Shown here piece by piece: positions 1 through 64,000 of a stretch of DNA of 64,000 bases. How positions within the stretch are numbered: the first letter of the stretch is position 1; every line of letters begins with the position of its first letter. Position numbers and translations under genes: made by a program. Origin of the DNA: Burkholderia sp. WP9 (lineage in GTDB: Bacteria; Pseudomonadota; Gammaproteobacteria; Burkholderiales; Burkholderiaceae); contig NZ_FNTG01000002.1 of NCBI RefSeq assembly GCF_900104795.1, positions 3,472,001-3,536,000 of the forward strand. Direction: 5' to 3'. The notes beneath the pieces were generated by a model that worked only from the letters and a program-made list of their open reading frames with translations, was not told the DNA's origin and made no database searches.

Positions 1-2
1 CG

Positions 3-1121
3 AGGGCGCAAGGCTACTGCTATCAGTCGTTCGGGTTTTGCTGGCTCGCATGGAAGCACGTGTCGCAGCCGCATGGGCGCAAGCTCAAATGCATCGTATG
101 CCGCGAAGACGGCAAGCTCGTCATGGTCTGGCCGCTCGAAGCTGTCAAACGTTCGCTCTGGACGTATCTGGTGCCGCTCGGCCCCGAAGGCGGCGACTTC
201 ACGAGCGTGCTCGTCGAAGCCAACGAAACAACCCCGGCGCTCGTAGCCGGCGCGTGGGACATGGCCCGCCGGCGTTGCGGCGCCGACTTCATCCATCTGC
301 CCTACGTGCGCGAGCGGCTCGATCTGTACAGGCTCGTGACGCAGGAGCGCAGGATCCTGTTTACCGAGGCGCACAACGCATCCGCCGCGACATTGCGCGG
401 GCAGGGCAATTGGGACGAGTATTGCCAGACGCTCGGCACGTTGTTTCGCAAGCGGCCGGGCGGCTTCGCGAAGAAGTTAGCCAAGGAAGGCACGGTCGCC
501 GTGCGCATGCTCGATCCGGTGGACGAAAGCGAAACGGCGTCGATCATCAAGTGGATGTTCCAATGCAAGCGCGCCTGGAGCGATCGCGTCGGCAAGCGTA
601 GCGTGTGGCTCGATTCGCCCGAGTTCGAGCGCTTCCTCTGCAAGCTGATCTATTCGGGCGACGTGCCCTCGATGGGGCGCCTGATCGTCGTCACCCTGGA
701 CGAAGCGCCGGTTGCCGCGCTCGTCGTGAGCACGGGCAACCCGTGGGCGAGCGCGATCATTTCCGGTTTCGACCCGCACTACGGCAAGTTCTGTCCGGGC
801 CTGATCGCGATCGAACATTGCGTGAAGTGGGCCTTCGACAAGGGCTACGACCTAGATTTCGGCGTGGGCACGGAAGACTTCAAGGCCTATTGGTCGCGCG
901 GCGCGGCGACCACCGCATGGACCGTGCAAACGATCAATTCGAACTGGGGCCTCGCGGCGATCCGCGCGCGGCGCGTGGCCCGCGAGATGATCGGCAGGGT
1001 GAAGACGCTGCGGCACGCCGGCGCTGCGGCGCCGCATGCGGGGGAAGGGCGGGATGCGGGGGCGGCCTTGACGCCTGCCATGCAGGCTTCTTCCGAGACC
1101 GGCGGCGCGCACCCCGAGTAA
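3..1121 (+). CDS. CelD/BioF2-type GNAT acetyltransferase, 5' end outside window
   Basis: The reading frame is open from the window edge, so the true start lies outside; an internal GTG at 60 is probably not the start, because in-frame residues before it (W-x-HVSQPHG) continue the family pattern. The C-terminal half has the features of the Acetyltransf_6 (BioF2/CelD-like) GNAT fold, including VAALVV, the GLIAIEHCVKWAFDKGYD helix and the FGVGTEDFKAYWS segment typical of CelD proteins. Such enzymes acylate sugars or polysaccharide intermediates, or cellulose-associated substrates, in the cytoplasm; the substrate here cannot be told. It ends 83 bases before the response-regulator gene, with no visible link in function. 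Confidence 0.7.
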   Translation, partial: RAQGYCYQSFGFCWLAWKHVSQPHGRKLKCIVCREDGKLVMVWPLEAVKRSLWTYLVPLGPEGGDFTSVLVEANETTPALVAGAWDMARRRCGADFIHLPYVRERLDLYRLVTQERRILFTEAHNASAATLRGQGNWDEYCQTLGTLFRKRPGGFAKKLAKEGTVAVRMLDPVDESETASIIKWMFQCKRAWSDRVGKRSVWLDSPEFERFLCKLIYSGDVPSMGRLIVVTLDEAPVAALVVSTGNPWASAIISGFDPHYGKFCPGLIAIEHCVKWAFDKGYDLDFGVGTEDFKAYWSRGAATTAWTVQTINSNWGLAAIRARRVAREMIGRVKTLRHAGAAAPHAGEGRDAGAALTPAMQASSETGGAHPE

Positions 1122-1204
1122 GCGCACGGAGATTACCGCATCGTCATCACGCGTCCGGGAGCTTGACGGTATGATTTCACCGTCAACGCAAAGCGGAGCA
1201 ATCG

Positions 1205-1882
1205 ATGCGAATCCTGGTGATCGAGGACGAGCTGAAAACAGCGGCCTATCTGAAGAAAGGCCTGGAAGAGTCCGGCTACGCGGTCGACGTGGCAAACGAC
1301 GGCCCGCAAGGGCTGATCCTCGCTCTCGAAGAAGAGTACGACGTGATCGTGCTCGACGTGATGTTGCCCGGCATGGACGGCTGGACCATCGTCAAGACCT
1401 TGCGCACCACGCGCACCACCCCCGTGCTGTTCCTCACCGCGCGCGACGACGTGGACGACCGCGTGCGCGGCCTCGAACTCGGCGCGGACGACTATCTCGT
1501 CAAGCCCTTCGCCTTCGTCGAATTGCTGGCCCGCGTGCGCACGCTGGCCCGCCGTGGCCCACCGCGCGAGAGTGAACTGATCAAGGTGGGCGACCTGGAA
1601 ATGGACGTGAACCGCCGGCGCGTGAAGCGCGGCGGCACGCGCATCGACCTCACGCCGCGTGAATTCTCGCTGCTGCAACTGCTCGCGCGGCGCCAGGGTG
1701 AAGTGTTGAGCCGCACGCAGATCGCGTCGTATGTGTGGGATATGAATTTCGACAGCGACACCAACGTGGTCGAAGTGGCGATCCGCCGCTTGCGCACCAA
1801 GATCGACGACAACTTTCCCATCAAGCTGATTCATACCGTGCGCGGCGTGGGCTATGTGCTCGAACTGAAGGACGCCGCCTGA
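1205..1882 (+). CDS. OmpR/PhoB-family response regulator (heavy-metal type)
   Basis: A 225-residue two-domain regulator. The N-terminal receiver has the acidic pair ED at 7-8, the phospho-acceptor D51 in [12 protein letters not shown] and K100 in YLVKPF. The C-terminal winged helix ends with the family signature VRGVGYVLE. Length and sequence style match the CusR/CopR/IrlR group that responds to copper, silver or other metals. Its stop overlaps the start of the histidine kinase by one base (TGATG), so the two are translationally coupled. The RND efflux operon lies just downstream in convergent orientation and is a plausible but unproven target. Confidence 0.93.
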
Positions 1883-3342
1883 TGCGCGGCCGCTCGCTTG
1901 CCGCGACGCTTGCATTGGCCTTCGGCGCCACGACGCTGACGGTGTTCGTGCTGGTCGGCAGTTTTCTGTATGTGGCGCTCGAAAGGCAGATCAAGGCGCA
2001 GGACGATCTCGACATCGTGCTCGCCGCGCGTCACGCACGGCGCCTCGCTGAGGAACTGGATTCGGCGGCGGCCATACGCGAGCACAGCGAGCGGCTGACC
2101 AGCATCGTGCTGGGCAATCAGGCCATGTCGATGGAAGTGTTCGATCCCGACGGCAAGCGCGCGATCGAACACAACATCGCCGGCGCGTTCGCGGCACCCG
2201 AGGCGGCAAGCGGCGCGGCGACCATTGCCGCGTTGCCGCCGCTCACGCGCGTGGCGGCAACGGTGCGCATCACGGAAGACGATATTGGCGACTGGACCGG
2301 CCGTGACGGCGCGCCGATCCGCGGCATTCTCACCGACGCGCGGCTGCGCGACGGTGACACCGCGAGCCTGCTGGTGGCGCGCAACATGAGCGACCGCTGG
2401 CTGCTGCTCGACCGTTACCGCGACAAGCTCGGCATAGCCGGCGTGGCCGGCGTGCTGCTGGCGGTGTTGCTCGGCTATCTGCTGATTCGCGCCGCGCTGC
2501 GGCCGTTGCGCAATATTGCAACGAGCGCGAGCCTCGTCACGGTGAATCGACTCAATACGCGGATCGCGGTCGCGCGTGTGCCGAGCGAGCTGGAGACGCT
2601 GGTCGCCGCGCTGAACGCGATGCTCGAGCGAGTCGATCACGGTTTTCAGCGTCTGTCCCGTTTCACCGCCGACCTCGCTCACGACATGCGCACGCCGCTT
2701 AGCAACATGCGTGGAGCCGCCGAAGTCGCGCTTGCCCGGCCGCGCTCCGTCGATGAATACGAGTCGGTGCTCGCCTCGAATCTGGAAGAGTGCGACCGGC
2801 TCTCGAAAATGATCGAGAACGTGCTGTTTCTGGCGCGCGCCGAGCATCCGCAGTTCGTCAAGCACATGCGTGAGTTCGATGCCGGGCAGGAATTGGCCCA
2901 CATCGCCGACTATTTCGAAGGGATTGCCGAAGATGCGAAAGTGCGCGTGCGTGTCAGCGGCACGGCCAGCCTGACGGCGGATCTCGAACTGTTTCGTCGC
3001 GCCGTGAGCAATCTGCTCGCCAATGCCATTCGCTACACGCCGCCCGGCAGCGAGATCGTGCTCGATGCGAGCGCGTCGGCGGAGGCCGTGCGCATCACCG
3101 TCGAGAACGAGGGGCAGCCGATTCCCGCCGAGCACATCGAACGGATATTCGACCGCTTCTACCGGGTCGATCCGTCGCGCAGCGCGCTGCCGACGGCGGG
3201 GCTGTCGCAAGGGTCGTCCGGGTCCACGGGGCTCGGGCTCGCCATCGTGCGCACGATCATGGAACTGCACGGCGGGTCCGTGCACGCGCAGAGCGACGCG
3301 CGGAGTACCTCCTTCGTGCTGACGTTCCCGCGCAGCGTCTGA
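1882..3342 (+). CDS. Sensor histidine kinase, heavy-metal-sensor type
   Basis: 486 residues from the ATG that overlaps the regulator's stop. It has a first membrane helix at about 8-32, a periplasmic sensor domain to about 180, and a second helix at about 184-204. A HAMP linker follows, then the dimerisation domain with phospho-acceptor H267 in LAHDMRTPLSN. The ATPase domain has the N box NLLANAIRYTPPGS (about 378-390) and the G box STGLGLAIVRTIMELHGG. The architecture is that of CusS/CopS-like kinases. It autophosphorylates and passes phosphate to D51 of the coupled regulator. The periplasmic ligand is unknown; no metal-binding His/Cys cluster is obvious in the sensor domain. Confidence 0.92.
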   Translation: MRGRSLAATLALAFGATTLTVFVLVGSFLYVALERQIKAQDDLDIVLAARHARRLAEELDSAAAIREHSERLTSIVLGNQAMSMEVFDPDGKRAIEHNIAGAFAAPEAASGAATIAALPPLTRVAATVRITEDDIGDWTGRDGAPIRGILTDARLRDGDTASLLVARNMSDRWLLLDRYRDKLGIAGVAGVLLAVLLGYLLIRAALRPLRNIATSASLVTVNRLNTRIAVARVPSELETLVAALNAMLERVDHGFQRLSRFTADLAHDMRTPLSNMRGAAEVALARPRSVDEYESVLASNLEECDRLSKMIENVLFLARAEHPQFVKHMREFDAGQELAHIADYFEGIAEDAKVRVRVSGTASLTADLELFRRAVSNLLANAIRYTPPGSEIVLDASASAEAVRITVENEGQPIPAEHIERIFDRFYRVDPSRSALPTAGLSQGSSGSTGLGLAIVRTIMELHGGSVHAQSDARSTSFVLTFPRSV

Positions 3343-3357
3343 AAGCGGATAGCGGTC

Positions 3358-4815
3358 CTACACCGAACCCGCCGCGCTTTTGCTTGCGTTACCCCACGTC
3401 CCGCCCAACGCCTTCAACAACAGCACGCTCGACTCCAACTGCCGCGCGGCGATCTGATCGGCCACCCGCTGGTTGGTGAGCGCGATCGTCTGAGCCGTCA
3501 CCACGTCGAGATAGCTGACCGCGCCCGCGTTGAAACGGTTCGTCGTGAGCCGCAACGACAGATCCGCGGCGGTGGTGGCGCGCTGCTGGCTGGTCGCTTC
3601 GTCGGCGAGGGCATGCAGGGCGGAGAGGTTGTCCTCGACCTGCTGAAACGCCACCAGCACCGACTGACGATAGTCCGCGACCGCGCCGTCGTATTGCGCC
3701 GTGGCGCCGTGCAGGGCGGCTTTGCGTTTGCCGCCGTCGAACAGCGTGCCGGCCAGTTGCGGCCCGAGCGACCAGAAGAGACTCGGCGCGCTCAGCCACG
3801 GCGCGAAAAACGAGCTTTCGAGCCCGACGCTCGCGGACAGCACCAGGTCCGGGAAAAACGCCGCATGCGCCTCGCCGATCCGCGCATTCGCCGACGCCAC
3901 GCGCCGTTCGGCGGCGGCGATATCCGGGCGCCGCTCCAGCAGTTGCGACGGCACACCGGGCGGAATCGCCGGCGGCGTCGCAGCCGACCCGTTCGGCGGC
4001 AGCGTGAAGGTCGATGCCGGTTCGCCGATCAGCGTGGCGATCGCGTGCTGCATCTGCGAGCGTGACACGTCGATATCGGTATCTTGCGTGCGCGTCGCTT
4101 CGAGTTGCGTCGTGGCTTGAGCGACCGCGGAGGCATCGATCGCGCCGTCTTTCAGTTGCTGCTGCAGCAGCTTCAACGCGGCGTCGTAGGCGCTCACGCT
4201 GTCGTCGAGCAGCTTCTTCTGTGTGTCGAGCGAGCGCAGCGAGAAATAGTCGACGGCCAGATCCGCGCTCATCGACAGGCGCACGCCTTCGAGGTCCGCT
4301 TCGCTCGCCTGGGCGTCGGCCTGCGCGCCGTTCACGCTGTCGCGCACCCGGCCGAACAGATCCGGCTCCCAGCTCGCCGCCACGCCCGCCGAATAGTCCG
4401 GCACGGTCTTGCCCGCGAGCGATTTCCCTTCGACGTTCTGCGAGGTCCGATAGCGGTCCTGCGCCGCCCCGGCAGTGATCGTCGGAAAGAAACCGGCGCG
4501 CTGGTAGTCCACCATCGAGCGCGCTTGCTGAACCTGCGCGACCGCCTTGCGCACGGTCTGGTTCGAAACGTCGATGCGCGCTTCGAGCTGGTTCAGCACC
4601 GGATCGTTGAAGATCGTCCACCATGGGCCGCGCGGTGTGGCGTCGGCCGGCGCGGCTTGCGCCCAGCCGGGCGCGGTGCCCGCATACTGCGCGGGAATCT
4701 CGGCGCTCGGGCGCTGATAGGGCGGCAAGGTCGAGCACGCGCTGAGTAGCGCGCCGATCAGCGTGGCCGCCAGCGCGCGGCGCGGCAGCGGTCGTGAATC
4801 AGATAGGGAGAACAT
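3358..4815 (-). CDS. NodT-family RND outer-membrane factor, lipoprotein
   Basis: 485 residues from the ATG at 4815, preceded by GGAAAGGA; a longer version to 4842 would overlap the upstream gene and hide the signal peptide. The signal sequence ends in a lipobox (LLSAC) followed by STLPPYQRP, typical of NodT/OprM-type efflux outer-membrane lipoproteins. Two repeats of the outer-membrane efflux domain are visible, with RRPDIAAAERRVASANARIGEA in the second. It forms the trimeric channel through which the RND pump encoded upstream expels substrate. It is the last gene of the three-gene operon and ends 15 bases from the convergent kinase gene. Confidence 0.92.
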   Translation of the reverse strand: MFSLSDSRPLPRRALAATLIGALLSACSTLPPYQRPSAEIPAQYAGTAPGWAQAAPADATPRGPWWTIFNDPVLNQLEARIDVSNQTVRKAVAQVQQARSMVDYQRAGFFPTITAGAAQDRYRTSQNVEGKSLAGKTVPDYSAGVAASWEPDLFGRVRDSVNGAQADAQASEADLEGVRLSMSADLAVDYFSLRSLDTQKKLLDDSVSAYDAALKLLQQQLKDGAIDASAVAQATTQLEATRTQDTDIDVSRSQMQHAIATLIGEPASTFTLPPNGSAATPPAIPPGVPSQLLERRPDIAAAERRVASANARIGEAHAAFFPDLVLSASVGLESSFFAPWLSAPSLFWSLGPQLAGTLFDGGKRKAALHGATAQYDGAVADYRQSVLVAFQQVEDNLSALHALADEATSQQRATTAADLSLRLTTNRFNAGAVSYLDVVTAQTIALTNQRVADQIAARQLESSVLLLKALGGTWGNASKSAAGSV

Positions 4816-4842
4816 CGGCGAATCCTTTCCGTGATGAGGCAC

Positions 4843-6174
4843 TCAGCCGTGCATGGCCGGCATGATCTGAACCATCTGGCCGGTGCTCAGCGAATCGCTG
4901 GGGTTGTCGATCACGCGGTCGGTGGCGGCGAGGCCCGTGGTGATTTCCACGTGCGTGCCGAAATCGCGGCCGATATGCACGGTCTTCAGCACCGCGCGGC
5001 CATGGCTGTCGACCACCGCGACCGTCACGCCGTCCGGCCGGAACAGCAGGGCGCTGACGGGCAGATCGAGCGCCGGCGTGGTCGATTGCAATTGCAGATG
5101 CACCTGCGTGTAAGCGCCGGGCATCAGTGCGCCGTCCTTGTTGTCGACATCTACCTCGACGCGCAGCGTGCGGCTCGACGGATCGATCGAGCCGGTGCTG
5201 CGCGCCACCTTGGCGGGAATGCGGCGGCCCGGATACTGCTGGGCGCTCAGATAGACGCCGGTGTCGGGGGTGACGTAAGGCGCGTCGTTCTGCGGCACGT
5301 CCACGAACACCCGCAACACGCCGTTCTGCTGGATATGGAACAGCTCGCCCGACATGCCCGCGGTGCCGGGCGTACCGCCCGCCGTCACCAGCGCGCCGAC
5401 ATCGACGTTGCGCGCGGTGATCACGCCGTCGAACGGCGCGGTGATCTTTTCGTACGAGACCAGTTCGGCAAGATGCGCGACATTGGCCTGCGCCGAGGCC
5501 AGCATCGCACCGCGCGCCTGCATGTCGCTGACCTTGGTGTCGGCGTCCTGCTGCGCGACCGATTGGGTTTTCAGCATCTCCTGCCAGCGCTGCGCGGTGG
5601 TCTTCGCGTAGTCGAAATTGGCTTGCGCGGTGGCTTCGTCGGCGCGGGCCTGGCGCAGTTGCGCGTCCAGATCCGGGGCCTCGATCGTCGCGAGCACCTG
5701 GCCGCTTTTCACCTGTGCGCCAATGTCGGTGTTCCAGTGCGCGAGGTAGCCGCTCGTGCGCGCGTAGATCGATGCTTCCGCGAACGGCGTGACGGACCCG
5801 GGCAGCAGCAGTTCGTTCACGCTCGGCGCGGGGCGCGGCTTGACCACCGACACGGTCAGCATGCTTTGCGCCTGCGTCTGCTCGGTCAGGTCGGCGCTGG
5901 CATGGAGGCGCGGCACGATGCCGACGATCAGCAGCGCCACGGCGACACCGCCGAGTGCGAACGGCCAGAGAGCGCGGCGCGGTTTCGCGCTGGTTGCGTT
6001 GGATCCTTTAATCGCGCTTGTTGCGCTTGTTGCGTTCGTCGCATTGGTCGAATCGCTCGCGTTGGTCGCGCGATCGGTCGCGCAGCCTGCAGCGTCAGCG
6101 TGAGCGGCATGGCTGCTGTCAACGGCCTTGGCGGCCTGCTCACCAAGCCCCGGCGGAAGTGAGGAATTATTCAT
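4843..6174 (-). CDS. RND efflux periplasmic adaptor (membrane fusion protein)
   Basis: 443 residues from the ATG at 6174, 20 bases after the pump gene; in-frame sequence further upstream would lie inside the pump gene. One N-terminal membrane anchor is present (about 67-90, LWPFALGGVAVALLIVGIVP). The lipoyl/barrel-sandwich halves (SGYLAHWNTDIGAQVKSGQ ... ITAPFDGVITARNVDVGALV) flank an alpha-helical hairpin. Before the anchor is a low-complexity stretch of N-A-T / S-A-T repeats, encoded by near-repeated GTTGCG/GTTGGT triplet blocks at about 5990-6080; this is unusual for the family. It bridges the pump and the outer-membrane channel. Confidence 0.9.
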   Translation of the reverse strand: MNNSSLPPGLGEQAAKAVDSSHAAHADAAGCATDRATNASDSTNATNATSATSAIKGSNATSAKPRRALWPFALGGVAVALLIVGIVPRLHASADLTEQTQAQSMLTVSVVKPRPAPSVNELLLPGSVTPFAEASIYARTSGYLAHWNTDIGAQVKSGQVLATIEAPDLDAQLRQARADEATAQANFDYAKTTAQRWQEMLKTQSVAQQDADTKVSDMQARGAMLASAQANVAHLAELVSYEKITAPFDGVITARNVDVGALVTAGGTPGTAGMSGELFHIQQNGVLRVFVDVPQNDAPYVTPDTGVYLSAQQYPGRRIPAKVARSTGSIDPSSRTLRVEVDVDNKDGALMPGAYTQVHLQLQSTTPALDLPVSALLFRPDGVTVAVVDSHGRAVLKTVHIGRDFGTHVEITTGLAATDRVIDNPSDSLSTGQMVQIMPAMHG

Positions 6175-6193
6175 GGGATAGGTCTCGTCGAAA

Positions 6194-9100
6194 TCAAAGG
6201 GTGCGTTCCGGGACGGCGGGTTCGAGTTTTGCGGTGCGCGCCGCGCGGCGTTTGTCGAGCCACGCATGCACCATTCCGTAGACGACCGGCACGAACAGCA
6301 AGGTCGACATCGTGCCGAGCGCGAGGCCGCCAATCACGGCGCGGCCGAGCGGCGCGTTCTGTTCGCCGCCGTCGCCGAGACCGAGCGCCATCGGCAGCAT
6401 GCCGATCAGCATGGCGAGCGCGGTCATCAGCACCGGACGGAAGCGGCTGAAACCGGCTTCGAGTGCGGCTTCCAGCGGCGGCTTGCCGGCCTGGTGAGTT
6501 TCGCGCGCCGTATTGATGACGAGAATGCTGTTGGCCGTGGCGATGCCGATGCACAGAATCGTGCCGGTGAGCGCCGGCACGCTCAGGCGGGTGCCGGTGC
6601 TGAACAGCATCCAGGCAATGCCGGCGAGCGAGCCCGGCAAGCCGCTGATGATGATGAACGGGTCGAGCCACGACTGGAAGTTGACGACCATCAGCAGATA
6701 GACGAGGCCGATGGCGAACACGAGACCGCTCGCGAGGCCACTGAACGAATCGTGCATGGCCTGCACCTGGCCGCGTACCACGATGGACGCGCCCGGCGGC
6801 AACTGCGGCCGGATCTGATCGACGATCCGGTTCACGTCCGCCGCCACGCCGCCGAGATCACGCCCTTGCACCGAAGCGAAGATATCGAGCACCGGCTGCA
6901 CGTTGTAGTGCGAGACGACGGCTTGCTGCGTGCCGCGAGTCAGCGTGCTCAACGCGCCGAGCAGGTTCTGCGGCGCCGGGCCCGCGCCGTTCGCCGAGAA
7001 CGAGGCGCTGGCCGCGGCTGTTGGCGTGCTCGACGTAGTGGCCGCGCCGCCGTTCTGCGCGACCGGAATATTGGCGAGGGCCTGCAGCGAGTTGATGTCG
7101 TACTGCGGCATCATCGCCATGAGCGGATAGCTCACGCCGTTGTGCGGATCGAGCCAGAAATTCGGCGAGGTTTGCGAGCTGCCCGAGAGCGCGATCAGCA
7201 GGTTTTGCGACACGTCGCGCTGTAACAGGCCGGCCTGAATCGCCCGGGTGCGATCGACGTTGACGTTGATCGCCGGCGCGTCGCCGGGCTGCTGAATACG
7301 CGCGTCGACGAGGCCGCGCACGCCGCGCAGTTGCGCGAGCAGACGGTTCGCCACCGTGCGGTTGGCGTCGAGCTTGTTGCCGACAATCTGGATATCGATT
7401 GGCGCGGGCAGGCCAAAGTTAAGAATCTGGCTGACGATGTCGGCGGGCAGGAAGGCGAACGTGACGCCGGGGAAATCCTTCGTCAGTGTCGTGCGCAGCG
7501 TCGCCACGTATTGCGCCGTCGGCTTGTGTTTCGGCGCAAGCGTGATCATCACGTCGGCGTCTTCCGGGCCGATCGGGTCCGACGAGTCGTAGGTCAGGTT
7601 GATACCGCTCACCGGCACGCCGATGTTGTCGAGGATCGCCGCAAGCTCCGGCTTCGGAATCACGTCGCGCACCCGGGCTTCGACCTGGTCGGTGATGCTC
7701 GCGGTGTCCTCGATCCGCGTGCCGGTCGGCGCACGCAGATGCAGGCGGATCTCGCCGGTATCCACGGCGGGGAAGAAGTCGCGGCCGGCGAACGGCACCA
7801 GCGCGAGCGAGCCGATGCACAGCAGCAGGAAGATCGCGACGAAGCGCCGCGGACTCGCGATCGCCGCGGCGAGCACGTCGCGATAGCGTACGCGCAGCAA
7901 TTCGAAGCGATGCTCGAAGCCGGCCTGAAAACGGATCAGGCGCGCAACCGGGCCGTTGCCGGTAACCGGCGCGTTGCTGCGCGCGCGCATCAGGTACATC
8001 GCCAGGGTCGGCACCAGCGTGCGCGAGAAGAAGTACGACGCGATCATCGCGAACACCACCGCTTCGGCGAGCGGCACGAACAGATAGCGGGCCACGCCTG
8101 AAAGCAGGAACATCGGCACGAATACGATGCAGATCGACAGGGTCGAGACGAACGTCGGCACGGCGATTTCGCCGGAACCGTTCAGGATCGCGTCGTACAG
8201 CGATTCGCCATTCTCCAGATGATGCGTGATGTTCTCGATCGCGACGGTGGCGTCGTCGACGAGAATCCCCACGGCGAGCGCGAGGCCGCCGAGCGTCATG
8301 ATGTTGATGGTCTGGCCGAGCGCGGACAGCGCGATCAGCGAGGTCAGCACGGCGAGCGGAATGGAAACCGCGATGATCAGCGTGGCGCGCCAGCTGCCGA
8401 GAAAGAGCAGGATCATCACGGCGGTGAGGGCGGCGGCGATCACTGCCTCGCGCGCCACGCCCACCACGGCGGACTTCACGAACACGGACTGGTCCGACAG
8501 TGCGGTGATATGCAGCGCGCTCGGCAGGCCGGCCGCGATATGCGGCAGCATGGCCTTGACCTGCTGGATGATGGTGAGCGTCGACGTGCTGCCGGATTTT
8601 TCGATGGTCAGCAGCGCGGCGCGTTTGCCGTCGCTGCGCACAATGTTGGTTTGCGGCGCGTAGCCGTCGCGCACGTGGGCGACGTCGCGCACATAGACCA
8701 CGCCGCCGGCCACCGTCTTGATCGGCAGATCGTTGAGGGCCGCCACGGTGTCGGTGCTGCCGTTCATCTGCACGTTGTATTCCTTCGTGCCGATCTTGGC
8801 CGTGCCGCCGGGCAGGATCAGGTTCTGCGCGTTCACGGCGTTGACCACGTCGAGCGGCGCAAGTCCTTTGGCCTGCAACGCGCGCGGATCGATGTCGACC
8901 ATGATCTGCCGCACCTTGCCGCCGAACGGCAGCGGCACGGACGCGCCTTGCACCGTCGCCAGTTGCGTACGGATCTGGCTATTGCCGAGGTCGTAGAGCT
9001 GCTGTTCCGAGAGCGTGTTGCTGGACAGGCCGAGTTGCAGGATCGGCACGGTCGACGCGTTATACGTGATGATGTTCGGCGGCAACGTGCCCGGTGGCAG

Positions 9101-9457
9101 CACGCGCAGAATCGACGCCGAATTGGACGCCGCTTCGGCAATCGCGCGATTGATGTCCGCGCCCGGATGAAAAAAGATCTTCACCACGGAGACGCCGTTC
9201 AGCGATTGCGACTCGATGTGCTCGATATCGTCCACGTCCGAGGTCAGCGCGCGCTCGTAGTTGGACGTGATGCGATTGGCCATGTCCTGGGCGGAGAAGC
9301 CGTTGTACGTCCAGACAATGCTGACCACCGGGATATTGATGTTCGGAAAAATATCGGTCGGTGTGCGCAGTATCGCAAGCGGGCCGGCGATAAAGATCAG
9401 CACGGCGAGGACCACGAAGGTATAAGGGCGGCGCAGCGCGAGCCTGACGATCCACAT
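6194..9457 (-). CDS. RND multidrug efflux pump permease (HAE1 type)
   Basis: 1087 residues, full length for an AcrB/MdtB-like pump. It opens with the N-terminal helix RPYTFVVLAVLIFIAGP and has two large periplasmic loops, each after the first helix of its half. The proton-relay region reads GILVDDATVAIEN, with the paired aspartates expected for proton coupling. The second periplasmic loop contains an Ala/Ser/Thr-rich stretch (about 790-815) that looks like a linker insertion. First gene of the operon pump-adaptor-outer-membrane factor. Substrates cannot be assigned. The upstream two-component system may control it, since the two sets are convergent neighbours, but no operator was identified. 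Confidence 0.94.
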   Translation of the reverse strand: MWIVRLALRRPYTFVVLAVLIFIAGPLAILRTPTDIFPNINIPVVSIVWTYNGFSAQDMANRITSNYERALTSDVDDIEHIESQSLNGVSVVKIFFHPGADINRAIAEAASNSASILRVLPPGTLPPNIITYNASTVPILQLGLSSNTLSEQQLYDLGNSQIRTQLATVQGASVPLPFGGKVRQIMVDIDPRALQAKGLAPLDVVNAVNAQNLILPGGTAKIGTKEYNVQMNGSTDTVAALNDLPIKTVAGGVVYVRDVAHVRDGYAPQTNIVRSDGKRAALLTIEKSGSTSTLTIIQQVKAMLPHIAAGLPSALHITALSDQSVFVKSAVVGVAREAVIAAALTAVMILLFLGSWRATLIIAVSIPLAVLTSLIALSALGQTINIMTLGGLALAVGILVDDATVAIENITHHLENGESLYDAILNGSGEIAVPTFVSTLSICIVFVPMFLLSGVARYLFVPLAEAVVFAMIASYFFSRTLVPTLAMYLMRARSNAPVTGNGPVARLIRFQAGFEHRFELLRVRYRDVLAAAIASPRRFVAIFLLLCIGSLALVPFAGRDFFPAVDTGEIRLHLRAPTGTRIEDTASITDQVEARVRDVIPKPELAAILDNIGVPVSGINLTYDSSDPIGPEDADVMITLAPKHKPTAQYVATLRTTLTKDFPGVTFAFLPADIVSQILNFGLPAPIDIQIVGNKLDANRTVANRLLAQLRGVRGLVDARIQQPGDAPAINVNVDRTRAIQAGLLQRDVSQNLLIALSGSSQTSPNFWLDPHNGVSYPLMAMMPQYDINSLQALANIPVAQNGGAATTSSTPTAAASASFSANGAGPAPQNLLGALSTLTRGTQQAVVSHYNVQPVLDIFASVQGRDLGGVAADVNRIVDQIRPQLPPGASIVVRGQVQAMHDSFSGLASGLVFAIGLVYLLMVVNFQSWLDPFIIISGLPGSLAGIAWMLFSTGTRLSVPALTGTILCIGIATANSILVINTARETHQAGKPPLEAALEAGFSRFRPVLMTALAMLIGMLPMALGLGDGGEQNAPLGRAVIGGLALGTMSTLLFVPVVYGMVHAWLDKRRAARTAKLEPAVPERTL

Positions 9458-9845
9458 GACGGGTTCCTGAAAAGAGGCCGATGGCGGTACGCGTCATTGC
9501 GGTGCGGCTGAGGCCGTGACGCGGGCTTCATGAGTCAGGAGTGTGGCGGGGCGGCGCTGACGGGCTGCCGTCGGTTAGATTACCGTTCTGTTATCCGCGG
9601 GCGGGTTCCCGGTGACGGCGATATGGCGCGGCCTCACGCGGGGTTCTGACGGGCAGCCGTCGACGGGGAACCGCCGACGGCTGCCGAAGTGAAGCGAAAT
9701 CGGGAAATCCATGCGATTGAGTACGGCAGGGATGATGCCGGCGCGGTTCGCATGGCGGGAACGGCGCCGACGCGGTTCGGTTGGCTGGAACGGGGCCGGC
9801 GCCGGTGCGGGTTGCCCGGCGCGGACGGCAGGGAAGGCGCCGGTG
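9458..9845. other. Non-coding gap upstream of RND operon
   Basis: About 390 bases with no convincing gene. It must contain the promoter of the leftward RND operon. The only structure I can support is the hairpin at 9652-9685, annotated separately. Confidence 0.5.
9652..9685. repeat. 11-bp perfect hairpin, 12-nt loop
   Basis: GGCAGCCGTCG at 9652-9662 pairs exactly with CGACGGCTGCC at 9675-9685. There is no T-run on either side, so it is not a standard intrinsic terminator. It lies downstream of the small membrane-protein gene and upstream of the RND operon, both read leftwards. It could slow read-through or be an operator. Confidence 0.5.
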
Positions 9846-10016
9846 CTATGAACGGTCGCGGCTGCGTGCGCGTGTCGCGCCGGTAATGACCGCGACGCCG
9901 AGCAGGATCACGGCGACGATGGCAATCGTATGTTGAGCGACGTGCATGGCCATCAAGCCCCAGGCCACGCCGCCGATCAGAATGATCCAGCCAACCAGAT
10001 AAATGAGCAGGGTCAT
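9846..10016 (-). CDS. Small two-helix membrane protein
   Basis: 56 residues from the ATG at 10016, preceded by a strong AAGGAGA site; a longer in-frame version is possible but lacks a ribosome site and a hydrophobic start. Two membrane segments are visible: LLIYLVGWIILIGGVAWGL and IAIVAVILLGVAVITGA, followed by a basic tail (RARSRDRS). This type of small inner-membrane protein is common in Burkholderiales; its function is unknown. It stands alone between the importer operon and the RND operon. Confidence 0.7.
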   Translation of the reverse strand: MTLLIYLVGWIILIGGVAWGLMAMHVAQHTIAIVAVILLGVAVITGATRARSRDRS

Positions 10017-10146
10017 CTTTTCTCCTTGTTCGAATCGACTTGGTAGGTCTATCGAGTAGCACGATTCGCGCCCGACGCCGGCCAGCCTAGCCGGCGTTCG
10101 GACGCTCAAGGAGAAGAGCGCGATGATGCAGGGCGGCTCGCGCCTG

Positions 10147-11292
10147 TCAGCCGCAAGCCGGCTTGGCCTTCTTGCAGGCGTCGGCAAGCTGGGGCGGCGG
10201 GTCTTTCTTGAATACCGTCTTATACGACTCGAGCACGTTCGACTGAACCACCGGCAAAGACTGCACGCCGATCCACGCCGGCGGGGTCTGGCCGATGAGC
10301 GCCTTCATCATCGCCAGCGCTTCGGCTACGCCCTGGTCGTACGGACGTTGCGAGCCGGTGGCCTTGAGCGGCCCGCCCTTGGCGATCTCGATCGCGGATT
10401 GCAAACCGAGGTCGACCGTCGTCACGGGAATCGTCACGCCTTGTGCGCGCATCGAGGTGAGCGTGTCCAGTGCCGGTTGGTCCCAGACAGCGAAGAGTCC
10501 CTTCACGTCCGGATTGCCGGTCAGGAAGTCGCCCGCGATCTGCCCGACTTTCGACGGGTCCGTGAAAGCGACCTGCTTGATCTTGATGTCCGGACGGTTC
10601 TTCTTCAGCCAGTCGTTGACGGCCTTGGTGCGCTCGGTCGTGCTGAAGTAGTCCACGCCGAAATTCACGAGCCCGACCGTGGCGCCTTGCGGCACGCACG
10701 AGGCGAGTACTTTCGCCGCGATCTGGCCGTTGCCTTCGCTGTCCGCCGAGATCATCGCGGCGTATTGCTCGGGATGCTTCAGGCCGGTCGGCACGTTGTC
10801 CATGAACACGAGTTTGATGCCGGCCGCGGACACCTTCTTGTAGGTGGCGGCCGTTGCCGTGCCGTCCACCGGAATCGAGATGATGCCGTCCGGGTGGCGC
10901 TGGATCGTGTTCTCGATATCGGCGATCTGCTTGTCGACCTGATACTCAGCGGAGGCCGTACCGATCACTTCCACGCCGTATTTTTTCAGCGTATCGGTAA
11001 TGCCTTGCACCTGCAGTTGCGACCAGTCGAGATTCATGGTCTGCATGGAAATGCCGACCTTGAATTTGCCGGCTTTGATTTTGGCGATGTCGGCGTCGGT
11101 CAGCTTCACGGCATCCACCGACGCGGCTTTTTCGCCGTTCGGCCCTTGCCCCACGATCGTCTTCGGTCCGATCGATCCGGTGGGCAGGCTGGTCACACAC
11201 TGCGCGTAAGCGCCCGAGGAAGCCAGACATGCGACGGCCGCCGCCGCCATGACACTGGCTAACGCTTTGCTTGAACCACGATGTTGTTTCAT
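10147..11292 (-). CDS. Sugar ABC importer, periplasmic binding protein (RbsB-like)
   Basis: 381 residues with a cleavable signal (SVMAAAAVACLASSGAYA-Q). The mature part is a periplasmic-binding-protein-4 (ribose/galactose type) fold: KVGISMQTMNLDWSQLQVQG opens the first lobe, DGIISIPVDGTATA is the ligand-hinge region, and GLFAVWDQPALDTL lies in the second lobe. A Cys lies just after the signal cleavage site (QCVTS) and two more near the C-terminus (ADACKKAKPACG), which could form a disulfide. Third gene of the leftward set ATPase-permease-binding protein. The ligand is inferred to be a pentose or deoxypentose from the divergent deoC operon. Confidence 0.88.
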   Translation of the reverse strand: MKQHRGSSKALASVMAAAAVACLASSGAYAQCVTSLPTGSIGPKTIVGQGPNGEKAASVDAVKLTDADIAKIKAGKFKVGISMQTMNLDWSQLQVQGITDTLKKYGVEVIGTASAEYQVDKQIADIENTIQRHPDGIISIPVDGTATAATYKKVSAAGIKLVFMDNVPTGLKHPEQYAAMISADSEGNGQIAAKVLASCVPQGATVGLVNFGVDYFSTTERTKAVNDWLKKNRPDIKIKQVAFTDPSKVGQIAGDFLTGNPDVKGLFAVWDQPALDTLTSMRAQGVTIPVTTVDLGLQSAIEIAKGGPLKATGSQRPYDQGVAEALAMMKALIGQTPPAWIGVQSLPVVQSNVLESYKTVFKKDPPPQLADACKKAKPACG

Positions 11293-11374
11293 GTCTCTCC
11301 TCCGTTGGTCTTCACGTCCGAACTACGTCTGCTCGCGAGCGGCCGCCGTGACGGCATTACTGCGCTACCGCTCG

Positions 11375-12376
11375 CTATTTCCTGGTAAACGCAACCGCCG
11401 CGACGATGATCACGCCCTTGATCACCAGTTGCAGCGACGAACTGACGCCGAGCAGCACCAGTCCGTTATTGAGCGTGCCGATGATCAGACTGCCAAGCAG
11501 CGTCCCCAGCACGAAGCCGCGGCCGCCGAACAGACTGCAGCCGCCGAGCGTGACGGAGGCGATCACATCCAGTTCCATGCCTTGCACCACATCGGGCCGC
11601 GCCGCATGCGAGCGGGCGGAAAGCACGAGCGCGGCGAGCCCGGCCAGCATGCCGGTGAGAATGAAGGCGAGGGTGGTTACGCGCCGCGTGTTGATGCCCG
11701 AATAGAGCGCGGCGGTCGGATTGCCGCCCGCCGCATAGATCTGCCGTCCGAACACGCTGTAGTGCAGCAGCAGAATGCCCGCGATCACGGCGAGCAGCGT
11801 CCAGATGATCGGCACCGGCACGCCGAAAATGTCGCCTTCGCCGAAGATCGCGATAAACGAGTCGTTGTCGATGATCACGGGCTTGGTGGTCGTGACCATC
11901 AGCGCGAGTCCGCGCGCGGCGCTCAATGTGCCGAGCGTGACCAGAAACGAAGGAATGTTGACCCGCGTGGTCACGATCCCATTGATCGCGCCGACAATCG
12001 CGCCGGTGCCGATCCCGGCGATCGCGCCGATCACCCAGTTGTTGCCCAGATAGGTCATGGCGAGCGCGGCGGACATGCCCGAGAGCGCCAACGTCGATCC
12101 CACCGACAGATCGATCTGCCGCGCAATGATCACGAAGGTCATGCCGATCGCGATGATGGAAACGAGCGCGGTTTGCCGGCCGATATTCAGGAAGTTGTCG
12201 ATAGACAGGAACCATGGCGACGCGAAGCTGAACACCACCAGCAGAATCGCGAACGCAGCATAGAGCGCATAGGGCCGGTCGCCTTGCAGCAGGGCTCGCG
12301 CGATGCGCCGCATACGGCTTTTCTGCGGCGGCGATGCCTGCCGTTCGGACGTCAGCGGCGAGACGGATTCGTTCAT
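11375..12376 (-). CDS. Sugar ABC importer permease (RbsC-like)
   Basis: 333 residues from the ATG at 12376, which overlaps the ATPase stop by four bases (ATGA). It has about eight to nine membrane segments with the BPD_transp_2 signatures IDLSVGSTLALSGM near the middle and GRGFVLGTLLGSLIIGTLNNGL towards the end. Forms the membrane channel, probably as a homodimer since only one permease gene is in this set. It works with the ATPase and the binding protein on either side. Confidence 0.9.
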   Translation of the reverse strand: MNESVSPLTSERQASPPQKSRMRRIARALLQGDRPYALYAAFAILLVVFSFASPWFLSIDNFLNIGRQTALVSIIAIGMTFVIIARQIDLSVGSTLALSGMSAALAMTYLGNNWVIGAIAGIGTGAIVGAINGIVTTRVNIPSFLVTLGTLSAARGLALMVTTTKPVIIDNDSFIAIFGEGDIFGVPVPIIWTLLAVIAGILLLHYSVFGRQIYAAGGNPTAALYSGINTRRVTTLAFILTGMLAGLAALVLSARSHAARPDVVQGMELDVIASVTLGGCSLFGGRGFVLGTLLGSLIIGTLNNGLVLLGVSSSLQLVIKGVIIVAAVAFTRK

Positions 12377-13992
12377 GTTGCGTGCGCCTCGATGGAAGAA
12401 CGGGACAGTTGGATCAGGTGATGCAACGCCTCGGCGTTGGCAAGTTCGGCGCGCTCGACGGTTTTGACGATCGAGCCGTCCGCGACAATCGAGATCCGGT
12501 CGCACAGGCGCAAGAGTTCATCCAGGTCGGAGGACACGACGAGCACGCCGGTTCCGGCATGGGCGGCATCATTCACCACGCCGTAGATTTCCTCGCGCGC
12601 GCCCACGTCGACGCCGACCGTCGGTTCGTCGAGTAGAAGGACGCGCGGGCGCGGGTGGTTCCACTTCGCGAACACCACTTTCTGCTGATTGCCGCCGGAT
12701 AGAAACTTGACCGCGGTGGAAGGGCCGGGCGCCTTGACGGACAGCTCCTTCATGGAGCGCTTTGCCTGCTGCACAGCCGCCTGACTGCGCAACCATCCCC
12801 AGCGGGAAAAATGCGGCAGGCGCGGCAGTGTCAGATTGCGTTCGATCGAATGATCGAGCACGAGCCCTTCGAGATGACGGTCCTCCGGCACCAGTGCCAC
12901 GCCGAGTTGAATGGCTTCGGCGGGCGTGATGCGCGAACGCGCGCGACCGTCGATCTCGATGGCGCCGGTGTCGACCGTGCGAAGACCAAAGATGGTTTGC
13001 AGAATCTCGCTGCGCCCGCTGCCGATCAGCCCCGCGAGCCCGTGGATTTCGCCGCGGCGAAGCAATAGATCGACGTGACGCAGCCGGTCGTTGCTGACGT
13101 CCGATAGCTTGAGCACGGGCGCGGCGGTGGCATCAGCCGCTTCATCGTGGACAGCCGATGCCTTGGCCGGTTCTGCGGCAATCACGCCATCGCCCACGGC
13201 GGTCTTCTGCCGTGCCTGCAACGCGGCATGACCGGAGCCGACGATCGCCGCCACCAGTTGCTTCATATCCGTTTTCGAAGTCTCGAACGTGCCGGCATTG
13301 GCGCCGTCACGGAACACGGTAACGCGCTGCGAAATCCGGAACACCTCGTTCAACCGGTGCGTCACATAGATCACGCCCACGCCGCGCGCCGTGACCGCGC
13401 GAATCGCTTCGAACAGAATCTGCTCTTCGCCGCCAGTCAATGCGGAAGTGGGTTCGTCGAGAATCAGAACCCGCACTTCGCCCATCAAGGCTTTGCAGAT
13501 CTCCGTCATTTGCCGGTAGGCGAAGGGCAGCGCACCGACCTGTGTCTTCGGATCGAGCGGGATGCCATGCGAGCGCAAGAATTCGCCCACCGTGGCCATG
13601 AGCTGGCGGTTCTTCACGAAGCCGAGGCGTGTGCGGGGCTCGCGGCCCAACATGAGATTGGCGCCAACCGAGAGCGATTCGACGAGACTCAGGTCCTGAT
13701 AGACCACGGCGACACCCGCATCGCGCGATTGCGCCGGCGAGTCGAACGCCACTTTCTGGCCGGCGATTTCGATCACGCCGTCGTCATACGCATGCACGCC
13801 GCTGAGGATCTTGATCAGCGTGGACTTGCCCGCGCCGTTTTCGCCGAGCAGCGCATGGACTTCGCCGGGAAACACTTCGAGGTTGACGCCGCGCAGCGCT
13901 TGCACGCCGCCAAATCGCTTGGTGACGCCCGCAACACGGATCAATGGAACTTGAGGCGATGACGCGGCCGCGACCGCAACCGGCTCACTCAT
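12373..13992 (-). CDS. Sugar ABC importer ATPase, double cassette (RbsA-like)
   Basis: 539 residues with two ABC domains. The first has Walker A GENGAGKST and Walker B VLILDEPTSAL; its signature position reads LPFAYRQMTEI in place of the usual LSVAQ. The second has a degenerate Walker A (GLIGSGRSE), a normal signature LSGGNQQK and Walker B LLLDEPTVGVDVG. An Ala-rich spacer of about 40 residues separates the halves (about 262-300). This asymmetry is normal for ribose-type importers, where one site is catalytic. First gene of the leftward operon; its start faces deoC across 252 bases. Confidence 0.92.
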   Translation of the reverse strand: MSEPVAVAAASSPQVPLIRVAGVTKRFGGVQALRGVNLEVFPGEVHALLGENGAGKSTLIKILSGVHAYDDGVIEIAGQKVAFDSPAQSRDAGVAVVYQDLSLVESLSVGANLMLGREPRTRLGFVKNRQLMATVGEFLRSHGIPLDPKTQVGALPFAYRQMTEICKALMGEVRVLILDEPTSALTGGEEQILFEAIRAVTARGVGVIYVTHRLNEVFRISQRVTVFRDGANAGTFETSKTDMKQLVAAIVGSGHAALQARQKTAVGDGVIAAEPAKASAVHDEAADATAAPVLKLSDVSNDRLRHVDLLLRRGEIHGLAGLIGSGRSEILQTIFGLRTVDTGAIEIDGRARSRITPAEAIQLGVALVPEDRHLEGLVLDHSIERNLTLPRLPHFSRWGWLRSQAAVQQAKRSMKELSVKAPGPSTAVKFLSGGNQQKVVFAKWNHPRPRVLLLDEPTVGVDVGAREEIYGVVNDAAHAGTGVLVVSSDLDELLRLCDRISIVADGSIVKTVERAELANAEALHHLIQLSRSSIEAHAT

Positions 13993-14244
13993 CTGGCATG
14001 TCTCCTTCGTCCACGCGACGACATTCTTTTCTTTATCTAACGCTAGCCGGCCGACAACCGTGTTGTGATCTTCGCATCATGAATATGGTGCGTCAATAAC
14101 ATTGGCGGGCACTAAGCGCGTTTATCCGCTTGTTGATGTCATGATTGCTCGCAAAGCTTGTTATGATTCTATCAATCGTTGTAGCATAAGTGCGAACAAA
14201 TTGCCGGCGGCTGTTGTGCGTCGCATCATATTTTCGGATGTCTT
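13993..14244. promoter_or_regulatory. Divergent promoter region between importer and deoC operon
   Basis: 252 bases, more AT-rich than the surrounding genes, that must hold promoters for both the leftward importer and the rightward deoC operon. It contains the DeoR-like site at 14159-14174 and a weaker related sequence (TGTTGTGATCTTCGCATCA at 14061-14079) on the importer side. I could not place -35/-10 boxes with confidence. Confidence 0.6.
14159..14174 (+). promoter_or_regulatory. Predicted DeoR-family operator upstream of deoC
   Basis: TGTTATGATTCTATCA matches the E. coli DeoR operator TGTTAGAATTCTAACA (recalled) at 13 of 16 positions and lies about 71 bases before deoC. A near-copy occurs before the deoR gene at 24551-24566. 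The two sites share CTTGTTATRATTCTWTCA. Confidence 0.6.
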
Positions 14245-15255
14245 ATGCCAGAAGCTCCATTGCAGTCTTCCTCGGTCGTCGCGCTGCGCGGCACACCGCT
14301 CGTTCATCCGGTGCGCAATCCCGGCATGCCGTTCGACGCCTCGTGGCTCGACGGCCTGCGCGTCAATCAGTCGGCCGTGGAACGGCGCACCGCCACACTC
14401 GGCACGCGCCGCAGCGTCAAGAAAGATGCACAGGCGGCGTGGCTGCTGAAGGCCATCACCTGCATCGACCTCACCACGCTCAACGGTGACGACACCGAGG
14501 GGCGCGTGCGCCGCCTCTGCGCGAAAGCGCGCCAACCGGTGCGCGCCGATCTGCTCGAAGCGCTCGGCATCGCGCCGCAAGGCATCACGACGGGCGCGGT
14601 GTGTGTCTATCACCGCTTCGTTGCGGCGGCAGTCGATGCGCTACACGGCAGCGGCATTCCGGTTGCGGCGGTCTCCACGGGTTTCCCCGCCGGGCTGATT
14701 CCGCATCCGCTGAAGCTGAGAGAGATCGAAGCCTCGGTCGCGGACGGCGCGCGGGAAATCGATATCGTCGTGACGCGTGAATATGTGCTGACCGGCAACT
14801 GGCAGGCGCTCTACGACGAAGTGCGAGACTTCCGCGCGGCCTGCGGCCCGGCGCATCTGAAGGCGATTCTCGCCACCGGCGACATTCGCACGCTGTCGAA
14901 TGTGGCGCGCGCCTCGATGGTCTGCATGATGGCCGGCGCCGACTTCATCAAGACCTCCACCGGCAAGGAAGGCGTCAATGCGACGCTGGATGTGTCGCTC
15001 GTCATGGTGCGCATGATCCGCGAGTACCAGGAGCGCACCGGCGTGCTGATCGGCTTCAAGCCGGCGGGCGGCGTGTCGACGGCGAAGTCGGTGCTGTCGT
15101 ATCAGATCCTGATGAAAGAAGAACTCGGCCGTGCGTGGCTCGAACCGGAACTCTTCCGGATCGGCGCATCGAGCCTGCTGGCCGATATCGAACGCCAGCT
15201 CGAACATTACGTGAGCGGCCGTTACTCCGCTTTCAACCGTCACCCCGTAGCCTGA
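14245..15255 (+). CDS. deoC: Deoxyribose-phosphate aldolase, eukaryote-like long form
   Basis: 336 residues. Cleaves 2-deoxyribose-5-phosphate to acetaldehyde and glyceraldehyde-3-phosphate through a Schiff base. The Schiff-base lysine is K236 in ADFIKTSTGKEG, the second catalytic lysine is K272 in IGFKPAGG, and the aspartate is D173 in EIDIVV. At 336 residues it is longer than E. coli DeoC (259) and has an N-terminal extension (SVKKDAQAAWLLKAITCIDL) and a C-terminal tail (ELFRIGASSLLADIERQ ... SGRYSAF) that, from memory, closely resemble animal DERA. First gene of the operon; the aldehyde dehydrogenase follows 16 bases later and would remove acetaldehyde. No strong ribosome site is visible before the ATG. 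Confidence 0.95.
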   Translation: MPEAPLQSSSVVALRGTPLVHPVRNPGMPFDASWLDGLRVNQSAVERRTATLGTRRSVKKDAQAAWLLKAITCIDLTTLNGDDTEGRVRRLCAKARQPVRADLLEALGIAPQGITTGAVCVYHRFVAAAVDALHGSGIPVAAVSTGFPAGLIPHPLKLREIEASVADGAREIDIVVTREYVLTGNWQALYDEVRDFRAACGPAHLKAILATGDIRTLSNVARASMVCMMAGADFIKTSTGKEGVNATLDVSLVMVRMIREYQERTGVLIGFKPAGGVSTAKSVLSYQILMKEELGRAWLEPELFRIGASSLLADIERQLEHYVSGRYSAFNRHPVA

Positions 15256-15271
15256 ACAGAAGACCGATCCC

Positions 15272-17674
15272 ATGAGCGTAGCCGAGTATTTTTCATCGAT
15301 GGAGTACGGTCCCGCACCCGAGGACGATCAACCCGCGCGCGCCTGGCTGGCGCAGCATGAGAGCCGTTTCGGGCATTTCATCGGCGGTGCGTGGCATGCG
15401 CCCGCAACCGATGAGCGCTTCGCCTCGCACGCACCCGCCACGGGCGAGCAGCTTGCCGATATCGCCCAGGGCGATGCGGCCGATATCGACGCCGCGGTGG
15501 CCGCCGCGCGCGCCGCGCAGCCAGGCTGGTTCGCGTTGGGCGGCGCGGGACGCGCGCGCCATCTGTATGCGCTCGCGCGCATGGTGCAGCGTCATAGCCG
15601 GCTGTTCGCCGTGCTCGAAGCGCTCGATAACGGCAAGCCGATCCGCGAAACGCGCGATATCGACGTGCCGCTCGTCGCGCGCCACTTTCTGCATCACGCG
15701 GGTTGGGCCCAGTTGCAGGAGAGCGAGTTCGCCGACCAGGCGCCGCTCGGCGTGATCGGGCAAATCGTGCCGTGGAATTTTCCGCTGCTCATGCTTGCGT
15801 GGAAGATCGCACCGGCCATCGCCATGGGCAATTGCGTGGTCCTGAAGCCAGCGGAATACACGCCGCTCACGGCGTTGTTGTTCGCCGAACTCGCGCATCG
15901 TGCGGGTTTGCCGGCCGGCGTGCTGAATGTCGTCACCGGTGACGGGCGCACGGGCGCGGCTTTGGTCGAGCATCCTGACGTGGACAAGATCGCCTTCACC
16001 GGTTCGACGGAAGTCGGCCGGCTTATCCGTTCGGCCACGGCCGGTTCGGGCAAATCGCTGACGCTCGAACTCGGCGGCAAGTCGCCCTTCATCGTGTTCG
16101 ACGACGCGGATCTGGACGGCGCGGTGGAAGGCGTCGTCGACGCGATCTGGTTCAACCAGGGCCAAGTGTGTTGCGCGGGCTCGCGGCTGCTGGTGCAGGA
16201 AGGCGTCGAAGCGCGATTCATCGCGAAGCTGAAACGGCGCATGGAGACGCTGCGCGTGGGCTCGTCGCTCGACAAGAGCATCGACCTCGGCGCGATCGTC
16301 GATCCAGTGCAGCTCGAGCGCATCCAGTCGCTGGTGGAAACCGGCCGTCGTGAAGGCTGCTCGGTCTGGCAGTCGCCCGAGACGACGTTGCCGGCCGGCG
16401 GCTGCTTCTATCCGCCGACGCTCGTGACCGGCGTGGCGCCGGCGTCCACGCTGGCGCAGGAAGAGATCTTCGGACCGGTGCTGGTGACGATGAGCTTTCG
16501 CACGCCCGACGAAGCGATTGCGCTCGCCAACAACTCGCGCTACGGACTCGCCGCGAGTGTGTGGAGCGAAACCATCGGCCGCGCGCTCGATGTCGCGCCG
16601 CGTCTGGCGTGCGGCGTCGTCTGGATCAACGCGACGAATCTGTTCGACGCGGCGGTCGGCTTCGGCGGTTATCGCGAATCGGGGTATGGCCGCGAAGGCG
16701 GACGTGAGGGCATCTACGAATACCTGAAACCGCGAGCCTGGCTCAATCTTCCGGAGCGCCGGACAACGCGCAACCCGGACGGCAGCGCGGGTGGCGCCAC
16801 CGCCACGCTCGACCCATTGTCCAACGTTGCATCGATCGACCGCACCGCGAAGCTCTTTATCGGCGGCAAGCAGGCGCGGCCGGACAGCGGCTATTCGCTG
16901 CCGGTTCACGCGCCGGACGGCACGCCCGTCGGCGAAGTGGCCGCAGGCAATCGCAAGGACATCCGCAACGCGGTCGAAGCAGCACGCGCCGCGCAGAAGT
17001 GGTCGCAGGCGAGCACGCATAACCGCGCGCAGGTGCTGTTCTATCTGGCGGAAAACCTGGCCGTGCGCGCGGACGAATTCGTGCGCCAGCTCATGGTGCG
17101 AAACGGTGCGACGGAGGGCGCGGCGCGAGCGGAAGTGGACGCTTCGGTACAGCGTCTCTTCACTTACGCCGCGTGGGCCGACAAGTTCGACGGCGCCGTG
17201 CATACGCCGCCGCTGCGTGGTGTTGCGCTGGCTATGCATGAGCCGCTCGGCGTGATCGGCATTGCCTGTCCCGACGAAGCGCCGCTGCTCGGTTTCGTCT
17301 CGTTGGCGGCGCCCGCGCTGGCCATGGGCAACCGCGTGGTGGTGGTGCCGAGCGAGGCGTCGCCGCTCACGGTCACGGATTTCTATCAGGTCGCCGAAAC
17401 CTCGGACGTGCCCGGTGGCGTGCTGAACATCGTCACTGGCGAACGCGGCGCGTTGCTGCCGGCGCTCGCGAAGCACGACGATGTGGATGCGCTCTGGTGC
17501 TTCGGCAGCACGGCGGATTCGACGCTGGTGGAGCGCGAATCGATTGGCAATCTGAAGCGGACATTCGTCGATCATGGCCGCCAGTTCGACTGGTTCGACC
17601 GTTCGAGCGAAGGCCGGCCGTTCCTGCGTCAGGCCGTGCAGGTGAAGAACATCTGGATACCGTACGGCGACTGA
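15272..17674 (+). CDS. ALDH16-type aldehyde dehydrogenase, two fused domains
   Basis: 800 residues, about twice the usual length. The first domain (about 30-500) is a complete aldehyde dehydrogenase with N168 in PWNFP, E266 in LELGGKSP and catalytic Cys at about 300 in NQGQVCCAGS. The second domain (about 525-800) repeats the fold (AAGNRKDIRNAVEAARAAQ, LGVIGIACPDEAPLL) but has lost the catalytic Cys and Glu motifs and ends at IPYGD. This is the arrangement of the ALDH16 family, where the second domain has a structural role. It probably oxidises acetaldehyde released by the aldolase to acetate. It lies directly after deoC and before the kinase. Confidence 0.9.
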   Translation: MSVAEYFSSMEYGPAPEDDQPARAWLAQHESRFGHFIGGAWHAPATDERFASHAPATGEQLADIAQGDAADIDAAVAAARAAQPGWFALGGAGRARHLYALARMVQRHSRLFAVLEALDNGKPIRETRDIDVPLVARHFLHHAGWAQLQESEFADQAPLGVIGQIVPWNFPLLMLAWKIAPAIAMGNCVVLKPAEYTPLTALLFAELAHRAGLPAGVLNVVTGDGRTGAALVEHPDVDKIAFTGSTEVGRLIRSATAGSGKSLTLELGGKSPFIVFDDADLDGAVEGVVDAIWFNQGQVCCAGSRLLVQEGVEARFIAKLKRRMETLRVGSSLDKSIDLGAIVDPVQLERIQSLVETGRREGCSVWQSPETTLPAGGCFYPPTLVTGVAPASTLAQEEIFGPVLVTMSFRTPDEAIALANNSRYGLAASVWSETIGRALDVAPRLACGVVWINATNLFDAAVGFGGYRESGYGREGGREGIYEYLKPRAWLNLPERRTTRNPDGSAGGATATLDPLSNVASIDRTAKLFIGGKQARPDSGYSLPVHAPDGTPVGEVAAGNRKDIRNAVEAARAAQKWSQASTHNRAQVLFYLAENLAVRADEFVRQLMVRNGATEGAARAEVDASVQRLFTYAAWADKFDGAVHTPPLRGVALAMHEPLGVIGIACPDEAPLLGFVSLAAPALAMGNRVVVVPSEASPLTVTDFYQVAETSDVPGGVLNIVTGERGALLPALAKHDDVDALWCFGSTADSTLVERESIGNLKRTFVDHGRQFDWFDRSSEGRPFLRQAVQVKNIWIPYGD

Positions 17675-17735
17675 CAGGCCGCCGTACCGACACGCTGAAC
17701 GACATGCACGCCAACCAGAAAATGGAGGAGACAAC

Positions 17736-17846
17736 GTGCTGAAAAATCTGGATCTGCTGTTCAATGCCGAGGTGCCGCGCGCATCTCTGGCGCCGCAAGA
17801 CATTCCCTTGAACCCGGCTGTTCAGGAGCAAGGGGAACGCGCATGA
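17736..17846 (+). CDS. 36-residue ORF, possible FucU/RbsD mutarotase remnant
   Basis: A GTG start with a good GGAGGAG site five bases before it. The stop overlaps the kinase start by four bases (ATGA). The first 13 residues (MLKNLDLLFNAEV) resemble the start of FucU/RbsD-family sugar mutarotases, but the rest does not, and the family is normally about 140 residues. It may be a deleted mutarotase gene whose ends survive to couple translation to the kinase, or a short leader. No function should be assumed. Confidence 0.4.
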   Translation: MLKNLDLLFNAEVPRASLAPQDIPLNPAVQEQGERA

Positions 17847-18823
17847 ATACGTCTTCGCAACAAAACGGACGCGTCGTCATTCTCGGCATCTACGTCACCG
17901 ATCTGACGTTTCGCGCCGACCGTATGCCGCAGATCGGCGAGACCATCGCGGGCTCGGCGTTCGCGATGGGGCCAGGCGGCAAGGGCTCGAATCAGGCGGT
18001 GGCCGCCGCGCGCGCGGGCGCCGACGTGGTGTTCTGCACCCGCATCGGCGACGACGCGTTCGGCGCCATTGCGCGCGCCACGTGGGCCGCGGAAGGCATC
18101 ACGGCGCGCGCCTCGGTGATCGAGGGCGTCTCGACGGGCGCGGCGCATATCTTCGTCGACGACAACACCGGCATGAACGCGATCATCGTCGCATCCGGCG
18201 CGGCCGGCACGATGGAGCCCGCCGATGTCGACGCAATCGAAGCCGATATCGCCTCTGCCCGTGTTTTCGTCACGCAGCTCGAACAGCCGCTCGAGGCCGC
18301 GCGGCGCGGCCTCGAAGTGGCGCGCCGGCATGGCGTCATCACCGTGTTCAATCCGGCGCCCGCGTTGCCGCTCGACGACGGCATCTTCCCGCTGTGCGAT
18401 TACATCACCCCGAATGAAACCGAAGCGACCGCGCTCACCGGCGTGCCGATCGCGAATGCCGACGACGCCCGGCGCGCCGCCGACGTGCTGCTCGCCAAAG
18501 GCGTCGGCACCGTCATCGTTACGCTGGGCGAGGGTGGCGCACTGCTGCATTCGGCGACGCAATCGATTCTCGTGCCCGCGTACCACTGCGGCCGTGTGGT
18601 GGAAACCGCCGGCGCGGGGGATGGCTTCACAGGCGGCTTCGCGGCCGCGCTCGCGCGCGGCGACGACGCGGTTACCGCATTGCGTTTCGGTTGCGCGCTC
18701 GCCGGCATTTCCGTGACGCGTCCGGGCACGGCGCCTTCCATGCCGACGCTCGACGAAGTGAACCAGGTATTGAAGCAGCCGACGCAGCCGAACCAGCCGG
18801 CCGGCATGTCCCAGGCATCCTGA
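17843..18823 (+). CDS. PfkB-family sugar kinase (ribokinase/deoxyribokinase-like)
   Basis: 326 residues. The N-terminal signature GPGGKGSNQAVAAARAGADV and the C-terminal ATP/anion-hole signature ETAGAGDGFTGGFAAAL mark a ribokinase-type PfkB enzyme; the catalytic Asp in GAGD is kept, while the usual DTTGAGD begins with Glu here. NPAPA and TPNETEATALTG are further ribokinase features. In this operon it most likely phosphorylates imported deoxyribose, giving the substrate of DeoC; ribose remains possible. The ATG overlaps the short ORF before it. The C-terminal tail is Gln/Pro/Asn-rich. Confidence 0.88.
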   Translation: MNTSSQQNGRVVILGIYVTDLTFRADRMPQIGETIAGSAFAMGPGGKGSNQAVAAARAGADVVFCTRIGDDAFGAIARATWAAEGITARASVIEGVSTGAAHIFVDDNTGMNAIIVASGAAGTMEPADVDAIEADIASARVFVTQLEQPLEAARRGLEVARRHGVITVFNPAPALPLDDGIFPLCDYITPNETEATALTGVPIANADDARRAADVLLAKGVGTVIVTLGEGGALLHSATQSILVPAYHCGRVVETAGAGDGFTGGFAAALARGDDAVTALRFGCALAGISVTRPGTAPSMPTLDEVNQVLKQPTQPNQPAGMSQAS

Positions 18824-18857
18824 TCGATTGCGAAGGTTGAAGGAGCGTATCGTCACC

Positions 18858-19907
18858 ATGAAGTCCACGTTCACCGCTGGAAAACTGTTCGGCGACCGGC
18901 AACTGAATTTTCTGCTGATCGTCAACGTGCTCGTCGTGCTCGTCGCGACGTGGCTTTCGCACGGCCAGTTCGTCGATATCGACAATCTGCAGTCGATGGG
19001 CGGGCAGTTGCCCGAACTCGGCCTGCTGGCGCTCGGCATCATGCTCTCCATGGTGTCGGGCAACGGCGGCATCGACCTGTCCGGGGTCGGGCTCGCCAAT
19101 CTGTCCGGCATGGTCGCCGCACTGATCGTGCCGCGCTTCGTCAGCGGCGACGACTCGCCCGCGCTCTACACGTCGCTCTTCTGCGTGATCGTGGTGGCGA
19201 TGGGCCTGCTCGGCGGGCTGCTGAACGGCGTGGTGATCGCACGGCTCAGACTCACGCCGATTCTCTGCACGCTCGGCACGCAGTTGCTGTTTACCGGCTT
19301 CGCGGTGGTGCTCAGCAATGGCGCTTCCGTACATGTGGATTACGTGGACCCGTTGTCGAATATCGGTAACGGTACGGTGTTTCAGGTGCCGATCGCGTTC
19401 TGCATCTTTATCGCGGCCGTGATCGTGCTGGGCTGGCTGCTCAAACGCAGCCCGTTCGGCCTGCGTCTGTATCTGATGGGCACCAATCCCAAAGCGGCGT
19501 TCTATGCCGGCATTCCGCGCGCGCGGATGCTGATCATGACCTATGCCATGTGCGGCGTGCTTGCGTCGCTGGCCGGGCTGATCAGCGCGACGCATACGTC
19601 CAGCGCGAAATGGGACTACGGCAACTCCTATCTGCTGATCGCGATCCTGATTGCCGTGATGGGCGGCGTGAATCCCGCCGGCGGGCACGGCCGCATCATC
19701 TGCGTATTTTTCGCCGCGACGGTGCTGCAGTTTCTCTCCAGCCTGTTCAATCTGATGGGCGTATCGCAGTTCTTCGGCGATTGCGCGTGGGGGTTTCTGT
19801 TGCTGCTGTCGCTCGCGTTTGCGGGCGGCGAACGGGTGCGCGCGATTTTCGGCTTCGGCGGTGGCGCGGGCGCAGGTGCCTCGGCGAATGCGGCGCCCAA
19901 GCGTTAG
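18858..19907 (+). CDS. Sugar ABC importer permease 1 (second system)
   Basis: 349 residues from the ATG at 18858; an earlier TTG at 18828 is less likely. Multi-spanning BPD_transp_2 permease with GNGGIDLSGVGLANLSGM and the loop MGTNPKAAFYAGIPRARML that contacts the ATPase. It differs clearly from the other permease of this system at 22651, so the channel is probably a heterodimer as in Lsr- or Rha-type importers. It ends in a Gly/Ala-rich tail. Gene order in this set is permease, binding protein, ATPase, permease. Confidence 0.88.
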   Translation: MKSTFTAGKLFGDRQLNFLLIVNVLVVLVATWLSHGQFVDIDNLQSMGGQLPELGLLALGIMLSMVSGNGGIDLSGVGLANLSGMVAALIVPRFVSGDDSPALYTSLFCVIVVAMGLLGGLLNGVVIARLRLTPILCTLGTQLLFTGFAVVLSNGASVHVDYVDPLSNIGNGTVFQVPIAFCIFIAAVIVLGWLLKRSPFGLRLYLMGTNPKAAFYAGIPRARMLIMTYAMCGVLASLAGLISATHTSSAKWDYGNSYLLIAILIAVMGGVNPAGGHGRIICVFFAATVLQFLSSLFNLMGVSQFFGDCAWGFLLLLSLAFAGGERVRAIFGFGGGAGAGASANAAPKR

Positions 19908-20004
19908 CGGGCGCCGGACAAAGGTTTCAGTACACGGCGGACAACGAGCCCTGGCTGTCCGCGACGGTGAAATGGGCGACATCGAACCAAAAAGGAGACA
20001 TCGC

Positions 20005-21009
20005 ATGAAATTGACTCGACTGGGTGCCGCGCTCGCAGCAGGCGCATTGACGATTGGCGTCATCGCCGCAGCGCAGGCTGCCACCAACGAGACCATCGTC
20101 ACGGTCGTCAAGGTGACCGGCATCAACTGGTTCAACCGCATGGACGACGGCGTGAAGCAGTTCGCCAAGGACAACCCCGGTGTCAACGCGTATCAGACCG
20201 GCCCCGGCCGGGCGGATGCGGCCCAGCAACTGAAAATCATCGAAGACCTGATCGCCAAGAAGGTGACGGCGATCGCCGTGGTGCCCTACGATCCGCCGAC
20301 GCTCGAACCGGCGCTCAAGAAAGCGATGGATCGCGGCATCAAGGTGGTCACGCATGAAGCCGACAACGCCAAGAACACGATGGTGGACATCGAAGCGTTC
20401 GACAACACCGCCTACGGGGCCGGCCTGAACGAACGGCTCGCCTCGTGCATGCACGACGACGGGAAATGGGCCGTGCTGGTCGGCTCGCTCGGCAGCCGCT
20501 CGCAGGTGCAGTGGGCGGACGGCGGCATCGGCAACGCCAAGGCGAAGTATCCGAAGATGAACCTGGTCGAGCCGAAGCTCGAAACCAACAACGACGGCGA
20601 ACGCGCCTATGAAGTCGCGAAGGAAGTGCTGCGCAAGCATCCAGACCTGAAGGGCTTCCAGGGCTCGTCGTCGCTCGACGTGATCGGCATTGGCCGGGCG
20701 GTGGAAGAGGCGGGTATGCAGGGCAAGATCTGCGTGTACGGCACTGGCCTGCCGACTGAAGCCGGCAAGTTCCTCGAAAGCGGCGCCATTAATGGCATCG
20801 CATTCTGGGATCCGAAGCTCGCGGGCATCGCCATGAACAAGGTCGCGCAGATGCTGATCGACGGCAAGACGGTCGAGAACGGCGCCGATCTCGGCATTCC
20901 GGGCTACACGAAGGTGACGGTCGCGAAAGGACCGGGCAAGGGCATCATCGTGCGCGGTCAGGGCTGGGTGAACGTCGACAAGACGAACTACAAGCAGTAT
21001 CCGTTCTGA
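20005..21009 (+). CDS. Sugar ABC importer, periplasmic binding protein (second system)
   Basis: 334 residues from the ATG at 20005 with AAAGGAGA before it. The signal peptide is ALAAGALTIGVIAAAQA-A. The mature protein is an RbsB/LsrB-like fold: VVKVTGINWFNRMDDGVKQ at the start, IAVVPYDPPTLEPALKKA for the ligand loop, and GIAFWDPKLAGIAMNK in the second lobe. It shares little with the binding protein at 10147, so the two importers may differ in ligand or affinity. A stable hairpin follows the stop, as often seen after highly expressed binding-protein genes. Confidence 0.9.
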   Translation: MKLTRLGAALAAGALTIGVIAAAQAATNETIVTVVKVTGINWFNRMDDGVKQFAKDNPGVNAYQTGPGRADAAQQLKIIEDLIAKKVTAIAVVPYDPPTLEPALKKAMDRGIKVVTHEADNAKNTMVDIEAFDNTAYGAGLNERLASCMHDDGKWAVLVGSLGSRSQVQWADGGIGNAKAKYPKMNLVEPKLETNNDGERAYEVAKEVLRKHPDLKGFQGSSSLDVIGIGRAVEEAGMQGKICVYGTGLPTEAGKFLESGAINGIAFWDPKLAGIAMNKVAQMLIDGKTVENGADLGIPGYTKVTVAKGPGKGIIVRGQGWVNVDKTNYKQYPF

Positions 21010-21033
21010 TCGGGCTTTGGCTTCATGTGTCAC

Positions 21034-21055
21034 GGCGTCCCCCAAAGGGGACGCC
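21034..21055 (+). repeat. Intra-operon hairpin after binding-protein gene
   Basis: GGCGTCCCC (21034-21042) and GGGGACGCC (21047-21055) form a perfect 9-bp stem with a CAAA loop. There is no U-run. It lies between the binding-protein stop and the likely ATPase start. Its likely role is protecting upstream mRNA or reducing downstream expression, so that the binding protein is made in excess. Confidence 0.6.
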
Positions 21056-21075
21056 ACAACTTGCGACTCGTCACC

Positions 21076-22635
21076 ATGAATCAAGACGCAACCTCACCGA
21101 AGTCACCGCAGTCCGACACGCCGCAACCGTTTCTCCAGGTGGTCGGCGTGCACAAGCGCTTCACCGGCGTGTATGCGCTGCGCGGCGTGAGCCTGTCGTT
21201 CGAGCGCGGTCAGATCTATCACCTGCTGGGTGAAAACGGCTGCGGCAAGAGCACGCTCATCAAGATCATCTCCGGCGCACAGCCACCTGATGAAGGCGAG
21301 CTCGTGATCGAAGGCGTGCGGCACGCGCGGCTCTCCGCGCTCGAATCGCTCGCTGCCGGTATCGAAACCGTGTATCAGGATCTTTCGCTGCTGCCCAATA
21401 TGAACGTGGCTGAAAACGTCGCGCTCACCTCGGAGCTGGCCACGCACGCGGGCAAGCTCGCCCGCACCTTCGACCGGCGCGAACTGGCGCGCACGGCGGC
21501 ACGCGCGCTCGAAGCGGTCGGGCTGCCGGGCAGCGCAGAATTTCAGGCAACGCTCATCGAGCAATTGCCGCTCGCCACCCGGCAACTCGTGGCGATTGCC
21601 CGCGCGATTGCCAGCGAGGCCAAGTTCGTCATCATGGACGAGCCCACCACCTCGCTCACGCAGAAGGAGGTCGACAATCTGATTGCCGTGCTCGCCAATC
21701 TGCGCGCGCAGGGCGTCACTGTCCTGTTCGTGAGCCACAAACTCGACGAGTGCTACGCGATCGGCGGCGAAGTAATCGTGCTGCGCGACGGGCAGAAAAT
21801 GGCGCAAGGGCCGATCGCGCAATTCACCAAGGCGCAGATCAGCGAGCTGATGACAGGCAGGCATCTGTCGAGCGAGCGTTATCGCGAAGGCGCATGCGAG
21901 CGCAACGTCGTGCTCGACGTGCGAGGTTATACGCGCGCCGGCCAGTTCAGCGATGTGTCGTTCTCACTGCACGGCGGCGAGATTCTCGGCATTACCGGCC
22001 TGCTCGATTCGGGGCGCAACGAACTCGCGCGTGCGCTGGCGGGCGTCGCGCCGGCTCAATCCGGGCAGGTCACGCTCGACGGCAAGGCCGTTTCACTGCG
22101 CACGCCCTCGGACGCGAAAGCGCATCGCATCGGCTATGTACCGGAAGACCGCCTGAATGAAGGGCTTTTTCTCGACAAGTCGATTCGCGACAATGTGATC
22201 ACCGCGATGATCTCCAGCCTGCGTGACCGCTTCGGCCAGATCGACCGCACGCGCTCACAGGCGCTCGCGGAACAGACCGTGAAGGATTTGCAGATCGCCA
22301 CGCCGGGCGTCGACAAACCCGTGCAATCCCTGTCGGGCGGCAACCAGCAGCGCGTGCTGATCGGCCGCTGGCTCGCCATCGACCCCCGCGTGCTGATCCT
22401 GCATGGGCCGACGGTCGGCGTCGACGTCGGCTCGAAGGACATTATTTACCGCATCATGCAGCGCCTGTCGCAACGCGGCATCGGCATCATTCTGATCAGC
22501 GACGATTTGCCCGAACTGTTGCAGAACTGCGACCGCATTCTGATGATGAAGAAAGGGCGCGTGGCAAGCGAATACCAGGCCGACACGCTGAGCGAAGCCG
22601 ATCTGTATCACGCGTTGCTTTCCGAAGCCGCATAA
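21076..22635 (+). CDS. Sugar ABC importer ATPase, double cassette (second system)
   Basis: 519 residues from the ATG at 21076; an ATG at 21025 lies before the hairpin and would include it, and neither has a clear ribosome site. First cassette: Walker A GENGCGKST, atypical signature LPLATRQLVAIA and Walker B FVIMDEPTTSL. Second cassette: degenerate Walker A (GLLDSGRNE) and good signature LSGGNQQR, but Walker B reads VLILHGPTVGVDVG, with HG (about 443-444) where the family has DE. The catalytic glutamate is therefore missing in the second half, so ATP hydrolysis must rely on the other composite site. Powers the heterodimeric permease pair. Confidence 0.9.
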   Translation: MNQDATSPKSPQSDTPQPFLQVVGVHKRFTGVYALRGVSLSFERGQIYHLLGENGCGKSTLIKIISGAQPPDEGELVIEGVRHARLSALESLAAGIETVYQDLSLLPNMNVAENVALTSELATHAGKLARTFDRRELARTAARALEAVGLPGSAEFQATLIEQLPLATRQLVAIARAIASEAKFVIMDEPTTSLTQKEVDNLIAVLANLRAQGVTVLFVSHKLDECYAIGGEVIVLRDGQKMAQGPIAQFTKAQISELMTGRHLSSERYREGACERNVVLDVRGYTRAGQFSDVSFSLHGGEILGITGLLDSGRNELARALAGVAPAQSGQVTLDGKAVSLRTPSDAKAHRIGYVPEDRLNEGLFLDKSIRDNVITAMISSLRDRFGQIDRTRSQALAEQTVKDLQIATPGVDKPVQSLSGGNQQRVLIGRWLAIDPRVLILHGPTVGVDVGSKDIIYRIMQRLSQRGIGIILISDDLPELLQNCDRILMMKKGRVASEYQADTLSEADLYHALLSEAA

Positions 22636-22650
22636 AGGACGTTTCCACTC

Positions 22651-23709
22651 ATGAACTCGCGCATCGATTCGCGCCTGAACCAGACCATGACCACCCCGAC
22701 CGTTGTCGAAGTCGCTCCCGAGGTCAAGCCGCCGAGTTTGCGGACCAGGCTCGCGCGCAATCCCGAATGGTTCACCGTCGCGTTGATCGCGGTGACGTGC
22801 CTGGTTGTCGGCGCGATCAATCCGCGCTTCTTCCAGTTGGCCACGCTGTTCGATCTGTTGCACTCCGCCACCACGATGTCGCTGTTCGCGCTGGGCACGC
22901 TCGTGGTGCTCGCCTCCGGCGGGATCGACGTCTCGTTCACCGCGATTGCCGCGCTGACCATGTACGGCATCACCAAAGCCGTGTTCGCCTGGTGGCCGGA
23001 TGCGCCGTTCGCGCTGATTCTGATCACGGGCGCGCTCGGCGGCATCGTACTCGGCGTGGTCAACGGGCTGCTGGTGCATCGGCTGAAAGCGCCTTCGCTG
23101 ATCGTCACGATCGGCACGCAATATCTGTATCGCGGGCTGCTGCTGACGTTTATCGGCACGACGTTCTTCATGAATATCCCGCACAGCATGGATCATTTCG
23201 GCCGCATTCCGCTGTTTTTCTATCACACCGCCGACGGCTTGCGCGCCGTGTTGCCGGTATCGGTGGTAGCGCTGGTGGCGGCCGCGGTGCTCACCTGGTG
23301 GCTGTTGAACCGCACGATGATGGGACGCGGCGTTTATGCAATGGGCGGCAGCCTCGCGATTGCCGAACGGCTCGGCTACAACCTGCGCGCGATCCATCTG
23401 TTCGTATTCGGCTATACCGGCATGCTCGCCGGCATTGCAGGGATTCTGCACGTGTCGAACAACCGGCTCGCGAATCCGTTCGATCTGGTGGGCTCGGAAC
23501 TCGACGTGATCGCCGCGGTGATTCTGGGCGGCGCGCGTATTACGGGCGGCACCGGCACGGTCGCCGGCACGTTGCTCGGCGTGGTGCTCGTCACGCTGAT
23601 CAACAGCGTGCTGATTCTGGTGGGTGTGCCGAGCACCTGGCAGAAGGTGATTATCGGCGCGTTTATTCTGATCGCCGGTACGCTCTTCGCCTTGCAGCGC
23701 AAGAATTGA
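22651..23709 (+). CDS. Sugar ABC importer permease 2 (second system)
   Basis: 352 residues, last gene of the rightward operon, 15 bases after the ATPase. A BPD_transp_2 permease with GGIDVSFTAIAALTMYG, the ATPase-contact loop MGGSLAIAERLGYNLR and GTGTVAGTLLGVVLVTLINSVLI near the end. It has an extended hydrophilic N-terminus of about 40 residues before the first helix. Partner of the permease at 18858. A GC-rich hairpin at 23742-23764 separates it from the convergent repressor gene. Confidence 0.9.
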   Translation: MNSRIDSRLNQTMTTPTVVEVAPEVKPPSLRTRLARNPEWFTVALIAVTCLVVGAINPRFFQLATLFDLLHSATTMSLFALGTLVVLASGGIDVSFTAIAALTMYGITKAVFAWWPDAPFALILITGALGGIVLGVVNGLLVHRLKAPSLIVTIGTQYLYRGLLLTFIGTTFFMNIPHSMDHFGRIPLFFYHTADGLRAVLPVSVVALVAAAVLTWWLLNRTMMGRGVYAMGGSLAIAERLGYNLRAIHLFVFGYTGMLAGIAGILHVSNNRLANPFDLVGSELDVIAAVILGGARITGGTGTVAGTLLGVVLVTLINSVLILVGVPSTWQKVIIGAFILIAGTLFALQRKN

Positions 23710-23741
23710 GGACCGGGCTGCGACCTGTGCGTTGCGCGGTC

Positions 23742-23764
23742 GCGGCCCGCGATGCACGGGCCGC
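23742..23764. terminator. GC-only hairpin between convergent genes
   Basis: GCGGCCCG (23742-23749) pairs with CGGGCCGC (23757-23764), leaving a 7-base loop. It sits between the stops of the permease and the DeoR gene, where a two-way terminator is expected. No clear U-tract follows on either strand, so termination may be weak or Rho-assisted. Confidence 0.45.
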
Positions 23765-23772
23765 AAGTGCGC

Positions 23773-24498
23773 TTATCGGCGCTTGCGATGCTCCTGGCCT
23801 TTCTCGGTGATGATGGAATCGAAGTCGTCGACTTGCGAGAAGCGCACCGCCTTGACTACGCCTAACTTGCTCTGATCCACCACCAGATGCCGTTCGACCG
23901 CGCTTGCCATGGCTGCCTGCTTGAGCGCGACCTCATGGAAATTCCAGCAGGTGACGCCGCGCGCAGCGTCCACGCCGCCGGCGGAAATGAACGCCTTGTT
24001 GATCCCCATGCGGCGCAGCATCTCCAGACTTTCTTCACCCGCGAACGAATCTGACGAGGGCACGTAGACGCCGCCCAGCAGAATCATTCGTACATTCGGT
24101 TTGCGCCGCAGAATCTCCGCGACATTCAGCGAATAGCACACCACCGTGACGTGCCGCTCGACCGGAATCAGCCGGGCCAGCGTGGTGAGTGTCGTGCCGC
24201 AATCGATGAACAGCGTTTCGTTATCGCCGATAAGTCCCGCCGCGACCGCCGACGCTTCGGCCTTGGCCTGCGCGAAGTGATCCTTTTCTTCTTCGAGTGA
24301 GTAGCCGGCGTTATTGGGTACGTCGGTCGCGCTGACGATATAGCCGCCAAGATACGTGAACCGTTCCGGACTGCCTGCGATGTCGCGCCGGACAGTCATT
24401 TCCGAAACGCCCAGCAATCCAGCGGCGTCGCGCAGGCGCATCACGTTTTGCCTTGCCAACGCATCGGCAAGGGCGCGGAGGCGGTCGGGTTTCAGCAT
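23773..24498 (-). CDS. deoR: DeoR-family transcriptional repressor
   Basis: 241 residues. The N-terminal DeoR winged helix has RLRDAAGLLGVSEMTVRRDIA, and the C-terminal sugar-phosphate sensor domain has LFIDCGTTLTTLARLIP and KAFISAGGVDAARGVTC, the DeoRC ISO-isomerase-like fold. E. coli DeoR responds to deoxyribose-5-phosphate, the substrate of the DeoC encoded nearby, so the same inducer is likely. Near-identical 16-base sites before its own gene and before deoC suggest it represses the operon and itself. The symbol rests on family and context, not on a measured function. Confidence 0.85.
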   Translation of the reverse strand: MLKPDRLRALADALARQNVMRLRDAAGLLGVSEMTVRRDIAGSPERFTYLGGYIVSATDVPNNAGYSLEEEKDHFAQAKAEASAVAAGLIGDNETLFIDCGTTLTTLARLIPVERHVTVVCYSLNVAEILRRKPNVRMILLGGVYVPSSDSFAGEESLEMLRRMGINKAFISAGGVDAARGVTCWNFHEVALKQAAMASAVERHLVVDQSKLGVVKAVRFSQVDDFDSIITEKGQEHRKRR

Positions 24499-24550
24499 GG
24501 GGATCCTGTCGCGCGATGTGTGGGTGGGCGTTATGTTTTGTTCGATTTGG

Positions 24551-24566
24551 TGAAAGAATTATAACA
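24551..24566 (-). promoter_or_regulatory. Predicted DeoR-family operator upstream of deoR
   Basis: On the minus strand this reads TGTTATAATTCTTTCA, 13 of 16 matching the E. coli DeoR operator (recalled), and is nearly identical to the site before deoC. It lies about 53 bases before the deoR start, consistent with autoregulation. Confidence 0.6.
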
Positions 24567-24644
24567 AGAGGAGGTGCGCGCGGCGAGCGCGATGTGAGAT
24601 CGGTGAGAGCGTGGGATCACGGCCACAGCACGTGCGTGGTCGCG

Positions 24645-24974
24645 TTATTTCTTTGCTGACGACCCGAGAAGATGTTCGAGAGCGCCGTCTCCATAGGTCC
24701 GAATCACTTCGGAAATAATCACCTGGTATCCGTTCAGCCAGTTCGACTGAGCAGCTTTTGCCTCCCGATGCGCCGGATGCTGAATCAGCATTTGAAGCGC
24801 ATCGAGCGATTGCCAGTAATACACGTTAGACGTCAAACCGCTGGCGCTGTTTTCCCACGTTTCTTCGCCCAGGTAGCCCGGTATCGTCTTCGCGACTTTC
24901 GCGATTTCCTGATCAAGACGATGAAACGTGTCGTCGAATTGCTTCGTGGCAAAAATGAACGTGGATGAATACAT
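24645..24974 (-). CDS. Small protein of the antibiotic-biosynthesis-monooxygenase fold
   Basis: 109 residues. The pattern STFIFATKQFDDTFHRLDQE ... IPGYLGEETWEN ... VYYWQSLDALQMLIQHPAHREAK is that of the dimeric alpha/beta-barrel ABM family (heme-degrading or quinone-monooxygenase-like and many uncharacterised members). The W-x-S-x-x-x-L and HPxH elements are typical. The product is cytoplasmic and its substrate unknown. It sits alone between deoR and an MFS gene, all read leftwards but with large spacers. Confidence 0.6.
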   Translation of the reverse strand: MYSSTFIFATKQFDDTFHRLDQEIAKVAKTIPGYLGEETWENSASGLTSNVYYWQSLDALQMLIQHPAHREAKAAQSNWLNGYQVIISEVIRTYGDGALEHLLGSSAKK

Positions 24975-25170
24975 GCTGCTGATCCGACGGAAAAGGTTGT
25001 GACGCTACGTCTCGGGGTTCGTGCCGAACAGCTCGAAGCGGGCGGGCAACCTCCCGTCTCAGCGCACCTTGCATTGTAAGCGGGGTCACCTCTCCGGCGG
25101 TGTGACTAAACAGGGTGCCGTGGCGATTGACGACGACCACCGCAATGCCATGAATCGCGCCGTTCAATGC

Positions 25171-26610
25171 TCAATGGTTGATTTCTTCGAGCCGCAGTCC
25201 GTTGGTCCTGGGGCCGAAAGCACCGATCGAAATCATCACAGCCGCCATGCACACGGTGATGCCGGTAAACACGCCTGCCACGCCAAAGTCACGCAACAGG
25301 AAGGCGATGATGAAACCCGACATCATGGCGCCAATACGGCTGGCCGAATACACAATGCCATTCGCCCGGCAGCGCACCGCGGTCGGGAACAACTCGGACT
25401 GGTAAGCGTGATAGCACACCGAGATCGTCTGCCCGGCGAGGCTGATCAACACACCCAGCACAATCAGAGGTCCGACCGATTTCATCTGGCCGAACATCAA
25501 TCCGAACACGATAACCGCGAGCGCTCCGCCGACAATCAGCCATTTGCGCTGCACCTTGTCCGCGTACAGCATGGCGAGCATGGGACCGACAGGCAGGGCA
25601 ATCGCGATCACGAACGAATACAGCAGGCTTTTGGTCACGGTGATGCCTTGCCCGATAAGCAGCGTCGGTACCCAGTTGGCAAAGCCGTAGTAGCCGATCG
25701 CCTGGCAGAAGTTGAAGACGATCAGCATGATCAGACGCGAACGGTAAGGCGGTTGAAGCAGCTCGGCAAGCGAGGCACGGCGATGCGCGGGCTGTTCAAC
25801 GGCAGATGCGGGAGGCGGCAACGCACGACCCAACTGCTTCACGGCCTTCGCCTCCATCGTCGCGACAATGCGCTCGGCTTGCTCCTCACGACCATGTGAC
25901 GCGAGCCAGCGCGGGCTTTCCGGCACGATGCGGCGAATGAACCACACGAATATCGCGCCGATCGACCCGACGAGCACGACACAACGCCAGCCGTCGATGC
26001 CGAACACGGTGGTCGGCACGAGCCAGTAGGAGAGGATCGCGGCCACCGGCGCAGCGGCGAACATGACCATCTGGTTGAAGGCCATCGCGCGGCCACGCAT
26101 ATGCTGGGGGACGAGTTCGGTGACGTAACTGTCGATCGTCACGATCTCGATTCCCACGCCGATGCCGGTGATGAAACGCCACAGAATGACGCCTTCGGGC
26201 GTGGTCTGGAATGCCATGATCGCCGAGCCCACGGAGTACCACAGCAGCGAGAACGTGAACACGGCGCGGCGGCCATAACGGTCGGGGAGCCAGCCAAATC
26301 CGAACGTACCGACGAAGAGGCCCGCGAACGTGGCCGCGATAAAGCCCGCAATCCCCTGAAAACCGAAGAACGCAGCGGTGGTGGTTTTCAACAGGCCGCT
26401 CTTCGCCATACCCGGCGCGATATAACCCGTGAAGATCAGGTCATACACTTCGAAAAACCCGCCGAGCGAGATGAGGAACACCATCAGCCAGATATAGCGG
26501 GTGGCGGGCAAGCGGTCCATCCGCGCGGAAAGTACTGCGGCGGTACGTGAGTGCGCTCGGGTATCGGTTGATACGATGGGCGGAATATCCGTAGTGATGA
26601 CGCGTTGCAT
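25171..26610 (-). CDS. MFS transporter (metabolite:H+ symporter type)
   Basis: 479 residues, 12 predicted membrane helices. MFS signatures are GFGWLPDRYGRRAVFTFSLL after helix 2 and DKVQRK between helices 8 and 9; VPQHMRGRAMAFNQMV and ESPRWL are typical of the sugar/metabolite symporter group. The cytoplasmic loop between the halves is long (about 225-275). It follows the CoA-transferase and HMG-CoA-lyase genes by 31 bases and is very likely the importer for the compound degraded by them, an inferred branched dicarboxylate. Confidence 0.88.
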   Translation of the reverse strand: MQRVITTDIPPIVSTDTRAHSRTAAVLSARMDRLPATRYIWLMVFLISLGGFFEVYDLIFTGYIAPGMAKSGLLKTTTAAFFGFQGIAGFIAATFAGLFVGTFGFGWLPDRYGRRAVFTFSLLWYSVGSAIMAFQTTPEGVILWRFITGIGVGIEIVTIDSYVTELVPQHMRGRAMAFNQMVMFAAAPVAAILSYWLVPTTVFGIDGWRCVVLVGSIGAIFVWFIRRIVPESPRWLASHGREEQAERIVATMEAKAVKQLGRALPPPASAVEQPAHRRASLAELLQPPYRSRLIMLIVFNFCQAIGYYGFANWVPTLLIGQGITVTKSLLYSFVIAIALPVGPMLAMLYADKVQRKWLIVGGALAVIVFGLMFGQMKSVGPLIVLGVLISLAGQTISVCYHAYQSELFPTAVRCRANGIVYSASRIGAMMSGFIIAFLLRDFGVAGVFTGITVCMAAVMISIGAFGPRTNGLRLEEINH

Positions 26611-26641
26611 GACTGTCTCCTTGATATGTCCCGCGGTTGTC

Positions 26642-27790
26642 TCAAGCCGCTGCCCGGCCTGTCAGGCGGGCGAGGATTTCCTGCGTATGCTCGCCGACAC
26701 GGGCCAGCGCCTGACGCACGCCGGGGCGGCGTCCACCCATCAGCAGGGGCAGAAGCACGACCTCCGTCATGCCGTCCTCGGTTTCCATCGGCACCAGACC
26801 GCCGCTTGCCTTCAGATGCGGATCGTCGAGCAACTGGTCGGGCCGCATGATCGGCGCGTAAGGAATGCCGGCGGCTTCGAGCTTCAGCGAGAGTTCGTCG
26901 GCGCGGTGATGCTTGAGGATTTCGCCAAGGCGAATCAGCAGTTCAGGTCGCACCGCGACACGTAGCGCGTTGCTGGCGAACTGCGGTTCGGCAGCGAGAT
27001 CGGGCCGTTCCAGTACGTCACACAACGTGATGAACTGCTTGTCGCTCACGGCGCCGATAAAGAGCTGTTCGTCGTCGGCAAGTGTGAAAACGTCGTAGAC
27101 GCTCCATGCCGAAACGCGCGAAGGCATGGGCGGCGGCGGCTCCTTCGTCATCGCGTACTGCTGCATGTGCTGACCGCTCAGGAACACGCAGTTCTCGAAC
27201 AGCGCACTCTGGATTTCCTGACCGCGGCCCGTCGTATCGCGCTCGCGCAGCGCGGCCAGTACACCGATCGCGCCGAACATGCCGCCCATGATGTCGTTGA
27301 CGGAAGTGCCCGCGCGCAGCGGTCGGCCCACAGGTCCTGTCATATAAGAGAGGCCGCCCATCATCTGCACGACTTCGTCGAGCGCGAGGCGCTTTTCGTA
27401 CGGCCCTGGCAGAAAGCCTTTGTGCGACACGTAGATCAGCTTTGGATAGATCTTCGAGAGCGTTTCGTAGTCGAGTCCGAGTTTCGCCATCAGGCCCGGC
27501 CGGAAGTTTTCCAGCATCACATCGCACTGGCCGATCAGTTCAACCGCGGCGGCGTGCCCATCAGGCGTATTGATGTCGAGCACCACGCTCTTCTTGTTGC
27601 GGTTGAACGAGCGGAAGAAGCCGATGCCGAGTCCCGGCAGTTTGCGCGTCTTGTCGCCGCCTGGCGGCTCGATCTTGATGACTTCCGCGCCGAGGTCGGC
27701 GAGGATCATGCCGCAGGTCGGGCCCATGACCATGTGCGTGAACTCGATGACACGCACGCCGGCGAGAGGAAGAGGATTCGGAGTATTCAT
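26642..27790 (-). CDS. Family III (CaiB/BaiF) CoA-transferase
   Basis: 382 residues from the second ATG at 27790; a tandem ATG at 27793 is only two bases from the GAGG site, so the second fits better. Family features are GVRVIEFTHMVMGPTCGMILADLGAEVIKIE at the N-terminus (Rossmann part), VMLENFRPGLMAKLGLDYE and GTSVNDIMGGMFGAIGVLAAL. At the position of the catalytic Asp of formyl-CoA transferase the sequence has Glu (E199, ALFENCV), as in some family members. It would activate an organic acid to its CoA ester for the lyase encoded seven bases upstream. Confidence 0.9.
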   Translation of the reverse strand: MNTPNPLPLAGVRVIEFTHMVMGPTCGMILADLGAEVIKIEPPGGDKTRKLPGLGIGFFRSFNRNKKSVVLDINTPDGHAAAVELIGQCDVMLENFRPGLMAKLGLDYETLSKIYPKLIYVSHKGFLPGPYEKRLALDEVVQMMGGLSYMTGPVGRPLRAGTSVNDIMGGMFGAIGVLAALRERDTTGRGQEIQSALFENCVFLSGQHMQQYAMTKEPPPPMPSRVSAWSVYDVFTLADDEQLFIGAVSDKQFITLCDVLERPDLAAEPQFASNALRVAVRPELLIRLGEILKHHRADELSLKLEAAGIPYAPIMRPDQLLDDPHLKASGGLVPMETEDGMTEVVLLPLLMGGRRPGVRQALARVGEHTQEILARLTGRAAA

Positions 27791-27797
27791 CATGACC

Positions 27798-28745
27798 TCA
27801 GGCGTTGAGTGTTGCGCTCGCAGCGTGCGCGAACGTTTTCGGCAAACCCGAAAGCCACAGGGCGCCGTGCAGTGTTTCGCTGGACAACCATTGCGCGACC
27901 TTTTCCCGCAGAGCAAGCAGGCGGGGAATATCGATGCCGGTGGAGATGCCCATATCGGCAAGCATGAACGCGAGGTCTTCGCTGGCGGCGTTGCCGCTTG
28001 CACCCGGCGCATGCGGGCAGCCGCCGATACCGGCGAGCGTGGCGTCGAAGCGGGCCACGCCGGTTTCGAGCGCGGCGAAGACATTGGCGAGAGCGAGACC
28101 GCGCGTGTCGTGGAAATGGCCGCACCAGAATTTGTCGCCGGCAATGGCGCGAGCCTTGCCGAACAGTTCGCGCACGGCAGCGGGGCCGCCGTAGCCGACC
28201 GTATCGGCAATGCTCACGCGATCCGCGCCGGCGTCGAGAAGCCCTTGCATGCAGCGCAGCACTTCGGCCTGATCGACCGCACCCTGGATCGTGCAGCCGA
28301 ATGCAGTACCGATGCCGCCTTCGATCAACGTCTTCGAGCCGGCGGCGTCACGTGCCGAGCGAATGCGGGCGACTTCGGCGATCACTTCGTCGGGTGTTTT
28401 GCGGAGGTTGGCGAGGCTATGAGCGTGACTGGCGGACAGCGGCACCAGCATCAGATCGGCTTGCGATTCGATCGCGCGTTCGGCGCCCTTGAAGTTCGGC
28501 ACGAGCACCGAGACGAGCAGGCCGGGTAGGGTTTTCGCGTACGCCACCAGTTCGGCGGTGTCCGCGAGTTGCGGCATGAGTTTGGCGGGAACGTACGAGC
28601 CGACTTCGATTTCACGCTGACCGGCGGCATAAGCACCGGCGATCCATTCGATCTTGCGCGCGGTGGAAAGGATGGTCTGAATGCTCTGAAGGCCGTCCCG
28701 CAAGCCAACTTCGCGAATGACGACGCTCGAGGGGAACGAGGACAT
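27798..28745 (-). CDS. HMG-CoA lyase family protein
   Basis: 315 residues, TIM barrel of the HMGL-like family. It has the opening motif IREVGLRDGLQ (Arg-Asp of the active site), the metal-binding HFHDTRGLALAN and the loop GIGGCPHAPGASGN carrying the catalytic Cys. It would cleave 3-hydroxy-3-methylglutaryl-CoA or a close analogue (for example a citramalyl-type CoA ester) to acetyl-CoA plus a keto acid. It is first in the operon lyase, CoA-transferase, MFS transporter and is divergent from a LysR gene that probably senses the substrate. Confidence 0.9.
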   Translation of the reverse strand: MSSFPSSVVIREVGLRDGLQSIQTILSTARKIEWIAGAYAAGQREIEVGSYVPAKLMPQLADTAELVAYAKTLPGLLVSVLVPNFKGAERAIESQADLMLVPLSASHAHSLANLRKTPDEVIAEVARIRSARDAAGSKTLIEGGIGTAFGCTIQGAVDQAEVLRCMQGLLDAGADRVSIADTVGYGGPAAVRELFGKARAIAGDKFWCGHFHDTRGLALANVFAALETGVARFDATLAGIGGCPHAPGASGNAASEDLAFMLADMGISTGIDIPRLLALREKVAQWLSSETLHGALWLSGLPKTFAHAASATLNA

Positions 28746-28881
28746 CGGTGTCTCCTGAATACCTGCCAGTCATGGGTGCTGGCGATGTCGTCACTCTAGA
28801 CTTTCCACGTTTGCCATAAAGAGGTATTTTGGAACGGATGAGATTCCCAAATGGAAAGTAAAAGGCGGGGAGGAGACAGAC
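28746..28881. promoter_or_regulatory. Divergent promoter, lyase operon / LysR gene
   Basis: 136 bases between divergent starts. CTTTCCA (28801-28807) and TGGAAAG (28852-28858) form a spaced inverted repeat, a layout compatible with a LysR regulator contacting two sites around the overlapping promoters. No -35/-10 assignment is attempted. Confidence 0.5.
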
Positions 28882-29793
28882 ATGCGAGACATCGATCTCA
28901 AGACGCTGCGGCTATTCGTGGCCGTCTGCGAGCACCGCAACATGGGCCGCGCGGCGGAGGAAGAACATATCGAGCCGTCCGCGATCAGCAAGCGGATCGC
29001 ACAACTGGAGACCGACCTCGGCGTGCCGCTGCTCACGCGCTCGCGCCGCGGGGTCCAGCCGACGCCGGCAGGGCTGTCCCTGCTGGAACACGCGCGCAAT
29101 GTTCTGTTCACGATGGACCGGATCGCCAGCGACGTCGCGGCGTTCGGCAGTGGCCTCAGGGGGAGCGTCAGTGTGTGCGCGACGGCCTCCGCGATCGCCG
29201 AGGTACTGCTGGACGACATCACGTCTTTCATGCGCGAGCCGGATAACCAGAACATTCGTGTCGACGTGGAGGAGCATCTCTCCATCGATCTTGTTCGCCA
29301 ACTCCGGGAAGGCGCGGCGGCCGTCGGCGTCTGCTGGGACAACGCGGACCTCGAAGGCTTGCAGCATCTGCCGTATCGGCAGGACCGGCTGGCGCTTGCC
29401 GTCTATCCCGGCCATCCGCTGGCCGGGCTCAAGTCGGTGCGTTTTGAGCAGACGCTCGAGCATGATCACGTCGGCATGCCGCCCTCGACCGCGGTCCATA
29501 CAATGTTGCAACGCGCGGCCGCGAAAGCGGGGCACACGGTGTCGTATCGCGTGATCGTGTCCAACTTCGACGCCGCGTTCCGGGTGGTCGCCGCGCGACT
29601 CGGCATCAGCGTCGTGCCGCTCGAAGTGGGGGAAGCCTATAAGCGGATCTTCGACATCGAGACGATTCCGCTGACGAACTCGTGGGCGCTGCGCCAGTTC
29701 GTGGTTTGCTTTCGGGAGCTGGGTGCACTGCAGCCCGCCGCGCGGCGCATGGTCGAGCATCTTTCGAATCGGGCGACGTCCGTGGTTTCCTGA
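28882..29793 (+). CDS. LysR-family transcriptional regulator
   Basis: 303 residues. The N-terminal winged helix is typical (LKTLRLFVAVCEHRNMGRAAEEEHIEPSAISKRIAQLE with DLGVPLLTRSRRGVQPT), followed by a two-lobe effector domain containing VGVCWDNADLEGL and RVVAARLGISVVPLEVG. It is divergent from the HMG-CoA-lyase operon and very likely controls it, with the CoA-transferase substrate or a related acid as ligand; this is inferred from position only. The ATG follows GGGGAGGAGACAG. Confidence 0.9.
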   Translation: MRDIDLKTLRLFVAVCEHRNMGRAAEEEHIEPSAISKRIAQLETDLGVPLLTRSRRGVQPTPAGLSLLEHARNVLFTMDRIASDVAAFGSGLRGSVSVCATASAIAEVLLDDITSFMREPDNQNIRVDVEEHLSIDLVRQLREGAAAVGVCWDNADLEGLQHLPYRQDRLALAVYPGHPLAGLKSVRFEQTLEHDHVGMPPSTAVHTMLQRAAAKAGHTVSYRVIVSNFDAAFRVVAARLGISVVPLEVGEAYKRIFDIETIPLTNSWALRQFVVCFRELGALQPAARRMVEHLSNRATSVVS

Positions 29794-29968
29794 AGCAGGT
29801 CAGGCGAGCGTCAGGTTCCGACTTTGCATCGCTTCGAACCGGTGGCGCCGATGGCAGACGTCCCGGCGTGGTCCCAAAGGGCTTCGCACTGACGTCCCGT
29901 CTGAAGTGAGAGGGGGCGCGAGCGATCCACGCGTCTATACGTATCGATCGCCGGCGCGCTGGGTCGCT

Positions 29969-29994
29969 CCGGTCACTTCCGGTCACTTCCGGTC
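29969..29994. repeat. 10-bp tandem repeat, 2.6 copies
   Basis: CCGGTCACTT repeats at 29969, 29979 and 29989 (last copy partial) and overlaps the stop of the cupin gene; each unit carries a stop for that frame on the minus strand. Probably a slippage product without function. Confidence 0.6.
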
Positions 29995-30414
29995 GAACGT
30001 GACGAGGTCTTTGTCTTTCGAATCGGCGACGAAGATGGCCAGCAATCTGGCCGGTTCCGTAGCACTGGCGTTTTCACTCTCGGTGTGATGAACGCCGGGT
30101 TTTTCGGTCCAATGTTCACCCGCGTGGTAGACCTTTTCCTCGCCGTTGTTCACCTGGCTGCGAATGGCGCCGGACAGCACATAACCGACCACGAAAGCCT
30201 GACCGTGCCGATGCGCGGGCGATTTGCCGCCCGGCGCATAGTCGACGATCAAGGCTGTCATCTTCTTGCCGGGGACGTTGGCGATTGCTTCGGCGAAAGC
30301 GGGTGTAATCGTTTCGCGCGGCGCAGCCGGTTCCCCGGCGAACAGGTCGTGCGATACGGCCGTGAGGGAAAGGCCGGCGAATGCGACGGCCGCGATAAGT
30401 GTCCTGGTGTGCAT
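29983..30414 (-). CDS. Secreted cupin-domain protein
   Basis: 143 residues with a signal peptide (TLIAAVAFAGLSLTAVSHDLFA). The single cupin barrel has metal-type motifs AHRHGQAFVVGYVLSGAIRSQ and GEHWTEKPGVHHTESENAS. The histidines HRH and HH support metal binding. Such periplasmic cupins are common in proteobacteria near oxidoreductase genes and have no agreed substrate. The azoreductase and AhpD-like genes upstream are read in the same direction, but the gaps (95 and 60 bases) make a single operon only possible. Confidence 0.75.
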   Translation of the reverse strand: MHTRTLIAAVAFAGLSLTAVSHDLFAGEPAAPRETITPAFAEAIANVPGKKMTALIVDYAPGGKSPAHRHGQAFVVGYVLSGAIRSQVNNGEEKVYHAGEHWTEKPGVHHTESENASATEPARLLAIFVADSKDKDLVTFDRK

Positions 30415-30509
30415 TTCAATACTCTCGAATTCGATAAAACATTAGTATCCCGAATCGATGTCGGCATTCATCTGCGTTCTGATCGGGTGGGCATCAACGC
30501 ATTAAGGCA

Positions 30510-31187
30510 TTAAGGCGTCATGGCTTCCGCGGCCGTTTCCGTTGTGCGAGACGATGCCGATTTCGCCCACGTCGCCGCCACTGCCGACAATTCGGAACGT
30601 GCCCGCTCGAGTGCCTCGGCTCGCGCCTCCTGGTTGGAGAACTGCAGCGGCTGCGCATCGACGAAGGTGGGGTCCGCGACGCCAAGGAAGCCGAAGGCCG
30701 CTTTTAGCGCGGGCGTCAGCGCGTCCATCGAGGAATAGGGCGAGCCGGGACGCAAATCCGCGCCGCGGCTCGTGATGAACAGAACCTTTTGGCGCCCGAG
30801 CTGGCCTTCGATGCGGCCGTCGGCAGTATTCACGTAGGTCACGTTGGTGCGCGTCACGCTATCGACAAACGCCTTGAAGGCGGAGGGCATCGACCAGTTG
30901 TACATGGGCATGGCGAAGACGAGCGCGTCGGCTTCGAGCAGGCGTCGGCACAATGCATCGGAGCCGGCCAGCGTCGCGCGCATGGCAGCGGTGCGTTCGT
31001 GCTCCGGCGTGTAGGTGGCGATGGCGAAAGCTTCGCTCACATGGGGCGGCGTATCCACCGTCACATCCAGATAATCGATGTCGAGCTCCACCCCTTCCTC
31101 GCGCAGACACTCGATAAAGAACCGGCTCAATGCGCGGGAGTTGGATCGCTCACGCTTGGCGCTCGCATCCACGTGCATTACTTTCAT
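30510..31187 (-). CDS. FMN-dependent NADH azoreductase-like flavodoxin-fold protein
   Basis: 225 residues from the second of two tandem ATGs (31190/31187), which is better spaced from AAGGAG. The flavodoxin_2 fold shows the N-terminal strand KVMHVDASAKRERSNSRALSRFF, the flavin loop MPMYNWSMPSAFKAFVDSVTR and the strand VLFITSRGADLRPGSP, typical of AzoR-type NADH:quinone/azo reductases. It probably protects against quinones or reduces azo and nitro compounds. A C-terminal Ser/Thr/Glu-rich tail is unusual but short. Confidence 0.87.
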   Translation of the reverse strand: MKVMHVDASAKRERSNSRALSRFFIECLREEGVELDIDYLDVTVDTPPHVSEAFAIATYTPEHERTAAMRATLAGSDALCRRLLEADALVFAMPMYNWSMPSAFKAFVDSVTRTNVTYVNTADGRIEGQLGRQKVLFITSRGADLRPGSPYSSMDALTPALKAAFGFLGVADPTFVDAQPLQFSNQEARAEALERARSELSAVAATWAKSASSRTTETAAEAMTP

Positions 31188-31247
31188 CATTGCTCTCCTT
31201 GGCTGGATCACTCGAAAATGGTTGCGGCGTGCGCTGACTGGATGTGC

Positions 31248-31685
31248 TTACGCTGGCAGCTTGCGGAACGCGATCGCGAAGCGGTTCCATGCGTTGATCG
31301 CCGAAATCAGCAGGGTCAGGTCGACCAGCTCCGCGTCGCTGAAGTGGGGGCGCACGGCGGTCCACACGGCGTCGGGCACATGGTCGAGCGAAACCAGGGT
31401 CAGCGCCTCAGTCCATTCGAGCGCCGCACGTTCGCGGTCGGTAAAGAAGGGCGTTTCGCGCCACACCACCACGGTGGCCAGGCGCCGTTCGGTTTCGCCG
31501 CCATTGCGAGCGTCGGTCGTATGCATATCGACGCAGTACGCGCAGCCGTTGATCTGCGAGGCACGCAGGCGGACCAGTTCGGTCAGGGATTTTTCGAGCG
31601 CCGACTTGCCGATGCGCTCTTCGACACCGATTAGCGCCTTGATCGCGGCGGGGTTGGCTTTGTAGAAATCGAGACGTTGTTCCAT
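31248..31685 (-). CDS. AhpD-like / carboxymuconolactone-decarboxylase-family protein
   Basis: 145 residues, all-helical AhpD-like fold. The redox motif C-x-x-C with the downstream His is visible in INGCAYCVDMHTTDAR, followed by RLATVVVWRETPFFTDRERAALEWTEAL, the usual family layout. This points to an alkylhydroperoxidase-type thiol activity rather than lactone decarboxylation. It is followed by the azoreductase gene in the same direction, suggesting a small redox-defence group. Confidence 0.88.
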   Translation of the reverse strand: MEQRLDFYKANPAAIKALIGVEERIGKSALEKSLTELVRLRASQINGCAYCVDMHTTDARNGGETERRLATVVVWRETPFFTDRERAALEWTEALTLVSLDHVPDAVWTAVRPHFSDAELVDLTLLISAINAWNRFAIAFRKLPA

Positions 31686-32158
31686 GATTCGCTCCTGAGT
31701 GGGATGAGGCGCATGCGGTGATGCGATGGGGGAAGATTAGTCCGCGAATTGGACTCATGGAATAACCAATTTTTAACAAATTTAGGTAACCACTTCTGGC
31801 TGTGAGCGTTGAGCGCGCCGAAACGGCCGCCGACATCCCCACCGGCGGTGCGCCGCGTGCTGGGGATCCAATGAAGCAATGTTTGGCGTGGGATGGGAGG
31901 TGTCCAGTTACTGCCCAGATCCGGCGATAGCGCTGCTCGCAGCGCCTGACATTTAGGCGCTTATTTCTTGCAGGCTACGGTGGCAGGCTGGTGGCTATAC
32001 GAGCTAGCTGTGCGCAGGAATGAGCGCGGCAACAGCGACAACAGCGTGGACAGTTGAGCGCCCGTTTTGCCCTTCGGCTGAGTGACAGGTGCCATGCTTG
32101 CGCGGTGGTCGCTCGTGTCCGCACGAGCGCCGTTGTTCAGATACGCCGAGCGATCCGG
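31686..32158. other. Gap with several hairpins and no clear gene
   Basis: About 470 bases. An AT-rich stretch at 31725-31795 probably holds the promoter of the AhpD-like gene. Further right are hairpins at 31930-31945 (GCGCTGC/GCAGCGC), 31941-31961 (AGCGCC/GGCGCT followed by TTATTTCTT) and 32110-32129 (CGCTCGTG/CACGAGCG, TCCG loop). No ORF here looks like a gene. Confidence 0.5.
31941..31971 (+). terminator. Possible intrinsic terminator on plus strand
   Basis: AGCGCC pairs with GGCGCT across a 9-base loop and is followed by TTATTTCTT. No plus-strand gene lies upstream, so if real it would end an unannotated plus-strand transcript; the overlapping alternative hairpin at 31930-31945 competes with it. 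Confidence 0.3.
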
Positions 32159-32407
32159 TCATGGACTGCGGTTCAGCAAGACCGACGCAACATGGTGCAA
32201 CGCGCCGTTAGCATAGGACGTGACCACGGAAAGGAGTGATCCGTCGATCGCACCGGAAGTTTCCCTGTGAATACACGCCAGAATGGCCGCGACCAGCAGC
32301 ACGGAGCCGACCCGTTTAAGGGACTTCCGATGCTGGCCCGATGGCGCAGTGGCGTCTTCCGTCGCTTCATCGGAGATACGATGAGCAAGATATCCGAATC
32401 CCTTCAT
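32159..32407 (-). CDS. Doubtful small membrane protein
   Basis: 82 residues from the ATG at 32407 (the frame can extend to 32470). A hydrophilic N-terminus is followed by one hydrophobic segment, RVGSVLLVAAILACI, and a mostly apolar tail ending in NRSP. Codon choice is moderately gene-like, but no ribosome site is visible and I do not recognise the sequence. It lies downstream, on the same strand, of the sigma54-type promoter at 33364-33379. Confidence 0.3.
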   Translation of the reverse strand: MKGFGYLAHRISDEATEDATAPSGQHRKSLKRVGSVLLVAAILACIHRETSGAIDGSLLSVVTSYANGALHHVASVLLNRSP

Positions 32408-32575
32408 GATGGTCGGCAGATCGGTTGCAACACACCGAGTGTCTGCAATCATGCGCGTGCGTCGAACCAATTTTTTCGCATATCGATAGCAACGCGCAGT
32501 CCTGTCGATTCGGACTGTCGCACGGCGCGGCGCCGGATCGGCCGCGACGCGCCCCTCGGATAGCGACAGGCTCGC

Positions 32576-32818
32576 TCAACCGCTCAGTTGCGCGACGCGT
32601 TCGGACAGGCGTGCAATCCGGTAGTGATAGAGCGGCGCGTGCGGACAGTTCTTTAGATGCTCGACGCGATCGCGCCAGTAGGTAGGTGAGAAGGGCTCTT
32701 TCGGCGCGCAAGCGACTACGCGTTCCAGATGAACGAGCTCTCGTTCGAACAGGTGGTGGTGCATGCGATGAATCCCCGTGGAATGGCCAAGGTATTCCGC
32801 TCGCAACGTCGCTAACAA
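32576..32818 (-). CDS. Small His-rich protein of unknown function
   Basis: Up to 80 residues from a TTG, or 62 from the ATG at 32764, which has GGGG ten bases before it. The composition looks protein-like: RMHHHLFERELVHLERVV, then EPFSPTYWRDRVEHLK and APLYHYRIARLSERVAQL. The rest of the frame is open upstream to about 32954 without a good start, so the 5' end may be lost. Probably cytoplasmic and helical. It is the nearest plausible gene downstream of the sigma54-type promoter, about 530 bases away. Confidence 0.4.
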   Translation of the reverse strand: MLATLRAEYLGHSTGIHRMHHHLFERELVHLERVVACAPKEPFSPTYWRDRVEHLKNCPHAPLYHYRIARLSERVAQLSG

Positions 32819-33363
32819 TCTGACGCCGCGTAGGGCTGCTAATACTGGAATGACTGGAATGCGAATGCCGCAGTGGGACCGTCTCGCTGCGTGAAAAATG
32901 GGCCGATCTTCCGCGCATGCCGCAGGTCGATCGAAAGGACGAGCCGCCGTTGCTTATCTCCCGAAGAGGGCAACGACGGCCGAACCCCGCAGCGGTTCGT
33001 CCGATGCATGGCCAGACGAATCCGTTATTTCGGTGTCACGCATTGCGACGCTCTTCTCTGCGGAAGTGTTCGGTCGCCCTACATGGACACACGACAGCCA
33101 CTACTACAACAACAGCACAACCCTCTCTCAATTTGCATCCAGCGATTCGTGTCGCTGGCGTTGATCGTCGCGTCAGCAATCGGGTTCGATGTCTCGAACA
33201 CGTTGCCGCGCGCGATCTTTTTGGTCTCTCAGGCTCTCCCCGGCTACTCGGACGTTTGATTTCGCGTTCCCAGGATGCAGGTGGAACGTGGTCATGGTTG
33301 CGTCGCACTGCTACCGCCTGTCCGGGGTTGATCTCCAGGCGATGGCTGAATCAGAACTACTAA

Positions 33364-33379
33364 AGCAATGACCGTGCCA
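33364..33379 (-). promoter_or_regulatory. Sigma54 (-24/-12) promoter, minus strand
   Basis: On the minus strand the sequence is TGGCACG-GTCA-TTGCT, an exact match to the consensus TGGCACG-N4-TTGCW. The predicted start point is near 33353, reading leftwards. Two TGGAC-N6-GTCCA palindromes are centred about 85 and 117 bases upstream of that point, where sigma54 activators bind. A sigma54 activator gene lies 2.2 kb away. Confidence 0.75.
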
Positions 33380-33430
33380 GGGTGAAACCCGCATAGGGGC
33401 AAGGACCTGCGACAGTTGGACGCGTGACAT

Positions 33431-33446
33431 TGGACATTCGCGTCCA
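33431..33446. promoter_or_regulatory. Upstream activator palindrome 1, TGGAC-N6-GTCCA
   Basis: TGGAC ATTCGC GTCCA, centred about -85 from the predicted sigma54 start. Same arms and same spacer length as the palindrome 32 bases further upstream (three helical turns), so a Fis-type activator could bind both on one face of the DNA. Confidence 0.6.
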
Positions 33447-33462
33447 TAGACTTGGGCGAAAT

Positions 33463-33478
33463 TGGACGATTTCGTCCA
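33463..33478. promoter_or_regulatory. Upstream activator palindrome 2, TGGAC-N6-GTCCA
   Basis: TGGAC GATTTC GTCCA, part of the longer near-perfect palindrome ATTGGACGATTTCGTCCAAT (33461-33480), centred about -117 from the predicted sigma54 start. A half-site TTGGAC also occurs at 33416-33421. Confidence 0.6.
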
Positions 33479-33590
33479 ATCAGGGGTTCACGACGAATAA
33501 ACGGGCGAATTCGTCCGCGCGGAACGAAATCGGCCGGCATCGAGGAGAAATGGGGGAGGCGGGCAGGAGCGCTCAAGGCGAGCGTGGCGC

Positions 33591-33641
33591 GCGCGGCAAT
33601 CGCATAAAGCGGTCTATGGGCCGATTACGCAATTGCCGCGC
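33591..33641. repeat. Inverted repeat near end of racemase gene
   Basis: GCGCGGCAAT (33591-33600) and ATTGCCGCGC (33632-33641) form a 10-bp stem with a 31-base loop, 26 bases past the racemase stop. It may form the 3' end of the leftward operon's mRNA; there is no U-run. Confidence 0.4.
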
Positions 33642-33667
33642 CCGAGGGGCGCGGGCAGACGCGCCGC

Positions 33668-34393
33668 TTACGACTGAAGGCTGACCTTGCTGTAGGTCAA
33701 ACGGCTGGGGCGCACTTTCATCCGCACCAGCGACACGAGGAAGCTGAAACCGGCCTGATTCGGATCGATCACCGGCACGTAGACGCCCAAGGCCTCGCTA
33801 AGCAGCGTGGATACGCGGCTCGCCACGTCCACGAAACCCGTGCAGCCGAGCAGAATCGCCTGCGCGCCGTCTTCCTTGATCGCGGCCATGGCCGCTTCGA
33901 AGGTGCGCACCACCACCACGTCGATGTTTTCCAGTTGCGCGACAGGGCAGTCGATCGCCCGGATCGAGGCGAACGTGTCCTGAATCCCGTAAGTCTGCGG
34001 ATGAGCGCGCTGCATCGCGACCGTGCTTTGCAGAATCGTGACGATGGAGAACCGCTGACTGAGCGCGAGCGCCGTGAAAGCCGACGCCGGAAATCCCCCG
34101 ATGATCGGAATGTCGATCACCTCGCGTGCCGCTTCGACACCGCACATGTCGAAGTCGGTCAGCCAGATGCCGTCAAAGCCGTCATTCGCTATCGACTGTG
34201 CGAGTTCGACCACCGGCATGCCGTTTTGCAACCAGTTGGTCCGGTTCTCGATATCGGGATGTCCCTGCGTAATGTTGCGAATCTCGACCTGCACGTCCGG
34301 CGGCAGGACCGGCGCGACGGCTTTCATGATGCGGTCGTTGTATTGCGACGTGGCGACGGGCACGAGCACGCAGATACGAAGTGGGGCGCTCAC
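33668..34393 (-). CDS. Hydantoin/Asp-Glu racemase family protein
   Basis: 241 residues from a GTG at 34393 that overlaps the upstream stop by four bases (GTGA), with AAGGGGGAA before it; frames extending further upstream lie inside the neighbouring gene. The two Cys sites of the family are present: FDMCGVEAARE near residue 80 and ILLGCTGFVDVA near 180. The opening RICVLVPVATSQYNDRIMKAV and the turn IIGGFPASAFTALAL resemble hydantoin racemases. It would interconvert stereoisomers of a hydantoin or amino-acid-like compound. Its partner gene encodes a DUF917 protein. Confidence 0.85.
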   Translation of the reverse strand: MSAPLRICVLVPVATSQYNDRIMKAVAPVLPPDVQVEIRNITQGHPDIENRTNWLQNGMPVVELAQSIANDGFDGIWLTDFDMCGVEAAREVIDIPIIGGFPASAFTALALSQRFSIVTILQSTVAMQRAHPQTYGIQDTFASIRAIDCPVAQLENIDVVVVRTFEAAMAAIKEDGAQAILLGCTGFVDVASRVSTLLSEALGVYVPVIDPNQAGFSFLVSLVRMKVRPSRLTYSKVSLQS

Positions 34394-35607
34394 GATGCTT
34401 CCCCCTTGCGTGCGGAGTGGAGCGATTCGAGCGGCACGTACGGCCCGAGATAGCCAAGCTTGTTGAGCTGTTCCATGAAGCTGTCGAGAATCAGGCCGGG
34501 TTTGCGCAATTCCGCTTCGGCACGCCAGGCGATCAGCGTCACGGGGCGCTTGCCGATTGCCGGGTTCAGCGAACCGTCGTCGTTCACGAGGTCGCCATTG
34601 CTGAAGATCGACTGACCTTCGCCGCCGACGAAATACGCGACGCTGTCCGGCGCCAGCACGATCGGCTGCGCACATGCGCTGTCCCACGCGAGCAGCGACT
34701 CGTTCTGGTAGATCACCGTGTAGGTACGCTGCCCGGCCTGAATGCGAATCTTGCCGACGTCGAAGCCGCCGCTCGTATCCACTTCGGCCGATACCAGTTC
34801 GCCGGGTGTGGAGATCGCCCGCGCGGCAAGGTCGCAACGCTCGGCGAGATAGTCGATCATCTGCTGGGCGCTGCCGATCTGCCCGGCCTGCACCGTGCGG
34901 CCAAGCTCGAGCGCACGCTTGAGCGTGCCGCGAATCGGCGTTGCGCGGCCGATGTCGCCCGCATTCATGACCCACATGGCGAGGCCGCCGAACTGACCGA
35001 ATTCGGGATCGGCCACGACCGGACGCATCATCTGTTCGACGATCGCCGACACGTCGCGTTGATGGGTCGGCCCGCCGTTGCTGTCGTTGCGCGGCGTCAC
35101 GTCGAGCTCCACGCACAGGCCGCCCTGGCTCACGAGAAACGCCGGGCGCGGATCGATCTCGGCGGCCGCGAAAGTGAGCATTGGCAACGATGGCACGGCG
35201 CGGCCGGCGCCGTCGGCGTCGATGACCGCCAGCCCGAGTTTCGCCGCCACGAGCGCCGCCACCGTAAAGCCCAGCGCGCCGCTTTCCGGCGGCATGACAT
35301 AGGCGAGCTTCACGGATTGTGATGCAAGCCGCTTCTGCACGTTCTGTACGGCCGTCACCGGTCCGATCGGATAGGTGGCTGAATTGATGGCTTCAGGCGC
35401 GCCGAGATAGGCGACCATGACCGCCGCGCCTTCGGTGGCCTCGTCCACCGAGACGACCTTGACGGTATCCGTCGGGTAATAGTCGCCCTTTACGAAATGC
35501 TCGGCCAGGTGTCGCGCCGATACGATCGTGCCGCCGCCGCCGGAGCCAAAGAACGCTGCGCCGAGAAGCAGCGGCTCCAGATCTTCCCGTCGTAATTCAT
35601 AGGCCAT
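34390..35607 (-). CDS. DUF917 / S-methyl-thiohydantoin-desulfurase-family protein
   Basis: 405 residues. N-terminal signature of the family: LLLGAAFFGSGGGGTIVSARHLAEHF, followed by VAYLGAPEAI and the acidic LAVIDADGAGRAVPSLPM segment. Proteins of this family were long called DUF917; I recall that one branch was assigned as S-methyl-thiohydantoin desulfurase, which fits the linked hydantoin racemase, but the reaction here is unproven. Its start lies 11 bases inside the end of the sigma54-activator gene, so the three genes are translationally coupled. Confidence 0.82.
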   Translation of the reverse strand: MAYELRREDLEPLLLGAAFFGSGGGGTIVSARHLAEHFVKGDYYPTDTVKVVSVDEATEGAAVMVAYLGAPEAINSATYPIGPVTAVQNVQKRLASQSVKLAYVMPPESGALGFTVAALVAAKLGLAVIDADGAGRAVPSLPMLTFAAAEIDPRPAFLVSQGGLCVELDVTPRNDSNGGPTHQRDVSAIVEQMMRPVVADPEFGQFGGLAMWVMNAGDIGRATPIRGTLKRALELGRTVQAGQIGSAQQMIDYLAERCDLAARAISTPGELVSAEVDTSGGFDVGKIRIQAGQRTYTVIYQNESLLAWDSACAQPIVLAPDSVAYFVGGEGQSIFSNGDLVNDDGSLNPAIGKRPVTLIAWRAEAELRKPGLILDSFMEQLNKLGYLGPYVPLESLHSARKGEAS

Positions 35608-37915
35608 TCAAGATTCCTTTATTGTCGATGTTGAAAGACGCTTCCTGCTGAAGTTTGGCGAGCAGATCCATGGCGCTGATGACGCGCGCGGTCGGGTCCC
35701 CCGTCAACGAGCGCAAGCCGCGCTCGAGGGTGTCGATGGCTTCGGCGTTGCGGCCGGTGGAGCGCAGCAGATCGGCGAGATAGCGCGCGGCGTCCACGCG
35801 TGCGGGCACCGAGCCGAAGGCGAGGGCGGTGGACATGGCGGTGCGCAGACCCAGTTCCGCGGCGTTGACGTCGCCGAGCGCCCATTGCGCGCGGGCTCGG
35901 GTGACGAGGAGTTCGCCCAGATAAACCCGTTCCTGGCGGGCGAGCGTTTCGTCGATCGCAGTGGCGAGAAGCGCCTCGCACTCCTTCGCGCGGCCGGCGC
36001 GCAGCAGCAGTTCGCCGTGCTGCCACGTCTTGAACGAATAGAACAGCGCGCCGCCGTTGCAGAGCATGTGGTTGTCGAAGCCGTCGATCATGACGGTTTC
36101 CGCTTCGTCGGGGTGGCCGAGCGAACTGAGGTGGCAGCCGCGAAGCACCTGGCCGACGCCTCGATAGAACGCAAAACCGTTCGCGATCGAAACCGATTCG
36201 AGTTCGCTCGCGAGATCGCCGAGCCGGCTTTCGTCGTCGAACAGGCAGGCGAGCCAGGCCGCGCCCTGCAGGTTGACGGCATGAGCCAACGCGTGCGCGC
36301 CGGGCTCGGAGGCGCGCAGGATCAGCATGTCCATGGCGCGCCGCGCTTGCCCGAATGCGCCGATCTGATAAGCGGCGAGGCCTTCGAAAGTCAGTGCGAG
36401 ACTGGCGAGGTCGATTCCCTGCGAACCGGTACGGGCGTCTTCTCGCCCCACGCCGAGCAGATTGCCGCGCGCGAGACAGGCCAGCGCTTCCTCACTGTCG
36501 CCTAGCCAGAAGAGGGTGTTGGTCATCGCGACGTGGGCTTCGTCGAGCGAGACCCGGTCGCCGCCGTTCTGGGCGCGCTCCAGCATGTTCTGCGCGGTGG
36601 CGCGCGCCTGCTTGAGCTGAAGCGTCGTCAGTTGCGTGGTCCAGATGCCGAACTGGATCGCCGCGAGTTCGGCGGGCGCACAGACGCCTTCGCCGATGGT
36701 CAGTGCGGCGGCGTAGCAGGCGGTGGCTTCCGCGTACAACCAGCCGTGCACGCTACGCAAGCTCATGCCGAGCAGCCGGTAGGCGTCAAACTGAAGACGG
36801 CGCACGGACTCCTGTTCCTGGGGCGTTTGCAGCACGTCGAGGCAACGGCGCAACAGCGGGATGGCTTCGGCGAACTTCGATTCTTCGATCAGCGCGCTGG
36901 CGTGCTCGAGACACTTGCGCGCTTCCCGATGATGTTCCTCGCGTGACTTCAGACGCCGCTCAATGGTCTTCCGGCCCACGCCCAGCAAGGTGGCGGCCGC
37001 GCTTTTGTTGCCGCTGGTGCGTTCGAGCGCGCGGTCGATCAGGAGGTCTTCAGCGACTGCGAGCTTGTCGCGGCCTTCGAGTTGCAGCAGCATGTCAGCG
37101 AGGCTTGCGCGCGACACCGGCCCGGTCGTTTCATTGGCAAGAAACGGCTCGAGCGAATCGACGTCGATGAGCGTGTTCTCGGCGAGCACGCTCAACTGGC
37201 TGATCAGGTTGCGCAACTGCCGGATGTGACCCGGCCATGCGTGCTGGGACAGCCGGCGGATGGCCGCCGGCGAAAATTCGAGGCGACGCGTGTGCTGCGC
37301 CGCGAAGTGAGTGACGAGAGCCGGAATGTCCTCGATGCGCTGTTCGAGGCCGGGAACGGCGAGCACGAAAACCGCCAGCCGGTAGAACAGGTCTTCGCGG
37401 AACAGACCTTCGCGCGCGAGTTCGCGCAGGTCGCGGTGAGTCGCGGCAACGACGCGGCCCGCGAAATGCAGATTGGTCGATGAACCAATCGGGCGGAAGG
37501 TTCGCGTTTCGAGTACCCGCAGCAGTTTCGGCTGCAGTGCGAGTGGCAGCTCGCCGATTTCGTCGAGCAGAAGCGTGCCCTTGCCGACCTGCTGGAAAAG
37601 TCCCTGACGGGTTTCGCCCGCACCGGTGAACGCGCCTTTGACGTGCCCGAACAATTCGGCTTCAACGAGATTTTCTGGAATCGCGCCGCAGTTGACGTCG
37701 ACGAACGGCTGATCCTGGCGCTGGCTGTGCGCATGGACGCGGCGAGCGACCAACTCCTTGCCTGAGCCGGTCGGCCCGAAAACAAGCAGCGGATGATCGG
37801 TTGGTGCGACCCGATCGATCATCCTGACCAGTTGGCGAAAAGCTGGCGCGGCGCCCACGAAGGCGCCGGAATCAGCCTTTTCGTGAACGAATGGGACGAC
37901 AGGGGGTGGACTCAT
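35597..37915 (-). CDS. Sigma54-dependent activator with C-terminal TPR-like half
   Basis: 772 residues. The AAA+ domain starts almost at the N-terminus: Walker A GPTGSGKE (48-55), the sigma54-contact loop GAFTGA (94-99), Walker B LLLDEIGEL (115-123) and arginine region FREDLFYRL (172-180). A Fis-type helix-turn-helix is at about 294-322 (SGNKSAAATLLGVGRKTIERRL). After it come about 440 residues of helical repeats resembling TPRs (EARKCLEHASALIEESKFAEA, DSEEALACLARGN). Usual activators have a sensor before the AAA+ domain and end at the HTH; here the putative sensor is C-terminal. It probably controls the promoter at 33364-33379 and perhaps its own operon. Confidence 0.9.
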   Translation of the reverse strand: MSPPPVVPFVHEKADSGAFVGAAPAFRQLVRMIDRVAPTDHPLLVFGPTGSGKELVARRVHAHSQRQDQPFVDVNCGAIPENLVEAELFGHVKGAFTGAGETRQGLFQQVGKGTLLLDEIGELPLALQPKLLRVLETRTFRPIGSSTNLHFAGRVVAATHRDLRELAREGLFREDLFYRLAVFVLAVPGLEQRIEDIPALVTHFAAQHTRRLEFSPAAIRRLSQHAWPGHIRQLRNLISQLSVLAENTLIDVDSLEPFLANETTGPVSRASLADMLLQLEGRDKLAVAEDLLIDRALERTSGNKSAAATLLGVGRKTIERRLKSREEHHREARKCLEHASALIEESKFAEAIPLLRRCLDVLQTPQEQESVRRLQFDAYRLLGMSLRSVHGWLYAEATACYAAALTIGEGVCAPAELAAIQFGIWTTQLTTLQLKQARATAQNMLERAQNGGDRVSLDEAHVAMTNTLFWLGDSEEALACLARGNLLGVGREDARTGSQGIDLASLALTFEGLAAYQIGAFGQARRAMDMLILRASEPGAHALAHAVNLQGAAWLACLFDDESRLGDLASELESVSIANGFAFYRGVGQVLRGCHLSSLGHPDEAETVMIDGFDNHMLCNGGALFYSFKTWQHGELLLRAGRAKECEALLATAIDETLARQERVYLGELLVTRARAQWALGDVNAAELGLRTAMSTALAFGSVPARVDAARYLADLLRSTGRNAEAIDTLERGLRSLTGDPTARVISAMDLLAKLQQEASFNIDNKGILNGL

Positions 37916-38329
37916 TACAAAATACGCTCCACATAAACCGCGCGTGGCGCTACGCGGAAATTGCCGTCGAAAAGACGGGACGGACGGTCAAACTTCGCTC
38001 GGGAGTCTTCCGAATGCGTTGTCGGAACCGTCTGCCGCAAAAAAGACAGAGTATGACGGCTTGTCGCCGATCGTGCCCCTTGGAAATAAACCGGTGCGCC
38101 AGTGCGTCTGCGGATCAGATGCGTGTTTGCCGCGACGCGAAAATACGCGCGGAAAAATGACGATTACGTCACCCGGATAACGGCTATGCAGCGTGGGTAC
38201 TTTAGTGGAGCTGCGGTCGCTGGGCTGGTGGATGGGAGGATGTTGGATTGGGGGAGATTGTTGAAAGAAGAGGATCAACGCAAACTTGATATGAAATTGC
38301 TCGTCGCAGAAGCCTTGTGCCACCGCGAT
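37916..38329. other. Upstream region of the activator operon
   Basis: About 410 bases between the activator start and the IS element. No gene seen. It should hold the promoter of the leftward three-gene operon; I found no -24/-12 match. The palindrome TGACG-ATTA-CGTCA is at 38158-38171. Confidence 0.45.
38158..38171. promoter_or_regulatory. Palindrome TGACG-N4-CGTCA
   Basis: TGACGATTACGTCA has perfect 5-base arms around ATTA. It lies about 245 bases upstream of the activator start and 160 bases from the IS end. Possible operator; no regulator can be assigned. Confidence 0.35.
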
Positions 38330-38332
38330 CGA
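38330..38332. repeat. IS target-site duplication, left copy
   Basis: CGA directly before the left IS end, matching CGA at 39620-39622 after the right end. Confidence 0.75.
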
Positions 38333-38372
38333 TGACCTTGCCCCCGTTTGACGAATCCCATAGCTGGGTGAA

Positions 38373-39293
38373 TTATGCGGCTTCGCCTCTATGAGCCGCG
38401 AACCAGTTCTTTTCGAATGTCATGGGGCTGACGTAATCGAGCGTTGAATGTAACCGGCGCGCGTTGTAAAAACCCAGCCAGTCAATCACCTCATCCATTG
38501 CTGCCCGCCGGGTGGGGAAGTGTCGTCCGTGCATGCGTGCTACCTTCAGCGAACCCCATAGACTTTCCGTCGGCGAGTTATCCCAACAATTTCCACGTCG
38601 GCTCATCGACGAACGCATGCCGTAGGCCTTCAACGCGTCCTGAAACAGGCCGCTGCAATACTGGCTGCCCCTGTCGCTATGCACGATTACGCCGGCGTCA
38701 GGGCGACGCCGGAACCACGCCATTCGCAATGCGTCCGTGACCAGTTCAGCCTTCATGTGCGGCTGCATCGACCAGCCCACCACCTGCCTGCTGAACAGGT
38801 CGATGATGGCCGCGAGGTAGACCCAGCCTTCGGCTGTCGCCAGGTACGTGATGTCGGTCGTCCAGACCTGGTTCGGTGCGTTAGCGGTGAAGTCGCGCTC
38901 CAACAGATTCGGCGCCACCGGCAAATCGTGGTTCGAGTTCGTCGTCGCGATGTACTTGCGCTTGTGGCGGGCTCGAATGCCATGCTGCGCCATCAGTTTG
39001 CGAACCCGTTCTTTGCCCACGCGCACGCCTTGCGTGAGCAACTCCTTCCACATGCGAGGCCAGCCGTATTCGCCCTTGACCTGCATGTGAATCGCCTTGA
39101 CTTGCGCGAGCAGCGCATCGTTGCTTACGCGGCTACGGTGCGGCTTGTCGTGCGCGGTGCGTTGCCGGCGCTGATGATATCCGCTGGGACTGACTTCCAG
39201 CACTTCGCATAGGACCGAGACTGGCCAGCGGCGTCGATTGTGCTCGATGAACGCGTACTTCACATCGATTCCTTCGCGAAGTACGCTGCGCAC
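38373..39293 (-). CDS. IS3-family transposase OrfB (DDE integrase domain)
   Basis: 306 residues counted from a GTG; in vivo it is normally made as an OrfAB fusion. The rve/DDE domain shows VWTTDITYLAT (first Asp), VIVHSDRGSQYCSG (second Asp) and NSPTESLWGSLKVARMHG (Glu), with the upstream HTH_21 region RVRKLMAQHGIRARHKRKY. It cuts and joins the IS ends. Its frame is -1 relative to orfA and overlaps it by 34 bases around the AAAAAAG slippery site. Confidence 0.93.
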   Translation of the reverse strand: MRSVLREGIDVKYAFIEHNRRRWPVSVLCEVLEVSPSGYHQRRQRTAHDKPHRSRVSNDALLAQVKAIHMQVKGEYGWPRMWKELLTQGVRVGKERVRKLMAQHGIRARHKRKYIATTNSNHDLPVAPNLLERDFTANAPNQVWTTDITYLATAEGWVYLAAIIDLFSRQVVGWSMQPHMKAELVTDALRMAWFRRRPDAGVIVHSDRGSQYCSGLFQDALKAYGMRSSMSRRGNCWDNSPTESLWGSLKVARMHGRHFPTRRAAMDEVIDWLGFYNARRLHSTLDYVSPMTFEKNWFAAHRGEAA

Positions 39294-39556
39294 TTTTTTA
39301 ATATGTCTCGCTCCATCTTCAGGCGCGCTACCTCCGCACGCAGCCGCGCCAGCTCCATCTGTTCCGGGCTCACAGGCTTCGTGCCTGCGCCCGCCAGCTT
39401 GCCTTCCCGGTCAGCCTTCACCCAGTTGTACAGCGTCTGTTCAACCACACCCAGTGTCGCCGCCACTGCTGCCATGCTTTGCCCGGCTTTGACCAGTCGT
39501 ACCGCTTCCAGCTTGAACTCGAGCGTGTACTGTGCCCGCTTTGCCTTGCTTGTCAT
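39260..39556 (-). CDS. IS3-family transposase OrfA
   Basis: 98 residues. An N-terminal helix-turn-helix (YTLEFKLEAVRLVKAGQSMAAVAATLGVVEQTLYNWVK) binds the IS ends, and a C-terminal leucine-zipper-like helix (ELARLRAEVARLKMERDILKK) dimerises. It ends just past the slippery heptamer that leads into orfB. Made alone it usually acts as a repressor of transposition. Confidence 0.93.
   Translation of the reverse strand: MTSKAKRAQYTLEFKLEAVRLVKAGQSMAAVAATLGVVEQTLYNWVKADREGKLAGAGTKPVSPEQMELARLRAEVARLKMERDILKKCAAYFAKESM
39293..39299 (-). promoter_or_regulatory. Programmed -1 frameshift site A6G
   Basis: Reads AAAAAAG on the minus strand, within the ILKK codons of orfA and exactly where the orfB frame joins. 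This is the standard slippery heptamer of the IS3 family. Confidence 0.8.
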
Positions 39557-39619
39557 CGTTCTTCTCCTTGCTTGAGTTTACCTGCTCAGCAAGGGATTCG
39601 TTTTTCGGGGGCAAGCTCA

Positions 39620-39622
39620 CGA
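39620..39622. repeat. IS target-site duplication, right copy
   Basis: CGA directly after the right IS end, matching 38330-38332. Confidence 0.75.
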
Positions 39623-39640
39623 GACCGAATTGCATGCAAG

Positions 39641-39734
39641 CTTTAGGTGGAGATTGGCGCGGCGTTCGAGTGCCCCCAAGGGCAATCCACCTAAAGTTAG
39701 ATGTAATCGCCTTGAAGGAAATTTCTCCACCTAA
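39641..39734. repeat. Three copies of TTAGGTGGA / TCCACCTAA
   Basis: CTTTAGGTGGA (39641-39651) faces TCCACCTAAAG (39686-39696), and a third copy TCCACCTAA is at 39726-39734. The first two can form a hairpin with a small bulge. They lie directly between the IS and the frameshifted gene, about 90 bases before its start; they may be an operator cluster for that gene or remains of an older element. Confidence 0.5.
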
Positions 39735-39821
39735 TGAGGTCTGAATTGGCCTCATACGTATGTTGCATGTCAGTTCAGAGCGTCGGAGCTAGACTGCCTT
39801 GTCTTTCGGTGAGGGGAATCC

Positions 39822-40864
39822 ATGGGCAGCAAGATTAAGATAGTCCGCAGCGACATCTATCGGCGTGTTTGGGAGAAGCCGGCGCGGGAGGTCGCGCAAG
39901 AGCTTGGTATGTCGGGAGCCATGCTGAAGAGGATCTGCAAGCAACTGAATGTTCCAACACCATCCTCTGCGTACTGGGCAAAGCTGGAGGCTGGAAAAGC
40001 AGTTGCACGGACACCGCTTCCCAGCGAGGCAGGCCGTCACATGGTAATTAGTGATCCGGAGAGGCACAGGTATCGTGGTGCGTCGCCGCCCGATTTGGCC
40101 CGCCGACTGCTCCAAATCAAGGAAGAGGAGAAATCTTTCCTCCAGCCTATCGTTACGTATGCCGACGGGCAATTGTGTACGGCATGCGTGCGCGCTATTG
40201 CCAACAGGCTGGCATTCCAGAAGGGAAATTCCAACACAGATGCAGTTAGCACCTCGCGTCAACGCCGGCACCGGGCCTTATGTATCGCGGATACACTCGT
40301 GGAGGCTATGCGGCTGCGCGGTTTCAAAGCGCGTGAGACGAACGGTCGGCTTGTTCTTTCCCGCGGGTTGTTTGAAATAAATCTCCGCCTGACTGATGCG
40401 GAGAGTTCCCGCGGCAAGCCGACCTCCAGTAAAGGTAGCGTTGGCCTTCGTCTTACAGTACGTCAGACTAGGGGCGGGGTACGCACTTATGCGAGAGACG
40501 AACCCGGCCGGACGGTTGACGATCAACTAGCACGAATTGTTTAGCGATCAGGCGGGCGGAAGCCACGAGCTCCTATGAAGCGGAACGCGCGGCTGCGGAA
40601 GCTCAAAGACTTGCTGCCAAGCTTGATCTGGAGAAGGTCGGTGAACTGTGGACGGAGGTCGATAACTGGCTTCGTGTTCAACAGTGCAGAAGCTACCTCG
40701 ATCAGGTTGAGATCGCATGTGCTGCTAGCGGTGTTTCGATCGATTGTGGCTCAAGTGTTGCCGAGTGGATCAATTGGGCGCGCGCTGTCTGTGATAACCA
40801 TGATCCTGTGGCCGCACGAATCACTCAGTTCTCTGCACTGGTTTCATCTCAAGAGAAACCGTGA
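39822..40864 (+). pseudogene. HTH-like conserved hypothetical, split by one frameshift
   Basis: The first 240 residues read from the ATG at 39822, with an HTH-like start (IYRRVWEKPAREVAQELGMSGAMLKRICKQLNVPTPSSAYWAKLEAGKA), a pattern I recall from conserved proteobacterial proteins of unknown function. That frame stops at 40542-40544 (GTTTAG). Restoring one base in the T-run gives LARIV-LAIRRAEATSSYEAERAAAEAQRLAAKL and an open frame to the stop at 40862-40864, with coding-like codons. So a single-base loss splits a gene of about 347 residues. It could be decay, a sequencing error or, less likely, programmed slippage. GC content is lower than the neighbours, suggesting transfer. Confidence 0.7.
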
Positions 40865-41038
40865 CCAATTGCGAATTTTCACTGATCAACGGATAGTGTT
40901 ACAGGAATGCAGACGTCAACTGTTTCCGTTCCCGAGAGCACGACCGCGACCATGTCATGGGTCGTTGCTGAGGAGCTTCACGCAAGCGTCTGAGGTTCCA
41001 TGCACTCACGGGGAGGGCGCTCGCATAGCACTTGCGAT

Positions 41039-41197
41039 TTAACGCTCTGCGAGCACTAGTGATGATCTTCGCATCGATAGCGAGGACCCGCCGACTTCGG
41101 CACGCACGATCCGCTCGCCCTCCAAGCCATACAGATCGATGTTGAGCGGCCGGCGGGTTCGCGGGATGGCAGCACCGTTGCCATTCTTAACGGCCAT
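41039..41197 (-). CDS. Possible 52-residue gene or gene fragment
   Basis: ATG at 41197, stop TAA at 41039. The middle part has strongly coding-like codons for this genome (AIPRTRRPLNIDLYGLEG, then ERIVRAEVGGSSLSM), and the last ten codons do not. It could be the start of a longer gene cut off by a rearrangement. No clear ribosome site. I do not recognise it. Confidence 0.3.
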   Translation of the reverse strand: MAVKNGNGAAIPRTRRPLNIDLYGLEGERIVRAEVGGSSLSMRRSSLVLAER

Positions 41198-41552
41198 CAG
41201 GGCTCAAGCGATGCCGATAGTCTGCCATCCCACGCGCTGGCACCCGGAACATCTCGTTTACGGATAGCCAATTATTTGAGGATTAAAAAATCATAATCAT
41301 GTCGCGCGGATTATTGGTGCTGTGCGAGTATTTAAATAATGCGCTCAGTATTAATCGCACTTGTTATGAATTTCTGCTCTGTTTTGATTTTTTATGGAAT
41401 TGATGTGAAAATCTTTGCGTCCGTTTAAAACTAAACGGCCATCCGAAAAACTGCAACCCATCACGTCAGGAAGAAACGTGCCGCTGAGGCAGGTTCATTT
41501 CCGCCGACGGCACGAGAGTTCACATGGAAGAAACTTAAAGGACAATCTGCGC

Positions 41553-41574
41553 AGGGGGTACGCCAATACCCCCT
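41553..41574. repeat. 8-bp perfect hairpin
   Basis: AGGGGGTA (41553-41560) and TACCCCCT (41567-41574) around CGCCAA. No U-run. It stands in an otherwise empty region. Confidence 0.45.
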
Positions 41575-41961
41575 AAGCGCAATAACCACGCACAAGGAAC
41601 GGAAGAGAAATCCCCTTGTGAAAAGAACACTTGTCGCTATGGAACTGTGCCTATATGTTATGGACCGTGATAAGCAGTCGCTTTGCGACGCGCGCAGCGC
41701 CAGGTGATTTTTCGTGCACACCAGTTGACCTACGAACCGACAATCCGTCATTCGAAATGCTGCCGTGCAGTTGACTGACGAGGACAGAAGCGCGTGCGGC
41801 ATGCGGATCAAGCGAGTAGTCGCAGAATGAGATCCCGTGCATCTCGAGCAGCAAACTGAACTCCCAGACTATCGCCAAGGAAGGCTGGCATTCATCGCCG
41901 CGACCTTTGCATCCGGATATGCCTCTGTTTCGTCTGCCGTCCCGCAAGTTGACACGTCATA

Positions 41962-42240
41962 TCATCTTGCAATGTGGACAGGCGGCGAGTACGAGCTGAC
42001 TCGCAGGTCCGAGGGTGACGCGCTTTGCTCGCTTGCGCCGCTCCGCGCTATGGACCTATCGGTTGCCTTTGATCTGTCTGGGTAGGAAGTTTGTTCCAGT
42101 TGGCCCTGACGTACCGTTAGGGAGTCGACGGATTCGCTTTCAAAATTTGTGAGCATGTCTGGTTCGGCGGACTGCGCGAAGGAGGTCGTTGGCGCAACCA
42201 GAATGACTGCAATAGCGATGGATATGACGGGCAATTTCAT
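41962..42240 (-). CDS. Small secreted protein, DUF4148-like length and layout
   Basis: 92 residues from the ATG at 42240, with AGGGAAG about eight bases before it; the frame is open further upstream but only this start gives a signal peptide (LPVISIAIAVILVAPTTSFA-Q). The mature part is short, polar and Ser-rich. The length and signal recall the small periplasmic DUF4148 proteins of Burkholderia, but the usual domain motif is not clear, so this is only a comparison. Alone on the minus strand, with its 3' end in the accessory patch. Confidence 0.55.
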   Translation of the reverse strand: MKLPVISIAIAVILVAPTTSFAQSAEPDMLTNFESESVDSLTVRQGQLEQTSYPDRSKATDRSIARSGASEQSASPSDLRVSSYSPPVHIAR

Positions 42241-42704
42241 ACGAAGCACTTCCCTTCCTGGCTGGATTGCCAACGCATTGTGTTGGGCCGTAGCGAGTTT
42301 AGGATTGTTGGTGTCCAGATGAAAACGCATTTCTTTCAATGCACCTTTGCCAGAACTATACAAATATTTTTGCTGGGTCGATTCAAAGCGTTCTTCCGGC
42401 AGGCCAACCACAAGACTCCGAGCAGGAGATCAGCGATTCTTGAAAGATCATTTGCTGGATTTGCAACAGTTCCGACGCAAGGAGTGGCGTAACATTGCTT
42501 CTAGGAGCAAAGCGAATCTAATGCGCTCGTTTCCCTTCCAATGACTGCGTCACAACAGCCTTTAGCTGTTGCACTTGCGCTGCACCTACCATTTGGTGCC
42601 GATAGAAAATATGCCTCAACGCACGGCACACTGTTCCGCGCTGTGCGGCAAGTTACCTTTGCGATTCTTCCCCAGTGTTTAACGGTCAATGTTCAGCAGA
42701 CGCG
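42241..42704. promoter_or_regulatory. Divergent intergenic region before marR-type gene
   Basis: 464 bases between the small secreted-protein gene and the MarR gene, with no gene seen. Promoters for both should lie here. The palindrome at 42553-42571 is the best operator candidate. Confidence 0.45.
42553..42571. promoter_or_regulatory. Candidate MarR operator, CAACAGC-N5-GCTGTTG
   Basis: Perfect 7-base arms around CTTTA, 19 bases overall, the size usual for MarR sites. It is about 135 bases before the likely ATG of the MarR gene and may control it and the divergent gene. Confidence 0.5.
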
Positions 42705-43181
42705 ATGAGCGCGTATCCTTCTCTCGTCGCCGACGAAAAGGTGCATTTGTGCAATTTAATTTGCCGTGCGCGTGCTGTGTTGTGGGATGCCGCCACGCAA
42801 CGCACGCTTTCCACGCTTGGTCTGACAACATCGCAAGCCGCCATCTTGCTAGCCATTGCTATAGCTCGTGAATGCTCTGCGGCAGAACTTGCACGCGAGC
42901 TCGGCATAGACGCCAGTGCAGTAACGCGGCTGGTTGACCGGTTAGGAAAGGTAGGACTCGTTGTGCGCCGCCGTATTCCAACGGACCGGCGCGTACTTCT
43001 CCTTTCGCTGAGTGCGGAAGGCGAGCGCGCCGCTGCGCAGATTCCCGCCATATTTACGGAGACGCTGAAGGGTCTCCTGCTAAGCTTCACGGTTGAAGCG
43101 ATCGATCTGTTCAAAGGGATGCTTGGCAAAATACTGGTCAACGCCGGACAACAGATCGCACCGCCATTAGTCACACGATGA
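42705..43181 (+). CDS. MarR-family transcriptional regulator
   Basis: 158 residues from the ATG at 42705; a GTG at 42675 is possible. The winged-helix core is clear: LGLTTSQAAILLAIAI, ECSAAELARELGIDASAVTRLVDRLGKVGLVVRRRIPTDRR. Such proteins usually repress genes for aromatic degradation or efflux and release DNA on binding a phenolic ligand. Its stop overlaps the start of the next gene by four bases (ATGA), so the pair is co-translated. The ligand is unknown; neighbours suggest an aromatic acid. Confidence 0.9.
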   Translation: MSAYPSLVADEKVHLCNLICRARAVLWDAATQRTLSTLGLTTSQAAILLAIAIARECSAAELARELGIDASAVTRLVDRLGKVGLVVRRRIPTDRRVLLLSLSAEGERAAAQIPAIFTETLKGLLLSFTVEAIDLFKGMLGKILVNAGQQIAPPLVTR

Positions 43182-43966
43182 GACACGATGTTTTGTACGA
43201 CTTCCAAGCCCCAATTTCCACCGATCTCACCGCCATTCTCAACCAAGTCGGCGACAAACAAAGCAGTCACCTTGCCTTTGCACGCCCGTTCATCGACGGT
43301 GCAATCGCAAACGAAAGGTTGCTCGCGAGCAGCGTGCTGATGCTTTGCGCACGTGCGATCGGCGTCCAGGACGGTAGGGAGCGGTGCCTTTATGCGTTTG
43401 CCGCAGCGATGGAGTTGATGGTGTTGTCGCTCGGGGCGCATGCGCGGCTATCCGACGCAACGGCCGGTACACCAGCAAATCCGTTGTTGACGCTGGGAAC
43501 GGCCGCGGGCGTCCTGCTCGGCGATGTCCTTTATACACGGGCCTTTCAGATCGTGGTCAAGACCGGACATGCGGGGGGGCTGGCAGAAATTGCCCGCGCA
43601 ACCGAGCGCATGGTGGCGGCGGCCGCAAACGACCGGGTCGTACCTAACGAAAGCACGCCAACTCAGCGCGGAACCGCTTCGTTTCGCATGGAAGCCTACG
43701 CGTCATGCTGCAGGCTGGCAGGCGTACTTAACGAGACCGTTTCCCCTGATCGACATGCACAGCTGGGCCGGCTGGCAGAGCGTCTTTTGGGTACACGCAT
43801 GATCCCCATGAGCGGGGACGAGAACGTTGAAACGAAAGAAACAGACTTGGATCTGCTGCACACCTGTTTTCGCCCGTCCGAATTCCGCGACGCACTGAGC
43901 CTTCTTTTGTCGTCCTTGCGGTCAAACCCGATTGCGTGGCGAGTCGGACCGTTCGAACTGGCGTAA
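43178..43966 (+). CDS. Polyprenyl-synthetase-like protein lacking catalytic motifs
   Basis: 262 residues. The sequence follows the octaprenyl-diphosphate synthase fold: a segment equivalent to the conserved GGGKRIRP helix reads GAIANERLL, the first DDxxD region (HDDVVDES in IspB) reads HARLSDAT, and the next helix keeps the family look (GTAAGVLLGDVLYTRAFQIVVKTG). The second aspartate motif is absent (LAERLLGTRMIPMSGD), and about 60 residues are missing. With no metal-binding aspartates it cannot make prenyl diphosphates. Coupled by a 4-base overlap to a MarR gene. Possible roles are binding a prenyl compound or acting as a partner of the regulator. Confidence 0.65.
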   Translation: MRHDVLYDFQAPISTDLTAILNQVGDKQSSHLAFARPFIDGAIANERLLASSVLMLCARAIGVQDGRERCLYAFAAAMELMVLSLGAHARLSDATAGTPANPLLTLGTAAGVLLGDVLYTRAFQIVVKTGHAGGLAEIARATERMVAAAANDRVVPNESTPTQRGTASFRMEAYASCCRLAGVLNETVSPDRHAQLGRLAERLLGTRMIPMSGDENVETKETDLDLLHTCFRPSEFRDALSLLLSSLRSNPIAWRVGPFELA

Positions 43967-44062
43967 CCCGTTGAATCATGGTCAACCCGATGTCACCACG
44001 CGAAGAGCGGGTGCTGCGCGGTAGGCGTTGTCTGATGCCGCGCAACCTCCATTGCGAATCCG

Positions 44063-45019
44063 TCAGATATCGAGTGTGATCACACTAGATAGCGAGCGCG
44101 AACAGCACGGCGCGATATGAGTGTTAGCGGCCTTTTCAGCCTCGGTTTGAAAAAGATCGCGGTGGTCAGGGACACCTTCGACAACACGGGTCAGACAGGT
44201 CCCGCAAACGCCTTGTTCGCAAGACATTTGGACCGATACGCCCACCGTGTGCAGCGCGTCGGCGATAGTCTGCTTGTCGGTTACGTCCACAGTGACGCCA
44301 CTTCGCGCCGCCTTGACCGTGAAGGTGCATCCGCCCGCAAGCGGTGCCGCCGAGAATCGCTCTGAGTGGATTCGTCCTGTTGCCAGACCCGCGGCAACAG
44401 CCGACGATGTGACCCACTCCATAAAGCCGGCCGGCCCGCAGAGGTAGAGATCCGCCGCCGTTCGCTGCGCAAAAACCGCTGGGGAGAAGCGTTGCTTGGG
44501 GTCACCATCATCGAAGTGGAACTGCACGGCCGACTTGAACTTGCAGGAAGCAAGCTCGCTGATAAAGGCGGCCTGCGCCTGCGATCTGACGCAGTAGTGC
44601 AACTCGAAAGGCGTGCCAAGCTCGTGCAGCCGATGGGCCATCGACATCAACGGCGTGATGCCTATCCCGCCACCGACCAGCACACCGAATGTTGACCCTT
44701 CGCGTAGCCGGAAGGCGCTGCGCGGTGCGCCGACGGCCAACCGTGTGCCAGGCTTCAATGCTGCGTGTAGCGAGGAGGACCCACCGCGAGATTGTGATGC
44801 ACGCAGAATCCCCAGGCGATATCGATAGCGGTCTGATGGCGAGTTGCAAATGGAGTACTGGCGAACCAGGCCCTCAGCGACATGTATGTCGATATGGGCG
44901 CCCGCCTCGAAAGGCGGGAGGCAGTTGCCATCGGGATCGGCTAACTCGACGGACAGAATGTCCCCAGTTTCATCCGTGCGTTTTGCAACCATGAGGTTGA
45001 GCAGCTTGTCGGTAGTCAT
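44063..45019 (-). CDS. VanB-type oxygenase reductase (FMN/FAD, NAD, 2Fe-2S)
   Basis: 318 residues, phthalate-dioxygenase-reductase layout. It has a flavin domain with VRQYSICNSPSDRYRYRLGIL (the RxYS flavin motif), a nucleotide domain with GVLVGGGIGITPLMSMAH and DLYLCGPAGFMEWV, and a C-terminal plant-type ferredoxin with C-x4-C-x2-C in SCEQGVCGTCLTRV and the last Cys near APCCSR. It passes electrons from NAD(P)H to the Rieske oxygenase encoded upstream; their ends overlap by four bases. Confidence 0.92.
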   Translation of the reverse strand: MTTDKLLNLMVAKRTDETGDILSVELADPDGNCLPPFEAGAHIDIHVAEGLVRQYSICNSPSDRYRYRLGILRASQSRGGSSSLHAALKPGTRLAVGAPRSAFRLREGSTFGVLVGGGIGITPLMSMAHRLHELGTPFELHYCVRSQAQAAFISELASCKFKSAVQFHFDDGDPKQRFSPAVFAQRTAADLYLCGPAGFMEWVTSSAVAAGLATGRIHSERFSAAPLAGGCTFTVKAARSGVTVDVTDKQTIADALHTVGVSVQMSCEQGVCGTCLTRVVEGVPDHRDLFQTEAEKAANTHIAPCCSRSLSSVITLDI

Positions 45020-46074
45020 GATGCCGCTGCTGCCTCCACGACTGGCTGAGGTTCCTGCTCGTCACTGATCAATTGCTTGAGCACGCGCCTCGCCCGCAAA
45101 GCACCGGCGTCTGCGGTCAATAAAACAGGCCGCATCTGGTCGAAAGTCTTGCCGCCCATCATCAGCTCGACTCGCTCGATGATCGGTACATCTTCTCCGA
45201 CGAATGCAACGTGTACGGCTTCCTCAATGTTCCTGTCGACAGACTCGTCGTCCAGCTTGAACGGCCGGCTTACCGACCAGAAGTAGTACGTTGACGTCTG
45301 CGTTTCAGGCGTCAGAAAATGGTTGAAATACGCCCACACCCCTTTTTCACGAGACTCGCCGACTGGCGCAACGCCCACATCGAGCCGCAGAACCCCGGGC
45401 GCATCCCAGCGCATATTCAGCCAATGATCGACGGGCTTTCCGTAGTTGTCGAATATGGCGTCCCACACGGGCGGCGCCATACCGTCCGGACACCAACGGT
45501 TCGAATGCACTGTAGCCCCGTCCTGAGTAACTTCGGTTTTCCCCTTCTTGATCGCTTCGCTGCCGAGGCCACCTGCGTGCAGATATTCGACATGAGAGAG
45601 GTCCATCAGATTGTCAGCAATCAACTCGTAGTGCGAGCGCACATAAATGGAGCCGGACAAAGTGCGAAACGAGGGTGACGTCATGAAACCAAAATCTGGA
45701 ATGGCGGATGGGTCAGCCCTGCCTGGATCGCCCAGCCACAACCAGAGCAACCCGTTGCGCTCAACGGCGGAATAAGTCGGGATTCGCGCGGCATGGGGAA
45801 TTTTGCCGTCGCCGTGCGGATTGTGGACGCACTGACCCGATGTGCCATCGAACTGCAGGCCGTGATACGGACATTGGATGATGCCGTCGCCTACGACAGT
45901 TCCTGTATGCAGCGGCGCAAATCGATGCGGGCACCGGTTGCCCGCCGCGACGCAAGTGCCGTCTTCCTTGCGAAGCATCAGGATCGATTCGCCGCAGATT
46001 GTGCGAGCCATCGGTGCGGTGGTGATTTCGCTGGCGAGCGCCGCGACATACCAGGTGTTTTTGAGGAATGTCAT
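45016..46074 (-). CDS. VanA-type Rieske non-heme iron oxygenase, large subunit
   Basis: 352 residues. The Rieske cluster ligands are C48 and H50 (NRCPHRFAPL) and C68 and H71 (CPYHGLQFDG). The mononuclear iron site is in DNLMDLSHVEYLH (D158, H161, H166). Length and the opening TFLKNTWYVAALASEI match the vanillate O-demethylase group, which removes methyl groups from methoxy-aromatics; other members act on related aromatic acids, so the substrate is uncertain. It works with the reductase downstream. A cupin dioxygenase-like gene lies 48 bases upstream and may act on the product. Confidence 0.92.
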   Translation of the reverse strand: MTFLKNTWYVAALASEITTAPMARTICGESILMLRKEDGTCVAAGNRCPHRFAPLHTGTVVGDGIIQCPYHGLQFDGTSGQCVHNPHGDGKIPHAARIPTYSAVERNGLLWLWLGDPGRADPSAIPDFGFMTSPSFRTLSGSIYVRSHYELIADNLMDLSHVEYLHAGGLGSEAIKKGKTEVTQDGATVHSNRWCPDGMAPPVWDAIFDNYGKPVDHWLNMRWDAPGVLRLDVGVAPVGESREKGVWAYFNHFLTPETQTSTYYFWSVSRPFKLDDESVDRNIEEAVHVAFVGEDVPIIERVELMMGGKTFDQMRPVLLTADAGALRARRVLKQLISDEQEPQPVVEAAAAS

Positions 46075-46121
46075 GCTGTTGTCTCCTATGCAGGGGCATT
46101 CTCTGGCTTCTGCAGACGCCT

Positions 46122-46655
46122 TTAGCGTAACAAGCCCTTGATCGTGTCAGCACCGAAGCCCATCGCATCGTAGTGCTTCTCGCACATCTCGATGTAGTCG
46201 TGAACATCGAAATAGCCGTCGGACTTGCCATCCTTGTCTAACCAGATCAGCGGTCCGTGCACGATAAAGAAAACCCGCATCGGTTCCTCATGTTCGAAGG
46301 CAACGAGTGTGTGGCCTTCGCCTGGCGTCTCGTAAACGAAGTCGCCTTTTGTGGCGGTCCAGTCATGTTCGAGGTATCCCCATTTGCCGGAGATGGTGTA
46401 TGCAAAAACTTCATGCGGGTGGTAGTGCCGATTGACGAGGCCCGCTTCTTTCGCCATCAGGATGTCGCACCACCTGTTTTCGCTCGGCGAGATCCACAAC
46501 GGACGGGATGACACGGTTTCGGTGAACGGCACGTAAAGCCGGTCATCTTCCGACGCCGCGCCGGCGATGTACGCCTCCGGCAACGCGTGCGGTTTGAACG
46601 GGTTGGCGATCGGGCTGAGGTCGCGCCAGAATTCATTCTTTGCTCTATCTACCAT
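46122..46655 (-). CDS. Cupin of the 2,4'-dihydroxyacetophenone-dioxygenase type
   Basis: 177 residues from the second ATG (46655), better spaced from AAGGAG than the first at 46658. The cupin metal site is in GLVNRHYHPHEVFAYTISGKWGYLEHDW, and the second motif is in YETPGEGHTLVAFEHEEPMRVFFIVHGP. Size and the SENRWCDILMAKEAGLVNRHYHPH pattern match the ChrR-like/2,4'-dihydroxyacetophenone dioxygenase group, which cleaves a C-C bond next to a ring carbonyl with non-heme iron. First gene of the leftward operon with the VanA/VanB-type genes, so it probably acts in the same aromatic route. Confidence 0.78.
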   Translation of the reverse strand: MVDRAKNEFWRDLSPIANPFKPHALPEAYIAGAASEDDRLYVPFTETVSSRPLWISPSENRWCDILMAKEAGLVNRHYHPHEVFAYTISGKWGYLEHDWTATKGDFVYETPGEGHTLVAFEHEEPMRVFFIVHGPLIWLDKDGKSDGYFDVHDYIEMCEKHYDAMGFGADTIKGLLR

Positions 46656-46767
46656 CATCGTCTCCTTGAAATCGTGAAGACAATTTATCGTCAATGGCGG
46701 AGGTCGGTTTGATTCCTGAGGACGTGGGATTTGACTGAGCGGGACACCAGATCACCTCAATTTCGAC

Positions 46768-46784
46768 GACGCCTGACAGGCGTC
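46768..46784. promoter_or_regulatory. 17-bp perfect palindrome in divergent promoter
   Basis: GACGCCTGACAGGCGTC, arms of eight around one central base. It lies between the cupin operon and the AraC gene, about 28 bases from a second palindrome. Likely operator. Confidence 0.5.
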
Positions 46785-46797
46785 CCTATAAGTGGTA

Positions 46798-46811
46798 GCT
46801 TTCTAGAAAGC
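46798..46811. promoter_or_regulatory. 14-bp perfect palindrome in divergent promoter
   Basis: GCTTTCTAGAAAGC, just downstream of the palindrome at 46768-46784. Their presence here supports the AraC start at 46866 rather than 46731. Confidence 0.5.
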
Positions 46812-46865
46812 CGAAATCAGACGACGGTCGCCGCAGAAGCGACCGCAAAATTGGAGACAAAACCG

Positions 46866-47858
46866 GTGAATACTTATCCCCCTTTACTCACGTACGCATC
46901 GACGGATCCCGTGGCGATCGAAGAAAGGCTCGCATATTGGGATAAATACAACGCCGCGGCGCTGATCGGATTGCGCACGTCTTCGCTATCGGAGTCAGGG
47001 CTGACTGCGCGGCAGGCGAACGGTACTCTGGACACCATGCGCGTTGCCGAGATCGAAGGAAACGATCATGTGATCGAACGGAACCCGCGACTCGTGAAGG
47101 AGTTTCCCAAGGAATCGATCTTTGCGTGTCACCTGGTTAAAGGAAACGCATACTTCATTCAGGGCGGCCAAAGTCAGTCTCTGACCGTCTGCGACACAAT
47201 AATCTACGACACACGTCGTCCCTTTACGTTTGGCTTTCTCTCGGATATGCGTGAGCTACTCGTGGATATTCCCGTGACCGAACTGGCCGAACAGTGGGAC
47301 ATCCGGGCTGACGAGTTACCGCTCAAAATTGCGCCGACGCCCGGTGTCGGTATCGCTGTGGGAGCCGAGTTTCGGCGGGTCCTGACCAGCTATCTGCGGG
47401 ACCCGGCAGCCGAAAGTGCGGAGTCGTTGCCGGCACGCACCCATATGCTGCTGCGCTCGATGGTGAAATCGAGCAGGAACGGAGCATCTGCACTCGAGCC
47501 ATCCGTGTTTTATGTTCTGCAGGCGAAGGGCTATATCGCCCAGAATTTGAGTGACACACAACTGACGCCTACGAACGTTGCGGTCAAAGTCGGTGTTTCA
47601 GTGCGACATCTCAATCGTCTATTCGCTGCGGAGCGAACTTCGCTTTCCGACTATATCTGGGCGCAGCGAGCCGCGCGAGCATACCGCGACCTGGTCACTC
47701 ATGCGGGACGGAAAGTAACTATCGGAGAGATCGCGTTCCGTTGGGGCTTTTCGAGTCAGGCACATTTTTGCCGGACGATCGTCGCACGCTATGGAATGAC
47801 GCCCTCTGATATATTACGCTCACCGAATAGTGCTCCGCGTGGTACTCAGGGCGTCTAG
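46866..47858 (+). CDS. AraC-family activator (AraC_binding_2 type)
   Basis: 330 residues from a GTG at 46866 with GGAG nine bases before it; an earlier TTG at 46731 would put two palindromic sites inside the gene and is less likely. The N-terminal half (YPPLLTYASTDPVAIEERLAYW ... FACHLVKGNAYFIQGGQ) is the ligand domain seen in regulators of aromatic degradation. The C-terminal AraC helix pair reads LTPTNVAVKVGVSVRHLNRLFAAE and VTIGEIAFRWGFSSQAHFCRTIVARYGMTPSDI. It is divergent from the cupin/VanA/VanB operon and very likely activates it. Its 3' end overlaps the convergent TetR gene by 39 bases. Confidence 0.88.
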   Translation: MNTYPPLLTYASTDPVAIEERLAYWDKYNAAALIGLRTSSLSESGLTARQANGTLDTMRVAEIEGNDHVIERNPRLVKEFPKESIFACHLVKGNAYFIQGGQSQSLTVCDTIIYDTRRPFTFGFLSDMRELLVDIPVTELAEQWDIRADELPLKIAPTPGVGIAVGAEFRRVLTSYLRDPAAESAESLPARTHMLLRSMVKSSRNGASALEPSVFYVLQAKGYIAQNLSDTQLTPTNVAVKVGVSVRHLNRLFAAERTSLSDYIWAQRAARAYRDLVTHAGRKVTIGEIAFRWGFSSQAHFCRTIVARYGMTPSDILRSPNSAPRGTQGV

Positions 47859-48479
47859 GACCGATGGACAGGTAAGTGCCGTCAACGCGGCCGACACGGT
47901 AGCGCGAGCAACAGCGCGCGCCGAGGTCCGGGGTGCTGTGTCGAGCGTCAGGATAAGCGCCCCAACGATCTGACCATGGATGTAGTGAGCACAGCACCGG
48001 CTGTCGAGAGTAGATGGCAATACACCATGTCCGATCGCGCGATCTAGCGCTGTTCTCAGTACCGAAATCAAGGAGTCTACGGCGTGCCTAAAACCGATCG
48101 CAAGGGCATTCTGCTCGGTCATCTCGGTGCGCGCGAGCAAAATCACGAAAAAGCGCATGGTCTGTGTATCGACGAATGGCTCTTCGACAAGTTGCAGGCA
48201 GAATCCCTGGACGTCTTCAAGCAAAACGCCCGTACTGATGCGCTCGCTAAACGCCTCGATGCGGGTAGCAATCCTCGCATACCCCCTCTCAAACATCGCT
48301 GCCAGCAGTGCGTTCTTATTGTCAAAGTGCCAGTAAAGCGCACCTCTCGTCAAACCCGCGTGGCAGGCGATCCGCAATAACGATACATGCTCGACGCCCT
48401 CTGTCGCGAAGAGCATCTCTGCTGAATCCAGCAGTCGAGCACGGGTTATCAGCGAGCCCTCTTTCGAACTTTTTCCCAT
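47820..48479 (-). CDS. TetR-family repressor (AcrR/TtgR-like)
   Basis: 219 residues from the ATG at 48479; TTG at 48509 is an alternative. The N-terminal HTH is typical of AcrR-type efflux repressors: TRARLLDSAEMLFATEGVEHVSLLRIACHAGLTRGALYWHFDNKNALLAAMFERG. The C-terminal part has the TetR_C_2-like YIHGQIVGALILTLD. It probably controls an efflux system; the nearest is the AaeB-like operon 1.2 kb further on, which however has its own divergent TetR gene. Confidence 0.88.
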   Translation of the reverse strand: MGKSSKEGSLITRARLLDSAEMLFATEGVEHVSLLRIACHAGLTRGALYWHFDNKNALLAAMFERGYARIATRIEAFSERISTGVLLEDVQGFCLQLVEEPFVDTQTMRFFVILLARTEMTEQNALAIGFRHAVDSLISVLRTALDRAIGHGVLPSTLDSRCCAHYIHGQIVGALILTLDTAPRTSARAVARATVSAALTALTCPSVLDALSTTRSTIR

Positions 48480-48632
48480 TACGGACTCTGTGTGTCCTTC
48501 CCACAACAACGTACAGGCCGACCCGACGGCTGTCCGCCATGCGCCAGGGAATGCAAATATTTCCGATCCGGTTCTAGCTACGCGTGATCCGGACGTAGGG
48601 CTACGTGACGAGTGCGATTCGCGCTCCTCATG

Positions 48633-49655
48633 TCATCTGTTGATCCAAACTTCAGCCACCTTCGGAACGGACAGTCTTGATGCCGACGAAACCACGTCCC
48701 AACCTGCATTGTCCCGCATATGGGCAGGAGAAGTCCCGATGAGTTCCGCGTCGGCTGCAAGCACGCCGGGCATCTCCGCGAGAAGGAACTCGACCCATGT
48801 TCGGATTTTTGCGTCCAGATGCTTTCTGGACGAATAAAGGAGGTAGAGATTCAGTTCCTGTAGCGTGTAAGTCGGCAGAATCCGCACCAAGGTTCCGGCG
48901 CGAAGTCCTGCGAGAGCCGTGGCGCAAGGCAGCAGTCCGATACCGAGTCCAGACTGGATAGCGACATCAAGCGCTTCTGCTGTATTGACTCGGAGTGTTG
49001 ATGGGTCCAAAAGGACCTCTTCGATGCCGTCAGCACCTTCAAACTTCCATCGATCTGCGGGGAACACCGGGGTGCGTAGCTGAATGCACGTATGCGTCCC
49101 GAGGTCGGCCGGTGTCTGCGGCACGCCGGATTCGCTAATGTAGTCCGGCGATGCGCAGGCGACGCTAAAGACGCTACCCAGATGGCGCGCGACAAGATCT
49201 GAATCCGGCATCTGCGGCGCGAGCACCAGCGAAACGTCAAAGCCTTCGGCGACAAGATCTGGAACGCTTTGGGAAAAGGTGAGATCGATGGAAACAGCCG
49301 GATGCAACTTCGAGTAGCGCGCAATCGCCGGTACAACGTGATGCTGTCCGAAACTGGACATCGCGTGAAGCCGCAGCACGCCCGAAGGGTGTGTGTGAGC
49401 CTTGCGCGCCTCCGCCTCTGCGTGATCGATTTCCATCAGTATCTGCTGACAGCGTCGCAGGTAGCGCTCTCCTGCCGCCGTCAGCGCCATACGCCGTGTC
49501 GTGCGATTTATAAGGCGGGTGCACAAGTGATCCTCGAGCGCGGTCACGGCCCGTGATACCTGCGCGGTTGTAGTCTGCATCCGGCGCGCCGCATCGGTAA
49601 AGCTCTCATTTTCTGCAACATGCACAAATGCACGCATACCTTGAAGCATATCCAT
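48633..49655 (-). CDS. LysR-family regulator, CrgA-like group
   Basis: 340 residues. HTH MRAFVHVAENESFTDAARRMQTTTAQVSRAVTALEDHL, followed by LINRTTRRMALTAAGERYLRRCQQIL, the pattern of the CrgA/DmlR group. The effector domain contains GFDVSLVLAPQMPDSDLVARHLG and IQSGLGIGLLPCATALAGL. The tail after about 305 is longer than usual. It lies just downstream of the efflux operon in the same direction (66 bases after the outer-membrane factor) and may regulate it or a distant gene. Confidence 0.9.
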   Translation of the reverse strand: MDMLQGMRAFVHVAENESFTDAARRMQTTTAQVSRAVTALEDHLCTRLINRTTRRMALTAAGERYLRRCQQILMEIDHAEAEARKAHTHPSGVLRLHAMSSFGQHHVVPAIARYSKLHPAVSIDLTFSQSVPDLVAEGFDVSLVLAPQMPDSDLVARHLGSVFSVACASPDYISESGVPQTPADLGTHTCIQLRTPVFPADRWKFEGADGIEEVLLDPSTLRVNTAEALDVAIQSGLGIGLLPCATALAGLRAGTLVRILPTYTLQELNLYLLYSSRKHLDAKIRTWVEFLLAEMPGVLAADAELIGTSPAHMRDNAGWDVVSSASRLSVPKVAEVWINR

Positions 49656-49721
49656 ATTTCTTTTAATCCATCGAATGGCGCCACCCGATTCACCCGCGGA
49701 GCCTGTTCAGAAGAAAAGATA

Positions 49722-51134
49722 TCATTCCGACAATCCGCCTCCGAGCGCCTTATACAGACTGATCTCTGTAGTTAATTGCAGCATGTGATCGCTCAGAAGT
49801 TGCTGCTGTGAGGACAGCAACTCACGCTGAGCATCGAGTACTGTGAGATAGGTGGAAATGCCCTGGCGAAAACGTTCGTTCGCAAGGGCGAAGTACTCCT
49901 TGTTGTTTTGCACCAGATCGCGCTGCGCCTGAAGCTGGTCGACATAGGTAGAGCGTGCGGCGAGTCCATCCGCGACTTCCCGGAAGGCGACCTGAATGCT
50001 TTTCTCGTATTGCACAATCGCAATATCTTTCTGGATCTTCGAGTAATCAAGACTGGCCTTGAGGCTGCCGCCGTTGAAAATCGGCACGTTGATCTGAGGT
50101 GCGAATGTCCAGATACCCTGGCCCGGCGTGAACAGATCCTTGAGCCCGGCGCTCGTTGTGCCGGCCGAGGCTGTCAACGTGATGCTTGGAAAGAATGCCG
50201 CACGCGCGGCACCGATATTCGCGTTGGCCGAGAGAAGCTGATGTTCAGCAGCCTGGATGTCCGGGCGACGCAACAGAACGTCCGAAGACAGTCCCACGGG
50301 AAGGTTGTAGATCACCGTATTGTCGAGCGGATCTTCCTTAGGCAAATCGTTCGGTAAAGGCGCGCCGACTAGCAACTCAAGGGCATTGATATCCTGCGCG
50401 ACCTGACGCATATCAGCAGCCTGCTGGGTGCGCGCACGGTCAACCGCCACACGAGCCTGCCGCACCGCCAACGCTGATGCAATACCTTTTCGCTCATTGC
50501 GTTCGACCAGGTCCAGACTTTTTTGATTGCTCGCCAGGGTTGCATCCGTCAACTTCGCGAGGTTCTGATCTGTCCGCCAGGTTAAATAGGCATCCGCAAC
50601 CTCGCTCACCAGGGCGATTCGTTCGCTGCGTTGCGCCTCGTCGCTGGCGAGATAGGTTTCCAGCGCCTGCTTCGAGAGGCTTCGTACCTTGCCGAAGAAG
50701 TCGACCTCATAGGAGCTCATTCCCAACGCGACTTCGTACTGGTTCTCCATGCCTGGCAGTCCCGAAGCCGATACGTCAGATGGCAGTCTTTGTATGTTCG
50801 CCGATGCGCCCGCGCCGACATTCGGCAGCAATTTCGCGTTCTGGATACGGTGCAGCGCGCGGTACGCGTCGACGTTTAACGCGGCCTTGCGAAGATCGCG
50901 ATTGTTTTCGAGTGCAACTCCGATCACGCTGCGCAGACCCGGGTCTTTGAAAAATTCTTTCCAGCCGATGTCGGGCGCCATCTTTCCGCTGTTCGCAGAC
51001 GCGGATGCATACGCGGGACCTGTGGGCCATGTCGGCCTAACTGGCGCAGTAGGACGGTGATACTCGGGTATCAGGCTGCAACCAGATAACACCATGCTGC
51101 ATGCCAGAATTGAAGCGATATGGCGAGGTTTCAT
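49722..51134 (-). CDS. Efflux outer-membrane factor, lipoprotein (OprM type)
   Basis: 470 residues from the ATG at 51134, which overlaps the stop of the FUSC gene by four bases. Signal and lipobox are ILACSMVLSGC-SLIPEYHRP. Two outer-membrane efflux repeats are visible, with RRPDIQAAEHQLLSANANIGAARAAFFP in the second. It completes the export path for the FUSC/HlyD pump encoded upstream, as the last gene of a four-gene set. It is a distinct paralogue of the outer-membrane factor at 3358. Confidence 0.92.
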   Translation of the reverse strand: MKPRHIASILACSMVLSGCSLIPEYHRPTAPVRPTWPTGPAYASASANSGKMAPDIGWKEFFKDPGLRSVIGVALENNRDLRKAALNVDAYRALHRIQNAKLLPNVGAGASANIQRLPSDVSASGLPGMENQYEVALGMSSYEVDFFGKVRSLSKQALETYLASDEAQRSERIALVSEVADAYLTWRTDQNLAKLTDATLASNQKSLDLVERNERKGIASALAVRQARVAVDRARTQQAADMRQVAQDINALELLVGAPLPNDLPKEDPLDNTVIYNLPVGLSSDVLLRRPDIQAAEHQLLSANANIGAARAAFFPSITLTASAGTTSAGLKDLFTPGQGIWTFAPQINVPIFNGGSLKASLDYSKIQKDIAIVQYEKSIQVAFREVADGLAARSTYVDQLQAQRDLVQNNKEYFALANERFRQGISTYLTVLDAQRELLSSQQQLLSDHMLQLTTEISLYKALGGGLSE

Positions 51135-53176
51135 TGCATTGTTTCCTGAAGCGGAAGCGACTTGAATACGCGTCGGATCAAGTAATCGCATTCGCGCAGG
51201 TAGTGATCACGCGATATTTTTGTGTCGCTTGTGGAAACGCGGTTCGGCAGAGGAATCGGAGCGACGCCATCTACAAGTCGGTGCTTGTTTTGCCAGCCGT
51301 CAAAAAGGTAGTTCCGATAAAGCTCGGTCTTCCACGGCCTCAGTGCGTCCGATCGGGCAGGCATCCCGATGCCTTCCAGGTAGGCATCAACTTTGCTGAC
51401 CTGCGTCATCAAGAAAATGCATTGCCCAGCTTTATCCACCAATGCCGCCCTGGTGTCGGGCTCCACTTCATGGCTGGCGGCGACCAGCTTGTCGATGACC
51501 AGTCCGACACGGTGCTTCAGCGCATTTGCAGCGCCGTTGCCGTGGCGATTCGTCAGGATGACATTGCGTAGATCCGCTTCAAATAGCGAAGCGGCGGATG
51601 CCCCCTCTTTAAACAACGGCCGCCGTGGCAGCAAGACGTAAAGGAGCGCCAGAATCGCGGAACCGATGCCGACCGACAACGAGCGTTCGATAGCGAATGG
51701 CACATTCAAGGCCAACGCAGGCGTGTTCAAAGGAAGCACGAGAATCATGTACGACAGGCAGAAGCCGAGACTATAGGGAAACGACATGAGACTGGACAGA
51801 CCCATCAATCCGAAGAACAACACACTGCCTGCCGTCAGGATCAACAGCTCAATCGCGCTCGGCGCCTGAGCCAGCAAAATGAACACTGCCAGACCTACAG
51901 GAATGCCTATGGCCGTCCCAATGACGATCTTCTTCAGAATGATTTCGGGGTGAGGCAACTTACCGAGCATGATGCTGAAGACGACGGGCACGACCGCGAT
52001 TAGAAATCCCTGACCCCATCCGGTCGCGTACCACAGGCCAAAGACAATCACGAACAGCAAGGACGATCGTAATCCGGTCGTAACGCTGTTACGGAACTGG
52101 AAGTGCCGCTTGATCCTCGTGCCCTCGACGTCGATTTTTTCTGCTCGAAGCAGGCTACCATACAGGTCGGCGAGCGACTTTAGCTGCAGCGCGAGGTTGT
52201 GCAACTTCGTGAGCAGCAAGGACCGCCCGGTGAACTCGACGATCTCCCGGTCCTTTGCGATCGAGCCATTCAACTCCCAGATAAACTCCGTGAGCGAATC
52301 CATCTCGTGCGGCATCCGGCGCACCCGATCGAGCGGCATCGATGCCGCAGCCTCGGTCAGGCGCTGGAGTTCCGCCGCGACGGCGTGTTGTTCGTCCGGC
52401 TGAAGCTGGTGCAAAGCGTACGATTCCGAGACTATTTCGACCGACACACGGTTCATTTCTCGCGCAATTTTTGCCGCCCGCTGTCCCCAATGACCTTCGA
52501 GACTGCAGTGGTTCGCCGCGTCCTCGCACTCGACAAGCGTCGAATAAATAGCCGCCTGCTTCGACCGCAGTGCGTCGTCGTCGAGTGCGAAGTCGCTATT
52601 CAGGTGAAACAACGCATCGACAAGCTTGCGGCTCGTACCGTACAGCATATCGGTGCTGTACACCGGCCACAGTGCGGCACTGACGAGCGCAGCCCAGGCG
52701 ATCCCTGCGATGATCGCCCCAATACGATCGATGAAGATGACGATGAACTCTTCGCTCGTCGGACCGATAAATCCGGGGATCATCACCATGATGACCACGG
52801 TCACTGAGAAGATTGCACAACAGAACGTGAAGTTGCCGTCGCGTGTGTGATAGGACAGGCTCGCGGAGACGAAAATAACCGCCGCTACAAGCAGTGCCAA
52901 CATGAAAGGACTTTGTGCCGTGAACGCCATCAAGAGTAGTCCCAGCAATCCACCGAGAATAGTGCTGATGCACTGAAACAGACATTTTTTGACGACCTGT
53001 GCGTGGTCCGGTGCGAAGAAAGAAATCATTCCGGTGATCATTGCCCACACCGGATGTTCGAAATTCATCAGAAGCGCAATCACGAGCGCGCCCCATACGG
53101 AAATGCTGACTTTGATCGCTGTTCTGACGGCGACCTTGTTCGTGAGCAGATAGGCGCTTAGCACTGAGCCTGTCAT
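51131..53176 (-). CDS. FUSC/AaeB-family aromatic acid exporter, inner-membrane subunit
   Basis: 681 residues. Two membrane blocks of five to six helices each (about 15-170 and 365-510) are separated by a long soluble helical region and followed by a soluble tail, the usual AaeB/fusaric-acid-resistance layout. Typical N-terminal features are SVWGALVIALLMNFEHPVWAMITGMISF and a second copy of the block starting SVTTGLRSSLLFVIVFGLWY. Exports p-hydroxybenzoate-like or other aromatic carboxylates. It sits between the HlyD adaptor and the outer-membrane factor genes. Confidence 0.9.
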   Translation of the reverse strand: MTGSVLSAYLLTNKVAVRTAIKVSISVWGALVIALLMNFEHPVWAMITGMISFFAPDHAQVVKKCLFQCISTILGGLLGLLLMAFTAQSPFMLALLVAAVIFVSASLSYHTRDGNFTFCCAIFSVTVVIMVMIPGFIGPTSEEFIVIFIDRIGAIIAGIAWAALVSAALWPVYSTDMLYGTSRKLVDALFHLNSDFALDDDALRSKQAAIYSTLVECEDAANHCSLEGHWGQRAAKIAREMNRVSVEIVSESYALHQLQPDEQHAVAAELQRLTEAAASMPLDRVRRMPHEMDSLTEFIWELNGSIAKDREIVEFTGRSLLLTKLHNLALQLKSLADLYGSLLRAEKIDVEGTRIKRHFQFRNSVTTGLRSSLLFVIVFGLWYATGWGQGFLIAVVPVVFSIMLGKLPHPEIILKKIVIGTAIGIPVGLAVFILLAQAPSAIELLILTAGSVLFFGLMGLSSLMSFPYSLGFCLSYMILVLPLNTPALALNVPFAIERSLSVGIGSAILALLYVLLPRRPLFKEGASAASLFEADLRNVILTNRHGNGAANALKHRVGLVIDKLVAASHEVEPDTRAALVDKAGQCIFLMTQVSKVDAYLEGIGMPARSDALRPWKTELYRNYLFDGWQNKHRLVDGVAPIPLPNRVSTSDTKISRDHYLRECDYLIRRVFKSLPLQETMQ

Positions 53177-53228
53177 TGCTTTTCAACCTGAAAAATTACC
53201 AAGGCGTTCATAGCGGCCAATTTCGCCA

Positions 53229-54155
53229 TTAATGGAGAACGGCGCTGACGTCGGTGCTCAAAGCATGCAGAACCGATCGACGGTTGCGTTGCTCGTTTGG
53301 CGGAACCACGACTTTGAGGGTTGCCGACATTCCCGAACTCAAATCCACCCCGGCCGGGACGCTATCGATCCTGATGTCGACAGGAATGCGCTGGGCGAGA
53401 CGAATCCAGGAGAAGGTCGCGGAAACGGACGGCAACATTTCGTTTCCCGGTGTCGTATTCTCGTTGGAGATGCCGCTGTCGATAGCCTCAACGTGGCCGT
53501 CGAGTCTGATACTGCCAGCCATCAACCATATTTCCACTTTGTCGCCAAGCCTGATGGCGGGTATCTTGGTCTCTTCGAAATAGCCCGTGACGTAGTAGCT
53601 ATTGCTTTTAACGAGCGCCAGACGGTCGACGCCACGCGTGACGTAGTCCCCTTTTTCTAGCGCCAGATTGATGATTTTCCCGTCGGCCGGTGCCTTGTAT
53701 ATCGTTCGGGACAGATCGAGTTGCATCGCATCTACTTTCGCTTGCGCCTGCTTGTAGACCGCGAGCTTCGCCAGCATATCGAGGCGCGCGAGGTCGATTT
53801 CTTCGCTGCTCACGCCGCCGTCGGTCAGGCTGCCGCGACGTTGATAGACGCTCGCCGCTCGCTGCCAATCCACCTTCGCACTGTCGGCCTGTGCCTGAGC
53901 CTGTTCGAGTGCGACCTTGTAACGTGCGTTGTCGACGGTGAACAGCACATCGCCTTCCTTGACCGATTGAGAGTTCTCGGCATTCAGCTGGTCGATCCAG
54001 CCCGAGACATCCGGTGCGATGGAAATGACCGTCGCACGAACCCTGCCATCGCGGGTCCACGGCGTGTACATGTACCGATTCCAGATGAAGCTGATTCCAG
54101 CGCCGATAGCGGCGATCAATATCAAGGTCGTCAACGCACTTGCTGCTCTTTTCAT
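53229..54155 (-). CDS. HlyD/AaeA-type periplasmic adaptor
   Basis: 308 residues. One N-terminal anchor (LTTLILIAAIGAGISFIW), then the lipoyl half APDVSGWIDQLNAENSQSVKEGDVLFTVD, a short coiled-coil hairpin (about 75-150), the second lipoyl half IYKAPADGKIINLALEKGDYV and a beta-barrel. The opening NRYMYTPWTRDGRVRA is typical of AaeA/EmrA-like adaptors. It links the FUSC permease to the outer-membrane factor, 10 bases after the DUF1656 gene. Confidence 0.9.
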   Translation of the reverse strand: MKRAASALTTLILIAAIGAGISFIWNRYMYTPWTRDGRVRATVISIAPDVSGWIDQLNAENSQSVKEGDVLFTVDNARYKVALEQAQAQADSAKVDWQRAASVYQRRGSLTDGGVSSEEIDLARLDMLAKLAVYKQAQAKVDAMQLDLSRTIYKAPADGKIINLALEKGDYVTRGVDRLALVKSNSYYVTGYFEETKIPAIRLGDKVEIWLMAGSIRLDGHVEAIDSGISNENTTPGNEMLPSVSATFSWIRLAQRIPVDIRIDSVPAGVDLSSGMSATLKVVVPPNEQRNRRSVLHALSTDVSAVLH

Positions 54156-54165
54156 TGTCCAGCTC

Positions 54166-54366
54166 TCAAAATGAATGACTTACCATCATCGCCACGATGC
54201 CGACCAGCAACAGCACGTACAGAAGGCTTTCGTTCCTGTGCAACGAATAGGGGATGATTCGGTTTACCACCCCCGCAATCAGACTTGTGCCGACGACGGC
54301 CGCAAGGATCATCATGAATATCGGGCTAAGCAGAAGACCAAAGACCTCTACCTCGTGAAGTGGCAT
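54166..54366 (-). CDS. DUF1656 (AaeX-like) small membrane protein
   Basis: 66 residues from the ATG at 54366; upstream in-frame sequence lies in the promoter. Two membrane segments: LSPIFMMILAAVVGTSLIAGVV and ESLLYVLLLVGIVAMMV. DUF1656 proteins regularly precede HlyD and FUSC genes, as AaeX does before AaeA and AaeB in E. coli. First gene of the leftward efflux operon. Confidence 0.88.
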   Translation of the reverse strand: MPLHEVEVFGLLLSPIFMMILAAVVGTSLIAGVVNRIIPYSLHRNESLLYVLLLVGIVAMMVSHSF

Positions 54367-54555
54367 CGACAACTCCGTTGTTACGTTTCGTGCCGATGAC
54401 GCTGAGGGCCGGCACACTAGTGATCGGTCTCCGATGCCGGGCTGCCGCATCATGTGACTCCAGATTCGCGCATGGTCTACCGCTGGTCTCGCAAACGCCC
54501 ACGCGGATTCTGACGAGAACAAACAGTTTTATTTCGGGCAATTCACCGTGACCTA

Positions 54556-54584
54556 AAAACGTAATGTACCATACGTTACGTTTT
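54556..54584. promoter_or_regulatory. Candidate TetR operator, AAAACGTAA-N11-TTACGTTTT
   Basis: Perfect 9-base arms separated by TGTACCATACG, in the space between the DUF1656 gene and the divergent TetR gene. Position and size fit a TetR-type dimer controlling both directions. Confidence 0.6.
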
Positions 54585-54758
54585 GTCGTGGTTTGAAAAT
54601 GAATCGGTAGCCTTTCGCGTCCATGTCCGGTTTGGATCTCTGGTCCAGGCCGTTCGTGCATAATCGCTGGCTCTGCCAGCTCGTGACGAGGAGGGCTTTG
54701 AGGCCCATCTCAACCTCGTGCGTTGCTGGGCGCTTTTTATGAAGGAGGCTAGTTGGTC

Positions 54759-55409
54759 ATGAGGAAGCTGAGCGAGGAAAGTGAACGTCAGGCTCCCACA
54801 GTAAAGGGCGAAGCGCGACGCGTCAGGCTTCTTGAAGTGGCCGCCGAAGAATTCCTTACGACCGGATATGCGCAGACGTCGATGAAGACGATCGTAAGCA
54901 AGGCAGGAGGATCCGCCGCGACCGCGTATCAGTTGTTCAGCAACAAGGAAGGGTTGCTCGCCGCGGTGCTGCAGCGCGAATTCGAAGGTCTCGAAGCGCA
55001 GTTCTTTCCGGAGAGCCTGCTTTCGAAGCCCCCTGCAACAGCTCTGTACGCGATGGCATTGCGCCTGCTCACGTATACGACCCAACCGCGCTCGGTTGAC
55101 TTTTATCGTCTACTTGTGGCCGAAGGACATCGCGTTCCTGGTATTTCGGAGTATTTTCGAAAGATCGTCTCGGTACAGGTTATCGACCCGCTGGAACGCT
55201 ACCTTCGTGCTGCCTGCGAGCGTGGTGAGCTTCGAATCGACAATCCGGCGCACGGCGCTCGACTGCTCGGGAATCTGCTCCAGGGAATGTCCAATGAAGC
55301 CCGAATAGTCGGCGGTTATCCCGACGGCCTTCCCGCATTAGACAAACAGATCTGCCGATACAGTGTAGATGCGATTTTAGGCCTGTGGACGGTCGACCCC
55401 CGGCCCTAG
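54759..55409 (+). CDS. TetR-family regulator divergent from efflux operon
   Basis: 216 residues from the ATG at 54759, ten bases after AAGGAGG; TTG at 54753 is the alternative. HTH: RRVRLLEVAAEEFLTTGYAQTSMKTIVSKAGGSAATAYQLFSNKEGLLAAVLQREF. The C-terminal domain (LTYTTQPRSVDFYRLLVAEGHRVPGISEYF ... ARLLGNLLQGM) is of the AefR-like kind. Very likely represses the DUF1656/HlyD/FUSC operon through the palindrome at 54556-54584 and responds to an aromatic acid or similar exported compound. Confidence 0.88.
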   Translation: MRKLSEESERQAPTVKGEARRVRLLEVAAEEFLTTGYAQTSMKTIVSKAGGSAATAYQLFSNKEGLLAAVLQREFEGLEAQFFPESLLSKPPATALYAMALRLLTYTTQPRSVDFYRLLVAEGHRVPGISEYFRKIVSVQVIDPLERYLRAACERGELRIDNPAHGARLLGNLLQGMSNEARIVGGYPDGLPALDKQICRYSVDAILGLWTVDPRP

Positions 55410-55818
55410 ATGATATTTGGTTTCCTGGACACGGGCCTCGTCCGCGAACAACCCTCTATCAAATGACTGTCTTGTCTACCGGGGGCGGACGTCCATTCCC
55501 TAGAGTGGACTAGTGCCTTAGGTCGGAGCACGCGTTTGCAGGCAGGCAGCGTGACCCGACATTCGCGGCCACCTGCGTGAGAGCGGCAGCAAAGCGACAT
55601 GAAGCTGCCACGCGAACAGCGACACCTGAGCGTTGGCTCAGGCCGCCCCTCGTCTTCCAATGCGACTATTCGAACGTCGGTTGTACCTTGAAAGCCGCCC
55701 TATATGTCGCGTTGGGTCGACCGGCTGCAGCGGGTCGACCCGAGACGATCATCATTGCCTCTCATCGCGCCGACAATTAATCATCCGCTCCATGGACGAG
55801 TCGACGCGAGGCGAGATC
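55410..55818. other. Intergenic stretch without identifiable features
   Basis: About 410 bases between two convergent genes. No reading frame, hairpin or repeat that I would defend. Confidence 0.4.
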
Positions 55819-55983
55819 TCAGCTCTTTTTCGACGTCTTGGCGATAAATGGCGTCGGTACGTGCTGACACTTCTCGTTTGCGCACTTCGGGCAGCGCGTG
55901 TGGGTGCTCTCGTGTTCGGCGAGATGTTCAGCGTGCTCAAACACATGGCCACACTTCTCGCAACGATATTGATACGTTGGCAT
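55819..55983 (-). CDS. FmdB-type zinc-ribbon protein
   Basis: 54 residues from the ATG at 55983, with TTGGAGAAG before it. It starts MPTYQYRCEKCGHVFEHAEH and has a second knuckle CPKCANEKC, so two CxxC pairs can bind one zinc as in the FmdB/CxxC regulatory-protein family. The remainder is a basic Lys-rich tail. FmdB proteins were first linked to amidase regulation; most have no known role. Stands alone. Confidence 0.82.
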   Translation of the reverse strand: MPTYQYRCEKCGHVFEHAEHLAEHESTHTRCPKCANEKCQHVPTPFIAKTSKKS

Positions 55984-56219
55984 TTGCACTTCTCCAACAT
56001 GAATCCACCTGGCCGGGCTAATACCCCTCACCAACACTGTCCGGCACTATGAAAATCCATTCTAGTGCAGGAAATGCGCAAGCATGCGTGTTCGGTTCGT
56101 ACTAGGCTTGATTATGGTCAGGGCGGTCGCGGTCCCGCGAGACGTGATGAACCGATACCCGCCTGCTGGCGAATACCGCCTCCCCCCGGTGTTTCTGGCG
56201 GCACAGAGCGAGGTCCCAT

Positions 56220-56705
56220 ATGCAAGTGCTCACGGTAACAATCGTCAAACCCGAAGCGATGAACTTCATCCTGGGGCAAAGCCACTTCATCAAGTCTGTC
56301 GAGGATCTGCACGAGGCAATGGTCGGAACCGTTCCGGGTATCAAGTTTGGTTTGGCCTTTTGTGAAGCGTCAGGTAAGCGCCTCGTGCGCCGGTCTGGCA
56401 CCGACGCTGACCTGGTCGAGTTGGCGTGCCAGAATGCCACGGCCATCGGTGCGGGCCACAGCTTCGTGATTTTTCTCGGGGATGGTTTTTACCCCGTCAA
56501 TGTTCTGAATGCGATAAAAGCTGTGCCGGAGGTATGCCGGATATTCTGTGCGACGGCGAATCCCACGCAGATTCTGGTTGCCGAGACAGAGCAGGGGCGT
56601 GGCATCCTGGGTGTGGTTGACGGGTTCCCGCCGCTCGGCGTGGAAAACGAGGAGGACGTTCAATGGCGTAAGGATCTGTTACGTGCTATTGGTTACAAAG
56701 CGTAG
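56220..56705 (+). CDS. Adenosine-specific-kinase family protein
   Basis: 161 residues, full length for the PF04008 family: VTIVKPEAMNFILGQSHFIKSVEDLHEAM at the start, GIKFGLAFCEASGKRLVR and NATAIGAGHSFVIFLGDGFYPVNVLNAI in the middle, and the end GILGVVDGFPPLGVENEEDV. Members have been described as adenosine-binding kinases, mainly from thermophiles; function in proteobacteria is not settled. The stop directly adjoins the reading frame of the Ap4A phosphorylase-like gene, suggesting one operon in adenine-nucleotide metabolism. Confidence 0.8.
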   Translation: MQVLTVTIVKPEAMNFILGQSHFIKSVEDLHEAMVGTVPGIKFGLAFCEASGKRLVRRSGTDADLVELACQNATAIGAGHSFVIFLGDGFYPVNVLNAIKAVPEVCRIFCATANPTQILVAETEQGRGILGVVDGFPPLGVENEEDVQWRKDLLRAIGYKA

Positions 56706-56747
56706 GTGCGGCTGCTCTCCCCGCGCGACCCGCGTGCCCATCGAACC

Positions 56748-57959
56748 ATGGAACATCTCCATCTGCACCCCGGCACGCTGTGGCCGGCCATCCTGCGTCA
56801 GACTGAGCATGCGCTGCGTCTTGGCGCACTGAGGCCGATCGAGACAATCCAGACGCTGCTCGAAGAACGCGGTATATGCTTTCTCGTCCGTCAGGTCTCC
56901 AGCCTCGCGCGCAAGGAGGAAACCCGACAGTCGCGCAAGGTCGAGGTGGGGGCGTGCAGCGCGGTGAACCCGTTCCTTCCTTACGACCCCGACCTCTTTG
57001 TGGCCGATCTTTCGGACACTCACGTCGCCTTGCTCAACAAGTTCAACGTCATCGACCATCATCTACTGATCGTCACCCGTTGCTTCAAACCGCAGGACGC
57101 GTTGCTCGAGTTCGCGGACTTTGTTGCATTGGCCGCCTGCATGGCCGAGTTCGACGGCCTCGGCTTCTACAATGGCGGAGCGGAATCCGGCGCGAGTCAA
57201 CGCCACAAGCATCTGCAGATCGTGCCGCTGCCGCTCGGAGAATCAGGTCCGCCGCTCCCCATTGAATCCGTTATTAGGCCCGGGGGCATAGAAGGTCTGA
57301 TCGGCACTGTACCTGGCCTGCCTTTCCTGCACGCGTTTGGTCGTCTGGAGCTGGCTCCTGCCGCGTCGCCGCACGCAGCAAACGCCGCGATCGATTGTTA
57401 CCACGCGTTGCTCGAAGCTACGGGCCTACGAGCGATCAAGGTGAATGGCGAATTGCATCAGTCGGCACCGTACAACCTGCTTGTCACCCGCCGATGGATG
57501 CTGCTCGTACCACGGCATTCGGAATGCGTCGAAGGCATTTCGGTGAATGCTCTGGGGTTTGCCGGATCGCTCTTCGTGCGTGACGCAGCTCAGATGGAAG
57601 TCATTAAACGGCTCGGTCCGATGTCCGTGCTGAAACGTGTCGCGGTCCCTGCCGCCGCGGGTCGACCGGGCCCATCTGTCTGGCGTTTTCGCTTCAAGAC
57701 TGACCCTCAAAGGCGGGAATATGCACAGGCGCTGATTGTCAACCGCGCCTCCGACGGTGGAGTGGTACAGGCCTTGCCGGGTGTGATCCTGCGCGGCAGG
57801 CAGTGCGTGCATTTCGTCATCGACAAAGCACCGGAGCCTTGGGGCATAGAGCGTATTAACACTGTCAACGTTGGGCACAATAAATGTGCCGACTCAGGCT
57901 GGATCGCGACGACGTTCCGGCCCAGCCTGAATGGGCAAGGGCTTCCAGATGCGAAATAA
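56748..57959 (+). CDS. Ap4A phosphorylase / ATP adenylyltransferase-like protein with long tail
   Basis: 403 residues from the ATG at 56748; a GTG at 56706, directly after the previous stop, is the alternative. The HIT-like fold is clear: NPFLPYDPDLFVADLSDTHVALLNKFNVIDHHLLIVTR, and the catalytic region GGAESGASQRHKHLQIVPLPL with H153 and H155. It would convert Ap4A and phosphate to ATP and ADP. The family usually ends near GPMSVLKRVA, at about residue 295. Here about 100 further residues follow with no recognisable domain, perhaps after loss of a stop codon. Cytoplasmic. Confidence 0.85.
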   Translation: MEHLHLHPGTLWPAILRQTEHALRLGALRPIETIQTLLEERGICFLVRQVSSLARKEETRQSRKVEVGACSAVNPFLPYDPDLFVADLSDTHVALLNKFNVIDHHLLIVTRCFKPQDALLEFADFVALAACMAEFDGLGFYNGGAESGASQRHKHLQIVPLPLGESGPPLPIESVIRPGGIEGLIGTVPGLPFLHAFGRLELAPAASPHAANAAIDCYHALLEATGLRAIKVNGELHQSAPYNLLVTRRWMLLVPRHSECVEGISVNALGFAGSLFVRDAAQMEVIKRLGPMSVLKRVAVPAAAGRPGPSVWRFRFKTDPQRREYAQALIVNRASDGGVVQALPGVILRGRQCVHFVIDKAPEPWGIERINTVNVGHNKCADSGWIATTFRPSLNGQGLPDAK

Positions 57960-58148
57960 CTGTGCCACTCGCGAAGGTCGATCCGGCGGTAGTGGTTGCT
58001 GAAGGTAAGGTCTCAGCGCGGCCATGAAGCGACATTGGTGGTGCGCTTGCGTCAGACATCCGGAAGGCAGCGTGAACCCGCGAACGGAGATTCTCCTCCG
58101 GCACGTCCGCCTCGCTCGCCGATGCTGCAAGCGAGAGTGCTCTGGCTA

Positions 58149-59066
58149 TCAAGGTTGGAACACCGACGCTTCGAACGCAGCGAGTTGCACCAATTCATCA
58201 ACAGCGACTTTGACTTTCGGCTGAAGGTGTCGTGTCTTCTGCCAGATCGCATGAATCGGTGTTGTCGTCGACAGGCTCGGCAGCACTTCTCGCAGCGCGC
58301 CCGTGCGCAAAGCATCTCGCGCCAGCCATCCGGGAAGCTGGGCAAGGCCGCAGCCCGTTACGCACGCGTTCAGCAAGGTGTCGCCGTCCGTTAACTCGTG
58401 ACGCGCTCGCACATCAAAGTAAGCGGCTCCGCTGTCGTTCGCCGCATCTGCCAATAGCCAGCCGGACCGTACGTTGCTACGCCATCCGATCAAGCAATCG
58501 TGTGTGAGCAGATCGTCGCGCTGCACCGGTTCGCCGGTTCGTGCCAGGTAATCGGGCGCGGCGCAAATAACGAGCCTCTGCTCGCCAAGCTTACGCGCGA
58601 CGAGATCCGGAAATGCGTCGAGCGTGCCGATACGCACCGCCAGATCGACTCCCTCGCTGACGAGATCCACCGCCCGATCCTGCAACGTGACGGCGAGATC
58701 CAGCCGCGGAAATCGCCGAGTCAGATTCAGCAGTGCAGGCACGATGTGCCGGCGGCCAAAAGTCGTCGGAAGATCGACGCGCAGGCGGCCAATAGGTTGT
58801 TCGTGGCCCGTCGACAGAAAGGCTTCTGTCTGGTCCAGATCTTCAAGGATGCGTCGGCACGTGAGCAGGAAAGTCTCGCCCGCGGTCGTCAGGTCAATGC
58901 GGCGCGTCGTCCGGTGCAGCAGTTGCACACCGAGCCGCACCTCCAGCCGCGAGATGTTCTTGCCGACCGCGGAACCGGTAAGGCCCAGCAACTCACCGGC
59001 GGCGGTAAAGCTGCCGTGATCGACGGCGGCAACAAACTCGCGAATGCCAGCAAAACGATCGTCCAT
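58149..59066 (-). CDS. LysR-family regulator, CrgA-like group
   Basis: 305 residues from the ATG at 59066 (six residues shorter than the longest frame). HTH IREFVAAVDHGSFTAAGELLGLTGSAVGKNISRLEVRLG, then LLHRTTRRIDLTTAGETFL. The effector domain has GVDLAVRIGTLDAFPDLVARKLGEQRLVICAAPDYL. Divergent from the alcohol dehydrogenase gene across 121 bases that contain three direct TGGAAT copies (59076, 59089, 59098); it most likely regulates that gene. Confidence 0.9.
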   Translation of the reverse strand: MDDRFAGIREFVAAVDHGSFTAAGELLGLTGSAVGKNISRLEVRLGVQLLHRTTRRIDLTTAGETFLLTCRRILEDLDQTEAFLSTGHEQPIGRLRVDLPTTFGRRHIVPALLNLTRRFPRLDLAVTLQDRAVDLVSEGVDLAVRIGTLDAFPDLVARKLGEQRLVICAAPDYLARTGEPVQRDDLLTHDCLIGWRSNVRSGWLLADAANDSGAAYFDVRARHELTDGDTLLNACVTGCGLAQLPGWLARDALRTGALREVLPSLSTTTPIHAIWQKTRHLQPKVKVAVDELVQLAAFEASVFQP

Positions 59067-59187
59067 AATCGATTCTGGAATCACTGGATGGAATGTATGG
59101 AATTTTACCCTCTAACTCAACCGGATTGCCGAAATTACACTGTTTAGCACGATGGCATCCGCCGTTGCAGCGAACATGAGGTGTGAA

Positions 59188-60213
59188 ATGAAAGCACGGC
59201 TTCTCCACGATTTTGGTCTCCCTAACCTACGCGCTGGCGAGGTGGAGACGCCCACGCCACAGCCGGGCGAGCTTCTTGTGAAGGTCGGCGCGGTATCGCT
59301 GAACTTCCGTGACAAGGCTATCGTTGATGGTATTTACGAGCCCGCGAGCGTACCCAAACCGCTAATTCCCGTGTCGGACGCAGCCGGCACGGTGGTCGCC
59401 ATCGGTGACGGTGTAACCCGCTTCAAGGTCGGTGACCGCGTAAACTCGACGCTGTACTCGCGCTGGATCGATGGTGCGCCCGGTCCCGACGAACCGGCAT
59501 ATTGCCTGGGGATGCCGTTGCCGGGAGGACTCGCCGAATTCATGATCATCCACGAAGACAGCGCGGTGCCAGCGCCCGCGTCGATGAGCGACGAGGAAGC
59601 ATCGACCCTGCCGATCGCTGCGTTGACCGCCTGGTACGCGCTGACCGACGTCGGCCACCTGGAATCAGGGCAAACGGTACTCGTGCAAGGAACGGGAGGT
59701 GTGTCGATCTTCGCGGCGCAGATCGCCATTGCCCATGGCGCACGTGTGATCGTCACGTCGAGCAAGGACGAGAACCTCGCGAAAGTGAAGGCGCTGCTCA
59801 ATAGCGACAAGGTTGAAGGGATCAACTACAGGACGCATCCGAACTGGTCGGCGAAGGTGCTCGAACTAACCGGCGGCTTGGGGGCGGACGTGACGATCGA
59901 CGTCGCGGGTGGGAACGGGATCAACCAGTCTGTTGCGGCCACCAAGGTGCAAGGCGTGATAGCGCAGGTTGGTTTCCTGACGGGACAGACGAGCGCTCTC
60001 GATCTGATGCCGCTGATCTTCCGGCAAACGACGATTCGCGGGATCGCCGTCGCGCCGCGCACGTCCTTTGAGCGCATGAACGTGTTCCTCAATGCACACA
60101 AGATCAAGCCCGTCATCGATCGCGTTTATCGCTTCGACGAGACCGTGCAGGCATTTGAACATCTTGCTCGCGGCCCCTTCGGCAAAGTCGTGATCAGCAT
60201 CGGCGACGATTGA
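59188..60213 (+). CDS. Zinc-independent MDR alcohol dehydrogenase / quinone reductase-like
   Basis: 341 residues from the ATG at 59188, five bases after GAGGTG. N-terminal GroES-like domain (LLVKVGAVSLNFRDKAIVDG) and Rossmann domain with the motif VLVQGTGGVSIFAAQIAIAHGARVIVTSS. The structural and catalytic zinc Cys residues of classical alcohol dehydrogenases are missing, so it is more like NAD(P)H quinone or enone reductases of the MDR family. Substrate unknown. Probably controlled by the divergent LysR protein. Confidence 0.9.
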   Translation: MKARLLHDFGLPNLRAGEVETPTPQPGELLVKVGAVSLNFRDKAIVDGIYEPASVPKPLIPVSDAAGTVVAIGDGVTRFKVGDRVNSTLYSRWIDGAPGPDEPAYCLGMPLPGGLAEFMIIHEDSAVPAPASMSDEEASTLPIAALTAWYALTDVGHLESGQTVLVQGTGGVSIFAAQIAIAHGARVIVTSSKDENLAKVKALLNSDKVEGINYRTHPNWSAKVLELTGGLGADVTIDVAGGNGINQSVAATKVQGVIAQVGFLTGQTSALDLMPLIFRQTTIRGIAVAPRTSFERMNVFLNAHKIKPVIDRVYRFDETVQAFEHLARGPFGKVVISIGDD

Positions 60214-60708
60214 TAAGCGCAAGGTCCGGGCGGCTGAGCTGTCAACGACTCCTCCAGGTTCGAGCCCCTCGGATTCAGCGCGCCGTGGTCGCTGAGTCCA
60301 CGGAAGGACCACCTCCGGACTTAGCGACCAGTGCTGCCTAAGATCGCGCTGCCGCCGCGCGCGGCGCTGGCGCTTTACCAAAGTCTGTTTGTGAACTCAA
60401 AGCTGCCGTCGCCCAGCGACGCGTTGAGCGTCCCTTTGGGGTCGCTTCAAGCCTTTTGCATTAGACGGATGCCCACGGACAATCGCTGCGCTTGATTCGC
60501 GGGCCGCTGGTCGGCCAGTTTGAGGCATTCGACGCCGTCGCGTGGTTCGGTGACAAACGGCTGCGACGGAACGTCAGTCGGCTCGGGCACAGTGCAGCCG
60601 TAAGCGGTTGATTACCCACGTGGGCCGGCTCGTCACCATCCTGCACCAATCTGTCACCCGAAGGCCCGCTCGATTAGAATTTCGGCGCTGGTAGCCAACG
60701 GCAACCCA
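60214..60708. other. Intergenic stretch without identifiable features
   Basis: About 495 bases. No credible reading frame, tRNA or terminator. Promoter of the next gene should lie in its last 100 bases. Confidence 0.4.
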
Positions 60709-61392
60709 ATGACCTCAGTTACTGGACCGAAACAAAGCTATCTAGGAATCGCACAAATGGGAATAGCGCTTGCAGGCGTGGTGTTTCGCACGGCGCTTCG
60801 AAACGATTCGGCACATGTGCTTGTGAGCCGCATTTTCGATAGGATGGCTCAGCAGCTAGAGGCGCCAGACAGTGAAGGGTTCGACATCAGATCTTCACGC
60901 GATGTAATGGTCCAGTTTTTTGGGAGCGTCTGCTTCGTCTTTAGCGGCGACCTGGTCTGGGAACTTCTTGTTAAACCGTCAAGAGAGGCCGAGCCATTGA
61001 TTTCAGCAACTGATTCACCAGACCTTCTTCTTGCATTCTGCAACTATGAATCAGGAGGAAGCTTCGGCTACGCCTTTTTCGAGCGGGGACTGCGGACTCG
61101 AACAAGACTTCAAACGACTGATGTCCTTGGCCTGCCGCCGATACTTGAAAGTGGCCGACCCAAAAAGTTTGAAGTGCGTTGTCTCAACTCGCCGACGTAT
61201 TTGGAAGAGGACGACTGTCCTCCTGATCAATGGCAGAGGATATACAGGCTGAACGACGGAAGGTTGAATATGCCAGAGCGCTATCTTACGCAGCACATGT
61301 TGCACGAGGCTTTGGCCATGAATTTCGACATTTGCCCATGGGAAACAGACGCACACTCGGAGACTTCGTTTTTTAGACTGTTACCCACGTGA
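60709..61392 (+). CDS. Hypothetical protein, unrecognised
   Basis: 227 residues from an ATG at 60709. No signal peptide or strong membrane segment beyond a weakly hydrophobic start (YLGIAQMGIALAGVVF). The middle and end are mixed polar with several Trp and Phe (FGSVCFVFSGDLVWELLV; FDICPWETD). Base composition is clearly lower in GC than neighbours (for example 60860-61060), which suggests recent acquisition. I do not recognise the family. Confidence 0.6.
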   Translation: MTSVTGPKQSYLGIAQMGIALAGVVFRTALRNDSAHVLVSRIFDRMAQQLEAPDSEGFDIRSSRDVMVQFFGSVCFVFSGDLVWELLVKPSREAEPLISATDSPDLLLAFCNYESGGSFGYAFFERGLRTRTRLQTTDVLGLPPILESGRPKKFEVRCLNSPTYLEEDDCPPDQWQRIYRLNDGRLNMPERYLTQHMLHEALAMNFDICPWETDAHSETSFFRLLPT

Positions 61393-61505
61393 TTTCTTCA
61401 CTTAACGATCGTCCGAGGACTTCGCGGCCTACGGGTTGAGTGTCCGCTGTCTAGCGACATCACCGTCCGCAATGGGTCGACGAGGGCTGGTCGCCGTGGG
61501 CCCAG

Positions 61506-61521
61506 GGCCGGAGGCCCGGCC
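61506..61521. repeat. Short GC hairpin in convergent gap
   Basis: GGCCGG (61506-61511) and CCGGCC (61516-61521) around AGGC, between the hypothetical gene and the convergent AraC gene. It may help terminate either transcript; no U-run. Confidence 0.3.
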
Positions 61522-61566
61522 AGGAAGCGTCACTCGTTTATCCCCTCGCTCAGACATTCAGATGGC

Positions 61567-62484
61567 TTAAGTGTCGTCGGTGGCGACCTGCTCCTCGCGC
61601 GCGTATTGTGCAGGCGGCCGCCCGACGTGCCGCGTGAAGGCGACGCTGAAGGTGCTGGCGGAGCTGTAGCCAACGCGCTGTGCCACTTCGGCGACACGGC
61701 CTTCATTGCGGCGTAGCAAGTCCTTCGCGAGCGCCATGCGCCAGGTGAGCAAATATTCCATGGGCGCCATCCCGACCCTGCGGTTGAAGCGTTCAAAGAA
61801 GGTGGAGCGCGACAGGGCGGCTTCCTTCGCGAGTTCAGCAACCGTCCACGCGCGGGTAGGGTGTTCGTGCATCACGCGGATCGCGGCCGCGAGGCGGGCA
61901 TCGGATAACCCGCGAACCAGCCCCGGCGACGCAGTCGTTTCCGCCGCGGACCGCAGCGCCTCGATGAGCAGCACTTCCAGCAATCGTGACAGCACGACCT
62001 CACGCGCAGGCCGCTGCGCACGTGACTCTTCGCGTACCAGTTGCACAAGGGTGGCGAGCCGCTCTACGCCGCGGACGTGCACGATTTGCGGTAGCAGAGA
62101 GACCAGCAGCGATGTGTCGGGTGAACCGAAGCTGCAGTGGCCGACCATCATACGCAAATCCACCGAGCCGTCCGGCTCGCCGATTCCGAATTCATTGTTG
62201 CCCAGCGCGATCGGCGCGAGCGTTTCAACTCCCAATGGTGGCGGCACGAGGCTGGACATCGCGACGTCATAGGCCGCGGGAATCAGCACGAAATCTCCCG
62301 CGACGAGCTCGATGGGCTCGCGTCCGTCGATCTGCATGCGGCACGCGCCCTCGAGGATCACGTAGTAGAGCGGCTGACCGCTATCCGAGCGGCGCACGCG
62401 CCATGAACCCGCACCCAGAACCAGCTTGGAAAAACGCGCGCCCGGCTGCAGCAGCGTCACTACTTCGGCCAATGGATCGATCAT
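61567..62484 (-). CDS. AraC-family regulator with cupin sensor domain
   Basis: 305 residues. The N-terminal cupin_6-type domain (YYVILEGACRMQIDGREPIELVAGDFVLIPA) is followed by the AraC HTH pair, WTVAELAKEAALSRSTFFERFNRRVGMAPMEYLLTWRM and VAEVAQRVGYSSASTFSVAFTRHVGRPPAQYAR. This combination is common for regulators of nearby oxidoreductases. Divergent from the SDR gene, which begins 103 bases away and is its probable target. Confidence 0.9.
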   Translation of the reverse strand: MIDPLAEVVTLLQPGARFSKLVLGAGSWRVRRSDSGQPLYYVILEGACRMQIDGREPIELVAGDFVLIPAAYDVAMSSLVPPPLGVETLAPIALGNNEFGIGEPDGSVDLRMMVGHCSFGSPDTSLLVSLLPQIVHVRGVERLATLVQLVREESRAQRPAREVVLSRLLEVLLIEALRSAAETTASPGLVRGLSDARLAAAIRVMHEHPTRAWTVAELAKEAALSRSTFFERFNRRVGMAPMEYLLTWRMALAKDLLRRNEGRVAEVAQRVGYSSASTFSVAFTRHVGRPPAQYAREEQVATDDT

Positions 62485-62587
62485 CGTCGGACTCTTGCAA
62501 ATGAAATTCGGATTCTAGATTGTAGTGAGTACGGTCCCGGCGGTCTATCGTAAGGGGATACGCAAACCACCTCACCCAGGAGTTCTC

Positions 62588-63337
62588 ATGAAAACTGTCC
62601 TGATCACCGGTTGCTCTTCCGGATTCGGCCTCGAAATCGCCCGTTATTTTCTGACCCGTGACTGGCAAGTCGTGGCCACGATGCGCACGCCACGCGCTGA
62701 CGTGCTGCCGCGTTCAGATCGCTTGCGCGTGCTGGCGCTCGACGTCACAGATCCGGAAAGCATCCGCAAAGCTGTCGTGGCGGCTGGCCCGATCGACGTG
62801 CTCGTCAACAATGCGGGCTTTGGCGCGGCTTCTCCCGCAGAACTGATCCCGATGGCGACAGTGCGCGACATTTTCGAGACCAACACCTTCGGCACGATCG
62901 CATTGACGCAAGCGGTGCTGCGCCAGTTCCGGCAGCGTCAGGCTGGGGTTATCGTGAATGTCACGTCGAGCGTCACGCTGAAGGCGCTGCCCCTAATCGC
63001 GGCTTATAGCGCGAGCAAGGCTGCGGTTAACGCATTTACAGAGTCCACGGCGCTCGAAGTCGAGCCGTTCGGCGTGCGGGTCCGGCTGGTACTGCCAGGC
63101 CGCGCGCCCGACACCCGGTTCGGCGAGAACGCGCGAACCCGCATACACGGTTTCGACCACGTGTCATACGCGGATCTCGCCGGCAGAGTTGTCGCGGGGT
63201 TGCAGGACGCGTCTTCGCCCATCACCCGGGCAGGGGACGTCGCCGAAGCCGTGTGGCGCGCCGCGACGGACCCGTCATCCCCAATGCGCATCCCGGCCGG
63301 TGCGGATGCCGAGGCATGGGCGGCTGAAGTTCGCTGA
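62588..63337 (+). CDS. Short-chain dehydrogenase/reductase
   Basis: 249 residues from the ATG at 62588, six bases after AGGAG. Cofactor motif TGCSSGFG near the start, NNAG in DVLVNNAGFGAASP, active-site Ser in NVTSSVTLKAL and the catalytic pair in AYSASKAAVNAFTE. The lack of a downstream acidic or basic marker leaves NAD or NADP open. Such classical SDRs reduce or oxidise many carbonyl compounds. Probably under the divergent AraC protein. Confidence 0.9.
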   Translation: MKTVLITGCSSGFGLEIARYFLTRDWQVVATMRTPRADVLPRSDRLRVLALDVTDPESIRKAVVAAGPIDVLVNNAGFGAASPAELIPMATVRDIFETNTFGTIALTQAVLRQFRQRQAGVIVNVTSSVTLKALPLIAAYSASKAAVNAFTESTALEVEPFGVRVRLVLPGRAPDTRFGENARTRIHGFDHVSYADLAGRVVAGLQDASSPITRAGDVAEAVWRAATDPSSPMRIPAGADAEAWAAEVR

Positions 63338-63400
63338 CCCGGCGGGACGGATAGAACGAGGCTTGCACACGCGCGAGTGTGTAACGAAAAGGAGATTGCC

Positions 63401-63529
63401 ATGCAGAACAAACCCGTTGCTCTCTTAACCGGGGCGAATCGAGGAATCGGTCTTCAGATTGCAAGGGATCTCGCGGCACTCGGCTTGACTGTGCCGCCAG
63501 GCGGCCATCATCGACGGCCAATTGGATGA
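63401..63529 (+). pseudogene. SDR gene start, truncated
   Basis: ATG with AAAGGAG before it, then the SDR cofactor motif VALLTGANRGIGLQIARDLAALG. After LTV the similarity ends abruptly (about 63487) and the frame stops at 63527-63529, so only about 30 of the usual 240 or more residues remain. It is joined out of frame to the end of an aldehyde dehydrogenase gene. Evidence for a deletion. Confidence 0.75.
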
Positions 63530-63990
63530 TGCGGTGAAAAAGGGTGCATCGATCGTGCTCGGCGGCAGGAGCGAGCGCGTGAACGGCGCGGTATGGATCG
63601 ATCCGACTATCGTGACTAACGTCGACTACACGATGACGGAGAAAACATTTGGCCCGATCGTGCCGGTCATGTGTTTTAGCGACGACACCGAAGCGGAGGG
63701 GTTAATGAACGACTCCATGTTCGGTTTGAGCGGCGCGGTGTTTAGCCCGGACTCGCACACCGCCGGTGACTTCGCGACGAAAATGGTGGCGGTGCGGCAT
63801 CAGCATTAACGACACAGGATTGCCGCGCGTGATGATGTTCGACGGTGAGAAAACCGCGTTCAAGAAGTCGGCAATGGGCGGCTCCCGTTATGGCGCCACG
63901 AGTATCATGCGATACGTCCGCAAGCGCGCGCTGCTCGCGAATGAAGGGGAGGTCGCTTCCTTGGACAAGCCCGTCGAAAGCGGAGTGTGA
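63489..63990 (+). pseudogene. Aldehyde dehydrogenase C-terminal fragment with frameshift
   Basis: From about 63495 the frame reads RQAAIIDGQLDDAVKKGAS and then the aldehyde dehydrogenase C-terminal pattern WIDPTIVTNVDYTMTEKTFGPIVPVM ... NDSMFGLSGAVFS. The frame breaks near 63794, where one extra base changes KMVAGGISIND to KMVAVRHQH-stop. The correct frame goes on as GISINDTGLPRVMMFDGEKTAF ... SAMGGSRYG to the stop at 63988-63990. The N-terminal two thirds with the catalytic Cys are absent. A dead gene remnant. Confidence 0.8.
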
Positions 63991-64000
63991 ACTGCCTGAA

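Follow-up and report, generated by a model that had tools for sequence, protein, structure and literature searches.

A predicted sigma54-dependent activator module in Burkholderia sp. WP9 leading into a conserved structured RNA and a new small-protein family

The window analysed here—the whole stretch of 64,000 nucleotides from Burkholderia sp. WP9 (contig NZ_FNTG01000002.1, positions 3,472,001 to 3,536,000)—carries on its minus strand, read leftwards, a sigma54 activator gene (35597-37915), genes for an S-Me-THD-like (DUF917-type) protein (34390-35607) and an Asp/Glu/hydantoin racemase family protein (33668-34393), two palindromes, a promoter box, a conserved region of RNA structure, and a small-protein gene. 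In the window the S-Me-THD-like and racemase genes separate the activator from the promoter; at some loci in related genomes they are absent. The box (33364-33379, minus strand) reads TGGCACG-GTCA-TTGCT from 33379 to 33364, a perfect sigma54 match; its -24 GG and -12 GC elements stand at canonical spacing and predict leftward transcription from a start near 33353. The palindromes, both of the form TGGAC-N6-GTCCA and 32 bp apart, are UAS 1, the downstream one (33430-33447, minus strand, with the 16-bp palindrome at 33431-33446; ATGGACGCGAATGTCCAA; TGGACGCGAATGTCCA), centred at about -85, and UAS 2, the upstream one (33462-33479, minus strand, with the 16-bp palindrome at 33463-33478; TTGGACGAAATCGTCCAA; TGGACGAAATCGTCCA), centred at about -117. 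Both the perfect box and the palindrome pair had been described, at these positions and this spacing, in a first-pass annotation made from the letters alone, and direct reading bears the description out.

Single loose matches to either pattern carry little weight, because they occur near shuffle level: with as many as 2 mismatches allowed, the window has 10 matches to the sigma54 pattern against a shuffle mean of 13.7, and 4 to the palindrome against 1.7, with 11 of 100 shuffles reaching 4. Loose sigma54 matches, being no commoner than in shuffles, were dropped as evidence, and for the same reason the box alone is weak proof of a promoter. At full stringency the picture is narrower; the box at 33364-33379 is the only perfect sigma54 match in the window, where about 0.015 would be expected by arithmetic from the base counts. 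Two copies of GGAC-N6-GTCC with 14-22 bp between them are found at just one position of the 9.02-Mb genome, as is the combination of palindrome and box, and the reversed-pattern control gave 0 in each case. We presume that 33364-33379 is a sigma54-dependent promoter controlled by the neighbouring activator.

The activator ORF, which the first-pass annotation had placed 2.2 kb from the promoter, is what it was taken to be. It matches Pfam PF00158 (Sigma54_activat) at 213.9 bits and PF02954 at 36.5 bits, and GAFTGA is visible in the translation; an AAA+ domain with its GAFTGA loop is followed by a Fis-type HTH (residues 289-323), the features by which bacterial enhancer-binding proteins are recognised, and then by a C-terminal TPR-type region. 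None of the named subfamilies (NtrC, NifA, NorR, PspF, RtcR, and others) accommodates it, the best 25 of 33 NCBIfam rows all lying below their cut-offs—the ntrC model, for example, scored 296.9 against a cut-off of 558.6. At E<=1e-120 the activator is present in 43 of the 117 genomes searched of the genus, which the window's relatives indicate to be Paraburkholderia, the window's own included, and at E<=1e-180 in 27 of 299 genomes of a family-wide draw, spread over three of its 25 genera.

The activator had also been called "hydantoin-linked", a label that holds for the window, where the racemase and S-Me-THD-like genes intervene, but not throughout: at L053, L055, L058, and L067 the first palindrome begins 28-244 bp past the activator gene, which leaves no space for either gene. 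We therefore rejected the idea of a hydantoin utilisation operon in which these genes always lie between activator and promoter. Since the same four loci keep the promoter, the RNA, and the ORF, a hydantoin-type signal for the activator is possible but not required. Upstream of the activator gene, at 38373-39556, there is an insertion-sequence-like ORF pair (rve integrase and HTH_Tnp_1), which we take to be IS3-type and which could affect the activator's expression here. Autoregulation through the same palindromes was considered and set aside; a near palindrome lies by the activator in 4 of 43 cases (42 loci and the window), and a sigma54 box at up to 3 mismatches accompanies it in 0 of the 4. 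The four are L054, L057, L059, and L062, where the near palindrome, TGGAC-N6-GACCA (1 mismatch), precedes the activator gene by about 130 bp and autoregulation is possible.

Conservation beside the activator is the decisive evidence for the promoter and palindrome layout. We fetched 42 loci with an activator orthologue, that is, one from every searched genome of the genus with the activator apart from the window's own. A sigma54 box (up to 2 mismatches, with GG and GC kept) lies downstream of the activator and near at least one palindrome at all 42, and the palindrome pair (up to 2 mismatches per palindrome) is present at 39, with a spacing of exactly 32 bp at 36 and of 31 or 33 bp at 3; the loci without a pair at that threshold are L082, L087, and L088. 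In the window and the first 20 loci retrieved, 99-101 bp separate the beginning of the first palindrome from that of the box. Activator and first palindrome are, by comparison, loosely spaced (about 2.0-2.2 kb at many loci, 18-244 bp at others, and 8.9 kb at L061), and the genes farther downstream vary among locus groups, some being common to related loci. Because the layout is kept despite these variable distances and differing downstream genes, the promoter tracks the activator more than it tracks the neighbourhood. Poor conservation in related genomes, which the first-pass annotation had named as grounds for abandoning its proposal, is thus not what the loci display.

The same comparison bears on who controls the promoter. 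Another sigma54 activator could do so, its proximity to the present neighbour being coincidental: the genome offers other candidates (35 at first look for the activator protein, 9 of them scored), and binding by the neighbour is a prediction. We consider this very improbable, for the pair accompanies the neighbour's orthologues at those 39 of 42 loci, over distances that run from 18 bp to 8.9 kb and in varied surroundings, and records named as Caballeronia or Burkholderia likewise have palindromes and box behind the orthologue. Control by the neighbour is the reading we follow below.

Leftwards of the promoter the first-pass annotation had seen a gene-poor gap with two doubtful small ORFs. "Gene-poor" was wrong, and one of the doubts was misplaced: the ORF at 32576-32818 is a conserved gene, with homologues downstream of the promoter at 18 of the 20 loci first fetched (L063 has none, and L064 a diverged form only). 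Its conserved start is the ATG at 32764, behind a conserved ACGGGG-type sequence, which gives a 62-aa product (32576-32764, minus strand; MHHHLFERELVHLERV...YWRDRVEHLK...RIARLSERVAQLSG). Codon-position identities of 0.85/0.91/0.61 within the ORF, against 0.41 past the stop, identify it as a coding gene. The doubt about the other ORF, 32159-32407, stood: a search for it, as 32159-32470, across the window and the 20 loci returned nothing beyond itself, its Pfam hints fell below cut-off, and we do not count it as a gene. Farther left, a 43-bp stretch (31812-31854) has a second copy, of 88% identity, at G000:C2:166703-166745.

Searched by words against 5.8 billion proteins, the 62-aa protein returned 7 clusters at E<=0.01; the cluster names shown are hypothetical proteins, those that include an organism give Paraburkholderia, and one related UniRef cluster has a name starting 'Hemerythr'. 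Pfam and NCBIfam assign it to no family, and there is no match to DUF1842 or DUF1843. A related 65-aa protein, 34-35% identical to that of the window, follows the same promoter layout at the Caballeronia loci L140-L142 and L151, and itself returned 5 clusters when searched; proteins of about 100 aa at L064 and L083-L091 form a third group. Across 37 aligned sequences H12, L13, E14, F25, Y29, W30, R33, R52, and L53 are invariant. AlphaFold2 models the 62-aa protein as a three-helix bundle (mean pLDDT 89.6), for which Foldseek found no match in the PDB at E<=0.001. By comparison, then, the ORF is shown to code for a predicted protein of a new small-protein family.

The leader between promoter and ATG, conserved in blocks, measures 599 nt in the window and 487-742 nt over 19 sequences. 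A 5' block of the predicted transcript (33194-33247, minus strand; CCGGGGAGAGCCTGAGAGACCAAAAAGATCGCGCG...) stands out in the alignment of the 19 leaders, with a mean pairwise identity of 0.735 over the alignment columns that contain it (116-200). It is followed by a structured core, model R1 (32933-33168, minus strand), of 239 positions and 37 pairs, aligned by sequence across 23 loci; the structure was taken from RNAalifold on that alignment and extended by eye. Along the minus strand the core consists of hairpin 1 (33139-33158; 4 of 7 pairs changed on both sides), a conserved stretch left unpaired in the structure counted (33104-33129; GAGAGAGGGTTGTGCTGTTGTTGTAG), the nested hairpins 2 and 3 (33045-33079; 3 of 5 and 1 of 4), hairpin 4 (32996-33020; 4 of 9), and a terminator-like hairpin (32942-32981; 12 pairs, 3 of them changed on both sides) whose U tract in the window (CGTCCTTTC) is weak. 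The stretch at 33104-33129 is a candidate pairing region, part of which RNAalifold joins to neighbouring sequence or to the beginning of the ORF. Another structure, which adds a helix next to hairpin 4, was not adopted, that helix having 74.1% of cells paired and 0 pairs double-changed. A small-protein operon and a sigma54-dependent small RNA had been proposed as alternatives for this promoter; both gain support from the comparison, with a conserved protein and a conserved structured RNA downstream.

In R1, 93.0% of cells are paired, and 15 of the 37 pairs, or 53 cells over the 23 loci, carry double changes. Paired cells, double-changed pairs, double-changed cells, and the covariation score were each reached by 0 of 500 shuffles; the fifth measure, the count of further pair types, did not rise above shuffles (263 of 500). 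Versions of the structure slid along the alignment had at most 56.7% of cells paired and 17 double-changed cells, a comparison that favours R1 because the structure was drawn on the alignment on which it was tested. Relatedness can mimic covariation, so the changes were mapped on the activator-gene tree of the same 23 loci, which placed at least 29 Watson-Crick-type changes on 18 pairs. The window's own RNA (33353-32930) folds better than 100 of 100 shuffles (z = -2.68). The terminator-like stem is paired in 97.4% of cells, and a run of at least 4 T follows it at 9 of the 23 loci and is absent at 14; a terminator scan restricted to loops of 3-8 did not list the hairpin at 32942-32981.

These results argue, by comparison, for selection on the structure at the RNA level. 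They also weigh on a reading in which the promoter serves the small protein only, the leader being conserved for a DNA-level or other reason and its RNA having no regulatory role. The Caballeronia loci L140-L142 and L151 lend that reading something, since they have the promoter layout and the related protein with no RNA match, which indicates that the protein alone can be the load; against it stand the double compensatory changes in each of the five helices counted, and we think a leader without a role as RNA improbable. Rfam gave 0 matches in the window at gathering score and, for 32500-33400 at E<=10, three chance-level matches only, far below their gathering scores. The best reading of the RNA is accordingly a new family, having no match in Rfam, and one probably under selection as RNA.

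With stricter filters, a covariance model of the RNA matched in 32 of the 117 genomes searched of the genus, and 30 of these carry the activator; among the 299 genomes of the family-wide draw it matched in 10, all in one of the 25 genera. Of the two matching genomes without the activator, G027 gave a match of 25.4 bits that was taken as chance on score alone. The other, G037, holds what looks like a well-preserved relic (locus L114, 8823-9037), only the 3' part of the RNA, and both the sigma54 box (up to 2 mismatches) and the palindrome pair are absent from the 18 kb read there. Conversely, 13 of the 43 genus genomes with the activator gave no RNA match, so the module can do without the RNA. 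A poly-Cys leader peptide within the RNA (GAGAGAGGGCTGTGCTGTTGTTGTAG, read as ERGLCCCCS) was also considered. The frame is open and indels in its UGU run are multiples of three; among 35 sequences, two of which have no recognisable core and were left uncounted, 12 of the 33 core-bearing loci have no in-frame ATG, GTG, or TTG, and the end of the frame varies. We rejected the peptide, and infer that repeat slippage better explains the UGU-run indels.

How closely RNA and ORF belong together bears on what the RNA is for. The RNA is followed by the ORF in 19 of 21 cases (18 of 20 loci, and the window), an association that could mean that the RNA is a cis-acting 5' leader only—an attenuator, a riboswitch-like element, or a translation control—and that the 62-aa protein is the sole product. 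The promoter-to-ATG distance of 487-742 nt in those cases, the layout of hairpins followed by a terminator-like stem (if with a weak U tract in the window), and the course of conservation all fit such a leader: the stretch from hairpin to ATG has an identity of 0.712 (0.752 in its last 80 nt), about that of the RNA core (0.736), so conservation does not end at the hairpin. When RNAalifold folds the RNA core together with the ORF start, the two moreover pair through the conserved GAGAGAGGG..GTGC stretch. That pairing is slightly better than in shuffled sequence at 18 of 19 related loci (z -0.23 to -1.76), but not above random windows of the same locus, a fraction 0.34-0.90 of which pair at least as strongly; we keep it as a lead only.

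The two elements also occur apart, in both directions, and this counts against a leader with no other function. L063 has the box (2 mismatches) and the RNA and no homologous ORF, the stop codon of a convergent, intact SCFA transporter gene lying 4 bp past the RNA; it is the only locus where the RNA clearly has no ORF behind it. At L077 and L078 full-length matches to the RNA model stand ahead of an AraC-type ORF, as do shorter or weaker matches at L075, L076, and L079-L081 (the AraC-type ORF from L075 was confirmed by Pfam), and at L082 the RNA precedes a protein of the about-100-aa type. The ORF family, for its part, is found with no RNA match at the Caballeronia loci L140-L142 and L151, and also at L064 and L083-L091, where weak matches at L083 (16.6 bits) and L084 (12.8 bits) lie on the other strand and far away, respectively. 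We regard a purely cis-acting leader as a serious but rather unlikely explanation. Because the RNA persists at a locus that lacks the small protein, we read it as having a job of its own, and as usually sharing one transcript with the small protein. In the window, read-through from RNA into ORF is likely, given the few loci with a T run, the weak tail of the window's hairpin, and the conserved stretch from hairpin to ATG.

Comparison of related genomes establishes the promoter and palindrome layout, the conserved structure of the RNA, the ORF as coding, and the association of all these with the activator gene; together they probably form a one-promoter module of neighbouring activator, palindromes, sigma54 promoter, stand-alone RNA, and, by read-through, the 62-aa protein. 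In such a module the adjacent TPR-containing activator would bind both palindromes and switch on the promoter at 33364-33379, presumably in an RpoN-dependent manner. The transcript, starting near 33353, would first yield a structured RNA of about 420 nt that ends in the terminator-like hairpin; polymerase reading past the hairpin would produce the mRNA of the three-helix protein. The RNA itself, released by termination or by processing at the hairpin, would most likely regulate other transcripts in trans.

To our knowledge, few sigma54-controlled regulatory RNAs have been described; the nearest working analogues of the window's RNA appear to be Qrr1 and CrcZ. Qrr RNAs are about 100 nt long and their activators are response regulators; the window differs in having an activator with a C-terminal TPR-type region, an RNA of about 420 nt with no Rfam match, and a small-protein gene behind it. 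CrcZ and CrcY of the Pseudomonadaceae, which depend on CbrB and RpoN, are RNAs of a few hundred nucleotides made from a sigma54 promoter under one activator, and in these respects resemble what we predict for the window. The interaction of CrcZ with Hfq involves A-rich motifs. Qrr1 of Vibrio fischeri is a small RNA activated by LuxO and SypG (PMC10162802), resembling the window in that a sigma54-dependent promoter under enhancer-binding proteins leads into a regulatory RNA (a predicted one in the window), and CrcZ works via Hfq (PMC4063720). CbrB is described as directly controlling at least 61 genes in P. putida, whereas the window's genome has one palindrome pair. NcS25 of Burkholderia cenocepacia, a small RNA of Burkholderia and Paraburkholderia, is conserved as the window's RNA is, but it is 84 nt long and constitutive, lies in another genomic context, and has no sigma54 motif detected upstream (PMC10117139). 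Among the matches listed from the open-access literature, we recognised no sigma54-dependent RNA of similar kind in Paraburkholderia, and the terms 'small RNA' and 'non-coding' are absent from the main text of the P. phymatum RpoN transcriptome paper.

Beside more distant activator orthologues the layout persists while what follows it changes. These orthologues are 55-77% identical to the window's, with Caballeronia L165/L166 aside at 78%. At L092, L093, L148, L159, L160, L162, L163, and L167 (L148 and L163 being apparently the same entry) the layout leads into operons of DUF1843 and DUF1842 genes (PF08898, PF08896), which share the activator and promoter layout with the window and carry a different load, the window's protein matching neither family. 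At L094, L143, L152, L158, and L161 it leads into other ORFs or further sequence; the load ORF at L094 has at least 424 aa, and that at L143 has 117 aa and no Pfam match. No site was seen in the about 570 bp present past the activator at L164. In B. thailandensis, DUF1842/DUF1843 genes (BTH_II2182-2184, BTH_II0722) appear in a table of the genes most raised in stationary phase (PMC12322963, in that table). This gives no more than a hint of stationary-phase control of the module, conditional on the BTH_II genes belonging to this activator.

The layout as a whole is best read as an activator module with a single promoter and a load that can be exchanged, the load in the window being a new RNA family and a new small-protein family. 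A broader picture is possible, and we hold it tentatively: a stand-alone regulatory RNA family, found here in the window's genus only, may be a main product of a dedicated TPR-type activator acting at a once-per-genome site pair, whose load—RNA, three-helix protein, AraC-type regulator, or DUF1843/DUF1842 operon—would have been exchanged repeatedly, with the three-helix protein possibly feeding back on the TPR region.

The RNA, its presumed activator, the enhancer, and a new small-protein family lie side by side, so each step of the proposed pathway can be tested by single deletions. If load exchange is true, these loci would form a natural series, with the same activator and layout and different products, in which to look for the signal sensed by TPR-type sigma54 activators. 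They would also supply a candidate regulator for the DUF1843/DUF1842 operons.
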